From the NCBI GenBank assembly GCA_015179025.1, contig WHUX01000227.1:17326-81325 (forward strand): DNA of 64,000 nt, written 5' to 3'. The translations under genes were made by a program, and so were the position numbers. Source of the stretch: Terfezia claveryi. Taxonomy: Eukaryota > Ascomycota > Pezizomycetes > Pezizales > Pezizaceae. Position 1 is the stretch's first letter; every line of letters starts with the position of its first letter. Of the stretch, positions 1 to 64,000 are shown piece by piece. The notes beneath the pieces are model-generated. The model made no database searches. It was not told the origin of the DNA and saw nothing but the letters and a program-made list of their open reading frames with translations.

Positions 1-3000
1 AAATGTAGTAAGCCAGGAAAGGCCAGGTTTTGGAGGATTCTGAGAACTAGTTGTTCGCAGTAAACTCATAGGTAGCCAGCAACAAAACCCAGTTATCCTG
101 CTAGAAATTGATAAAGGTCCACAGATATTGCTCTATAATGGTATTCATCCTCTCTGATTGGCTGTCTGTCTAGAGGTGATATGCAGTTGATAAAAGAACT
201 TTAATCCCTAGAAGCTCGCAGAAGGCTCTCCAAAAGTCCGAGGTAAACTGAGGGCCATGGTCGGACACAATGGATTCGGGGAGCTCATGATACCGTAACA
301 CATTATTGAGGTAGAGGTTGGCCAGCTCCTAAGCAGAACAGGTATCCCGACAAGGTACGACATGCCTTATCTTTGTCAACCGGTCTACCACTATTAGAAT
401 GGTATTGAATCCCAAGTCTTCGAGCAATCCTGTAACGAAATCCATGGTCAGGTGCAGCCACGGCCAATCTGGGATGTCCAGAGGTTTTAGGGTCCCATAT
501 GTACCATTCCACATCCTTCCTCTAGTTAATCCAGGTGTACTGTCTAGCCAGGAGTTCTAATTTCTTGGCTACCCTAAAGTGACTTGCCATTAGGGTATTG
601 TAGTGTTCCTCGATCAGTCTCAGGCGTAACCCTCTTCCTCCTTCTGGGATATAGAGCTGTTCCTGATAGTACAGGAGGCCCTCCTGGACGGTATATTCAG
701 CCAATGAGATCTTGGGGTAGCGGCGCTAGCCAGATTCTACTATGGTGATAATCTCCTTGGTTAGGGGGTTATCCTCGTATGCCTATCTCACCAATTGTTA
801 GAGATTGGCTTCCCCGGTGGCTTCCCTGGCAGCCTTAGCTTCAGCTTCCACATTAGCTTCAGCCTCAGTGAGGATATTGGCTGCCAAATCAAGGTTTTCG
901 GGCTTCAAGACCACCTGATTTTGGTATTTTAGCCTTTCATTCCCTCTTTTAGGGAGGTCACCTGATCTCCTAGTTAAGGCATCTGGTTTCCCACCAGCCT
1001 TACCTGGCTGGTATTTTATTTTGAAGTTGAACCGATATAAGAACTCTGACTACCTAGCCTGCCATTGGTTAAGCAGTTTGGTGGTAGTGAAATACTTAAG
1101 GTTCTTATGATTAGACAACACCTCAATAATCCCCTTGGCTGACTCCAGGTATGGCCTCTACTCCTCGAATGCTCTTATAATGGCCATCAAATCCTTGTCA
1201 TAGATCTTGTAATTGCACTCGGCCGGGGAGTGCTTTTTCGAGAAGTAAGCTACTAGGTGGAGGATGCTATTATTGTTGTTCTAGAATAGAATTCTCGCAG
1301 AAACATAGTTGGAAGCATCAGTTTCGATGACACATTCCTAGTCAGGTTTGAAATGAGGTAGGATCAGCGCTGAGCAGAAGGCTTTCTTGAGGTTCTGGAA
1401 GGCCAACTGAGCTTCTGGATTCCACTGGAAGGCCTTTTTCATCATCGGATATGAGCTAGCTTTCACCTTCATTTTCAGGTGTAAGCCAGCTTCTGCCTTC
1501 ATTTTCGTCAAGGCTGTCAGGAGTGCCACGATCCTTGAGTATCCCAGGATGAACCAGCGGTAAAAGTTGGTAAATCCTAGAAAGGCTTGCACGTCCTTCA
1601 AATTGGCCAGGGTTTCCTACTCCTAGATTGTGGCAACTTTGGCAGGGTCCATCCGGATGCCTTCCATAGTAATAATCAACCCCAGATATTTAACCTCCTG
1701 CATATAAAACTCACATTTCTTGGGTTTAAGGTACAATCCGGCTTGCTCCAGCTTCTTAAACAATTGTCGGACATGGATTTTGTGCTCTGCCAGAGTGTCT
1801 GAATAGATCAGGATATTATCAAGGTAGGCTGTGCAGAACATATCTAGAAAGTCTTGTAGGATGTAATTAATAAAGTATTGGAAGGAAGCTAGGGCATTAG
1901 TCAATCTAAAAGGTATGATATTGTACTTGAAGTGGCTATAACAAGTTCAGAAGGCCATTTTCCACTCCTCCCCCTTGGCAATCCGTACCAGGTTGTATGC
2001 CCCTCTCAGATCTAGTTTGGTAAACCATTTGGCCTTAGAAAGCCTGCCCAATGTCTCCTAGATTAGAGGTAAGGGGTACCTGTTCTTGACTGTTATCTCA
2101 TTCAGGCCCCGATAGTCTACACATAGCCTAAGAGAGCCATCTAATTTCTTGACAAATAGCACCGGGGCACCCGCTAGTGAGGAGCTGTAGCAGATGAAGC
2201 TCTTGTTGAAGTTTTCTTCCAAGTACTTCTTCAAAGCTTCTAGCTCCAACCAGGATATTCCATAGAGGGGCCTATAAGGGGGGGTCTTGCCCTCTATCAG
2301 TAGAATAGTATGGTCATATGGCTGGTGGGGTACAAGCTTTTCTGTGGCCTTCTCCAAGAACAAGTCGATAAATTCATAGTATTCATCTAGAACTATGGAC
2401 TTCTACTCCTCCTTCGACCATATCTTATTAATCTCCGAATTCACCTCATGTATGGACAGGGCATGAGCCTTCAGCTTGTGCCTCTTAGTGAGGTAAGCGA
2501 AAGCCCCTGCCCCGATAAAGCTGACATTTAGGGGTTTTAGGAGTTGTAGTACAGGAGAGCCAGGGGAAGTAGGAGGGGTAGGGAGCATAGGAGGAACAGG
2601 AGAATTAGCGGCATTGATATGTACAGACTGGTGAGCCACCTGGGTCGAGTAGATTATTGGGGGTGACAAGGCACACAGCCCAGTAATGGTGGCCTCTGGA
2701 TTCCTGCAGTGCTTTTTGTAATACTAGCTATTGAACTGTAGGGTGTAGGAGCCGAAGCTAACCGATACATCATGCATTCTAAGCTAGGGGATTTCAAGGA
2801 CAATTGGATACTTAAGCTTAGTCACAAACATTGGGAAGTTTGCTTTGGAGTGATCCCCGATCTGGGTAGGCAAGTATGCAATATTGGTGATATCCTTAGA
2901 GGAAATTAGTCGACCATCAATGACATCCAAAACAGGGGGTTTTGAGCTTGGACGTGAGTATGGAGAATTTACTAACAAAGGCCTGGTCAATGAATGCAAT

Positions 3001-3180
3001 TCCTGAAGCTTTACAATCTATAAGGGCTGATATAGTGATTGTTCTATCATCATTAATTTTAAGGGAAATAGATACAACAAAGTGCTCACTGAACAAGTGA
3101 GATTCATTAATAACAGAAGAAGTGGAAGACACAGAAAATGCAGACAAAGACAGAGATAAATGGCCTGGAGTAGGTCCCTT
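1..3180 (-). pseudogene. gypsy copy 1 pol: protease, RT, RNase H, integrase (degenerate)
   Basis: Decayed polyprotein gene for retrotransposition. Protease: ALIDCKASGIAF near 3020, where D-S/T-G-A is expected, so the active site is altered. [20 protein letters not shown] near 2110-2160, and AYLDNILIYSD near 1810-1835, where YLDD has become YLDN, a loss of a catalytic Asp. RNase H lies at about 1330-900. The integrase zinc-binding/core part lies at about 700-300, with MDFVTGLLEDLGF and VVDRLTK. Frames change and TAG/TAA codons interrupt it repeatedly, so no functional protein is expected. Gag and pol are in different frames, as in relatives that use frameshifting. The C-terminal chromodomain expected for this family lies beyond the window. 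Confidence 0.88.
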
Positions 3181-3194
3181 GCTAGTGTCAGTAA

Positions 3195-4345
3195 CTAGGC
3201 AAGGGACAGGGCTTTTCCTGACTTGTCAACCTCCTTGATCTGGAGTACTGGGATGTCGGAAATGGCATGGATGGCTAGAGTATGGGCTTTCCGAAGGGGA
3301 CAGGCTGCAATAAAATGATCCGCCTTCCCACATGTAATACACAGGCCTTTATCTCTATGCCTGTCCCTTTCCTTCTGGGTCAACTGAGGCCTTCTTGAGG
3401 ATAAATCTATGGAGGCAGGACCTTCTGGCACTAGTAAGGGGTATACCGGCTAGTTGCTCATGGGAGATTGGGCTGGCTTGGTGTTCGGCTGCTGCTGCTA
3501 TTGTGCTGGGCGGGTGGTCGGTCGGAAGGCCAGTCAGTAGTATAACCTGGCCATTCGTTGCTCTACTATAGAGGTCTAGTCGATCAACTCCTCAAGAGTA
3601 TTAACTGCGAGGAGGGTTACCATGGCTTGTTGGAACTCATTGCTAAGCCCTTCTTAGAATTGCTTAAACTTGGCCTAGTCATTCCACTTTACCTCTGCGG
3701 CCAGCTTGGAGAACTCTGCCACGTATGTGGACAACTCTGAGTTCTGCTGTCTCAAGGCTTAGAGGGCTAGACTAGCTATTTCCACTACATCAGGATCTCT
3801 GAACGCCCGATCCAAGATGGCAAATAAGGCTGGGATGTTATCAAGCTTCATCTCTGTCTAGAGCACATAGGGCTGGATCTGATCTATGGCCTTACCCTCT
3901 AGCAAGATGAATACATAGGCCAGGCGGTGTTGTTCTAATGGAAATCTAGCCGAATCCCTGCTCAACTTCAAGTTCACCGCATTTTTCTAGGCTTGTAGAC
4001 AAGCCCTATCCTTATTGAATTTAGGGGGAGTCAGAATGCTTTCAGTCTTATTGCTACTGGCTGCTGTTGGTATTACGATGTTCTCTAGAGTGTGGCTGAG
4101 GTTTTGGACCATAGTCTGTTCGTTGGCCAGGGCAAGGTTCACATGGTCGAGATCCGTTTAGAGGATCATGATTTCTGCATCGGCGGATCTCAGCTTTCGT
4201 TCAGCCACGGCTAGGCTGTCGCCGAGTGTGGCCCCAATGGTATTCATAGCCTTGAAGATGTCAATGATTTCTTGATAATAGGCATTCAATTCATTCGGGC
4301 CTGAGAGTATAGGGGAGCTTCTCTAGGTCTGGAACTTGACAGCAG
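3195..4345 (-). pseudogene. gypsy copy 1 gag with CCHC zinc knuckle (degenerate)
   Basis: Capsid/nucleocapsid gene on the minus strand. The capsid-like part (about 4000-3550) carries KFNKDRACLQA and a helical region ending ELSTYVAEFSKLAAEVKW, typical of retrotransposon gag. The C-terminus has an intact zinc knuckle, CITCGKADHFIAAC (CX2CX4HX4C), near 3310-3350. In the other copy (27185-33356) the knuckle His is replaced by Tyr. Several TAG codons break the frame. I see no clear start codon matching the sister copy's MAGN start, so the 5' limit is approximate. Confidence 0.82.
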
Positions 4346-4406
4346 ATGGTGGAAGAGCTGCTCCTAATATGACTGTGTACTAGTTGGTCCAAAGGATCCA
4401 ACATAG

Positions 4407-4865
4407 TGTAACGACAGCTCTAGGAACAAGGCGACCAAGGGGTATGCTAGGGTGGGGACAGGAACGAGGTGAGATATACGTAGGAGCACTACATATATGA
4501 TCAGGGGAAGGCTGGAATAGGGCAAGGGCTGGGGGCAAGAGGTAAGGACAAGAGATATGCGGAATGGTTGCTGCGTATATTAGAGGGAGGCAGCTATGCT
4601 GCAGAGTTGTTTATATGCAACAAGGATGTGCATAAGGGAAGTACACAAGCGCTGAGAGAAGCAAGGTCCTGTATTGGGTATACAAGATATTATATAGGGA
4701 TCCAATGAGAGGGCAGAGAGAGCGAGATATATATACAGGCTTCCTTCCAGGCCAAGGCCACTGAAAGGAATAAACTTTCCGAGACTTCTATCTTAGGAGC
4801 TGAGATAACAATAGTATCACAACGACAATACAAGCAAACCAAGCTAGGAAGGGATAGTTATGACA
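4407..4865 (-). repeat. 5' LTR of gypsy copy 1
   Basis: 459-bp LTR whose plus-strand reading begins TGTAACGACAGCTC and ends TTATGACA. It aligns along its length with the 546-bp LTRs of the intact sister copy (27185-27730 and 32811-33356) and with the LTR at 5447-5911 in the opposite orientation. The next bases, GTATG at 4866-4870, would be the target duplication, but its partner is off the window. Confidence 0.85.
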
Positions 4866-4871
4866 GTATGG

Positions 4872-5446
4872 AACAACTGTCACACAAACTGAATTACAAG
4901 TTCTTAGGTCTATATGAGGTATTAGGGAGTGTGAGCACTCATGCTTACTATCAAGCACTATCCTATCATTTATATTTCTAAGATCAAGCATACTATAGAT
5001 GACTTTCACTCAGGACAGAAACACCTCCTACATCCTCTAGTAGTTATTGAAGGTAAAGAGGAATGGGAGGTGGAGAAAGTGCTGGACTCGCAAAAGAGGT
5101 ACAAGCATCTACAGTATAAGGTTAAATAGGTAGGGGATAAGGAGACTACCTAGCAACTTACTGAGGACCTAGAAAATGCTCAGGATCTGGTCTCCCTATT
5201 CCATCAATAATACCTGAAGAAGTCCTATCTAGTTGAGTGATCTTCTTATATTTAAGTTAGGGTTCTTGTCCTTATTCTTGTTATTGTTGTCTCTATTATT
5301 ACCTATGATGCAGGTAATAGGTCTTTATTATTGTTTGGAGTTAGGGTTCTCATTCTTGCACTTGTTGTTGTTTCCTGTATTAATTTTGCTGGTTGTTATG
5401 CCCAAAGTCTCCTTATTGCTGGAGCTCTACTCTAAAGAGGGGATAG
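4872..5446 (+). pseudogene. Older gypsy copy: integrase C-terminus and chromodomain (fragment)
   Basis: Plus-strand fragment matching the integrase tail of the gypsy at 27185-33356, which lies there on the minus strand. The match starts immediately after the LTR of copy 1. At about 5045-5215 it encodes a chromodomain-like segment (VEKVLDSQKRYKHLQYKVK, then after a TAG LTEDLENAQDLVSLFH). Chromodomains on gypsy integrases are thought to target insertion to heterochromatin. The polypurine tract region and LTR follow at 5447. Its 5' part should lie to the left of copy 1, outside the window, which makes copy 1 a nested insertion. Confidence 0.8.
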
Positions 5447-5911
5447 TATCATAATAGTGTGCTTAGTTGTCCTTGTCATTATCTGTGATGCAGCTAATAG
5501 ATTATTGCTATCCTGCTTGGCTCCCAAGATAGGGATCTTGGGAAGCTTATTCCTTCCATTATCTTGGCTCGGAATCATGTATATATATAGCCCCTGTCCC
5601 TCATACTGTCATTGAATCCCTATCTAATATCTTGTATACTTAATACAGGACCTTGACTCTCCCAGTACTTGTACACCTCCCTTGTGCACCTCTTTGTCTC
5701 ATAAATAGCTTGGCAGCACAGCTGCCTCCCTCTGACACATGTGGCAACTACTTCCATATGTCTCTTATCCTTGCCTCTTTCCCTCTTGCCTTTGCCTCGT
5801 CCTAGTCTTTCCCTAGTTACATACATAGTATTCCTATGTATATTTTACCTTAGCTCTGCCCTTGCCTCAGCATACCTCTTGGTCACCTTATTCTCTAGAG
5901 CTCCTGTCATA
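5447..5911 (+). repeat. 3' LTR of the older gypsy copy
   Basis: LTR in plus orientation. Its reverse complement aligns with LTRs 4407-4865 and 27185-27730. It starts TATCATAATAG, where the intact copy has TGTCACAACC, and ends CTCCTGTCATA. The terminal TG and CA have mutated to TA, consistent with RIP. It is preceded by the purine-rich stretch AAAGAGGGGA, the decayed polypurine tract. Confidence 0.82.
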
Positions 5912-8879
5912 CACTACAAGCTAATAGTAGTAGTAGATATAAGGTCAATGAATATCTAGAACAGTCTGTAGATATTAAAATAGCTAGAGATATAAGATAG
6001 AATATATAAATAATATATTAAGCTTAATATCATATAGTAGAAACAAGATATTATATAGTCTCAAACAATATTATAGCCATTTAAAGTAATATAAAGTAGC
6101 AATATATAACGAATATACTAGAGTATAAGGAAATATGCAATAAGTAGCTTAGAAGTTTTCTTATACTCCCTAAAAGTCTTCTAGAAGCCATAAATGAAAA
6201 TCTATATATAATATATATATAAATAGATATTGTACTATTTAGTTAAGTTAGCTAGATGGTTATGAGTATTAATTAAGATCTTGTATAAACTACTATATAA
6301 AATACTATATAGAGAGACCTTCAAATTGCAATAAATAAACAAGAGGCTTCTAAACTATAATATAGGTCTTAAAGTATATAATACTTAAATAAAGGCTTCT
6401 AGAAAAAATTTAGTAGTATAGGCTATAGATTTTTAATACCTTACCTCAGCATCTAATCCTCAGTATATATTAGAGCTATAGATATAAATAGGTATTAACC
6501 TTATACTTTATATATATATATATAAAAAAGATATATAGTAATAATATTATTTAGTAGGTCTAATATATAGGATATGAAATAGAAAATAAGAGTGTATAGA
6601 GTATAAAAGATATAGGAGTTATATAAGGTAGATAGATAAAGAGACTATAAAAGATATAAAGGTTAAAGAGAATTAAAATACTAAACAACTAGCTAATATA
6701 CTCTAAAAGCTCAAAATAGCTGAATTATATATTATTAGTATTGAATAATAATAACTTTCTATATAGCTCTATACCTATATATTATATTCTAATATAAATA
6801 CCAATACTAAATTAAGGTACTAGTACTATATAGGCTTATTAGTTTATGATATCTATAAGTAGAAAGGTTATACTGAAAGATAGAGAGCAATTATATTCTT
6901 TTTAAGATAGATTAGTATATATAATAGTTTTATATAAGTTATTCAACTAGCTAGTATATATATATTATAAAATATATTCAAGAGTATTAGAAAATAATTT
7001 ATCTAGAGTCTAGCCAGAATAGTATTAAAGAATATATATCATAGTAAATGTAGTTAATATAGATTATAGCTAGGCTAAAACTATAGTATAAGTCAAACTA
7101 TTTTAAAAGCAATACTTGTAGTGAGCTGATAGCTATAGATATAAGCTTAATCTCTCTTTAAGGGATTAAGGTATACTAGGAGATAAATACAGAAAATACA
7201 GAATATAATATAATTATTACAATAGTTAGATTTAACTATAGACAATCAACTACTTTATAATATTCTTATAATTCAGTATTAACTTTTTTCTTTAGCTAGC
7301 TAACCAGTTTAATCTGACTTATTATCTCTATCTGAATAGCTAGATACATCCTTTCAATTATAGTAACCAAGTATACTAATTACTAATATAAGATTATAAG
7401 ATTAAATAAGTAAAAAATTTTGAACAGAAAAGAGTTATGTATATTCAAAATAATAATAAAGCTATCTTAAGTATTACTATAGTCTCAATACTATAGTTCT
7501 AGTACTCTAATAAAAAAACCTATTATTTCTACTAATAAATTCTAACTTTTTTATTTTTTCTTAAGATATCTTAATTAACTATATTGAAATAACTAGTTTT
7601 ATATTATAAATATTCTCATTAGGTATTTCTAATTACCTATACTTCTTATAATATTAGTTTACCTTATATGAGAGTATTTCTTACAGCTAAGATATTAGAA
7701 TTAGTACTAGCAATAGAGCTTTTAAAAGTTAATAAAATATAAGATAAATTAGATATAGAAAGGCTTATTATTTAGATATAGAAAAACTGAGAAAAGTTAT
7801 AAAGAATGTAAGCTATATAGTATAAGAAATTAAAGAAGAAATTATTTAAAAATAAAGATAATATAACTATTAAATAGATTTGAGGAAAAGCTATTAATAT
7901 AAAAATAGCTTAAATATAGATAAAAAGCTTTTTAGTTAAAACTAGTTAGAGATTAAGGCTGGAAAAAAATAGGGGATCTATAAATAAAATTTTAGAATTC
8001 ATATATATATTTTTTTAAAGGTTAAATACTATTTAGAGACTTATAAGACCTAATATAATGCAAATTCTTATTATAGATATAGGACCAAATAATAGTTTAA
8101 ATATTAAGGACTAGGACAAGAGTAATAGTAAAGATAAAAGTAAAAGTAAAGGCAATAATATAGATTTAGAGGATTTAGATACTTCTATAGTAAAATTTAA
8201 ATAGCTAAAATAAAATAAACTAGTATCTATTAAGTAGATATTAGAAGAATGTACTACTATAGAGTCTATAAATACTTACAAGAAAATAAAAATTAAAAAG
8301 AAAATTGAGAAGCAATAAAGAAGACTGATGATTTAACTAGTAAATCAAATCCAACAAAAAAATTACTCAAATACAGGTAGATACAATAGCTTGAGTTTTA
8401 TAAATCTAAGTAGAGATATAGATAAAACTCTAACTAGTATTATTGGCTTAATGGTTAAGAAGTAGAAATAGCTTGATTAAGGCTCCAATATATAAGTATA
8501 GTTCAAGTAGCTATAATAGAATAAAATAAACTCTAATATATTAATAGACTTCTATATAGTTATACAGCAAGTTTTGACTAAAATGAAGATATATTATAAT
8601 TCTTCTATTTGTCTAAAATTGACTTTTATATTTGTTAATATAGTACTAACTAAATATTTTAATATTAATAAAAATAGCTAATTAAAGTATTATTGTTAGA
8701 AGAAATTTCAGAAATTATATGATATTGCAAAGTTTATAAGATTGTAAGAAATATAAAAGTATTTTTTATATAGTACTCTTAGTACTATACTAGTATACTT
8801 ATTAATAAAGAAAGGAATTAAAATAGTTTACTTACTAAATTATTATAAGATAATAGCTAATATCTTTGAGTATTTTTAC
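5912..8879. other. Extremely AT-rich, RIP-saturated DNA with no recognisable gene
   Basis: Almost three kilobases dominated by TA, TATA and TAG. No open frame longer than a few dozen codons was found. Short plus-strand stretches around 7270-7560 and 8350-8880 read as peptide-like sequence between TAG codons and may be the ghost of another transposon, but no domain could be identified. It most resembles an AT-isochore formed by repeated RIP of repeats. Confidence 0.6.
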
Positions 8880-10129
8880 TAGTTGTTAAGGTTAGAATTT
8901 GGCACTAAGTTTCTACTCAATACTAGGTTTTTACTCACTTGCATATATTTCAAATAATATATATAAAATAAAAGTAGATACTATTTACAGAATCTAAGAA
9001 ACTACCTAATACTACTAATAGATGGTAGAGGCATACCAAAGAGCTAGTGTAGGATATGGGGTGTCCTAGAATTGGTTAAAGAGCCTAGAGTAGGTGTATG
9101 GGGGAAGGGAGGGAGGAGGGGAGTACTGGCATAGTAAGAATAGATAATTCTAAATAATTGTCAAACTAATTCTTAATCTTATAGTAGCCAGAGGAGTTAC
9201 TAGAAATGTTAATTGAACTAGCTACTTTTTAGAGTTTAGTTTGAGAGCATTTGGTAAGATTTCTCTAGTAGGATATCTTAGCTACACTCTTGCATAATTT
9301 CGAGATCTATGTACACTATTGTTTGGCAGTCTCCTATATAGCCTTTTTTGCAGTCTTTTTCAAATTTACCTCCTCTCATACTTGATAAAGACTTACAATT
9401 GCCTGACTATCAAGTATATATCTTAACTTTAGCTCTTTCTTGTCTAGATAATACCTATCATACTATGTATTTTTTGAATTAGCTACCTGCCACTGCTTAA
9501 ATATTTGTTGAACCAACTATTAATCTCGTTCCTAAGCAATTCTAAATTATGATAGATAATCTACCAAGTTCTCCAAAATATGCTTACAAGCTTCTGAATT
9601 AGTTTCCTCTACTAGTAGAAGCTTCTATTAGCGAACTAAATAAGTTATTTGACTTGATTTCTTTGATATTAGAGGTAGTAAGTTAGATATAATAACTACT
9701 AAAAGGATTTCTGTATAGAGTATTTGTTGTGTAGTCTAGAGTTTATTTAGAACAACTTAAGAATTAAATAGATATAGCCTATATAGTGTATACTGTAAGG
9801 CAATTTTTTCTGAACTGCCTTACTAAGACTTACTCTAGTAAGTTGGTTTTTTTCTACTCTTCAAACTAAGGAGTTGGTTATTCGCTACTCTGGATTACTC
9901 TAGCCAGCATTGAGTATCTGACGAGTACTTGCTAACCCTTAGTATTATTGATTTAGTACTAGTGCTGGTACCTGACTCCAGATAAGTTCTCATATATACT
10001 ATATATAATTCGAGTCAAATTTAACTTTGCATACCATCACTATTATAGATTTCTTGTATATCACAGATTACCTCCACTATTATAGATTGCTTGTACTATT
10101 ATAGAATTGTCACCATTTTTCACAGTCCC

Positions 10130-10245
10130 ATAGTTGTCATGGAATTAATTCAAGTTGTTACAGAATCAACTTAAGTTGTTACAGAATCAACTCAAGTTAT
10201 TATGGAATTAACTTAAGTTGTCATGGAATTGTTTAAAGCTAACTT
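10130..10245. repeat. ~24-bp tandem repeat
   Basis: Four to five imperfect copies of a unit like TTGTTACAGAATCAACTTAAG, inside the Fot1 element between transposase-coding segments. Minisatellites with similar TGTCATGG/TTATCATAG words occur at 12760-12850 and 14640-14910. Confidence 0.6.
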
Positions 10246-10775
10246 TAGCAAATTTCTCTGCCAAGAGAACAATTTAGTAATGACAAAAATAAAGAACATA
10301 GTGAAATATTGGTCAGAAATTGTTGGCAAAGATTCAGTTGATCACCAAGTACATAGAGAGTCAGTATGAGGTAGTTTCACAAGAAGTATGGCTGGTGCAA
10401 GTTAGTATTGAGTTAGAAAAAGAGTTGCAAAACTCACCTCAACTCGCCTCGAGGTACATACTAAGTTTATATATCTTAAATACCTTTATAATAGATAACT
10501 ATATATAAGTAACTTATTATGCTTCTAAGTATATTGGAAGAAAGTTGCCTTTGTAAATACTATAAACCTTATATCAAATATAATTATCCATTGCTTTACT
10601 ATAGTGATATTGTAAAAGTTTAAAGAGACTAACATCTAAAGGCTATAGGATATATATAGAGGGTAGAAGAAGACAATATAGAGCAATCTAATATGCATTA
10701 CAATACTCTATAAACTCTATCATAATATAAGACTAATGCTCATCTAGAATTAGCATCCTCCACTCTTCTTATCTA

Positions 10776-11022
10776 CATCAGGAAAAAAAATAGTTTGTCT
10801 CCAGTGTCTCTAGAGACAGTAATGCCACTGGAGACAAGGTGTGTCTCCCGATTGGCAGAATGTCTCCCAGTGTCTCCAGGAGACACCGGGAGACACTGGG
10901 AGACACATAGGAGACACTCAGGAGACACTTAAGAGACATAAAAGACACAAAAGACACAGGAGACAACCCTGTCTCCTGGAGACACCACCTGGCGTCCCGA
11001 TGCCACTTTTTTCTTGCTGATG
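10776..11022. mobile_element. 247-bp MITE rich in GGGAGACAC repeats
   Basis: Inserted in the Fot1 transposase. Flanking TA dinucleotides at 10774-10775 and 11023-11024 fit a TA target duplication. Ends form an imperfect inverted repeat: the left end reads CATCAGGAAAAAAAATAG and the reverse-complemented right end CATCAGCAAGAAAAAAGTGG. The middle is a run of GAGACAC/GTCTCC variants on both strands, able to fold into several hairpins. A 73-bp relative with the same two ends is at 42964-43036. No coding capacity. Confidence 0.75.
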
Positions 11023-12096
11023 TAATATCCTTAGTATAAAGATTAAAAATATTTTTTACCTAATCCAAACTTAATGCTTAATCTGTCTATGCTTTAGGAG
11101 AATATGTAAAATGAAATACTTTTGATTTAGTATCCTAACCAGTAAACTTATACTATTCTATATAGTGATTAGCTCTTTTGTATAAAATAAGAGAAGATAA
11201 TACTTGTCTATCTGCAAATATAGATTCTATTATAGTAAATAGCTTTTAATTTCTATTATCTATCATTTTAAATCTCTATCTTTAATATATATATATTACC
11301 TTAAACTATTCTGCTAATCCTATTAAAAATCTTTTCTCATCTATATTATATATATTCTGTTGCTTAATCCCTTTGTATACTATAATTTATTTAACTTTAG
11401 TAAAGTAATTTCAAATAATATATAGATTTTTTGCCTCTACTTGACTTCACTCTAGAGGGCTAGTTAATTTTGTTGCTAGCTTTAGATATTAATTTAAATA
11501 CTATATAATTCAGTTCTCTCTAATAGTAGCTTTAATAATTAATTCTACTACTTATCTAATATTCTTTATATATAGTGGAAAACTATAATTCTCTAGATTC
11601 TGTATCTACTATACTATAGACTTTTTATCTATAGGTATTAATAGCTATTGAACTGAGTAAACTATAAAGTAAGGTTTTGCACCTTTTTGTCTTCTATATA
11701 GTATTGAGTATAGTATTATAAATGCACTTTCAGTATCTCAAAGTGACATAGTACTAGCTTGAATTATATTCAGTACCTTCTATATTATGTCTTCCCACTT
11801 TGCCCAAGCCTTAGCAGCTTCTTCTCTAACTTTGACATACCCTATCTATATAATACCAATGCTATTAGTACTTAACTACTATATCTATACATATAATATT
11901 AATATTATATAAAATGTTTTTATGTTGTCTGGAAGATTAGGTACAAGTGCTATGAAGAGAACATTAATTTTCTATGCAAGCATACTTGCCTTGCTTCCTT
12001 ATTTAAAGTGCAATCAGCTGCAAAAAATACAAAAAAAGGCCTAAGTAGAAACTTAATGGTGAGTAGAAACCTAATACTAAATTCTAACTTTTACTA

Positions 12097-12277
12097 GAAG
12101 TATACCATATAATACTATTCTTATGAGCTATTAAAATTTTAAGATAATAATGAAGTTTTATTTATTAGCTTTTGAGGATATTTATCTATTATTTATTATA
12201 AACTAGGTTAATACTTGTTTTAAGAACCTATATAGGCTACTATATATATACGAGAAACTCATGTATTTTGAGGCTTC
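12097..12277. other. Short spacer between Fot1 and hAT, holding one array unit
   Basis: AT-rich spacer. At 12249-12277 it holds a single unit (GAGAAACTCATG...GAGGCTTC) of the same repeat that forms the array at 23472-24010. This suggests that the hAT element at 12286 was inserted into that array. Confidence 0.6.
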
Positions 12278-12318
12278 TAGATATATAGTGTGCTCTATCA
12301 GAGTGGTTTTCTCTGATC
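12278..12318 (+). repeat. 8-bp target duplication and left terminal inverted repeat of the large hAT
   Basis: TAGATATA (12278-12285) is followed by the terminal repeat starting TAGTGTGCTCTATCAGAG. The first 17-18 bases pair with the right end, with one or two mismatches and one gap. Confidence 0.72.
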
Positions 12319-12428
12319 CAATCCAAAAAAACCCACTCTGAAATTTAGTTTTTTAGCTCTCTTAACTAATCTAACTTAGTTTTTTCCCTATAGTATCCTA
12401 TTCACTCCAAACTATTTATTTTTAGATA

Positions 12429-12475
12429 ACTGCCAAGCATCCGAATGTTTAGCCAAGCATCCAAATATTTAGCCA
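12429..12475. repeat. ~21-bp tandem repeat
   Basis: About 2.3 copies of a unit like GCCAAGCATCCGAATGTTTA near the left end of the large hAT. Subterminal repeats of this kind can be transposase-binding sites, but that is only an inference here. Confidence 0.45.
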
Positions 12476-13189
12476 AGTAAACTGAATACTTGATATACAG
12501 ATTTTCCCAAATGATTTCTGTACTCAAGTTCCTTTATACCTCACACACAACAAGCTCATCCAAGCTATATATGTATTGATTTTTATATATAAGCACTATG
12601 TACAAATGCCTGTCTCTTATACTCTATATATATATTGCCTATATATTTAGCTAGAATATAACCATTGCACTAAACCCCACAACTTCCCTCTCCCCTCTAA
12701 ATAGGTCAAACTTGTTTGCTCTCACTGTACTTATATGGTACAGTACTTGTTACTAAACTTGTTATAGGTTCTGTCACAGGTCTTATCATAAGTCCTGTCA
12801 TGGGTTTTGTCATAGATCTTTATTAGTAGGGTTTTTCTTGTCACAGGTTCTTTACATTCCATAAATATACTTATATATATCAGCTATGAAGGCATATGTT
12901 CTACATATACAGTTTAATTTTGCAGGTTTCTGCTCTTGTTGGTAGACCCTACTCATATGATGGTTCGCTTCCCAGAACCCCCAAAAAAGGCTTAAAAAGA
13001 ATTTTTCTCTAGCAGATCTAAAGTTTAATATGACTTCTTAGCTTCATAATATCACACTACTACTGGATTGGGAACACTTTGGTCTCTACATACATAGTCT
13101 AATTATAGAAATTTAAAGAACATTCTATATAAGATAAAGGTATCATAAACTACCTTTATTATTTCCTGAAATTTATTATTACAAGGCCA

Positions 13190-13660
13190 ATATGGGCAAT
13201 ATGGATATTAGAACAACCAGGCCTGATAAGAAGCCCTTCTATTAAGCCAACACTTAGTAACTCTCTATTCTATACTATCCTCTTTGATTTAAGGTCTCTT
13301 TCCTGCCATCTCTAATCATGAGCCCTTTATTGCTGGCAGAGCTGCTATTTAGTATGCATAGCTCTTCGGACAATAGTTTCCTCTACATTATGCCATGGCT
13401 CACGTATTGGTATATGGGGTTGGCAACTAGCAGAAGGAGGGTCAATAATTATAGGATGTTAAACAAATTAGAAAAATTCCACTTGTTTATATAGAGAAGG
13501 CTTTTTATTCTTCTAGTCTTCTAGCTGCTCATAAGAGGGTTCCTCAGAATCCTCTATGCTATCAATTCTTATAGCTTTGGTACCTATATCACTAGAGGTT
13601 GTAGGTACTTCTATTAGTCTACAATACTGATTGTATAGATATCTAGCCCTAAAATTACTA
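13190..13660 (-). pseudogene. Unassigned degenerate reading frame in the large hAT
   Basis: One minus-strand frame from about 13655 to 13190 stays peptide-like between TAG codons: ARYLYNQYCRLIEVPTTSS, then IRIDSIEDSEEPSYEQLED, then QPHIPIREPWHNVEETIVRR. Nearly all stops are TAG or TAA at positions where Gln or Trp would fit, so this is probably a RIP-killed gene. The centre is acidic. I do not recognise the family. Weaker coding-like sequence continues upstream to about 13850, perhaps with an intron. Confidence 0.45.
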
Positions 13661-13859
13661 CATTAAAGGCTTAGCTGCAAGCTTATAACAAAGTCTGGTT
13701 GTTTTCAAGTGATGTACCTACTACAACTACTATAGCATCTTTTTCCTGTCTACTGAGACTTTACAATTTTCTACCTTTACAGCTGCTATATTTTTAGTAC
13801 GTGCAGTTGCCTGTGGCTTCCAAAAGCTTAGTTTCTAAGAGCAATGAAAATATGATTAG

Positions 13860-15200
13860 AATCTATCTAGTATAATCAGTCCATTGGGCAAGCCCATTAA
13901 GCTTAGAATTATAAAGACTAGGATTATACAAGATAACTGCCAAATAATGATATTGGGCAAGTTACTAAATATAAGAAGTTCATACCTTAAAGCCACACTC
14001 TGCTCTCATACTTGTCTGCTTGAAATGGTATGTATAGTATTTTTCTGGATACGAGGATAAGGATGTTAAGGATTTTTAGTAAATAAGCAGTAAATGAGGA
14101 TTAAATGAAGATATGATATGGAGTAAATTGTTATTACTATGTATGGACATATAGGTTTTATCTAGAACTGCTTGAGCTATAGCTTCCACCCTCAGCCCCT
14201 CGATGTCTCTATTGCTAAACCAAAGTAGTCTCCAAAACTTACAGAGCCCTAATACTATAGAGACTAGTATTATTTAGTAGTACTATCACATTACAATTTC
14301 CAAGATATATTTATATAGTAGATTTTGATGGATATTGTACGCTCGAGCCTTAATCTACAAATCTAAGCCTATTTGGAATACAACTTGTACCCCTTTTGGT
14401 AAAGTTCTAAAGTGAAGCTCAGTAGAAATATTACATATATATGTAATAGTACTACCGAATGACTACAGTATGGTAAGCTATACAACTCCCTCAAGGGTTT
14501 ATTTTTCTTAATGAAGCTGTTCCTTTTTCATGCTGCTAGCTTGTATTAACCTTTACTACATAATTGTATTCGATATACTGCAGAAATTATTTAGTCTGTC
14601 TCAGAGTTACAATCCTATTGACTGTCCTTTCAGAAACTAATTAGTTTTGTCATGAACTCATTATCTTGTTATGGACTAATTGTCTTTTCATAATCTAGTT
14701 GACTTATTACCAACTGGTTAACCTCAAGTTGTCACGGACTAGGTAGTTGACTTGTCATGGACTAATATTTTGTTTCAAACTCATTATCTTTTCATAGACT
14801 AGGTAGTTGACTTATTATAGACTGATATTTTATCATAAACTTACTGTCTTTTTATAGACTAGGTAGTTGACTTATCATAGTGGAGTTGTTATTGAGTTCA
14901 CTTGTCATAGACTATATTAGATTATAGTTTGTTAGTTAGATTGTTGTTCACTGTTAATATTACTATTATAGGTACTGTTACAGGTACTATTACGAATACT
15001 ATCATAAGTGCTATCATAGTGCTACAATATAGTTTTTGCTCTCTTTATAACAGTTGCATCTTAAATTCAAACAACTAGAGAACTATCTTATAAGAAAAAT
15101 AAAAACATATAGAAAAAAAAAAAAACAGAAAAAAACAGAAACTCAGAAAAAAAAAAACTCAAAATAAATAAAATTCCATTCCAAATACTACCCATCACAA
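13860..15200. other. No assignable gene; tandem repeats and A-rich tract
   Basis: AT-rich DNA. 14640-14910 holds a ~60-bp imperfect tandem repeat (GACTAGGTAGTTGACTTATCATAG variants). 14940-15030 has shorter TACTATTACGG-like units. 15100-15180 is A-rich. No domain was recognised on either strand. Confidence 0.5.
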
Positions 15201-15247
15201 ATCACAACTTGCCTCCCATTACTTCTATTACTCCAACCTCTCTTCTA

Positions 15248-16304
15248 GTTTATCCTCTGTCCTGATATCCTATATATTCTACTAAGTCTCATCTCTTCCA
15301 ATACATTTGAATAAACTATACTATTGTATTCTTCCATAGCATAAATATGATTCAAGGTCTGGAAGTCCTTCAGTTTGATTGTTTATCTGTTGGCATGGAT
15401 AGCAAGGTGGTTAGCCCCTTGTTTTCAATTTAGTTATTCTCAGTATATTGAATTCCTTATGTTAACTTATAAGAGAGATACTTTATGATATAGTTTTTTG
15501 CTTCCATATGTAGAGCATATACTGCATTAGATGTCATACAAGTTATCGGTAACACCCTAGAGATAGTACTATAATTTTCTGTACTTATATCTTATACTAT
15601 TTCCCTGCATACTCTGCTAAAAAGCAATTGTAGGATTAGGAATTCTACGCTTTTTTGGTACCTTTTTACCTCCTTACACAAGTTCTCTATATAGCATCTC
15701 CTGCTAGTTAAATATCCATAGTTATAAAACAGGTCAATTTTACTTAACTCTGCCCCCAATAATGCTTTTGCTATACTACTTATTGGTTTGCTAAAGGAGG
15801 ATCTTTTGGAGGAGGGTCTGTTGGAGAAGGGTCTGCTGAATCAATTAGTGCTAGATTTGGTAGAGCAGGGTCTACTGGAGGGTCTGCTAGATCAATTAGT
15901 ACATGGTTTGGTAGAGGAGGGTCTACTAGAAGAGGGTCTGCTGAAGGAGGATTTGCTAGAGAAGAGTCTGCTGGATAAGGGTTTGCTGGATTGATTAGTG
16001 TAGGGTTTGGTTAAGAAGGGTCTACTAGAGAAGGGTCTACTGGAGTAGGGTTTGCTGGATCATTTGGTGCAGGGTTTAGTAGAGGACGGTTTACTGAAGG
16101 AGGGTCTGCTAGAGGAGGGTCTGCTAGATGAGGGTCTACTGGATAAGAGTCTGCTAGATGAGGGTCTGCTAGACAAGGGTTATTGGAGCTTAACTTGCTT
16201 CCCATTTTTTTTTTTACCACTAGGGTTTTCTTTTTTTGGGCTGCTTACTTAGTCTTTGGCTTCATAATCATTTTAATCCTAGACTACTTCTTTTTAGCAG
16301 GCAT
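15248..16304 (-). pseudogene. Divergent histone H3-like gene (RIP-degraded) with repeat-rich N-terminal tail
   Basis: The minus strand encodes, in order: a basic start MPAKKK (ATG at 16304) followed by KTLVVKKKMG; a tail of Asp-Pro repeats from the minisatellite 15788-16190; then a histone H3 core. Core matches: KEVKRYQKSVEFLI (H3 REIRRYQKSTELLI, about 15680-15640), FSRVCREIV (FQRLVREIA), SNAVYALHMEAKNYI (SSAVMALQEASEAYL, about 15530-15485), then LAIHANR and TIKLKDFQ (CAIHAKR and TIMPKDIQ, about 15405-15360). Histone H3 is the nucleosome core protein. Loop 1 is about ten residues longer than in canonical H3, a feature in the direction of centromeric variants. Tail, core and last helix lie in three frames; a GT..AG stretch at about 15466-15418 may be an intron. 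At least two TAG/TAA codons replace Gln-type codons, so it is not functional as it stands. Confidence 0.68.
15788..16190. repeat. 15-bp minisatellite (GGTCTGCTGGAGGAG type)
   Basis: More than 20 imperfect 15-bp units. Because the period is divisible by three, frames stay open on both strands: Leu-Leu-Glu-Glu-Gly repeats on plus and Ala-Asp-Pro repeats on minus. Context puts it in the N-terminal tail of the H3-like gene, minus strand. Confidence 0.75.
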
Positions 16305-16569
16305 GTTTGATAGATTTACATGCTAGAATATATTGCAGGTATGACTTTCATATATAGTAGATAACTATAGTGTCTTAAGTATACATATACCAAAACAACA
16401 ACCTAAATACTCTACATAAAACAAAGGAAAACTAAGTTTAATATACCTAGAAAAATGGACAAAAGAAATTGCTTCTCTAGCTATTAATTAGAACATAGAA
16501 AATTTTTATTTTCCTCACAAACAACTCATCAAAATTTTTTTCTATATGTAAGCTCTTATGATAGCTCTT

Positions 16570-17825
16570 GTGACATTAAATTCACCCTACTACAGTACCC
16601 AGTGCTCTTGCACTATTAGGGCATATTGACTGACTATCTCATCAGTGGGGATTCCATAATAATCACTATTATCTTCATCATCCTCAATATCTCTCATGAG
16701 CTTATCTATGGCTTGTGGATTAGGATTAGCACAAATCTAGTCCAAAGTTTGTTGGTATAATATAGAAGCTTCGTTCAAGGTTTCCTCATTATTAGTATCT
16801 ATATCGTCATCATCTGTGAGCCTAGTAGGTATAGAGCTAGTATCAGAGGTATTGTTAATAACCTCATTATTAGTTGTATTGTATTTAAAATATTCTCAGT
16901 CATCTGAATCCTATATAGCATACAAGTTTAGTATCTTGTTTCTATATATTCGTATTTGAGAGCTTATAGGCTCTTCTTCTATAACTGGGTTGCTATTACT
17001 AGTAAATGTAGTCTTGGTAGAGTTAGAATTATCTTGGGAATCTGTGGTAGTTGCATCTGCTCAATGGATTATGATAATGTTTGATGTAGGAGCAACTGAA
17101 TATATCAGAATATATTAGTTTAGATTAAAACCTGGATATGGAAGATTTATAATTCATACTTCCCAGGCCTTCCTAGAAGGATATGCCTTTTCAACCTCCT
17201 CTACAGTCATCTCAAACTTGGGGATTATGTTATCTACTATAATACTCAAGAAGTAGCATTGGGTGTTTTTATCCAATATATTCCATTTCTTCAAGATATA
17301 TATATTTCGATAACACAATCTAATAATCACATATTCATTCAGAATCTCCTTATACTTATCCTGCTCAGTATTAGTAAGCTGGCTCTAGGATGTCCCAATA
17401 GGACGTTTGATAATATCTGCCACTTCCTATATAGTAATTCCTCCATACTGAGCCCTTGATTTCTCTTATCTCAATATATCCTTCAGATGGGCTAGAGTCA
17501 AGGGAGGGCCTCTCAAGGTGGATCTATTAGATCAATTAGATACTGTCTTTGGATTTGTTGAGGTTCTATGTATTTGGATTTCTCCACCAAATTCAACTTC
17601 CAGGTCAAATCACTTTTCCCATAGTAAGGTCACTCTTGCTTCTTTATTTTCTAGAGGTCTGTTCGGTGCAGGCAGTGAAGGCAGTGTAGGTAGTGCAAGT
17701 GGTATAGGCAATGCAGGTGGTGCAGGTAGTGTAGGCAGTATAGATAGTACAAAGGGAGGCAATATTGGAGGTGCAAGCAATACTAGGGGTGCAGTTTTAT
17801 AGAGAATCCTTCTTTTGGGTGGCAT
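16570..17825 (-). pseudogene. Unassigned gene with Pro-rich N-terminus and acidic C-terminus (degenerate)
   Basis: Minus-strand frame from ATG at 17825 (MPPKRRILYKTA) through a Pro/Leu repeat (minisatellite 17655-17800), then a folded-looking middle. There, KYKEILNEYVIIRLCYRN and IVDNIIPKFEMTVEEVEKAY (about 17390-17180) are open over long stretches. The tail is acidic: DDDDIDTNNEETLNEAS and MRDIEDDEDNSDYYG (about 16830-16640). Stops are mostly TAG. It resembles its neighbour, the H3-like gene, in a basic MPxK start and a repeat tail, and stands head to tail with it. Function is unknown. A chromatin or DNA-binding role is only a guess from the charge pattern. Confidence 0.5.
17655..17800. repeat. 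GGTGCAGGTAGTGTAGGC-type minisatellite
   Basis: Short 9-12-bp units, GG(T/C)(G/A)(C/T)A-rich, open on both strands. They form the Pro/Leu-rich segment of the minus-strand gene starting at 17825. Confidence 0.6.
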
Positions 17826-17879
17826 ATTTAGATTAAGGTATATTTGAACTACTATCAAGTTTAATGCCTATGAGAATTG

Positions 17880-18660
17880 TGATTTCTAATGTTTGTGATA
17901 TAATATAGGCTTATAATCATTAGAAAGGAGCTTGATCACAATTTGTAATATAGTAATGGAGGTCAATCTAAATATACAATTGTAAAAAATATTCGAGTAT
18001 CATTCTTTTATATTAGAAAGAAGAGATAGGGGCCCAATTATAGTGTTGTTTGCTAATGCAATCCTAGGTTATTTGCTAATGCAATTACCTACAGGAGGTG
18101 AACTGGTATATTAATATATTTAAACCTAATTAAGTAGCTATAATAAAACTCAAAGGAGGGTATTGTACTAACCAGCCTACGCTAAGTATTGACATATATA
18201 CTGATTAAGGCATTTGTCTAAATAATAAAGATATTATGCCTAAGACAAGTATGTTCGGGAACTAGACTAGTGTTTGAGTATATAACTTATATAAGGCAAT
18301 GCATCTGATACATACTAACCTGACTAGCTCTTTAGGAAAAAAAAAAAAACTACCTAGGCTAGCTAGTCTAATCAGGCTAGGCTAGCATAACATAAAGATA
18401 TACTAAGAAAACAAAATCTAACCTAAATACAACTACACAACTACTAGATCAAGACTACACAACTACCTGCCTCTCGAACCATTGCCTCCTTATAGCCTAT
18501 TCATTGTAGACCATACCCAATCTTAAACTAATCAGACAGTTCAATATGGAGACCATATACTCCCATCCTCAGCAACATCTGGACCTTTACTTGGTTTTTT
18601 CTTCCCTTATGCATGCAAACTTTGGAGATTATTTGCTACAACAACTATGTATATATATGG
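17880..18660. other. No gene recognised
   Basis: AT-rich stretch between two decayed minus-strand genes. 18040-18090 repeats the word TTTGCTAATGCAAT twice. At 18310-18385 a run of A is flanked by GACTAGCT and AGCTAGTC, a weak hairpin. Nothing else could be assigned. Confidence 0.45.
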
Positions 18661-18672
18661 TGAAGGTAAGTT

Positions 18673-19560
18673 TTAGCATTTCTCTATTATATGACCCAAC
18701 CTATTGTATGTAAAACATTCCATATCCAGCAGGAGAGAGAGAGGCTTGCTTTTATCTATCTCAAAATATATACCAATAGCATTAATATATAATAAATAAC
18801 AAGTTAATGGCCAGTTTGGATTTATGGTCAGTTGTCTGATTTTTTGGGACCTAATAATATTCAGCATAATTAGTTGTATACCTTATTCAGAGGTTGTTAT
18901 GCATATACCTCAGTGATCCTAATATCTTAATCAACTCTTTTCCACAGTAATTGACATGCATTCCTGGATTTGGATACCAAGATGATGAGATATAGACACC
19001 CTTTTGCCTAGCATCTATTTGAAGGATTTGTTAATAGGAGGTCAATATCTGCGAATTTTATTAGATAGAAATTTAGGTAGTTGAACAGACTGTGACAAGT
19101 ACATACCGAAGATAGTGTTGGTAGATTACAGATACTCTAACATAAATTGTACATATTGGAATTTATACATTTTCTAATATCAGCAAGTTCACCTTGATAC
19201 CTCTTTAGGAAATTCCCAAACATGCCAATCCATAAGAGGTCATAGAGGGTATAATCATTCAACTTTATCTTATCCCACAATAGATTTGGTATATAATATT
19301 ATAAGGGAATGTCAAGTACAATTAAAATGTTCCAGCTAATCTAAACAAGGCAAAAGATTTTGTAGATATCATATTGCTTAGGGCGCTATTCAAATTGCCA
19401 TTGTACTAGACCCATTGCTACTTCTCAAATATCATAGGGCTTGTGGATTTTTAATTGTTTAGTAATTTTGATAAATTGAGTGAGATTACTACTAATGTCT
19501 GAAAAAGTAACCTCACAGTCAATGCCTGATAAAGTAATATTACAGTCAATATTCGATTAA
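18673..19560 (-). pseudogene. Degenerate gene with a CCHC-like zinc knuckle
   Basis: On the minus strand, long peptide-like stretches are broken mainly by TAG. The clearest is 18867-18673, ending in FEIDKSKPLSLLLDMECFTY and NRLGHIIEKC. The last part fits CX2(C>Y)X4HX4C, a zinc knuckle whose second Cys has become Tyr. Knuckles of this layout occur in LINE ORF1 and gag-like nucleic-acid-binding proteins. Upstream peptide-like frames (about 19400-18970) are in other phases. The family cannot be fixed. It could be hAT cargo or a nested retroelement relic. Confidence 0.4.
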
Positions 19561-20150
19561 GTAACATCCCTATTAATATCTAATTCAGTATCTGAAAGAT
19601 CTAGGTACATCATGGCTATAATTATTATTATAATAATATGGGAGGATATTCTTATGTTTATATATATACTTTAGTAGTGGTAGATTTACTTATAGCAGAT
19701 AAAAAGGCCCTTAGTCAGAAGTAATCTTAGAATACTGTCTCTCTAATCTGAATTAGATACTATCTTCTTTATAGTAATTTTCTTCCTACTACTCATTACA
19801 AAAAGCTATTGTAGCTATGCTACTGTGGGACCATGAAGGATTAGATAAATACCTCTATAGCTTTATGCAAGAGATATAGATCCCTTGAACTATCATGATA
19901 TAAATCCTATAATTGCCAGAATTATTCCCATACCATATTTATTAATATATTCAAATACCTTACTATATTTACTGAATTCTTCTTCCCATATTGTACTATG
20001 GAACAACTGGTAGTAAATCAAATAACTGCCATTTCCTCCACACTGGCACTCAAGTGACTACTTATTAGGACTGCCTATTAGTTCAATGCAAATGTCTTGA
20101 CTGAGTTTATAAATTAGTGGGAGCATACCACATAGGCATAAAAGATACAA
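19560..20150. other. Low-information AT-rich spacer upstream of the hAT transposase
   Basis: Coding-like sequence is weak on both strands. 19500-19600 repeats GAAAAAGTAAC(C/A)TCACAGTCAATG-like words three times. It may contain the first exon or promoter of the hAT transposase. Confidence 0.35.
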
Positions 20151-22757
20151 TGTAATCTCAAAAAGGATGGCCCATCCTGTACAGATAAATACAGTGACCT
20201 GAAATAGACTTCCAGCCATCACTTAGCCAAGCAATAGGCAAATTATTGTTAAGGTGCATTTATCCGAAATGGAAAACCTTTTGTTTTCTGTTTGGCTTGT
20301 AATACACCTTTAGTGTATTCAAGGGTGTTTAATGTAGGTACTTCAAACCTTTAGAATCACATAAAGTCATCCAAATGCTAGAGTATTAGTGGTTCTTCCA
20401 TGCAGAGTATTTAGAGCATGATAAGGAAGGTAGGTTTTACTCAAGCAAACTAGATACTAGATACTTCTAAGCCGCTAATATTTATCTAGGCATCAGTTGC
20501 TCACATAGATCCTGTTTTAGAATTTTCAACCGAGTCTTTCCACAAAGAATTGGTCAAAACTATAGTAGCAGTACATCTACTATTCTATACAATTAAACAT
20601 TTGCAATTCCGCAGACTCATTAATGTATTGCATTTCAATATTATTATACTATCAGCAAATACTTTATGCTATACTGTCTATGAGTATGTACAGGATATTA
20701 CTTTGAAGCTAAAGTATATGATTCCCCATAATATACAAGTGCATATAGCTATAGTCACTTAGACTTCACCTAATAGACTAGTATTTGCTAGGACTACCAT
20801 ATATTACCTAGATAAAAACTAGGTTCTTTATAAGAAAGTAATTGGATTCTAGGCATTAGGCTATACCTCCTACATGGGAAAATTCTTAGTCGAGAAACTA
20901 GCCAAGATTCTAGGCTAATTTGATCTAGCTCAATGTATGCTTTACCTAGTAACAGATAATATACAAGTAAACTATGTTCTAGCCAGAGAGCTTTGAAGTA
21001 TAGTACTTGGTCAGAAATAATAGGCAGATCAGTATTATTTACTATGTTTAGCCTATATACTAGCACTAGCTAGTAAAGCCTTTATAGGGAATTTTAAATT
21101 ACAACCAACAAATAAAGTATTCGATTATAATCTAGGTAACCTAGATACCTCAGTCAATACATTATAGCAATACTCACCTAGTACATTTAGCTGAGCTATT
21201 TTTAAAGTATGTGAGCTATATAAATAAGATAAGATAATCATATACTAACCAAACTAGGTTCATAAGGTATTTAAGGCTATAATTGCTAGTCTTTTATGTC
21301 TGTCGTAATTCAAAGCACTATAGAAAGGAAGCAAAACTCAACCTATTGGTTTACTTCAAGATGTTAAAACATATTAAAATTCAACTTTTCATATATTGGT
21401 AGGGGTGTAATGACTAAAAGATACAATTGACTACTGGATTAGTCATGATGCTAAATTCATAGCCTTTTAACTTACAGAAGATGAATGGCAACAAGTAGAT
21501 CAGGCTATTATCTTTCTAAAGCCATTTGTAGATTATATGAATGATATTTTAAGTAGTAAGAAGGCTACAATTCAGAATGCTTATTTTATCTACAATAATA
21601 TATTTAAACATATCACTCGCTATCATTAGAAGGTTCGAAAGCTCAACAGCCCTTAAGTATCTAGGTTACTAGATGCAACAAAATCTAGTCAAAAGGTATT
21701 GTAGAAATATATCATAGATACCAGCCAGCATGGGTTCATTTACAATATTATAACAAGCTTGGACCCCTCCAAAAAATTAATAATATATGACTCTTAGGAT
21801 AGTGTTTAAATCTAAGATCCCATAATGGATGCTAGAATCACGAGTACAGTCTCATATAGAGATTTCTATAGGTATACTTTATTTTCACCTAGAACAATTT
21901 AGTGATATTGCCTTAATAAAATAGGGTACTGGTGATAATGCTATAGTCCATAATAGCTCCATAAACCCGTAACAAATATATACTCCTATAACATATTGAT
22001 TCTTATACTAAATCTAGTTTACTAGGAAGAATATAGCTAATAATATGGTTATACACTTAGGATACAATTTGAGTACTTCTATGACTCAAACTACTAGTAT
22101 TTCCTGAAAACTCAAGATCAACAAGTACAAGATGCTAATAGTAGTGAACAATCTTACATTATACAGAGATTACAAGCTTGGAGTTTAAAAAATGATTAGG
22201 AAGTGACTGAAGTATGCAGGTACCTCAATTCAGTGATTGTTATATTGTATTAAGGGGACCCATTAAGTTGGTGGAAATCTAACTAAGCAGAATTCCCCAC
22301 TCTTACATAAATGGCATGTGATATCCTAAGCATCCTAGTAAGCTCTGTATTAGTAGAAAGACTGTTTAGTTCAGGGTAAGATATAATGCTATATAGAAGG
22401 AATCGACTAGGGGAATAAATAATCCAAGATCTGCTAATCTCCAAATCATGAGACAAGAGATGAAATATGAATTTAGAAGAGGCAGAATATAATGCTGAAC
22501 CTTGTCAACTTGAGATAGAAGGTAATATAGAAAATATCATTGGTACGGTGCAAGCTTCAGTATTAAATACAAAGTTTTTACAAAAAATTGTACCTTTACC
22601 AGATAACAATAGCAATAGTAATGACTTCCTATCTGATAAGAGTAAAAAAGGTAGTGGCTCCGAAGTAGGTGAGGAAGATGGGAAGAAGGACCTAAAATGC
22701 AGCCCATTTAGGCAAAGAAGTGTAACACTGAATATTTGGGCTCAGCATGCATTGTAG
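20150..22757 (+). pseudogene. hAT transposase (BED finger, RNase H-like core, hATC; degenerate)
   Basis: Transposase of the 12286-23463 element. BED-type finger: Cys codons at 20289 and 20298, His at 20358, Cys at 20376 (CLAC...NHIKSSKC), with a Trp codon turned to TAG. N-terminal helical part at 20550-20762. Catalytic core with LVTDNIQVNYV near 20940-20975 (usually TDNAsNN) and LLCLAYILALASKAF near 21040-21085. C-terminal hATC dimerisation domain at 22255-22445, including DPLSWWKSN, MACDILSILVSSVLVERLFS and YRRNRLGE. After two TGA codons, probably former CGA, the same frame continues into an acidic tail, 22467-22757, which is open and also conserved in the second copy. At least a dozen TAG/TAA codons make it non-functional. 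Confidence 0.82.
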
Positions 22758-22759
22758 AG

Positions 22760-23430
22760 AGAGTAAGGGGTAGAGGAACTGGTGATACCTACCCGACTTG
22801 GAAAGAAGAAGGCAAGAACTCAAGACATGCCCCTTATTACTACACTACTTACAAGTTGACTCTGGAAGAGGATAAGGAAGAATTATGTAGTATAAATGGG
22901 TTGAGAAGTGGGAACATCTAGGCTGGTGATGAAGTTAGGTAGATGAAATAGAAATAATTCTACTGATCAAATTGTATGGTACAAATACGAGGAGTAGAAG
23001 GTGAAGATAGGGTTATATAAACTGTACTATAGAGAGTACGCTAGTTGTTATAGGTAGTAGAGTAGTATCACTGAAAGAGTAGCTATGTTATAAGAAGAGA
23101 GGCTATATAGACTGATGATGTAATTAGAAAGATAATATGTAAATGTTTATAATCGGAAAATTATATGGGTGATAATATGAGGAATAGAAGGTAGAGGCCA
23201 ATTTGTATTACTTGTATTATAGAGAGTACACCAGTTGTCATGGGTAGTAGACTTATGTCATAGGGAGGGAGCTATATTATAGAGAGGGAAGCATTGTCAT
23301 AGGATACAATAGTGTTCCAAGAAATCAAATAATTAGTTTTTTCTAGATTATTTGTAGTTAGAATCTAGTTTAGATATTGTGAGATAGAGAATGGTTCAGT
23401 TTGGTTTCGGCTCAGAGTAAGTAGAGAGAA
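22760..23430. other. 3' non-coding part of the large hAT
   Basis: Sequence between the transposase tail and the right terminal repeat. Its inverted counterpart, clearly alignable, is at 24840-25470 in the second hAT copy. No gene. Confidence 0.6.
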
Positions 23431-23471
23431 AATCTGATCTGAACTGCTCTGTAGAGCACTCTATAGATATA
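23431..23471 (-). repeat. Right terminal inverted repeat and 8-bp target duplication of the large hAT
   Basis: Read on the minus strand from 23463: TAGAGTGCTCTACAGAGC, then AGTTCAGATCAGATTTTC. The same end, in inverted orientation and slightly diverged, is present at 24805 in the second hAT copy. The duplication TAGATATA is at 23464-23471. Confidence 0.72.
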
Positions 23472-24010
23472 TATGTGAGAAACTCATGCTTTTGAGGCTT
23501 ATTAGTATATATGCGGAAAACTCATACTTTTGAGGCTTATTTGTATATATATGGAAAACTTGTACTATTCAAGACTTCTAGATATATATGCGAGAAACTC
23601 ATACTTTTGAAACTTATATATATATATGTGAAAAACTCATACTTTTCGAGGCTTCTAGATATATATATAAGAAACTCATGCTTTTTAAAGCTTCTAGATA
23701 TATTTGTAAAAAACTTATACTTTAAGACTCATATATATATAAATTACAAAAGCATGAGTTTCTTATATATATATATATATATATCTCCAAAGCACAAGTT
23801 TTCTGCATATATACTAATAAGCCTCAAAAGTACGAGTTTTTTATATATATAGATATATATCTCCAAAGCATGAGTTTTCTGCATATATACTAATAAGCCT
23901 CAAAAGTATGAGTTTCTTGCATATATATATATATAAGTATCAAAGCATGAGTTTTTCATATATATATCTAGAAGCCTTGAAAAGCATGAGTTTTTTATAT
24001 AAACAAGTCC
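23472..24010. repeat. AAACTCATG array with an internal inversion
   Basis: About eight forward units of ~45 bp (GAAACTCATGCTTTTGAGGCTTCTAGATATATATG) from 23475 to about 23740, then about five units in reverse complement (CAAAGCATGAGTTTTTCATATATA) to about 24000, so the array is an imperfect palindrome centred near 23745. One forward unit also flanks the far end of the hAT element at 12249-12285. The array therefore was the insertion target. Confidence 0.7.
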
Positions 24011-24339
24011 ATATTTACAAGCCTACTATAAGAGTTCCTCTTCTATACCTATTACTTACTTCGATAATCTCACAGTTAGTGGGCAATATGACCTGAAACA
24101 TGTATATGCTAATCTGTCATACTGTATATACTAATCTACCTTCCTACCAATTATCCATATTTGTCAGCCATGTTAACCGATATATATTTCCAGGCATGGG
24201 TAAACAAATATAATATAAGAGCATATATACTTCCTCTTTGCACAGGTAACTCAACCTGCTAGTAGTTAGCAGACAGTTAAGCTGAGGTTAGGACTCCCAC
24301 AATGCACTCTTAAGATATCCCCTATCTATTTGCAGAGAC

Positions 24340-24804
24340 ATAGCTAGCTAGGTATGTAAACTTGCCAGAAAACTAGTGGACTCTATATGAATATATAGCT
24401 AATTGCTTTTAGGACTGTGCTAGTGCAGTTTCGATATATCCCCAATCTATATGCATAAATACAGGTTTAACTAAGTACATGAACTCACCAGAAAACCAGC
24501 GACTTTATATAAATATATATCTAATTGCTCTTAGGACTTTGCTAGTATAGTTCTAATATATCCATAATCTATATACATAGATATAGGTATAATTATGTAC
24601 ATGAACTTACCAAAAAACTAGCAGACTCTATATGAATGTATATCTAATTGCTCTTAGGACTCCCTCAGTATAAGATATAGCTAGGTACATGAACTCGCTA
24701 GAAAACTAGCAGACTCTATATGAATGTATAGCTAATTGTACTTAGGACTTCGGCAGTATAGTTCCAATATATCACCAATCTATATGTACAAATACAGGCA
24801 TAGC
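24340..24804. repeat. ~120-bp tandem repeat array
   Basis: Four imperfect units containing GACTCTATATGAATATATAGC, TAATTGCTCTTAGGACT and a conserved CCAATCTATATGCATAAATACAGG word. It ends at the terminal repeat of the second hAT copy. No coding potential. Confidence 0.6.
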
Positions 24805-26967
24805 TAGAGTGCTTTATGGAGTAGTTCAGATTGAATTTTCCCTTTACTTACTCCGAACTGAAACTGAACTGAACTATTCTCTACCTCACAATATCCAAAG
24901 TAGATTCTAACTACAAATAATCCAGAAAATACTGATTATGCAATTTCTTGACACACTATTATATCTTGTAATAATGCCTCCCTCCCTATAATATAGCTCC
25001 CTCCCCATGACATGAGTCTACTACCCATGACAACTAGCATACTTCCTATGATACATATAATACAAATTGGCCTCTACCTTCTATTCCCTATATTATCTAC
25101 TATATAATTTAATGATCATAATTATTCATATATCATCTTCCTAATCACATCACCAGTCTATGTAGCCTTTCTCTCTATAACATAGCCACTCTCCCTGTAA
25201 TACTACTCTACTACCTATAACAACTAGTGTATTCTCTATAGTATAGGTTATATAACCCTACCTTCACCTTCTACTCCCCGTATTTGTACTGTGCAATTTA
25301 ATTAGCAAAATTATTTCTATTTTATTAACTTAACTACATTACTAGCTTAGATGTTCCTACTTCTCAATCTATCTATACCCTATAATTCTTCCTTATTCTC
25401 TTCCGGAGTCAACTTATGAGTGGTATAGTAATGAGGGGTATGTCTTAAGTTCTTGCTCTCTTCTTTCTAAGTCAGATGGATGTTACTAGTTCCTCTCCCC
25501 CTTGCTTCCTCAGCAATACATGCTGAGCCCAAATATTTAGTGTCATACTTCTTTGTCTAAATGGGCTGTATTCTAGATTCTTTCTCCCATCCTTCTTACC
25601 TATTTTAGAGCCACTACCTTCTTTACTCTTATTAGATAGAAAGTTGTTGCTATTGCTATTATTATCCAGTAAAGGTACTATTTTCTGCAAAAACTCTGCA
25701 TCTAACCCTAAAGCTTGTACTGTACTAATGATATTTTCTATATCACCTTTTATCTTAAGTTGACAAGGTTCAGTATTATATTCCACCTCTTCTAAATTCA
25801 TATTTTGCCTCTTATCTCATGATTTGGAGATTAGCAGATCTTGGATTATTTGTCCCCCTAGTTGATTCCTCCTATATAGTATTATATCTTGCCCCAAACT
25901 AAATAGTCTTTCTACTGATACAGAGCTTACTAGGATGTTTAGGATATCATGTGCCATTTATACAAGAGTGGAAAATTCTACTTGGTTAGATTTCTACCAA
26001 CTTAATGGGTCCCCTTAGTATAATATAACAATCACTGAATTGAGGTACCTATATACTTTAGTCACTTCCTAATCATTTTTTGAACTCCAAGCCTATAATC
26101 TCTGCATGATGTAAGATTGCTCGCTAATATTAGTATCTTGTACCTATTGATCCTTAGTTTTTAGAAAATACTAGTTGTAGGAGTTATATAAGTTCTCAAA
26201 TTGTATCTTAAATGTATAACTATATTATTAGCTACATTCTTCCTAGTAGACTGAATTTTGTATAAAAATCAATATGTTATAGGAGTATATATTTGTTATA
26301 GGTTCATGGGGCTATTATGGAATATAGTATTATCAGTAGCATCCCATTTTGTTAAGGCAATATCACCAAATTGATCTAGGTGAAATTGAAGCATACTTAT
26401 AGAAATCTCTATGCAAGACTGTACTCATAATTCCAACCTCCATTGTAGGATCATAGATTTGAACACTACCTCAAGAGTCGTATATTGTCAATTTTTTAGA
26501 GGGGTTTAAGATTGTTGCAATATTGCAAATAAACCCATACTAGCTAGTATCCTTATAATATTTCTACAGTAGCTTTTGACTAGATTTTATTGCATCTAGT
26601 AATCCAGGCACCCAAGGACTGTTAAGCTTTTGAACCTTCTAGCAATGGCAAGTAATATATTCAAATATGTTATTATAAATAAAATAGGTATTCTAAATTA
26701 TAGCCTTCTACTACTTGAAATATCATTCATGTAATCTGCGAATGCCTTCAGAAAGATAATAGCCTGATCTACTTATCACCATTCATCTTTTTTAAGTTAA
26801 AAGGCTGTAAATTTAATATTTTAACTAATTTAGCAGTCAATTATATCTCTCAGTTATCGTTCCTGTACTAATATATCAAAATTGAATTTCAATATATTTT
26901 AATATCTTGGAGTAAACTAATAGGTTGAGTCTTGTTTCCTTCCTATAGTGCTTTGAATTATGACAGA
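24805..26967 (-). mobile_element. Second copy of the large hAT, inverted and truncated
   Basis: Minus-strand copy of the right part of the 12286-23463 element. The terminal repeat starts at 24805 (TAGAGTGCTTTATGGAG), then the 3' region, then the transposase C-terminal half. Alignment with the first copy runs until about 26967 and breaks exactly where the copia sequence begins. The remainder of this copy is not in the window. It points tail to tail with the first copy. Confidence 0.75.
25472..26960 (-). pseudogene. hAT transposase C-terminal half, copy 2 (degenerate)
   Basis: Core and hATC dimerisation domain matching the plus-strand copy at 21300-22757, with differing RIP-type stops. The terminal acidic tail (110 codons, 25801-25472) is open here too and reads slightly longer than in the first copy. 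One of the two TGA codons seen before the tail in copy 1 is CAA here, which supports the tail being the natural C-terminus of the transposase rather than a separate gene. Confidence 0.75.
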
Positions 26968-27184
26968 TGTGAATATTAAAAATAATAATATCCTTTTGAT
27001 ATAGTTAAGTAATTCCATATAATACATCATTCTCTCTTACAATTACTTCCACATCATTTTGATACCCAATATGGACACTTGATACCTGATTAAGGACTTC
27101 TGTATTATTTCTTTTATATGTGTTTACATGTCGTTCATATGTTCTTATTATCTCTACTTACTTTCCTAACTTAGTATCTATTAT

Positions 27185-27730
27185 TGTGACGACGGCTCTG
27201 GGGATAAGGCGACCAAGAGGTACGCTAGGGCAAGGGCAAGGCTAGGGTAACACACACGTAGGAACGCTACGTGTGTAACTTAGAGGAAAAGGCTAGGACG
27301 GGGGTAAGGGCGAGGGCGAGAGAGGCACATAGGAGTAGTAGGAGGCAGCAGGGCTGCAGAGATAAGGCAAGGCAAGGCAAGAATAGGAGGTTCATAGGGT
27401 AGGCAGCAGGGCTGCAGAGTCGAGGCAAGACAAGGAGGTGCACAAGGGAGATGCACTAACGTGGAGAGAAGCAAAGCCTTGTATTGGATATACAAGACGT
27501 TGGATGGGGATCCAACGACAGTACGAGGAACAGGCTCTATATATACATAACTCGGTCAGGGCAATAGGGGAAATAAGCTTCCCAAGATCCCTATCTCAGA
27601 AGCCAAGTAAGGTAACGATAACAATAACCCATCACCTGTGATCGCAGGTGATGACAAAGACAACAATAGCAATATCCTATCACCTGTGTCGTAGGTGATA
27701 GCGAGGACAACTAAGCATATGGTTGTGACA
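27185..27730 (-). repeat. 3' LTR of gypsy copy 2
   Basis: Starts TGTGACGACGG and ends GGTTGTGACA on the plus strand. It contains a 15-bp inverted word around CACCTG(TG/CG)ATCGCAGGTG at 27628-27650. Confidence 0.92.
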
Positions 27731-27739
27731 CTACCTCCC

Positions 27740-30700
27740 CCCTTTAGGCTGGAGCTCCAGCGACTAGGAGGTCTGGGCATGACAACCAGCAAAATCAGCA
27801 CAGAAAACAACAACAAGGGTAAAAACAACAACCCTAACTCCAAACTACAATAAAGACATAGAGTCATGACATCAGTCAACTGGGCAGAGCCTCCTCGAGT
27901 AACATTAGTGGAACAGGCTAATGAGGTCCTGTGCATTCTCCAAGTCCTCTGCAAGTTGCCAGGTAGCCTCCTCATCCCCTAACCACTTGACCTTATACTA
28001 AACTCATTTATAGCATTTCCTTGAATCTAGTACCTCCTCAATCTCCTACTCCTCTTCACCTGCGATCATCACTGGAGGAGGTGGAGGGTGCTTTTGCCCG
28101 GGAAGGGGATCGTTGGTGGCTGGCTCGATCTTCAAGACATGAATGACCGGATGGTACTTGATATCCTTGGGAAACCTCAGCCGATAAGTATGAGTGCCAA
28201 CAGCTGCTAACACCTCATAGGGGCCTAGGAACTTGTGATCCAGCTTGTGAGAGGGTCATTCTGTCCAGAAGTGTCGGCTAGAGAGCCATACCTTGTCTCC
28301 TGGTTAGTATTTGGGGGCCGGTAACCTAGACCTATTGGTATATTCTGCTTGCCTGACCTGAGCATAACCTAACTCAGCCTTCAGGGTAGAGTGGAGTTCA
28401 GCGATCTCAACTGCAAACTTCTTAGCTGGGAGGTAGGCTTTTTGTAGGGGCACCAGGGCATCCACAAACCGGGGGTGCCAACTGTAGTTAGCTAGGAAAA
28501 GTGAGGTTTTGGAGGATTCCGAGAACTAGTTTTTCGCGGCAAACTCGCAGGTGGCCAGCAAAGAAACCCAGTTATCCTGCTAGTAATTAATAAAGGCCCG
28601 CAGGTATTGCTCCATAATGGCGTTCATCCTCTCCGATTGGCTGTCCGTCTGGAGGTGATATGCTATGGACAAATACACTTTAACCCCCAGAAGCTAGCAG
28701 AATACTCTCCAAAAGTCTGAGGTGAACTGAGGGCCATGGTCGGACATAATAAATTCGGGAAGCCCATGGTACCAGAACACGTTGTTGAGTTAGAGGTTGG
28801 CCAGCTTCTGAGTAGAACAGGTATCCCGACAAGGTACAACATGCCTCATCTTTGTTAACCAGTCTACTACTATCAGAATAGCATTGAACCCCGAGTCTTC
28901 CGGCAATTCTATCACGAAATCCATGGTCAGGTGCAGCCAGGGCCGATCTGGAATCTCCAAAGGTTTCATAGTCCCGTACGGGGCATGGCGGACAGGCTTA
29001 GCATGCTTGCAAACATGGCAGTTCCATATGTACCGCTCTATGTCCTTCCGCTGGTCAATCCAGGTGTACTCCCTAGCCAGAAGCTCTAACGTTTTTGCCA
29101 CTTCAAGGTGACCTGCAACCAGGCTGTCATGATGCTCTTCTATTAGCCTCAGGCGTAACCTTCCTTCTAGTATATAGAGCTGATCATAGTGGTATAGAAA
29201 GCCCTCCTGGATGGTACCCTCAGCTAGGGAGATCTTGGAGTGGCGGCGCTAGCCAGAATCTACTGCGGTGATAATTTCCTTGGCCAGGAGGTCATCCTCG
29301 TATGCCTGTCTCACCAGTTGTCGGAAATTAGCTCTTGCCTCAGCCTCCGCATTAGCCTTAGCAAGGACATTGGCCACCAGATCAAGGTTTTCGGGCTTCA
29401 ATCCCACCTGATTTTGGTATTTTAGCCTTTCATCCTCCCTCTTAGAGAGATCTCCTGATCTCCGAGTTAATGCATCAGGCTTGCCACTAGCTTTTCCGGG
29501 TCGGTACTTGATCTTAAAGTTGAACCGAGAGAGGAATTCCGACCACCTAGTCTGCCGTCGGTTGAGCAGCTTGTTAGTTGTAAAATACTCAAGGTTTTTG
29601 TGATCAGATAATACCTCAATAATCCTCTTGGCTGAATCCAGATATAGCCTCCACTCCTCGAACACCCTTACAATGGCCATCAGCTCCTTATTGTAGATCT
29701 CGTTGTTGCACTCAGCTGGGGAGTGCTTTTTCAAGAAGTAGGCCACTGGGTGGAGGATGCCGTTAATATACTGAGAGAGGATTCTCACGGAGACATAATC
29801 GGAGGCATCAGTTTCGACAACACATTCCTGGTCAGGGTCGAAATATACCAGGATTGGTGCTGAGCAGAAGGCTTCCTTCAGGTTCTGGAAGGCCAACTGG
29901 GCTTCTAGATTCTACTGGAAGGCCTATTTCACTATCAGGTGTGAGCTAGCTTCTGCCTTTGTTTTCGTCAAGGCCATCAGGAATGCTGTAATCTTTGAGT
30001 ATTCCAGTATGAACTGGCAGTAAAAGTTGGCAAATCCTAGGAAGGCTTACACATCCTTCAAGTTGGCTGGGGTTTCCCACTCCTGGATTGCGGCAACTTT
30101 GGCAGGATCTATCCGGATGCCTTCCGTGGTAATAATCAACCCCAGATATTTGACTCCTGCACATGAAACTCGTATTTCTCGGGCTTGAGGTACAATCCAG
30201 CTTGCTTTAGCTTTTCCAATACCTGTCGGACATGAATATTGTATTCTGCTAGGATATCTGAATAGATCAAGATATTATAGAGGTAAGCAGTGCAGAATAC
30301 ATCCAAGAAGTCTTGTAGGGTATCGTTAATAAAGTGCTAGAAGGAGGCCGGAGTGTTGGTTAATCCAAAGGGCATGACATTGTACTCGAAGTGGCCATAA
30401 TGAGTTTGGAAGGCCATTTTCCACTCCTCCCCCTCGGCAATCTGTATCAGGTTGTATGCCTCTCTCAAATCCAGTTTGGTGAACCATTTGGCCTTAGAAA
30501 GCTTTACTAATGTCTCCTAGATCAGAGGCAGGAGATACCTGTTCTTGACCATTATCTTGTTTAGGCCACGATAATCCATGCACAACCGAAGAGAGGCATC
30601 CGATTTTTTCACAAACAGCACAGGAGCACCTGCTGGAGAAGAGCTATGGCAAATGAAGATCTTGTTGAGGTTTTCCTCTAAGTATTTCTTTAGGGCCTCC

Positions 30701-31580
30701 AGCTCCACCCGGGACATTCCATAGAGGGGCCCATAGGGGGGGGTTTTTCCTTCTACCAGTGGAATTGTGTGGTCATATGGTCAGTGGGGCACCAGCTTCT
30801 CCGCAGCTTTTTTCGAGAACAGATCAATAACCTCGTGATATTCATTTAGGACCATGGCCTTCCACTCCTCTTTAGGCCGTATCTTGTTAATTTCCAGATT
30901 CACCTCATATATGGACAGGGCATGAGCCTTCAGCTTGTGCCTTCTGGTGAGGTAAGCGAAAGCCCCTGCCCTGATAAAGCTAACATTCAGGGGTTTTTGG
31001 GGAACAGGGGGCACAGGAGAAATGGGGGAATTAGTATCGAGGTGTGCAGGCAGGTGCACCATCTGGGTTGGGTGGATTATTGGGTTGAGCAAGGCACACA
31101 ACCCAGTGACGGTGGCCTTTGGATTCCTGTAGTACTTTTTGCAATATTGGCTGTTGAACTGCAGGGTGTAGGAGCTGAAGCTGACCAATACATCATGTAT
31201 TCTAAGCTAAGGGATTTCATGGACAATTGGGTATTTGAGCTTTGTCATAAACATTGGGAGGGTTGCTTCGAAGTGATCCCCGACCAGGGCAGGCATACAC
31301 GCAATATTGGTGATATCGCCAGAGGAGATGGGCTGACTGTCAATGACATCCAGAACACAGGAGGTTTTGAGCTTTGATATGGGTATGAAGAATTTATGGA
31401 CCAAGGCCTGGTCAACAAATGCAATTCCTGAAGCTCTACAATTTATAAGGGCTAATATGGTGATTATTCTATCATTGATATTAAGGAAGATAGATACAAC
31501 AAAATGCTCGCTGAACAAGCGAGATTTGTCAACAACAGAAAAAGCAGAAGAAACAGAAAATGCAGATAAAGACAAACATA
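27740..31580 (-). pseudogene. gypsy copy 2 pol: protease to chromodomain integrase (degenerate)
   Basis: Order on the minus strand: protease 31575-31207 (ALINCRASGIAF, active-site Asp changed to Asn); RT from about 31000 ([15 protein letters not shown] near 30560, and YLYN where YLDD is expected near 30275, so inactive); RNase H 29896-29400, the longest open part (215 codons), with [10 protein letters not shown] and EYFTTNKLL; integrase 29101-28790, with a zinc-binding CHVCKH and MDFVIELPEDSGFN; a chromodomain at about 28070-27930 (EEVLDSRKC and YKVKWLGDEEATWQLAEDLE). Stops are mostly TAG. Confidence 0.9.
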
Positions 31581-31616
31581 GATGGCCTGGGGCAGGTGCC
31601 TTGCTAGTGTCAGTAA

Positions 31617-32738
31617 CTAGGTAAGGGATAGGGCTTTTCCCGACTCGTTAAGCTCCTCAATCCTAAGCACTGGGGTATCAAAGATAGCGTGGATGGTGAA
31701 GGAGTGATTCTTTCGAAGGGGGCAAGCTGCAATGAAGTAGTCAGCCTTCTCACAGGCTATGCATAGCCCATTATTCCGGCGGCGTTCCATCTCTTCTTGG
31801 GTCAGGCGGAGTCTGCCCGCGGATAAGTCCATAGAGGCCGGTTCACCCGCCATGAGAGAATGGTGGGCTGGCTTGTTCGGAGGGGTTACGGGGGCCTGTG
31901 GATGGGGGCGAGGTGCTGAAAAGGTCGATCATGGGGGTGCAGTTGTAGGGGAGGCCTTAAGGCTGTTTCTAAACCTGGCCATCTTTTGCTCCAATTGGCT
32001 GGTCTAATCAATGAATTCCTCAAGGGTGGGGACATCCGGGAAATTGATGTGTGCCTGTCTGAGTTCCACACTTAAGCCTTCCTAGAATTGGTCCAGTTTG
32101 ATCTTGTCGCTCCAGTCGACTTCTGCAGCCAGCCTAGAGAATTCAGCCACATAGGTGGCCAGGTCAGTATTTCTTTGTCAGAGGGCCCAGAGGGCTCAAG
32201 TGGCCATTCCTTCTAGATCCGGATCTCCGAACGCTCGGTCAAGGATCATGAATAGGGCGGAGATATCCACTAGTTTGATACCTGTTTCCAACACCTAGGG
32301 CTAGATTTGGTCTAGGGCCATCCTCTCCAGCAGGCCGTAAACGTACGCAAGTTTGTGCTGGGTGATTGGGAACTTAGCGGCGTCTCCATTGAGCTTAATA
32401 TGGATGGAGTTTTTCCAGGCCTTAAGGCGGGCCCGTTTGCCGTTATATTTGGGTGGGGTGGAAAGGTCTTAGGTTTTGGTGGGCGTAGTGGTCATAGGTG
32501 CCTGTGCAGTTGCAGCGGCAAAGGCACGGTTGAGATTGCACATGGTTACTCGGTCGGCTGCGAGGTCCTCTTGAAGGAGGAGGATTTCATCTTCGGCTTC
32601 TTTCAGCCTTTGCTGGGTGTCCTAGAGCTCCGCTCCTTGTTTTTCGCCAATCTTATAGGTGGCAGTAAAGATATCGATGGCCATTCGGCGGTATTCCAAC
32701 AGCTGGGATAGGTTGAGAGTATTGGGGTTTCCCGCCAT
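31617..32738 (-). pseudogene. gypsy copy 2 gag (degenerate)
   Basis: Starts at ATG 32738 (MAGNPNTLNLSQLLEY), 73 bp inside the 5' LTR border. The capsid region shows occasional TAG codons. The zinc knuckle at about 31770-31730 reads CIACEKADYFIAAC, in which the knuckle His is replaced by Tyr; copy 1 retains His. It ends at 31617, just before pol in another frame. Confidence 0.85.
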
Positions 32739-32810
32739 ACTTGGAACCTGTCAGTGGATAACAGGGTTGGTTCGGACATTGTACTGGTTGGTCAGAGCGA
32801 TCCAACATAG

Positions 32811-33356
32811 TATGACAACAGTTCTGGGGACAAGGCAACCAAGGGGTATGCTGGGGCAAGGGCAAGGTTAGGGTAACACACACGTAGGAATGCTACATGT
32901 GTGACTTAGGGGAAAAGGCTAGGACGGGGCTAAGGGTGAGGGCAAGAGAGGCATACAAGAGTAGTAGGAGGCAGCAGGGCTGCATTGACAAGATAAGGCA
33001 AGGCAAGGACAGGAGGTTCACGGGGTGGGCAGCAGGGCTGCAGAGTCGAGGCGAGACAAGGAGGTGCATAAGGGAGATGCACCAATGTAGAGAGAAGCAA
33101 AGCCCTGTATTGGATATACAAGACATTGGATGGGGATCCAACAACAGTACGAGGAACAGGCTCTATATATACATAACTCGGTCAGGGTAATGGAGGAAAT
33201 AAGCTTCTCAAGATCTCTATCTCGGAAGCCAAGCAAGGTAACAATAACAATAACCCATCACCGGCAATCACAGGTGATGACAAAGACAACAATGGCAATA
33301 TCCCATCACCTGCATCGCAGGTGATGGCGAGGACAACTGAGCACACAGTTGTGACA
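32811..33356 (-). repeat. 5' LTR of gypsy copy 2
   Basis: Starts TATGACAACAG (the TG is mutated to TA) and ends CAGTTGTGACA. Same length as the partner LTR. Confidence 0.92.
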
Positions 33357-33866
33357 ATTATCATTGCATAATGCTGCTTTACTACTTAAGGTTACTTCTT
33401 ACTTGTCTTAGTTGTTATGACTCAATGATCACCTCTTCTATAACTTTCTATTATATTCATTGACTTATATTCCTATTTTAGTCACACACCTCTATGTATT
33501 TCTTCATTTACAAATATACAATATATTATTCTTAGGTTATGGAACTTAAACTTTCTTACTAGATCTTTATGCTCAACTCGTAATATTATTTACAAGTTTC
33601 CTACTCCTGTATCTAGTTCTACATACTTCTCAATTAGACTCTATAGACTGTCTACTCTTGACATAGTTCTACTATCTACTCTCTCACACTTTTACTTACT
33701 CGCACTCTCTGCTTAATAGCACTACTATCTATAGCTACTTCCTCTATAATTACTACCACGATACCTTCACTCATAGTAACCTTTCAATAGATTATGAGCC
33801 TAGAATAGCTCAGGAAAACTCAATAACTTTCTCACATTCACCTTCCCTTTTATATATATCTATACA

Positions 33867-36800
33867 ATGGTATCTGGTTTAGGATCTGGTTCTGGCAGTA
33901 AAGGAAAGGCTATACCCTCTATCTTCTAACCACCAAAAGACTTCAAGCCTATTCCAGTTAAACTTGACAATATTGAGTCACTTACTAGTAAAGATAACTA
34001 TGAAGACTGGGCTGATACTATCAAGATGATTATAAGAGGCATAGGTTGTAAGAAACTTATTATTGAAGGACTTAAACCTGTGACAGATATGATACAAGAA
34101 GAGAATGAACTCTTCACAGCTATGGAAAATCAAGCTATCCTTATGCTAATACAGGTTATCAGCAAACCTATACTGAAGGTCGTCTCTAAGTTTGATTTAC
34201 CACATGAAATCTGGACTTATCTCAAAGACCAGTATTACTATGATACTCCATTCTCTTTCATACATCAACTATATACACTCTTTAGCTTAGCCTCTACCTA
34301 TACTTCTACTATCTCCTTCTCCGACTTTATTGAGTAAAATAATATTAAGTGGTCTTGACTTTACTCTCTCACTGGCTCTTCAGATGAATATTGCAAATCC
34401 CTCTACACTTTCCTTAATAAAGACGAAGCCAAAAGGGACATCCTTCTCTCCTTCCTCGTTGAATGTCACTTTAATATAGTTGACAATCTCTCAACTAAGT
34501 CTGACCTTACTTATGCTGATACAAAACTATGTCTACTTTCTGTTAGTTCCAAAATCGAAAAACAGAACACTACTCTCTCTCCCTCCTTCAAAAAGAAAGG
34601 CAAGCCTTAACAGCAGCAATCACAACAACAGAACAGCAGCTCCAATATAGAATGCACCTATTGCAAGAAGCATTAAGTTGGTAAATATATAGGTCATATA
34701 TAGCAGAAATGCTAGAAGTTGAAGAAGTCAAATGAGGATATGAAGAATGATAAAAATAAGGAAGATAAGAAGGAATAGGCTCTTATCGTTGGTAGCTCTT
34801 GTAGCTCTAAGGATGAGGCTCTCAGCATCTGTAATCTATCCTGAAAAACTATCTAGAAATTCGATATAGTATATAGTACTCATATAACCAACAACATAGG
34901 ACACTTCAAAAACTTTTCAAAGGATAGTGGAACTGTAGAAGGAGCTGGCAATAATCTCCTCGAAGCTAAAGAAAAAAAGACAGTCCTTCTTAACCATCTA
35001 CTCTCTAATGGCTCTACTTCCACTGTTCGTCTTGTTAATATTCAATATGTTCTTTCTCTTAGTCACTTACTATTTTCTTGGAATACTGTCCGATCTTGTC
35101 TTTCTACTTTCTCTACGGACTTTAGTTTTTATGTTACAAAGAAAAGTAATGATTCTGTATTATTTATGGTGGAATTTGTGGGAAGTTTCCTATTTATTAT
35201 TGAGTCAAATAAAAAGGCATTAGTTTCCTCCTTTCAAAAAACTATCAATTACTGGTATTAGTCATTCGGTTATTAAGCCATTACTGTCCTCAAGCATAAA
35301 GAACTCTACTCTGATGGTGATATTCTCCCAACACCTCCTGATAACTATTATTGCGAGCTATGCATACTTGCCAAATCTACTCACTCTGTCCCTAAGTCTA
35401 CAACATCTCGTACCTCCAATATTCTTAAACTCATTTACTTAGATCTTAGTAGTAAACTCCCCATACCCTCTTTTGGTGGAGCAAGCTACTTCATCATACT
35501 CATTGATGACTACTCTCATGCTTCTTAAGTCTACTTCCTCAAACAAAAATCTAACTCAACCAAATTAATCCAAGACTTTATTACTTTAGTTAAAAAGCAA
35601 ACATCACACCATGTTAAATAGTTTTGTACTAATAATAGTGGAGAGTATGTTAATAAAGATCTCAAACAGTTCTTTAAGTCAAAAGACATTGTATATAAAC
35701 TAATGCCCTCTTACTCTTATGAATCTAATAGTATAGCTGAATGCTTCAACCGTACAATATAAAACATGATAAGGGCTATGTTGATGAATATGGACAAAAG
35801 ATTCTAGGCTGAAGCATGTTCAATTTCGACCTATCTCCGAAATCGGTCACCTCATAGTACTGTCAAAGGGAAGACTCCCTACTAGGTCTTTTATGGCAAT
35901 AAACCTACCATCTCTCACCTTTAACTCTTTGGTAAGGAATATTATATACATATACTTGAGGAACGATGACCTACAGGCAGTAAACTCCTACTACAGGCTA
36001 AGAAAGGTATATTCATTAGTTATACTAATAGCACAGCAATCTACAAGGTCCATGTACCTTCTAGAAAGTATACTTATACAGTTCGAGTACAAGATATCAT
36101 TTTTGGACCAAGTACAACTCTAGAAGGGGTACCTCTACCTACATCTAACTCGTCTAATCCATCATGGTCACCAACTATGAATACTACTTTTTCTCCTACT
36201 TCTCTACTTGAAGTAATCCCATACACTGGCTCAGAATTCCCAAACAAATATTTCTGGCAACAATAGTGTATACAAAATCCAAAACAAGCAAAAGAATGGT
36301 ACTTTAAGGGATACTCACTCATTCATAAAGCATAGTTCCCTGGTATGACTCTTTTCCATCTAACTAAAACAATATTAGACACAATTACTTCTTCACTACC
36401 TATTCCTCCAATATCAACTGCAACATCATCTTCTCCTCTACTAGCTCCTAGACCTATATCCAAACCAACTCTATAAGTTCACTTACCTCCTCCACCTCAA
36501 AATAGAGATGAATATTCATTAGTTACTACTCTTCCTCAAGACCTTCAACAATCTTTACCTAATAACTCTAACGATAAAAACTTCACCTGAATCGTTAGTG
36601 GAAAAATAGTTAGACCAACAACTATTACCAAGGCAGGTCGAGCTATTTTTCAACCAATTAAATTCGGAACTGCACAAGCTCCCATTGTCCCTATATTTGG
36701 TATAAAGATACAGTTTGATGGTTATTCTAGATTAATTGAAGACCCACCTGAAGTCTTTGATAAGGATAATAAAGAAGATATAGTATTGATCACTTTAGTC

Positions 36801-37437
36801 TTACAATATAGTGATGAACCTCGAACCTTTAAACAGGCTGTTAACTCATCTGATGAAGAAAAATAGAGAAAGACTATGAATAATAAGTTGGAATCTATGA
36901 AGGATCAGAATGTTTAGAAAGTAGTTCAAATACCATAGGATAGGAATATTATTGAAAGCAAGTGGGTATTTCAGATTAAGCGAGATACTAATAGGAATAT
37001 CGATTGATATATGGCTCGTCTAGATGCTCAAGGTTTTTCTCAACAACCTGGCACAGACTTCAATGAAATCTTTTCTCCTCTTGTCCAATACGACTTTCTT
37101 TATCTCCTTATTACTCTATCTGCCTATTTCTAATAGGAACCTCAACAAATGGATATCAAAGTAGCTTTTCTTTATAGCTCTTTGAATGAAATTATCTACA
37201 TGCAACTCTTGGAAGGCACTTGGATTGACAGCATGTATGCTAAACTTAACTGATCCATTTATGGATTAAAGCAGTCTCCTTATCAGTAGTATAGATAATT
37301 AATATTTTTTCTCCTAACAATAGGTTTCTCTGCTTGTGCCTTTGACCCCTGCATCTTTGTCCATAAGTCTGGCATAATCATACTTACCCTTTATGTCAAT
37401 GATATTACTTTATTTAGATACAATGACTTAGCTATTA
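33867..37437 (+). pseudogene. copia polyprotein: gag, protease, integrase, RT (degenerate, truncated)
   Basis: Gag from ATG 33867 (MVSGLGSGSGSKGKAIPSIF) with DNIESLTSKDNYEDWAD. Zinc knuckle CTYCKKH..VGKYIGH near 34660-34700. Protease-like THITNNIGHFKN near 34880. Pre-integrase and integrase with YCELCILAKSTHS near 35350 and LDLSSKLPIPSF then FIILIDDYSHAS near 35450-35520; NNSGEYVNKDLKQFF near 35630. RT with ESKWVFQIKRDTN near 36960, DAQGFSQQPGTDFNEIFSPL near 37025-37080, and IYGLKQSP near 37260. YVNDITLF near 37395 stands where YVDD is usual. Frame broken by TAG/TGA. RNase H is missing because the next gypsy starts at 37438. Confidence 0.85.
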
Positions 37438-38111
37438 TATAATGGAGAACGTTATTTTATTGCTTATATAATTGATTATATACTTTTGTATTTCCTATAT
37501 TATTACCATGTTATATAACTAAGCCTCTCGGTTGAAGGACTAGCCTTCTACCACCTCCTATTGCTTTATAAGCATCTATAGCACACGGAATTTGCCATGG
37601 AAAGTTCTATAGCACTTGCCATATGAGGACACCCTCATTATGGCTGCATGACCTCTGTTTAAAGGTATGTGACTCATTACTATGGCCACATGACCATCAT
37701 TTATGGTGTGTGACTCATTACTATGGCCACATGACCCCTTTTGTATAGCGCACCACCTTCTAGTGTGCTACCCTTTTTATTGTATTTATTTTCTTAGTTA
37801 TTAGATTTTAGAGGAGTATAAATAGGCCGCTGGATTCTATCTGGAATCCAGAAGAAACAAGAAGCAAGCAGACAGCAGCAAGCAAGCCTATATTCCAATC
37901 AGATCAAGATTATATAGCTTAGATAGCACAAATCATATAAGATAGATTACACCAATTAATTACTGTTCCCTCTGGGAACATCCCACATAGTAATCTCCCT
38001 ACCCTTCTGAGGTCTTACCTCAGCAGAACCGAAATACACAAACGTCCATGCCTATGGATATAGATTGTATAAATGGTACCGAATAAATACTATCTAGTAC
38101 CATTCATTACA
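37438..38111 (+). repeat. 5' LTR of the second-family gypsy
   Basis: 674 bp. Starts TATAATGGAGAAC; the partner at 47357 starts TGTAATAGAGAAC. It ends CATTCATTACA. Inverted termini TGTAA/TTACA. It contains a repeated ~40-bp word with GTGACTCATTACTATGGCCACATGACC at about 37665-37735 and a TATAAATAGG box near 37818 that may be the promoter. Confidence 0.85.
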
Positions 38112-38640
38112 TTTTTTTTAACTTACTTACCTAATCTTTACTCTTAAATCCAAGGCCTGATCAACCTTCGGATACCTTTATTACACTCACACAAATTTGA
38201 CACACAAGTACACATATAAAATTAATATTATTATTCAACTAGCTAGCCAACAAAAAAATCCAACAATGAGACATCAGACTCTCAACTATAGTACATCAAC
38301 AAAAGACTTAGAAGCAAGCTAAGCAGAGCTCTAACAGGCAGTGGTATCCCACATTAAACAATCCTACCTTCATTCATAACACTTTTCCTAATAAGATCAA
38401 CAACTCATCTTGCACTCCTAGTAACCACCATTACATCTATACCTGTAAATCAAGTATACTATTAAAAAACCGGCCCCCCAGGTCCTAGGAATAATTGGTC
38501 TAAACAACTAAGAGTCACAATCCCAAGACTTAAATCTCGCTACCTTCACTGCAGCCATTTCCTCCAGAAAAGAATTACCTCCATCAGAACCTTCCTTAGG
38601 GCTAGACATCTTTACCAATATCTCTGTACCCTCAATGTCT
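38112..38640. other. 5' leader of the second-family gypsy
   Basis: T-rich start, then AT-rich leader. No convincing gene before gag-like sequence begins. A fairly long minus-strand frame (39105-38519) overlaps the leader and the gag start but is judged a shadow. Confidence 0.5.
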
Positions 38641-41063
38641 ACCTCAATACACTAATCAAAAAATGTGACACTCTTGCCAGAAGAACTAGAACTAGATTCT
38701 AGACTAGTAGATGAAGAAAAATCAGGACTATAAGAAATATTAGGATCCTGACATCCAGCCTTACTAGCCACATAAGCTACCAAGCTAACAGAACAGTCAG
38801 TCGAACAGAGATCATAAGGATCATCAGCCACCATACCATCAGTACAGAAAGGTGCTAAAGAAGAAAAGTAACTTGATGATCGTATCGCATAACCAGCTGC
38901 ATTTGGTTGCGGATAGACAACAAAATCAGACATAATAGCATCTGAACTTAGTAAGAAGACTAAGAGGTCGAGACCGTTAACTATATTACCCAAAGATATT
39001 AAGAAATTAGTAGAAGAAACTCCCAGAAAGACCAGATTTGTAGTTTCTAATACAGAAGGGGAAATAAATTGGAAATAGAAATAGGAGAACCAAGTAGAGA
39101 AGGAACCAAACTATATTTTAGTATGGCATTGTCTCTCATACCAGAAGAATTTTGGGATAGACATTTTCCAACAATTGAAGAGATTTTGCAATACACTCAT
39201 GTAATAGGACATGCCTAACAGTATTATCCTAAAGATACTCGACTCTTAATAGAAGCTGTAGTAAAACACTATTTATGGCTAACACCTTATCCATTCAAAG
39301 AAAAGAACTTAGAAATGAACGCATTTTTAAGTAAGGAATTAAAGAAACCTGTCATTCCACTTTTAAGGAAACCGAATTGGGTAATAAATAACTGGGAGGA
39401 AATAATGGTATTCATAATGAGTGGCACTCATCTAGAAGAATCAGCACATACTATGGAGGATTTTTTCAATCCTAGCAAAGAACTTCTAGGAGCGTTCTTG
39501 AGAACACCAAAAGATCAATTGAAAGGCAAAGGTCGAGCACCTGAGATACTAGAAAGGAGGACTGAATCAGCCAAAGTACCAGACAATAAAGACCAACTAC
39601 CAGAAAATATAGAATTACCAGAAGACGATAATGATCTAGATACAGGACTAGACCAACAGAAGCAGAAAACGCAAGGAGGAGGATGAGACCCAAATAATAG
39701 TGGAGATGGTAGCTCAGACTCTGATAAGATATCGTCAGTTGCAAGTCAAACTCTTAAAAGAAAACCCAAATGAGGAAAATCAGTTGAATACCAGTAATAG
39801 GAATCTACAACAGGAATGGTTACAACAGGTAACCATAAAGCAACAAATGCTTTAAAAGGAATAAAAATTGATCTACCAGAAAAAATAAGAGGAGAAGACA
39901 AAAAATGGCAAGACTGATAATATTTTGACTCTCGAGCCACAGCAATGCAACGTTGGTTTGTTATCAAGGGAATAGATTTAGAAGACGCTTTAGCTTTGGA
40001 AATTGTTGGATTCAGAATGGAAGGGAGCACATTCACTACTTATAATCAATTCCTAAGAGAAAAAGAAAAGAATACGACATTCTTTAGATTCATACTAGCA
40101 CTAAGGGATTTTCTGATACTCTCTACTAGTAAGAACATTTTGTAGAAATAATGGGAGACAGCCACACCATACAAGGACAGACATCACATAGGAATTAAAT
40201 AGTTTACCAACTGGCTTACTGAAATACAAATCAAATTGATTGACAAGGATAGCAAACAATCAATATCGCAAGAAGTAAAAAGAAGAAAGTTTTTTAATCA
40301 TCTGCCACCATATATGTCAGCTATATAAATTCCTTTAATCAAAGAGGAATGGTCATATGATCAGCTCGTGTATCAAGCGAAGTCATATGAAGCTTCAAAG
40401 AAAGATATTGCCCCACCATCCACACCAAATACCTCCCAATGACAACACTCTTGAAATGAAAATCAAAGTCATGGTTCATGCAGGGACCAGAATCAATGAC
40501 AAAAAACAGGATTTAATCCTAGCAGCAATCCCAACACCAAACCCAACACAAAAAAACAGAAGGACTCAGATTGGGACACCATCACAAAAAAATTAGATTA
40601 GAAAACAAAGATGTAATTAATTAGAGACAAGAAATGTCTATGGTGTTGGAACCCTAGACACTCCTACAAGGACTTCAGGAAACGACAGAATAAGGTACCC
40701 ATGTATACAGCCGCACAAGATTTAGCTATACCAATAGCCACCAAGGATAAAAACAATAAGGATAAAATTAAGGAATAACCCTTATTAAGACAGGTACTAG
40801 ATTTTAGCAAGGTATTTGTTAAAGCTAACGAACACTCCATACTAGCTTTAATTGGTCTTCAAACAAAGGGAGGAGACTTAATTAATTCTCAATTTATACA
40901 CATATACAAAATACTGACTAAAAGTATCAAGAAGAAATCATTAAGTACTGCAATTAAATGCTCAAAAGGAATGATAGACAAAGCTTGTACTATCAAACTT
41001 GATTAGATAGGTTATATAGAAGAACGAATATTCTATATAGCTCATTTAACTAGATGGGATATG
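38640..41063 (+). pseudogene. gag and protease region of the second-family gypsy (degenerate)
   Basis: Plus-strand gag with FSMALSLIPEEFWDRHF (about 39110-39160), an open stretch 39315-39686, and a second capsid-like part 39850-40360 (YFDSRATAMQRWFVIKG). The knuckle-like CLWCWNPRHSYKDF near 40635-40680 has CX2CX4H, with the last Cys changed to Phe. The protease-like part at about 40800-41063 ends ...LTRWDM, then resumes after the nested LTR element as ILGEPALS at 42628. Frame broken mostly by TAG. Confidence 0.78.
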
Positions 41064-41359
41064 TGTTAGGAGTGAGCCAGCGATATGGGGATATCTGTTG
41101 GCATATCGATATATTTGGAGCCTGCGAAGGCATAATTACTGGTCTCGGGCCTAACTGGGCTATACGGAGCATATAGCGAAGAATATAGACTGATTCATTC
41201 GATAAAGTAAAGTAACCCAGCGATACAAGATTTCACTTGAGTCTTAGAGAACAAGAACTAGATACAAGATGTGGGCAAATATATAGGAAAGCGGGGTTGA
41301 CTTCAGGCCACCCACCATCGGGTGGCGCTGGCCCGGTCTGCATAATCTCAGCCATAACA
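41064..41359 (-). repeat. LTR 1 of the small LTR element
   Basis: Starts TGTTAGGAGTGAGCC and ends CTCAGCCATAACA. Confidence 0.88.
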
Positions 41360-41929
41360 GTACTCCCCCTCTACTAGAGGGCGTCCCGACCGACCAACTT
41401 CACCATCCCTCTAATCCACGTGCTCATGTTTTCGGCATAGACAATGGGGCGTGTTCCATACATTTGGTCAACCCCAACAACATTGGATACTGGGTTCAAC
41501 AACATTGGACACTGGGTCCACGATAATAGCGCCTAAACAGTCTTGCACATTCTGTGGGGACTCTGGGCCTGTAGAGAAGCTCGGAAGGACGGGGGTATTC
41601 TCTCAAACATAGTGGTGTCATGCCAATGCTTAAACATCAGATCGGGTATCTCAACATAAGGTGCGACACATATATGGATTGTAGATCTGGAACATCTGAA
41701 GGATCCGCAGATCTGGGGTAATCTTGATAGGGGGGGTATCCCACATGCCATTGCTATTAAAAACCTCTGCGTGGCAAAACCCTGTGGGAAAAAGCCAACG
41801 TCACAGGAAAAGGTTCAATGCATGCTTTCCCAGCTATCCCAGCTATCCAACCCGACTTGCCAGTGCAAGGGGGGGGTCTTGTTCATTTGTGTGCTCATAG
41901 CACTCACTTGGGTCTTTTCCCAAGGCGGG

Positions 41930-42070
41930 GGGTCTTTGAGCTTTCGAGCTTGAACGTGGTTTTTGAGCTTTGAGCTCGATCGGGATTTTTGAGCTTTGAG
42001 CTCGGACAGGGCTTTTGAGCTTTGAGCTCGTTCGGGGCCTTATAGGCTCGTTCGGGGCCTTATAAGCCTG
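41930..42070. repeat. GAGCTTTGAGCTCG minisatellite in the small LTR element
   Basis: About five units of GGGCTTTTGAGCTTTGAGCTC, followed by two units of GTTCGGGGCCTTATA(G/A)GC. Confidence 0.7.
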
Positions 42071-42326
42071 GTGAGGGGGTGTTTGAGTATGTTACTTGAT
42101 ACCTAAGACTTAGTAGATCTGGAGATCTCAATATAGGATTAGTAGGTTATTTAGAACAAGCTAATAAGCATATAGGAGGGGGAAATAATTATTTCCAACG
42201 TCGCTAATATAGCCAAATATTAGAGCGACATGACTTTAGTCATTTTCGAGCTGTCCGACAGTGTAGGTAGTGAGGGAGGGGTGATTAGACCCAGAATCAC
42301 TAGTCCCTTTTGTCAAAGCGAAGTAA

Positions 42327-42622
42327 TATTAGGGGCGAGCCAGCGATATGGGGATATCTGTTGGCATATCGATATATTTGGAGCCTGCGAAGGCATAATC
42401 ACTGGTTTCGGGCCTAACTGGGCTACACGGAGCATATAGCGAAGAATATAGACTAATTCATTCAATAAAGTAAAGTAACCCAGCGATACAAGACTTCACT
42501 TGAGTCTTAGAGAACAAGAACTAGATACAAGACGTGGGCAAATATATAGGAAAGCGGGGTTGACTTCAGGCCACCCACCATCGGGTGGCGCCGGCCCGGT
42601 CTGCATAATCTCAGCCATAACA
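42327..42622 (-). repeat. LTR 2 of the small LTR element
   Basis: Starts TATTAGGGGCGAGCC and ends CTCAGCCATAACA. Same length as LTR 1, with a few transition differences. Confidence 0.88.
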
Positions 42623-45600
42623 AGATAATACTAGGAGAACCTGCTCTCAGTAAAGTGCGAGCAATAATTCCTGCCTATCAGGAACCAGTTACTATCCAAC
42701 CAGAAAATATTCCACGATTCCAGCTAAGTGTATGGAAGAAATCTAGATCTATAGTGAATAGTATAAGATCAGCGTATACACAGGTCAGCTGTAAATCAGT
42801 TACAGATTATAGTGAACTAGATAATTGGGAAAATATTAGTGATGTAGAAGAAACCGATCCAGAAAGAGAACTCGTGACAGCTATTTCTATGGTACAGAAA
42901 CAATTCAACCCTGTAATGGAGTTTCCTTTATTATTTCCCAAGATGATTCTACCGGAATTACTGCATCAGGAAAGAAAATAGTTTGTCTCCTAGAGACACC
43001 ACCTGGCATCCCGATGCCACTTTTTTCTTGCTAATGTGCCACTAAGAAAGATTAATCACTCTATTAAACCAAAAGCAGGAGCTACTTAGATACCAAAATG
43101 GCGACCCTCAGGACATCAATTTAGACAACAAATCCATGACAAATTAGTCAAAGAAGAAGTATCAGGTCATATATTTAGAGTAGAAAATGATACAAATGCT
43201 GTAGTCATGTTTACTATCCCTAAATGAGATAAACTGGAAGAAGCTATATACGTCAATGACTGTCGAGACCACAATTTAGTAGTTGAACCGGACCATACCC
43301 CATTGCCAGATATTAACGAAGCAATTGAACTAGTAGCAGAGAATCCCATTTAGACTAAGCTAGACTTAGCTGACGGATTTTTCAATATTTGGAATAATAA
43401 AGAGTCTGAGCAATACTCTACCTTTTTATGTCATATAGAATATTTCAAGAGTAGAGTTATGCAACAAGGGGATCATAATGTACCTGCTACTATGGTTCAC
43501 GTTATGCATGAAATTTTTAAGGACATAGTCTATAAAAATTTAATCATCTATATTGATAATATTATTATATTCTCTAAAACGTATGAAGAACATATAGAAT
43601 TATTAAAGAAAGTACTTCAATGTCTACAGGATGAGAAATTCTATCTCAAAGAAAGCACATGCCAGTTCTTTACTTCAAGATTAGAAATCTTAGGACACAT
43701 TTTGATATCAGATGGATTATATGTAGACCCAAAGAAGAAGACTACTATATTGACATTTCCAACTCCTACAAGAAAAAAGGATCTTAGAAGATTCCTTGGA
43801 ATTGTTAATTATCTCAGCAGATTTATTCCTGACTTGGTATTGTATGCAAGCACCCTATTAGAACTGCAAGGAGAAACAAAGAAATGGGAATGGACAGATA
43901 CTTATAATGCAGCGTTTGAAAAACTTAAGGAACTCATAAATTTCCTACATGTTTTAAAACCCTAGAATAATAAGTCTACTGAACCCAAATATTTAGTCTG
44001 TGATGCTAGTGATGTAGGACTAGGATCTTAGATAGGTCAAGGACCATTGACGCATATCAGACTATTATGCTTCCACTCTAGAAAAGTTAATCCAGCACAA
44101 CTCAATTATCCTACCTTTCAGAAGGAATTATTAGCAATTATTGACTCATTGAAATTTTTTGAAGCACAATTAAAAGGTCATAAGTTCACTATCCTTACCA
44201 ACTACAAACCATTAGTAAACTTTCATACTCAAACACCTGCAAGTCAGAAATTGAGATGATAGCAAGATTACCTAATAGAATTTGATACAGACATACAGCA
44301 TACTGCAGGAAAAGAAAATTTGATAGCAGACACTCTATCAAGAAAGCATAAATACTTGGACACTCCTACTACTGAGGACAATTATATTTCTAATACTATT
44401 GATCCTCTTAACCATACCTACAACCGTAATATCTCTACCAACACTTTAAAAACTTTCCACTCACTAAAAACCTCCACTTAGAATAATATAGTTTCTCATA
44501 GAGCTATCAATTTCAAGCATGTTGACTGTGACTTCAACAAATGTCGTGGAAGAGCCTAAGAACTTATATACCATATCTTCTGTCCATACTTTGAGGGCAT
44601 TCCAAATGAATAAAGCGAATACAACATAATGAAGGAAGAAGAATCCTCAGACGATAGAACTCTATCCACTATACCAGAAGAAGTTTTCAGCGGGTATGAT
44701 TGTGTACCCAATATAAACAAGAACAAACCTTTAATAGTTCTTGGACTAAGATATAGGCCTCCATCTTGTGAAAATGCACAACAAAACACCCTGGCTCCTG
44801 AAGAAGCAAAGGAAATTACCATTAACCTAGCTCATAGCAATTGGCAACAATACAAAAGGATGCACTGGTCCTTTTGCCAAGATTTTTACTGTCCAGCTCA
44901 TGGCAGCTCCCATGCCATAAACAACTGCATATTCACCATTGAAACATGCGTAATTTGCAATCACCATAGATATGGCAGTTTGAACTGTAACCTATTAGCC
45001 TCAGTTCTTACGAAGGAGAAAAAATTCCTTACAACTTGTATTGTGCATCTCGTATCTGCAAATGAGCCTCAAAAGGAACTAGCACTAGTACAACAAACAC
45101 CAGCTTATCTACCTCCACAAGCTCTTAGCTGCGAAGAAGTTATCCTAGAAATCGGAGAATAGGCAAAAAGATAGATTACCAACAAACTAACATACCATAC
45201 TCTCTAACCTAGCATTTAGTTCAGTAACCCTACCAAACAGATAAGTACCCGACAAATAGAATAGGAGATCATGAATACTCCTGTTATCCCTTAACAACCA
45301 TGGAATGCACCTCAACAACTAGCTGCAACCGCTAGCAGCAGTAATGCAATTCTAATCAATACTGCCACCATCACCACTAGTTCTAAAAAGTGAGTAGCCA
45401 TTGATGAAGATTCAGCACCCTCTTTTATTCAAGACACTAAGACCTCTAGACAGCGTTGTAATTTCTGTAAGTTCTCAGGACATAATACTTCTATATACAA
45501 GGAGAAGAAACCCACCATCAATGACTTCAACATAAGGATTGAACCGACCCTCAACAAGCTTATTAAAGAGAAACACATCAGCGACGGATGGGAGGATGAC

Positions 45601-47147
45601 AAGGACTACTTCATCACACACTGGCTTGACCAAGGTACAAGTATGAAAGCCGCATATCAATCATGTATGAGAGTATGTCCTATCTGGAAGAACTACTATG
45701 ATACCTTTGTGAACCGTAAGGATCATAGAAAAAAAGACGGATTTTTGTATGTCAAGAACCGACAAGGATAATGGAGATTAGTCTTGCCCTCTACCTTTAA
45801 TATCTAAGGTAAGAACTATCTCAAATTGGTTATTAAAGATGCATATGAAGCAAACGCTCATGGTGGCATTGAAAAAACAATAAAATATCTTACTAACCGA
45901 TATGATTGCCAGTTCTTTACAGAACCAACTAAGGACTATATCAGAAGTTGTGATACTTGTTAACGAACAAAGTATTCCAACAAGGCACTACTTGGACTCG
46001 TAACTCCATTACATGTACTAAGCAGGCTATGGACTGACATATTGATGGATTTTCTTAAGTTAGCACCTGTGTTTACTAAGTGTTCAATTTTGTACCCGAA
46101 TATTCCTGTTGAAGAAGATCATGTAGTTTGTATTTCATGACTTTGGACGATTGTCGATAGACAATCAGGATTCAAGTTTCTTATTCCTGTCTCAGACAAT
46201 TTTATAGCAGAACAATGTACTGCTACCTTTGATACTCATGTAGTCCCAACTATGGGATACCCTTTTTGTATTGTTTTTAACTGTGATACTCTTTTTATAT
46301 CAACGCATATTCAAGATTGGGCTAGGAATATAGGAATCAAGTTGGAACCGTCCACCACATATTATTCACATGCAGATAGACAATCAGAAATTATGAACAA
46401 AGAAATTCTACAAGTAGGAAGAGCCTGTAAAATCGAAGGATTTGATTGGCTACAGAAACTACTAGAGATACAGTTGAAACTTAACTCTAGGAATAATACC
46501 ACTAGACAGAATAGCCCCTTTTCCACACTATTTGGTTTTAATGCACATCTTGGTATATCAATACTTCCATACCCTATTAATGCATATATACCAGCAAATG
46601 AATGTCATGAGGTAACATCCAAAAACCTATATAACACTAAGAAGACTCAAGCATTTCAAGCGAACAAACGACTACCCAATACAGCTAAATTTTCAGGCGG
46701 ACAACAAGTTATGCTTTCCTCAGAAAATATCAACCTATCGAATGTCTCACCCAAACTGAAACCAAAATGGCTAGGCCTATTTCCCATTATTTCTAATAAT
46801 CAGAAATGCAATAACTATAGCCTAGACCTATCGAGTCAACCTGACCTCTACCTTATATATAATACTTTTCATATCAGCAAACTCAAACCCTACTATAAAA
46901 ACAATCCTACTCAGTTTCCTCACAGACAATCTTAGGAACCAGGACCAATTCAAGATAATCGTTAGGAAGTTGAAAAGGTATTAGAATTCAGAACAGCTCC
47001 TCGAACTAGAGAAAGACAATATAAGGTCAGATGGCTAGGATACTCTCCTAAATATGATTCCTGAGTAAACGCCAAGGATATCACTACTGAAATTCTTCAA
47101 GACTTCTGGACGACCGGAAGTATAGAAGATACATTCAAGAGACATTA
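42623..47147 (+). pseudogene. pol of the second-family gypsy: RT, RNase H, Cys/His insert, integrase, chromodomain (degenerate)
   Basis: RT: VYVNDCRDHNLVVEPDHTPL-like motif near 43250-43300, TKLDLADGFFNIW near 43355-43395, YIDNIIIF near 43548 (YIDD altered). RNase H: open stretches 43459-43965 and 44047-44259, with NYKPLVNFHTQT and ENLIADTLSRKH. Then a long linker, 44550-45750, with extra Cys/His clusters. Integrase: HHCC-type region near 45870-45965, core near 46040-46460 (ADRQSEIMNKEI), open to 46935. Chromodomain at about 46970-47110 (YKVRWLGYSPKYDS). Stops are mainly TAG/TGA. The 73-bp MITE at 42964-43036 breaks the frame before RT. Confidence 0.85.
42964..43036. mobile_element. 73-bp MITE, internally deleted relative of 10776-11022
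   Basis: Left part CATCAGGAAAGAAAATAG and then TTTGTCTCC match the left end of the 247-bp MITE. Right part GGAGACACCACCTGGC and CCACTTTTTTCTTGCTAATG match its right end. Flanked by TG on both sides (42962-42963 and 43037-43038). The GAGACAC expansion present in the long copy is missing. Confidence 0.75.
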
Positions 47148-47356
47148 AAGAACTAAAGGAAAACAAGGACCATGAACTAGAGATGAGACCTGAGCTCTCA
47201 TCTAACAAGAACGAGATAGAATCATGAGTTAAGGAAATACTAAGGATATTCATGTTAATGCAAATATATTAACAATGCATCAAATCTTAGAATGTATGGA
47301 AACTAATATGGTAGAGCAAGAGAAGTAAGGATAGGAAATCCTTCTATGTGGGGAAG

Positions 47357-47461
47357 TGTAATAGAGAACATTATTTCATTGCTTATATAATTGATTATAT
47401 ACTTTTGTATTTCCTATATTACTACCATGTTATGTAACTAAACCTCTCGGTTGAAGAACTA
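47357..47461 (+). repeat. 3' LTR of the second-family gypsy, broken
   Basis: First 105 bp of the LTR, starting TGTAATAGAGAAC after a GGGGAAG purine tract. It ends in ...GAAGAACTA, where the left LTR continues GCCTTCTACC but here CATCAGAAACG follows. An insertion at a TA site explains this; the remaining LTR should lie beyond the right edge. Confidence 0.8.
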
Positions 47462-48180
47462 CATCAGAAACGATACGAGTTTGCCTTTCAGTCGTCCGAC
47501 GTCGCCGGTGCAACTAAAGGCAAACTGACAGTTAACAACGCGCCCCAAATGGTCATTGTCATCCTGGCGCCGGCCTCCGGCGGTCCGCGCCGTGACGCTG
47601 GCGTTCCATAGTCCATGCCCTGACGCCAGCGTCTTAGTAGCGCCCGTCGTCACGGCTTCCCTCATGTGTCTGTCTCCGGACGCCGTGTTCCCATTCTTGC
47701 CCTCAAATGGCGCCGTGACGCCGGCGTTCCATAGTCTATGTCATGACGCAGGCCTTCCAGCGGCGTGCGTCGTCACGGGTAACCTCCGATGTCCTTCTCT
47801 AGACGCTGTTCCTGTTGTTGCCCCCTACAGTCTGTCTCTGGACTGCCTTGCTTGTTTGTACAGCTGCTTCGATGTCCCCGTCTGGACTCCACCACTCCAT
47901 TGGCTATACAACCTCCACAGTCCGCGTCGGGACGAGCGCTCCCCAAACCGCAGGCGTGCTATCCTATATTATTGCCGTCTCGACGTAACCCCCAGCTGAC
48001 AGTCGCCGTGTTGGCACTTGGTTAGTCTGGTTGGCATGCTTGGTTAGCTTGGCTTCTACACGTGACTCCGATCCCGATTCCTACCTATCACGGACCGCAC
48101 TGTGACTTTCTGAGATTAGTCTGGTTGGCATGCAACCAGACTAACTCAGTTGGCACAAGCCCCCCTGCAATGATCACCTG
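47462..48180. repeat. GC-rich start of the young block: hairpin and tandem units
   Basis: Begins CATCAGAAACGATACG directly after a TA. 47479-47488 (GTTTGCCTTT) and 47516-47525 (AAAGGCAAAC) form a perfect 10-bp inverted repeat. 47590-47800 contains about two ~120-bp units built on GCCGTGACGC(T/C)GGCGTTCCATAGTC. 48116-48145 has a near-perfect palindrome TTAGTCTGGTT-GGCATGC-AACCAGACTAA. Looks like the subterminal region of a DNA transposon. No gene. Confidence 0.6.
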
Positions 48181-48516
48181 CACTCACAGCTATTCATAGC
48201 ATGCAACCAGACTATATTCCGCTTAGGTTTCCGCTTCTCCTGACTCAGATATTTAGCTCTATATACCTATCTATGCAACCATACCTCCAGCTGACACACG
48301 AAAAATACAATTTTCCACTTCCAACCGACAATAAATACATTCCTCATCTGCCTCCAAAAAATAATATTACAGACCTCCACTCCAATCCTCTCTCAAAACA
48401 TTCACAATGAAACTAGACCCCCTGTGTACTCCAACCTGTACTCACCGTCTCCACACCCCGACCCAAAAAAATATACCCAACTACAATTCAAACAAAATAT
48501 TCCTTCCGACCGTGTA

Positions 48517-50540
48517 CTACAACTCATCCTCAGAAACCCTATCTTCCACCTCGCCGTCGCTATCATCCTTGTTCTCCGAATCGTCATCGTCCTCATCATT
48601 ATCTTCACAATCTTGGATGTTATCCTCCTCATGTTTGCCAGCCTCAGTATCATCCTTATGTTCGCCAGCCTCACTATCATCCTCATGTTCGCCAGCCTCA
48701 GTATCATCCTCAGCATCCCCACTATCTCTATTGTCATCTTCGACCTCCTCTATCGATCCATCATATCTGTCACTTGCCAGACTGTATCCGTCTTCTCCAA
48801 CGCCATTCACGACAAGCATAGTTGGCACACTGTCCTCCTGACTTTCTGTATCTGCCACCGTTGGGGAGCCTTCATCGAAATACCCAGATAGTATTAGATG
48901 CGTTCCTTCTTGCCGTCTCAGATCTTCTGCAAGTTCTTTAGCGTATTCATCCAGTTCATCATTGCCTATGCTATACGACTCGACTTCTTCCCATCGCATC
49001 ACTTTCCCATGCAGGTGGCAGTGCCCAATAATCCCTAACCGAATTACCTTCAATAAGGTTTGCTCCAGTGTTGTCGGCAGACCCTGCCACTGCTTTAACA
49101 TTCGATTAAAGGCTACTACAATACTGTTAGTGTTTCTCCCCTAACATCCATAGCCCATACTTACTAGAGGAATTCGTATAGTTGAAAAACTCCCCATCCT
49201 GGAATACTCCAGTTTCATATGTGAGAAGTGCGTGTCACAGTGTTGCAAAAATCAGGCAGATGAACGGACCACTAATCCAGCTTATGAATGTCGGGTCTTG
49301 GTTTCCGATCTTCTTTATGCCATCGAAAAAATTCATATGAATGAACCGTGCTCCTTCGGTGGCTTTGAACCTCTGACCCCACCCCTGCAATGATTTCCCG
49401 GTTTGTCAGCATCTCTACAACGACATTTTCCCTATGAATACACTTACAGCACGTTTTTCACGCTGACATGTCAAACGATCTTTGTCTAGCAACCAACTGA
49501 CTTTCTTGCGGATGAACTCCGCACTACAATTCTGGTCGAACTCATATAGCTTTGCTATGTACCGCTTCGCTTCGTACACAAGGTGTGATCGCGTCCGGGA
49601 TTGGATACTCCGCAGCTGGAAAACGATTGTCAGCGTCTCCTCCGAACCGACTCTAGGACTTCACTTACATATGCATCAATGTGACTCGTGCGTTCCTGGT
49701 CGACTCCACACTCGATTTCTGCTTGCTTCCATACCTGAGCTAACAGATATTCGGTACGATCAGGGTCAGGTAAGGGCTCTTCAAAAAATGTAATTCTTTC
49801 AATGCGGTTTGCCGCATTGCATACCATGGCCTTCGTTATTCCTTCGAACTGAGTAAAACTCCTGATTTCGCCTGGAATTTGACCTGGCCCCAGTCAGTCT
49901 CTTCTTATGTCCCCTGGGTCTATTATCATTGACATCTATTTCGATTGTAGGGGACGGTGATGATCGTGGTTGGATTGGGTCCGAACTGGGGAACGTGCGA
50001 ATCGACTGAGACGAGCTTGGCCCATACTATTAAGATGTGGTTTAGATGTGGTTCAAGTATATTGTATAAGTACCTGTCCTGCATATTCTTTCAGGAATGG
50101 TTTGTTTACCTTGGGACTATTCACAATGCTGGAGCCGGAGTTCCGTTGACGTCCTGGGCCTGTGTATCGGACCCCAGAGGATGCAGGCAATTCCTTACTG
50201 GATGGTACTTCCTGTGACAACTACTAATGTAAGTATAGGTATAATCAAACCAGGGACAATTTTCCTACCTCCAGAAAATTTATGGTGGCCTGAAAAGCCG
50301 ATGGAACCTAATCAACTCGCTCACACAATCAGACGCAATTGATGCAACTGCGGAACACTTGAACCCACCGGACTAATTGTAGTTCTGCTATTTGATACTA
50401 AGGGTCTTGTAGAACACTTTTTGGTATTAGGCTTCAGGGTGCCGCTTGGTGGTCTCTCCTCGTATGTCCCCATTGCTGGCTAACCGCTTGAGCTTACCTT
50501 TTCCTTTGGAGTTACTGATAGACTTCCGTGTCACTACCAT
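48517..50540 (-). pseudogene. Gene B, left-arm copy: spliced gene resembling DUF6532, with acidic tail
   Basis: Starts at ATG 50540 (MVVTRKSISNSKGKGKLKRL), basic and Ser-rich. The globular part runs from about 49900. Three introns fit well: 49668-49616, 49447-49385 and 49164-49116 (GTAAGT or GTAAGTG donors, CTGAC or CTAAC branch sites, AG acceptors). Exons read ...FEGITKAMVCNAANR..., RSHLVYEAKRYIAKLYEFDQ and GWGQRFKATEGARFIHMNFF. The last exon ends in an acidic tail (48720-48517, rich in Asp/Glu, with ~30-bp repeats of GAGGCTGGCGAACAT type). The arrangement recalls fungal DUF6532 proteins of unknown function; the assignment is tentative. Broken by an insertion that makes TAA after KRHPEA (near 50430) and by a TGA at 49237-49235. 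The right-arm copy lacks the first defect. Confidence 0.55.
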
Positions 50541-51054
50541 TTTCTGCCGCTGTGTCTACAAGTTGTTCCTAACCACCTCGTGGGCATTGTGGCCGTTCTT
50601 AAAGCCTCCGATGTGTACTAAGCATATTTCGAAATTGATTCGAGCATAACATTGTCAACACCAGCTTTGATTCCACAGTCCGCCCCCAGCTATTCTCATG
50701 GTACACAAAAAAAAGGAAACACCATTCTAAAACATGACTTACAATTCTCGACAACTAATACAAAAAATAAAAAACAAAAAACATCTGAAACATGACCATG
50801 ACACACAATCCTTCCTTGTCGAATCCAACAAAAATCCCCGATCACCCTTGATCTCTCAGTATTCACACCCAACCGATCAAATACAACAAAAAAAAATGCC
50901 CATCTGAAACATGACTCCAATGCAGGACACCTACAATCCTATACAGAAAAATTCCCCGACTACCACTATCTACTCCCAATCAAACGTTGTGAATATCCAA
51001 ACAAATTCACCAAAAAATCCCTCACTGATCTATCCTCACGATCAGCAGCTCTAC
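50541..51054. other. Intergenic region between genes A and B, left arm
   Basis: Non-coding. Aligns base for base, inverted, with 63325-63832 in the right arm. Probably the promoter of gene B. Confidence 0.6.
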
Positions 51055-52642
51055 TATACTCTTTTCGCTCCCTTGCCTTTGAACATTCTCCCTTCCCCCC
51101 TGGTGTAGTCTTACTTTCCACCACCTTCCCAGTCAACTTCTGCCCTGAGCATTTCTTCCCAGCCTGCTTTCGAATTCATCCTCCCTGTCCCGCTTGATTT
51201 CTTTCATCACTCTTTCAACCCGCTCCCCAGCGCTACCCTTACCATCCTCCTCCTCCTCGTCCTCCTCGTCCTCCTCCTCTCCTCCTCCTCCTCCTCCTCT
51301 CCTCCTCCTCGTCCTCCTCCTCCTCGTCCTCGTCCTCCTCCCGCTGAAACGCTGGGTCTTGACGCACTCGACTTGACGATCCTCTTTGGTGTTCCGGGCC
51401 TTGACCCTCACTGTCCCCTTACCATCCCCCACCCTCCCCTTCCCGCTTTTGGTTCTGATCTTTCTGGGAGCCTCTTCCTCCTCTGGGTCCTTTTCAAGGT
51501 TCACAATCTTCTTGTATGTTCGTGAACCCTATTTTTCAAAATCACCTTACCACCCTGACATTCCCCTTCCCGCTCCTCGTCTTGATGTTTATGGGAGGTC
51601 CTCATCAACATCCTCATCGTCCCTTCAAGCTGCTGCTTCTTGGCAAAATCATTCTCGATTCTTCTTCAACATTCCCGTCCCTTGAGTCTTCACTATGCCC
51701 TTACTGCCCCCGAAAATCTCTTTACCCCTCTTCAGTCTGGTTTCGGATTGTTTTCCTCTTTGTCATTCTATATGTTATTATCTTTTTTCCCTTTCACACC
51801 TTTCGGTTGTAGTCCCTGAGTGGCTTGTGCGGCTTCATTTTACTGACCCAATTAACTTACCCCCCCACAGTACGCTTAGGCCCCCTTAACCCCTGTGTCG
51901 GTTTGTGTTCGTTCTCTTCCTCTTCATCTTCATCAACCTCATCTTGGCTATCATTCTTCTTCCCTTTCACACCTGAGTGCATGTTGCGTCTTAATTTTCA
52001 CCGATCCAATAAACTTCCTGCCCCCACGTTAGGCTTAGTTCCCCTCAACCTCTGTCTCGGTTTGTCTTCGTCCACTTCTCTTCTTCCACCTCATCCTGGT
52101 TATCGTCCTGCTTCCCCTCTTCCCTTCTGGTTCTCTTAGCTTGAGGCTTCCAGTAGAAGTATCTAACACCTCTGTGTTAGTGTATTGCGTGGCGTCGAAG
52201 GGGTTGCAGTTGTTCTCCAAGTATCGGGGGGCTCGGATCCTCCGGATGCTTGGCAGCATGTGCCTCTCGAGCAGTTTTGACCGCCTTGTCCCTGCTTAGA
52301 GCCCCGCTATGTACTTTTTCGCGACGTCCTGAGCCAAAATATTGATGGCGTGCTAAGGCCCTTATCACTCAATAGTTAATTTGCCCCTTGGGGCCATTGT
52401 GGGGAGAGCTGCAGCATGCTTTACAAAAGTCGTCCACAAATTGTTCAGCCCTTTGCAGTCCGTAGATACCGCTTTGTCTCATTATGTAGCAACATCTCCC
52501 TCCAGAACCCATACAGGTTTTCCGGGATCCCTGTATCAAAGAATCCAACCACTTGGGCATGTCCATGATTTGACTGTGTTATGTGATAGTCATCCTCTGA
52601 CTCTTCATTGGTATCTGCTGTTTGTTTCCTTTTTGGTGGCAT
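51055..52642 (-). pseudogene. Gene A, left-arm copy: charged repeat protein (frameshifted)
   Basis: Inverted duplicate of 61704-63324. Starts at ATG 52642 (MPPKRKQTADTNEESEDDYH). Single-base losses relative to the right copy shift the frame early, for example GGGAG for GGCGAG in the FWR segment near 52508, and more near 52490 and 52460. Downstream blocks remain readable in pieces: NNCNPFDATQYTNTEVLDTS near 52190, and the acidic/basic block 51504-51133. The CCTCCTCGTCC run at 51245-51345 is the Glu/Asp-rich segment. See the right-arm copy for the protein layout. Confidence 0.6.
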
Positions 52643-53109
52643 TTCGTATCCTAGATATTGTCAAGAAACCACTAGTAGATCTTTAGTGGACGTACGAGTA
52701 CGGCCCCTTTGAGTTTGCTTACAATGGAACTGACAATTGAATTGAGTTCGATTTTGCCATTTCTCGGTGTGGCAGGTATTGACTCAAAAACTAGTTAGAC
52801 ATAATACAGGCAGGCTTCTGTCATGATTGTATGATAAAGAATTGTAATGAATGTTCAGGGACTATGAAGGGGGAGATCGCACCATAAATAACATGCCAAC
52901 TTGATATAGTCACTATTCCGTTTACGCTACTTGTGACCAAACAAACAGCCATTCCTTTCATTATACGGAGGCAAAGTTTGATCATTGCTACTGAATGTAA
53001 TAAAGTGAACATTATAATGTCTGTTTGTTATCGGCAATGTGATAGTCTAGACTAGGCATAATTTGGTTTGCACAATACCTTCATAGGCCTAGCCTATACT
53101 CCTGGTCAT
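52643..53109. other. Upstream region of gene A, left arm
   Basis: Non-coding, inverted duplicate of about 61260-61703. Probable promoter region of gene A. No motif was recognised with confidence. Confidence 0.5.
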
Positions 53110-54173
53110 ATATGATCAGACTAATATGATTGGACAAAACCTTTATTGTTCCATGCTGGTGGCTGCAATAAGCGAACATAAAAATTGTACAGGACTAGTC
53201 TTCTTAGGGAATGGACACTAGTAATTACTTGATCAAGTCTAGCGCATCCCCGGGTCATATGTGATTGGACTTTGAGTAACCCATCCGCTAAACAGTGATT
53301 TTCTTTCATTTCACAGTGTAGATGCAAGTTTGACATTGCTTGATCAATATAATAAAGTAGCTGCAATAAGCAAACATAAAAATTGTACAGGACTAGTCTT
53401 GGGGAATGGGCCTTACCAGCAATAACTTGATCAAGTCTAGCATATCCCCAAGTCATATGTGATTGGACTTTAAGCAACCCTCCGCTAAACAGTGATTTTC
53501 TTTCACAGTGTAAAACAAGTTTGATATTGCTTGACCAATATAACAAAGTGGCTGCAATAAAGATGATGAAAAAATGTACAGTACTAGTCATCTTGTGGAA
53601 TGGACATTATCACCAATTTTTTGACCAGGTCTAGCGTATCTCCGAGTTATGTGTAATTGGACTTTGAGTAACTGCAAATAGACCTATTCTTATATAGTGA
53701 TTTTCGGTAATAAACATGCACAGGACGTTATCAGCAATTACTTGATCAGGTCTAGCTTATCCCCGAGTTAGCTTATCTCCAGGTCATATGTTCACAGCAC
53801 TAGTTATGTGAGAATACCCTGATCATATATGATTGGACTAAAGGGATTTTCTTTTATGTATAGATCAAGTTTGACACTCGATCAATATGATAAAGAGGCT
53901 GCAATAAAGCGAGTACAGGACTAGTTCTGTTGGGGAATGGACGTTGTCAGCAATTACTTGTTCAGGTCTATGGTATCCTCGGGTCATATATTGAAAAATC
54001 CATTCCTAACAGTGATTTTCTTTCACACGTAGATCAAGTTTGATATTACTCGATCAATATGACAAAGATGCTGCAATAAAGTGAACGTGCGAGCGCACAG
54101 GACTGAGCACAGGACTAATTCTATTGGGGAATGGACATTGTCAGCAATTATGTACTTGTTGAGGTCTATGGTA
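53110..54173. repeat. ~195-bp tandem array, left arm
   Basis: Six or so imperfect units with words ATATG(T/A)GATTGGACTTTGAG, CAGCAATTACTTGATCAGGTCTAG and AGTGATTTTCTTTCACA. It is the inverted counterpart of the array at 59816-61260. It ends abruptly at a TA (54172-54173), where the right arm continues with further units. Confidence 0.75.
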
Positions 54174-54806
54174 CATCACGAAAGAATTTTCCGCGCCGCA
54201 ACGCCCCACAGGGCGCCCTGATGTACTCCTCTAATACTTGTCCCGCCCCTGACGCCCTGTGGCCGTTGTCGCCCTAACGTCTACTTCCAGCAGTAGCCCG
54301 CCATGATTCCTCCTAGTCCCAAGGCGCCCTGACGTACTACACCAATACTTGTCCCGCCCCTGACGCCCTGTGGCCGTTGTCGCCCTAACGTCTACTTCCA
54401 GCAGTGGCCCACCATAATCCTTCCTGGTCCTGGCGCCTTGACGGTCTACACCGACACTTGTCACCTCCATGACGCCACATCGCCCATGTGCCGCAAGCTC
54501 AACCCCTGGAGATTTGCCGCCACGATCCCCCTGTCCCCAGGGTCGTCGCAACGTCAACTCTCGAGCAATTGCCGCCATGATCCTCCAGTGCCACTGACCA
54601 CCCCCTATCCACTCTACTGTCTACTATTCCTCTCCTCGTTATATGTATACTCATCCCGTACCACCTAAGGCCTCACAAGGTCTCACTGGCACTCTCACGA
54701 GTCCCGTCGCCCTCGATACCCACTCACAATCTAATAGTCGTATTGATTTTTGAACACTCGCACTCCCAATTCCCGCATTATTCTATTCATTAATATCCTA
54801 ACTATT
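54174..54806. repeat. GC-rich ~113-bp tandem repeats at the 3' side of the Plavaka transposase
   Basis: Begins CATCACGAAAG right after TA. Then about three units of GGCGCCCTGA(T/C)GTACT...CTTGTCCCGCCCCTGACGCC up to about 54600, followed by plain sequence to the transposase stop. Probably the subterminal region of the DNA transposon. No gene. Confidence 0.6.
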
Positions 54807-57800
54807 CTAATCGTACAACTCGTTCCACGTATTAAAATCAATCCTATTATTAACCAACCAGACCCTCTCAGCCTCCACTGGTATCAGATGTGCCATCCCC
54901 TCTATGTCCGAAATCTTGATGACATGTATTGCTCCTTCGTCCTCGCGTTTTTCCATCCTTATCATCCCTTCCTCACTATGCGGTCTGCTAGATCCTTTTA
55001 CTCTCAAAAACCTCACATATGCCACCTCATGTGTTCTTCCCACCCCATTCCAGATCCTGAAAATCCCCTCCAGCCTAGCTACAGTACGACTATCGAGTTG
55101 TCCACTGCTCTCTTGTGACCGTGGCCTCATCCTTACCCAAATCCAATCTGCCCTAATATTTCCACGCCTCCTAAAGTCCCTATTCCCTGTCCAGCGAACA
55201 TGGTGAGTTTCTAAACCATCTCCTTGAAATTGCTGCACTGCCACTGCGATGCTAGTCAGATATTGCCCTCGGTACGTCTCGATCCCCTCCGTGTCTGCTG
55301 TAGCAACTCCCCAATAACCATTCGCGCGTAGATAATCCTGAAACTTGCCAATTAAGTTCGGGATTTGGAGTATTTGTGCAAGGACTGACAAGGGTTCTGC
55401 TATTGCGTTCCGTGCCAGTGGTTGGCTAGTCAATCTGGGATGGTTATAGTTCCTACCCATACCTTCTGCATCCTTTCTCATTGTCATAATCAGAGCCTTC
55501 ACCTCACCATCGAACGAAACATCCTTATCCCATGAACATAAATTCAACTCCAACATTCTAAATGCATGATCCCTTGAATGCGTGTCAAGGATTTGGATTG
55601 TTGCGTCAACCCTATTCGACCGCTTATAAGCATCCTTCAGAGGCTTGTGGAGGGATTCCGTAATCTCTGTCGAATACTGTGGGAGGGTTCCGAATTGAAT
55701 GACCTGTTCCGCGTAATGGGTCAGAAGGTGCAGCTTCGGGTAGTTAAATGTCGACTGAGCCAGCATGTCGGCCACTAGCAGTTCTCGTTCCTGACGATTT
55801 GCGGACGCTCGGTTTGCCTTTTGCGTAGCAGTGGCCGGAAAGTAACTCGAAATCGTTGCCTGACGAGCCTGAGTCACCGCAAGATCCTTAGAAGCCCCCT
55901 TTGCCTTCTTGTAGTCAGTCTTACTTGCACGGAATTCACCAAATACATGACGATACCTGTGGAAATCCTGTAGGTACTTAGTCATATATTGGATTGTCTC
56001 CCCAGTATGACTTCGATATTGCGCAATTAAGCAGAAGTCCGATAGTGCACGAACGGCCCGTATGGCAATTTTCACGTCAGCCTGAGCAGCTGGTCCCAGA
56101 CGGCTGGTGTCCTTTTCACGATGCATGGCGGCTGTAAAACAACCAAGAATTACCCGTCCCACACCTCGCATTTCTGTACCACTCCACATTGTGATTTGGC
56201 GATACTGCTTCCGCGGTGGAGTGAATCCTGGGTATGGTGGCAACCTACTCCATATTTCATCGAAAACTGCAAGCCTTTTGTGTTTTTCCAAAAACCCCTG
56301 TATCCACTCCATCAAATTTTTCAGGACACCTAGGTGTATATTATGTAGTATGTCTGCACGTACAATGCTCGGTGGGCGGACTATAGGGAGAGTCCAAAGC
56401 GCATTCTGGATGGGCTTTACATCCAGAGCGGTTAACCTGTTATCGACAATCAATTTCCTTCCTGGATAGAAAGGGGGGGGGGGGGACGGACCCATCATTA
56501 TTGTTGGCTGCCCACAGGCTCTCATAGCGAGTATGGTCACGCTGAGCGTACGGTCGTTTAGGTAATAACCCAAGCTGATCCCGACTCGCTGTACAAATTG
56601 GACACCGGTTGACTTTTATGCAATGGATATTCACATTCTCCATGTGATCAGCAAGCCATGTCGATACGATAGGTATACAACGCCGGACGTTCTCATCTCC
56701 ACATACTATCTCCGACCCACCCTCCTTCGCAGAGTCAGTCATTGTCAAATGTAATCTGATAATAGTTTGTCAGCTTACCTCGAACATACTGACTAAGGGT
56801 GCCAAGATTCGTTCAAGCAGTCGGTGTTGTGTGTCAAGGGAATCATGTTCTTGGTTACGGACTGAGAATCCCCTAAGGGACTTTGTTCGTTTCGGGCCAA
56901 TAGGTAACAGGCCTATTAGGATCCACGCTTGGCTTGACGGCTTATTTCGAATAGCTGATGGGATGTTCCCCACGCTCATGAAAATGGGCCACAACTTCTT
57001 ATCGCCGGAAAAGTTGGTCAGGCATGTTTGATCTGACGTTATGAGAACAGGTACTAGGCTCGAGCCAACTGGGAGGGTCATCTGGCGGCCTGTTAGTAGC
57101 CGTTTATTTCATAAGGGACTCGATAAAAACCTACCTGCGTGTTCCACCACCACTCTCCCGTATGCATCTCGGTATAGACCCTGTTTCCTTGTCGATCAAA
57201 GTCCTTCTGAGGTTTGAAAACCAGATACTGAGCGTACGCTTTCTGGCGGAGAAGATAACGAATACACTGTTCAATGTCCCGGTAGAAAAATGTCACCCCT
57301 CTTTCAAGGTGGAAATCTACGGTCCCATGCTGCCATGCTGGTTGGTCTATCAGTGCTCGCATTTTATTACGCCAGGTGTAACCAGACCTATAGCCGACTC
57401 CGATTGTCCGGGGCCTATCCAGAGGCAGCAGCTCATCTTTGAAAAATTGATCAATTTGCTTCATCGAAGTCTTGCTCTGATGGAAGAAGCGTGCAAGCTT
57501 ATATTCATAAGCATTGGTAAATGGTAATAGTGGATTCCATGATGGGTTCCGAATCTGCGTGAACAATGACTGACGTATGACTTGTCCCACTTGGAGTGAC
57601 TGTGGGGGATACTCCTCAGTACATGGATGAGGACTGAGTGGGTCCGATGATACCTGCGCAATGCTCGGTAATCTAATGTTGTTGTGCACGGTTGAGGTAG
57701 CATTCGAACTGTGGGTGGTGAGTCCAATTGTGAGTCTATTTACCGCATCGACGCTGTACTGCCGGCGTCGCTTCAGGGTACCTGACAGCCTGTGAGGATC

Positions 57801-57920
57801 TGGCGTCGCTGGTTTTTTGGGGGAGGTTGTATGCAGTTCTTTCCCCGGGTGATTTTTGCGCAGATGTCGCCCATAATGGCCAGCAACAGTGAACTGAGAA
57901 TTGCAAAACTGACACCGCAT
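54807..57920 (-). CDS. Plavaka-type (CMC/CACTA superfamily) transposase, one apparent frameshift
   Basis: Large DDE transposase, about 1000 codons, the usual size. Exon 1, 57920-57135, opens with a C2H2 finger (Cys3, Cys6, His19, His24: CQFCNSQF...GRHLRKNH). Intron 57134-57082. Exon 2, 57081-56779, has VLITSDQTCLTNFSGDKKLW (first catalytic Asp) and AWILIGLLPIGPKR. Intron 56778-56725. Exon 3, 56724-54807, has VCGDENVRRCIPIVSTWLAD, CPICTA, then RADILHNIHLGVLKNLMEW (second Asp) and STEITESLHKPLKDAYKRSN (candidate Glu). The frame shifts within a 13-G run at 56473-56485; with 12 the frames would agree, so this is a recent mutation or a sequencing error. Apart from this it is intact, with no RIP stops. 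The start codon lies inside the upstream 198-bp repeat. Confidence 0.85.
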
Positions 57921-59050
57921 ACTCTCCTATCAACTATGTAAGTTCCGTAAAAAAATGCATGCATAGTGGATCTCACATATAACAATTAGCCGATTAAGGT
58001 CTCAATGCGGACTATGTCTGTATTCGGCGATGCCGTCTTGTTCGAAGTAAGGTGTAAGCTCGACGATATTGGTATGTAACTGGACTCTATAGCAACTGAG
58101 GTATCTAAATTAACACCGCGTACTCTGCCACCAAGATATTAGTTTTGTAAAATTTTCATGCGGAGTGGATCTCACATACAACGATTGCCCGAATAGGGTC
58201 TCGATGCGGACTCTGTCTGTATTCGGTGATGTCGTCTTGTTCGAAGTAAGGTGTAAGCTCGACGATATTGGTTTGTAACTGGACTCTATAGCAACTGAGG
58301 TATCTAAATTAACACCGCGTACTCTGCCACCAAGATATTAGTTTTGTAAAATTTTCATGCGGAGTGGATCTACATACAAGATTGCCCGAATAGGGTCTCG
58401 ATGCGGACTCTGTCTGTATTCGGTGATTCGTCTTGTTCGAAGTAAGGTGTAAGCTCGACGATATTGGTATGTAACTGGACTCTATAGCAACTGAAGTTTC
58501 TAACTTAACACCGCGTACTCTGCCACCAAGATATTAGTTTTGTAAAATTTTCATGCGGAGTGGATCTCACATACAACGATTGCCCGAATAGGGTCTCGAT
58601 GGGACTCTGTCTGTATTCGGTGATGTCGTCTTGTTCGAAGTAAGGTGTAAGCTCGACGATATTGGTATGTAACTGGACTCTATAGCAACTGAAGTTTCTA
58701 ACTTAACACCGCGTACTCTGCCACCAAGATATTAGTTTTGTAAAATTTTCATGCGGAGTGGATCTCACATACAACGATTGCCCGAATAAGGTCTCGATGC
58801 GGACTCTGTCTACAGAATTCAACCCCGAATACTCTGCTACCAACAATATAAGTTCAGTATCAATTGCGGAGTGGGGACCACATACACCCAATGGCAGAAT
58901 ATCTAGGGGCTCACCGGGGACTCCCTGCCACCAGTGGAATCCGGTGGTACTGTGTAGTTTGAATTCTTGGGGCGCAAGCTGGATGATAGTGGTATAGAAC
59001 TAGACCCTATAGTTCCGTAATCATAAAAGTCCCACCGCACTACGTATGTT
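57913..59050. repeat. ~198-bp tandem repeats upstream of the Plavaka transposase
   Basis: TTCGAAGTAAGGTGTAAGCT recurs at 58040, 58240, 58436 and 58634 (spacing 199, 196 and 198 bp). One more, strongly diverged unit spans about 58815-59050. Every unit contains ACCGCGTACTCTGCCACCAA, whose first copy ACCGCATACTCTCC holds the transposase start codon (CAT on plus strand, 57918-57920). The gene's promoter is therefore a tandem array. Such repeats may bind the transposase. Confidence 0.8.
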
Positions 59051-59815
59051 GTCCCAGGTTGCACAGTGTTAGTTGGTACGTAATCTATGGCACATGTGCC
59101 ATAACGACTGTAGGTAAGGCGCGCTATATAGCCCGGGGGTGGTTTTGTATCCATTTTGTGATGCTAGTCTTAGTGCGAGACTATCAGAGTTGTTGTGATT
59201 TAGGGAAGAAAATCAAAGGAGAGAAGAGAAGAAAGGAACGACCAGAGTCTTTGAATAATGCCAAGACGGGTTATCATGGCGGAAATTGTGTCTCAGACCG
59301 GAAGTCGTGGCAACAGTCTGAGGAGATATTGTAATACGGTCTGAGGTAAGACATTGATATACTAGAAGGGGTTTAAAGTAGAATGTCTTGACATTATTTT
59401 CGAAGGCCCGGATGTAGCTCCTGACAGTAAGGTTGCAAAAGGTTTCTAGCACAGACTTTGACATGTTTTGGTAGCTGGTTAATGTTTTGGGTGAAACAAG
59501 AAAAATTAGGTCCATGCGCACCTTATGTGCGCACTTGGCGGCGATGTCGTGTAACCGAAACAAAATCACTGGGTGCATTAGTCTGGTTTAGTCTGGTTGC
59601 TTGACATCTTATGGTCAACTTAGTCGGCTTGGCGACCTCCGACCTGCACTAGCTTGGCGATGTCTGGTTGGGTCGACGGTCGGCAAGGCTTGTCCAGGGT
59701 CATATACTAGACCAGATCAAGAAATTGCACTTAACGTCCAGTCCTCAACCAGACTAGGTACCCTCGCAGAGGGATCTCGATCAGACCTCGCAGAGAGAGA
59801 ACATGGTTTCTCACA
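59051..59815. other. Spacer between Plavaka block and right array
   Basis: 59155-59163, ending TTTTGTGATG, is the reverse complement of CATCACAAAA. It resembles the left edge CATCACGAAA at 54174, so 54174-59163 (4990 bp) is a candidate for the Plavaka element, though flanking duplications do not match cleanly. 59579-59600 contains TTAGTCTGGTT twice, the word also seen in the 48116 palindrome. A 121-codon minus-strand frame (59578-59213) is not supported as a gene. Confidence 0.4.
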
Positions 59816-61260
59816 GTCCAATCACATATGATATACGCTAGATATTGCCATTAACGTCCTTTCCCCAAACATGACTAGTTCTGTATATTTTTACGTTCAC
59901 TTATTACTGATATTGATTGAGCAATGTCAAACTTGTATCTACACTGTGAAAGAAAACGCTGTTAGAAATGGGTTTTTCAAAGTCCAATCATATATGACCC
60001 GAGGATACCGTAGACCTCAACAAGTACATAATTGCTGACAACGTCCATTCCCCAACAGAACTAGTCCTGTGCTCGGTCCTGTGCGCTCGCACGTTCGCTT
60101 TATTGCAGCATCTTTGTCATATTGATCGAGTAATGTCAAACTTGATCTACACGTGAAAGAAAATCGCTGTTAGGAATGGATTTTTCAAAGTCCAATCATA
60201 TATGACCCGAGGATACCGTAGACCTGAACAAGTAATTGCTGACAACGTCCATTCCCCAACAGAACTAGTCCTGTGCTCGCTTTATTGCAGCCTCTTTGTC
60301 ATATTGATCGAGTGTCAAACTTGATCTACACGTGAAAGAAAATCCCTTTAGTCCAATCACATATGATCGGGGTATTCTCACATAACTAGTGCTGTGAAAG
60401 AAAATCGCTGTTTAGGAATGGGTTGCCCAAAGTCCAATCACATATGACCTGGGGATAAGCTAACCCGGGGATAAGCTAGACCTGATCAAGTAATTGCTGA
60501 TAACGTCCTGTGCATGTTTACTACCGAAAATCACTGTATAAGAATAGGTCTGTTTGCGGTTGCTCAAAGTCCAATCACACATGACTCGGGGATACGCTAG
60601 ACCTGGTCAAAAAATTGGTGATAACGTCCTGTGCATGTTTACTACCGAAAATCACTGTATAAGAATAGGTCTGTTTGCGGTTGCTCAAAGTCCAATCACA
60701 CATGACTCGGGGATACGCTAGACCTGGTCAAAAAATTGGTGATAACGTCCATTCCACAAGATGACTAGTACTGTACATTTTTTCGTCCGCTTTATTGCAG
60801 CCGCTTTGTTATATTGATCAAGCAATATCAAACTTGTGTTTACACTGTGAAAGAAAATCGCTGTTTAGCGGAGGGTTGCTTAAAGTCCAATCACATATGA
60901 CCCGGGGATACGCTAGACCTGATCAAGTTATTGCTGGTAAGGCCCATTCCCCAAGACTAGTCCTGTACAATTTTTATGTTTGCTTATTGCAGCCGCTTTG
61001 TTATATTGATCAAGCAATGTCAAACTTGCATCTACACTGTGAAATGAAAGAAAATCACTGTTTAGCGGATGGGTTGCTCAAAGTCCAATCACATATGACC
61101 CGGGGATGCGCTAGACCTGATCAAGTAATTACTGGTGTCCATTCCCCAAGAAGACTAGTCCTGTACAATTTTTATGTTCGCTTATTGCAGCCGCCAGCAC
61201 GGAACAATAACGGTTTTGTCCAATCATATTAGTCTGATCATATATGACCAGGGGTATAGG
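59816..61260. repeat. ~195-bp tandem array, right arm
   Basis: GTCCAATCA words at about 59816, 59982, 60190, 60351, 60432, 60569, 60690, 60885, 61083 and 61218. The regular unit is 195-208 bp, with shortened units of 81-166 bp and one 121-bp exact-looking duplication (60550-60790). Lies directly upstream of gene A. Confidence 0.78.
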
Positions 61261-61703
61261 CTAGGCTATTGTGCAAACCAAATTATGCCTAGTCTAGACT
61301 ATCACATTGCCGATAACAAACAGACATTATAACGTTCGCTTTATTACATTCAGCAGCAATGATCAAACTTTGCCTCCGTATAATGAAAGGAAATGGCTGT
61401 TTGTTTGGTCACAAGTAGCGTAAACGGAATAGTGACCATATCAAGTTGGCATGTTATTTATGGTGCGATCTCCCCCCTTCATAGTCCCTGAACATTCATT
61501 ACAATTCTCTGTCATACAATCGTGACAGAAGCCTGCCTGTATCGTGTCTAACTAGTTTTTGAGTCAATACCTGCCACACCGGGAAACGGCAAAATCGAAC
61601 TCAATTCAATTGTCAGTTCCATTGTAAGCAGACTCAAAGGGGCCGTGCTCGTACGTCCACTAAAGATCTACTAGTGGTTTCTTGACAATATCTAGGATAC
61701 GAA

Positions 61704-63324
61704 ATGCCGCCAAAAAGGAAACAAACAGCAGATACCAATGAAGAGTCAGAGGATGACTATCACGTAACACGGTCAAATCATGGACATGCCCAAGTGGTTG
61801 GATTCTTTGATACAGGGATCCCGGAAAACCTGTATGGGTTCTGGAGGCGAGATGTTGCTCACATAATGAGACAAAGCGGTATCTACGGACCGCAAAGGGC
61901 TGGAACAGATTTGTGGACGACTTTTGTAAAGCATGCTGCAGCTCTCCCCACAATGGCCCCCAAGGGGCAAATTAACTACTTGAGTGATAAGGGCCTTAGC
62001 CACGCCGTCAATATTTTGGCTCAGGACGTCGCGAAGAAAGTACGTAGCGGGGCTCTAAGCAGGGACAAGGCGGTCAAAACTGCTCGAGAGGCACATGCCC
62101 CAAGCATCCAGAGGATCCGAGCCCCCCGACACTTGGAGAACAACTGCAACCCCTTCCGACAGCCATGCAATACACTAACACGGAGGTGTTAGATACTTCT
62201 ACTGGGAAGCCTCAAGCTAAGAGAACCAGAAGGGAAGAGGGGAAGCAGGACGATAACCAGGATGAGGTGGAAGAAGAGGAAGTGGACGAAGACAAACCGA
62301 GACAGAGGTTGAGGGGAACTAAGCCTAACGTGGGGGCGAGGAAGTTTATTGATCGGTGAAAATTAAGACGCAACATGCCACTCAGGGTGTGAAAGGGAAG
62401 AAGGATGATAGCCAAGATGAGGTTGACGAAGATGAAGAGGAAGAGAACGAACACAAACCGACACAGGGTTGAGGGGCCTAAGCGTACTGTGGGGCGGGTA
62501 AGTTAATTGGGTCACGTAAAATCAAGCCGCGACAAGCCACTCAGGGACTACAACCGAAAGGTGCGAAAGGGAAAAAGATGATAACCATCATGAGAATGAC
62601 GAAGAGGAAAACAATCCGAAACCAGCACTGAAGAGGGGTAAAGAGATTTTCGGGGGCAGTAAGGGCGTGGTGAAGACTCAAGGGACGGGAACGTTGAAGA
62701 AGAATCCGAGAATGAATTTTGCCAAGAAGCAGCAGCTTGAAGGGGACGATGAGGATGTTGATGAGGATGCTCCCATAAACATTAAGACGAGGAGCGGGAA
62801 GGGGAATGTCAGGGGTGGTAAGGTGATTTTGAAAAATCAGGGTTCACGAACATACAAGAAGATTGTGAACCTTGAAGAGGACCCAGAGGAGGAAGAGGCT
62901 CCCAGAAAGATCAGAACCAAAAGCGGGAAGGGGAGGGTGGGGGATGGTAAGGGGACAGTGACGGGTCAAGGCCCCGGAACACCAAAGAGGATCGTCAAGT
63001 CGAGTGCGGTCAAGACCCAGCGTGTTCAGCGGGAGGAGGACGAGGACGAGGAGGAGGAGGACGAGGAGGAGGAGGACGAGGAGGAGGAGGAGGAGGAGAG
63101 GAGAAGGACGAGGAGGACGAGGAGGAGAGGATGGTAAGGGTAGCGCTGGGGAGCGGGTTGAAAGCAGTGATGAAAGAAATCAAGCGGGACAGGGAGGACG
63201 AATTCGAAAGCAGGCTGGGAAGAAATGCTCAGGGCAGAAGTTGACTGGGAAGGTGGTGGAAAGTAAGACTACACCCAGGGGGGAAGGGAGAATGTTCAAA
63301 GGCAAGGGAGCGAAAAGAGTATAG
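61704..63324 (+). pseudogene. Gene A, right-arm copy: charged, repeat-rich protein of unknown function
   Basis: ATG at 61704 in context GAAATGCCG: MPPKRKQTADTNEESEDDYH, then a globular stretch of about 130 residues (GFFDTGIPENLYGFW, SGIYGPQRAGTDLWTTFVKH, QINYLSDKGLSHAVNILAQD). After about 62150 come four or so ~45-residue repeats alternating basic (TRSGKGNVRGGKVILKNQGS) and acidic blocks, and a Glu/Asp run (63038-63100). It ends RGEGRMFKGKGAKRV at 63324. Frames shift near 62150, 62480 and 63130, so this copy also carries small indels. I found no known domain. The charge pattern suggests a nuclear, nucleic-acid or chromatin-associated protein. Gene B follows 500 bp downstream on the same strand in both arms. 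Confidence 0.5.
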
Positions 63325-63832
63325 TAGAGCTGCTGATCGTGAGGATGGATCAGTGAGGGATTTTTGGTGAATTTGTTCGGATATTCACAAGTTTGATTGG
63401 GAGTAGATAGTGGTAGTCGGGGAATTTTTCTGTATAGGATTGTAGGTGTCCTGCATTGGAGTCATGTTTAGATGGGCATTTTTTTTTGTTGTATTTGATC
63501 GGTTGGGTGTGAATACTGAGAGATCAAGGGTGATCGGGGATTTTTGTTGGATTCGACAAGGAAGGATTGTGTGTGTCATGTCATGTTCAGATGTTTTTTG
63601 TTTTTTATTTTTTGTATTAGTTGTCGAGAATTGTAAGTCATGTTTTAGAATGGTGTTTCCCTTTTTTTTGTGTACCATGAGAAATAGCTGGGGGCGGACT
63701 GTGGAATCAAAGCTGGTGTTGACAATGTTATGCTCGGATCAATTTCGAAATATGCTTAGTACACATCGGAGGCTTTAAGAACGGCCACAATGCCCACCGA
63801 TTAGGAACAACTTGTAGACACAGCGGCAGAAA
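63325..63832. other. Intergenic region between genes A and B, right arm
   Basis: Non-coding counterpart of 50541-51054. T-rich runs at 63480-63490 and 63595-63675. Probable promoter of gene B. Confidence 0.55.
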
Positions 63833-64000
63833 ATGGTAGCGACACGGAAGTCCATCAGTAACTCCAAAGGAAAAGGTAAGCTCAAGCGGTTAGCCAGCAA
63901 TGGGGACATACGAGGAGAGACCACCAAGCGGCACCCTGAAGCCAATACCAAAAAGAGTTCTACAAGACCCTTAGTGTCAAATAGCAGAACTACAATTAGT
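63833..64000 (+). CDS. Gene B, right-arm copy, first exon (runs off window)
   Basis: ATG at 63833 (MVATRKSISNSKGKGKLKRL), open for all 56 codons to the window end. Basic, Ser/Thr-rich N-terminus. It is the counterpart of the left copy at 50540-50372. The left copy has one extra T producing a stop after KRHPEA; here the frame continues EANTKKSSTRPLVSNSRT. The globular DUF6532-like part would lie beyond the edge. Confidence 0.6.
   Translation, partial: MVATRKSISNSKGKGKLKRLASNGDIRGETTKRHPEANTKKSSTRPLVSNSRTTIS

Follow-up and report, generated by a model that had tools for sequence, protein, structure and literature searches.

Histone H3-like genes inside hAT transposons have been described from fungi before. 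A hAT element of about 5.6 kb in Pyrenophora tritici-repentis was found to encode a transposase and an H3-like protein and to have a further, central ORF; ESTs were reported, and the H3-like protein was regarded in the available text as neither H3 nor CenH3 (Manning et al. 2013; PMC3538342). In Pseudocercospora fijiensis, 784 H3-like copies were reported in hAT elements with a full length of about 9.5 kb, and related cases were found in five further species. According to the available text every copy but the original gene was inactivated, and the elements were interpreted as having captured a housekeeping transcript (Dhillon et al. 2019; PMC6710886). With H3-like genes published for hAT elements of Pyrenophora and of Pseudocercospora relatives, this kind of element is already known. 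Accessory genes of other types also occur in transposons. VANDAL transposons of Arabidopsis encode VANC anti-silencing proteins that act on arrays of short motifs (PMC10398659), and TET/JBP dioxygenase genes are carried by DNA transposons of fungi, truffles included, among which are hAT elements (PMC12730594).

Here we analyze an H3-like gene (H3L) of Terfezia claveryi. The window, the whole stretch of DNA that was analyzed, comprises 64,000 nucleotides of contig WHUX01000227.1. It had previously been read from its letters only; this sequence-only reading had proposed that a divergent H3 gene is carried by a hAT element.

A decayed hAT element carrying H3L

The location of H3L inside a hAT element was borne out by the element ends, the target-site duplication and a transposase remnant. 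Scanning for TAGTGTGCGC-type termini delimited an element of 11,178 bp (12286..23463), complete by its ends and with decayed genes, with identical copies of an 8-bp target-site duplication (TSD), TAGATATA, on either side (12278..12285 and 23464..23471). Its terminal inverted repeats (TIRs; 12286..12297 on the plus strand and 23452..23463 on the minus strand) match each other at 11 of 12 positions. Gene remnants inside were located by tblastn with proteins of relatives as queries. The hAT transposase remnant, interrupted by many stops, lies on the plus strand at 20028..22622 (best E 4.5e-42; 34 % identity over 237 residues). Remnants of accessory genes lie on the minus strand, namely ORF A (13162..13662; E 3.6e-18), ORF B (17187..17672; E 8.9e-15, recovered in a second search), which has a helical core and an acidic tail in intact relatives, and ORF X (19206..19289), represented by one short part with a weak match (E 3.6e-5). 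The 8-bp TSD, the short TIRs and, in the C355 relative described below, a C-terminal dimerisation domain are features of the hAT superfamily. The window also contains further long reading frames at 54807-57926 and 1623-3225, which by eye are transposase-like and retrotransposon polyprotein-like, respectively.

Three-frame translation recovered all five H3 motifs named in the sequence-only reading from the minus strand of 15248-16304, in the order claimed. The motifs KEVKRYQKSVEFLI, FSRVCREIV and SNAVYALHMEAKNYI share one minus-strand frame (about 15699-15463) with a single in-frame TAA. This predicted exon (15463..15699), supported by translation, similarity searches and shuffles, covers alphaN, alpha1, loop 1 and alpha2. 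LAIHANR and TIKLKDFQ lie in a second minus-strand frame (15418-15323), separated by one stop, in a predicted exon (15323..15418) covering the end of alpha2, loop 2 and alpha3. At the position between these exons relatives have a short GT..AG intron (C355, C773 and L024; read by eye) or a frame change (L023). The tail described earlier as repeat-built corresponds to an S/R/P-rich repeat that lies 5' of the fold and in its frame. The presumed N-terminal tail (15700..16304, minus strand), recognized by translation and by comparison with relatives, combines these repeats with a basic start at 16304 that reads MPAKKK and then runs into a stop.

A Protein Data Bank search (177,635 sequences) with the window exon, X standing at its stop, matched chains of histone H3 (E = 1.1e-5). 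The peptide of the exon with alphaN to alpha2 scored 84 against host H3 and 78 against host CenH3, that of the last exon 49 and 58; in all four tests, none of 2000 shuffled peptides scored as high. A chance match as the source of the H3 likeness is ruled out by the Protein Data Bank match and the shuffles. When the genome was searched with this exon, with Q at the stop position of the query, its nearest relative matched with an E-value of 5.0e-15; for the three that follow, E-values were 2.3e-13 to 5.0e-12. Recurrence of the motifs in other copies of the element had been named beforehand as a test, and they do recur. The proposal of a divergent H3-type histone gene stands on the match to H3 chains and on Pfam Histone matches of two intact relatives. 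A structure predicted from the decayed window exon alone (mean pLDDT 46.7) placed helices roughly where alphaN, alpha1 and alpha2 were expected, and as a model is uninformative.

Relatives in the T. claveryi genome

Related elements were grouped in families, labelled fam1 (C355 and the like), fam2 (C773 and the like), fam3 (L023, on contig C27), which is nearest to the window copy, and fam4 (L024, on contig C512). The C773 relative is a complete element of 12,597 bp with the 8-bp duplication TGAGTATT. The C355 element has good TIRs, but no matching TSD was found in the scan of its ends. Elements of fam1 and fam2 end in short inverted repeats of the TAGTGTGCGC type. The C355 transposase matched Dimer_Tnp_hAT (PF05699) with 37.2 bits (cut-off 21.4); its DUF659 and hAT-like RNase-H matches fell below the Pfam cut-off. 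A 618-bp non-autonomous hAT element with ends of the same type and a perfect 8-bp duplication, AATATCAC, was also observed (L032, 7472-8089).

The Pfam Histone profile gave 40 matches over the genome, seven of which were excluded as host histones; three of these were read, as CenH3 (L001), H3 (L002) and an H2A-like frame (L005). In the matched stretch, 19 of the 33 H3L matches are open, and the other 14 are interrupted by stops. Merging of the Pfam and window-exon searches yielded at least about 53 H3L loci, some with E-values near 0.001, and the gene is indeed multicopy, as the sequence-only reading had supposed. Neighbours of these loci were counted with 100 merged transposase loci (153 matches) and 95 merged ORF B loci (128 matches). 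ORF B was found upstream of H3L on the same strand within 6 kb at 36 of the 53 loci, in 34 of these 36 at a distance of 1.3-1.9 kb. A transposase lies within 20 kb upstream on the opposite strand at 30 of 53 loci, and both genes are upstream of H3L at 27 of 53. Conversely, H3L was found within 15 kb of the transposase at 14/38 close and 3/6 window-like loci, and at none of the 18 distant loci (26-32 % identity) entered in the comparison. Transposase loci that lack H3L may owe this to decay, to insertions nested in them or to the ends of contigs, but are still counted as misses.

H3L, ORF A, ORF B, ORF X and transposase are all present in C355, C773, the window element and L023, while the transposases of the window and L023 are only 34 % and 41 % identical to that of fam1. 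ORF X was taken as one gene formed by two adjoining parts (queries from C355 and C773), of which the window retains a piece of the first, C355-query part only. In L024 of fam4, H3L, ORF A and ORF B were found together with a transposase 7.0 kb upstream. The order of genes differs between lineages: compared with C355 (L022/L042) and C773 (L033/L041), the window element and L023 have ORF A beyond H3L, and ORF X flipped relative to the transposase.

Introns, fold and tail of H3L

The H3L introns, read by eye, are 53 and 58 bases long in C355 and 69 and 77 bases in C773. Both predicted introns have matching positions in fam1 and fam2, and they do not correspond to the host H3 introns, of which three were read. 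The spliced H3L proteins of C355 and C773 matched Pfam Histone (PF00125) with 45.8 and 44.7 bits (cut-off 26.4), and in the Protein Data Bank the C773 protein was matched best by histone H3.6 (E 2e-11, residues 1-150 aligned). A protein search for relatives of fam2 H3L found none at E <=0.001 among 11 candidates, and a scan of viral contigs with a protein nearly identical to fam2 H3L gave three pattern matches and no relative. The named matches of the protein searches included no Pyrenophora or Pseudocercospora proteins.

Starts of H3L were taken, for each copy, as the ATG with most K and R following. They read M-x-x-TKQ in 17 of 21 copies and exactly MARTKQ in 7 of 21, all being fam1 and fam2 copies that are not independent of each other. 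Starts in these two families are MARTKQ or MAGTKQ; that of C773 is MARTKQ, the same as in canonical H3. TKQ is missing from the starts of fam4 (MGGQQRK), fam3 (MPGKQTGRK) and the window, whose tail is heavily decayed. K9 is substituted in fam1 H3L and stands in a different context in fam2 H3L, and the ARKS motif at K27 is missing in both. K4, K9 and K27 of the H3 tail have roles in histone marking. H113 of H3, a residue of the H3-H3 interface, is also lost in fam1 and fam2 H3L; with the loop insertions of these proteins, this makes a normal H3-H3 interface doubtful. The sole canonical H3 gene found in the genome searches is at L002 1246-1875 (contig C153). Its tail after K14 reads APRKQIKQQFQQAAHKVARKVAHTSNSGG, in which the K27 context (ARKS) is altered relative to human H3.1.

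H3 or CenH3

T. claveryi has an uninterrupted CenH3-like gene (L001; C773:158050-158370), 72 % identical to a segment of S. pombe Cnp1. From a longer loop 1 and a non-canonical tail, the sequence-only reading had likened H3L itself to centromeric H3 variants and suggested that it could tie the element to chromatin or centromere biology. The longer loop is real. Counted on the alignment, loop 1 of H3L has an insertion of 11-14 residues relative to H3, which goes in the direction of host CenH3 (8 residues), the Cnp1 segment having 6 and human CENP-A 2. The tails of H3L are unusual as well, and the last exon of the window scores higher against host CenH3 than against H3 (58 and 49). In a tree of 11 sequences and 96 columns (five H3L, two H3 and four CenH3) H3L is placed toward the CenH3 side by a weak branch (71/77), and fam3 and window H3L are about equally near to both types: fam3 is 33 and 31 % identical to the two H3 and 30-34 % to the four CenH3, the window 41 and 38 % and 31-39 %, respectively. 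However, the same tree unites the five H3L sequences in a clade of their own (94.4/89), with window and fam3 H3L as sisters (99.1/100). H3L of fam1 and fam4 is nearer to H3 (40-45 % identity) than to any CenH3 compared (33-37 %), and that of fam2 is nearer to H3 or tied. Furthermore, a start of the canonical H3 type, as present in fam1 and fam2, is not known from CenH3, and the host already has a CenH3-like gene of its own. A centromeric identity of H3L is not supported by these comparisons and appears very improbable to us. We regard H3L as probably H3-derived, mainly because of the TKQ starts.

Selection and decay

The strength of selection was estimated from single pairs of copies. For exons 2 and 3 of H3L, fam1 (C355) and fam4 (L024) differ with a dN/dS of 0.169 at a dS of 0.867 over 109 codons (Nei-Gojobori). 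The ratio between fam1 and fam2 is about 0.15 (0.154), at a dS of 2.3 that is near saturation, and the comparison of fam4 with fam2 is saturated. The other two forward frames gave ratios of 0.95 and 1.86 for exon 2 and of 3.35 and 1.69 for exon 3. A low ratio was obtained in one reverse frame too (0.39 and 0.30); overlapping codon positions can account for it. Of the 51 changes in exon 2, 28 are at third positions, and of the 23 in exon 3, 15. As far as single pairs can tell, H3L appears to be under purifying selection between two element families. Transposase parts showed dN/dS values of 0.13, 0.08 and 0.36 between fam1 and fam2; between fam1 and fam4 the value was 0.20 for ORF B and 0.62 for ORF A, which would be under constraint less clearly.

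Relative to C355 or C773 as reference, most of the changes seen in other copies are of the C-to-T type and affect CpG and CpA much more than CpC and CpT; in C331 against C355 these numbered 147 at CpG, 129 at CpA, 35 at CpC and 21 at CpT. The sequence-only reading had ascribed the decay to RIP. C-to-T decay that includes CpA agrees with this, but in none of 18 comparisons was CpG affected less often than CpA, and the window element is mainly depleted in CpG (CpG odds 0.16, TpA odds 1.16, RIP composite index 0.07; the index is -0.40 and -0.45 for the C773 and C355 copies). On these CpG changes, classical RIP alone does not appear to be a full account of the decay. Judged by the pattern of changes, the decay is RIP-like, not classical CpA-only RIP.

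Both kinds of evidence bear on the possibility that H3L is a passive passenger, i.e. that a host H3 transcript was picked up by a hAT element and transduplicated, and that the copies have since drifted and decayed without function. The many broken copies (14/33) and their C-to-T decay are in agreement with this, and the predicted introns of H3L, being unlike those of the host H3 gene, form the pattern expected if a transcript had been captured. There are, moreover, published precedents, and the Pseudocercospora elements were interpreted in this way (Dhillon et al. 2019). Neutral drift is difficult to reconcile, however, with a dN/dS of about 0.17 at a dS of 0.87 between two families, given the frame controls, with introns that match between fam1 and fam2, and with the same genes standing alongside transposases as different from fam1 as those of the window and L023. 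The shared gene set together with the sign of selection argues against passive capture and for a role in chromatin that serves the element. Passive capture is the main non-functional rival, and we consider it somewhat unlikely.

ORF B and the motif arrays

ORF B has an acidic tail behind a conserved core that the model shows as helical. Of 37 gene models found, six were measured, and their last 120 residues contain 37-56 D/E. Homologues elsewhere were found in Terfezia boudieri and Tirmania nivea. The first member gave no Pfam domain, and 27 members gave scattered weak matches (best E 0.0039). The single match of an ORF B profile in the Protein Data Bank (E 0.29) was taken as chance. An AlphaFold2 model of low confidence (pLDDT 54), better in the core helices, returned nothing at E <=0.001 in Foldseek. 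It is from the acidic tail alone that ORF B may be called chaperone-like.

An 8-base motif, GTCACGGA, which was chosen by eye, occurs at about 3 copies per kb, compared with a nominal 0.03 expected from base composition, uncorrected for that choice. There are 42 copies in the C773 piece (the 12.6-kb element), 36 in C355 and 19 in L024, many of them outside reading frames (L033 and L041, L022 and L042, and L024). No copies were found in two control stretches or in the 618-bp L032 element, and the window element and the L023 stretch hold one copy each; the arrays therefore belong to fam1, fam2 and fam4.

Such arrays might be binding sites, and H3L might be a DNA-binding, architectural part of the transposition complex that packs the long element or holds its ends, instead of an anti-silencing histone. 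The 42 copies within one element and the co-occurrence of H3L with transposase are consistent with this role. Other hAT elements, however, transpose without a histone. H3L is also absent near the 18 distant hAT loci, and the arrays are missing in the lineage of the window and L023. We therefore hold an architectural role, the main functional rival, to be unlikely.

Proposed role of H3L

The explanation that we prefer, held tentatively and at a little below an even chance, is that the window element represents, in decayed form, one lineage of a large hAT family which encodes transposase, H3L, ORF A, ORF B and ORF X, and that H3L works for the element through silencing-resistant nucleosomes. The H3-type fold, the hAT structure, the common gene set and the mark of selection on H3L are established at the level of sequence. 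H3L would, we infer, be no passive cargo; it would act in chromatin for the benefit of the element. It may pair with host H4 and so form altered nucleosomes on element DNA, and ORF B, chaperone-like by its acidic tail, could assist in their formation. These nucleosomes would withstand host silencing because their tails are without the usual K9 and K27 contexts, and two H3L families keep the K4 context (A-x-TKQ). Nucleosomes that are poor substrates for silencing would, in our judgement, be the most likely mechanism; the chromatin step is the least certain part of the proposal. The 14 of 33 H3L matches with stops, and the tails of fam4, fam3 and the window, which are without TKQ, weigh against this explanation. 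So do the doubtful H3-H3 interface of fam1 and fam2, the ORF B searches that recognised no domain, the dN/dS of 0.62 for ORF A, the transposase loci near which H3L was not detected, and the dependence of the selection estimates on single pairs.

A further-reaching version would have an ancient hAT lineage with a histone as core gene, in which H3L and its acidic-tailed partner build element nucleosomes that refuse silencing marks, guided in some families by GTCACGGA; the captures described from Dothideomycetes would then represent the same lineage and not independent thefts. This version we regard as improbable.

Comparison with described systems

The plan published for the Dothideomycetes elements, a transposase and an H3-like gene between TIRs, is also that of the T. 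claveryi elements. The Pyrenophora element shares the hAT transposase, the H3-like gene and the presence of intact copies. It is about 5.6 kb long, compared with 11-12.6 kb for the T. claveryi elements, and its host belongs to the Dothideomycetes; drift, not selection, was proposed by the authors in the available text (Manning et al. 2013; PMC3538342). The Pseudocercospora elements likewise have a TSD of 8 bp, number in the hundreds, show C-to-T decay and include an H3-like copy with an insertion. Each of them, according to the available text of that report, contains one or two H3-like stretches; these have no introns, and all copies except the original are inactivated, whereas 19 of 33 matches are open in T. 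claveryi (Dhillon et al. 2019; PMC6710886).

VANDAL elements likewise encode accessory proteins and have short-motif arrays in their non-coding parts. They are of the MuDR type, not hAT, VANC is not described as a histone in the available text, and its anti-silencing activity was proven by experiment, whereas that of H3L is only inferred (PMC10398659). The TET/JBP transposons are similar in being fungal DNA transposons whose extra gene has DNA or chromatin as its target; its product is an enzyme, and the gene is spread over many superfamilies. SET histone methyltransferase genes in transposons are mentioned in the available text of that report, a histone gene is not (PMC12730594).

Literature searches, one of which was directed at histones encoded by transposons and retrieved no papers, found no report of an H3-carrying hAT element from Pezizomycetes, the class of Terfezia; the published hosts are all Dothideomycetes. 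New are the occurrence in this second fungal class, the larger elements, the shared genes kept through rearrangement and the mark of selection on H3L. In both papers on Dothideomycetes the histone gene within hAT elements is treated as host sequence that was captured or transduplicated; the open copies, apparently under selection, suggest a histone variant of the transposon's own. With intact copies and apparent selection on the histone, H3L looks like a component of the transposon and not like accidental baggage. H3L also offers natural H3 variants, altered in tails and loops, for nucleosome studies. If the proposed role is true, a transposon with a histone variant of its own would deal with host chromatin in a way that is new for mobile elements.
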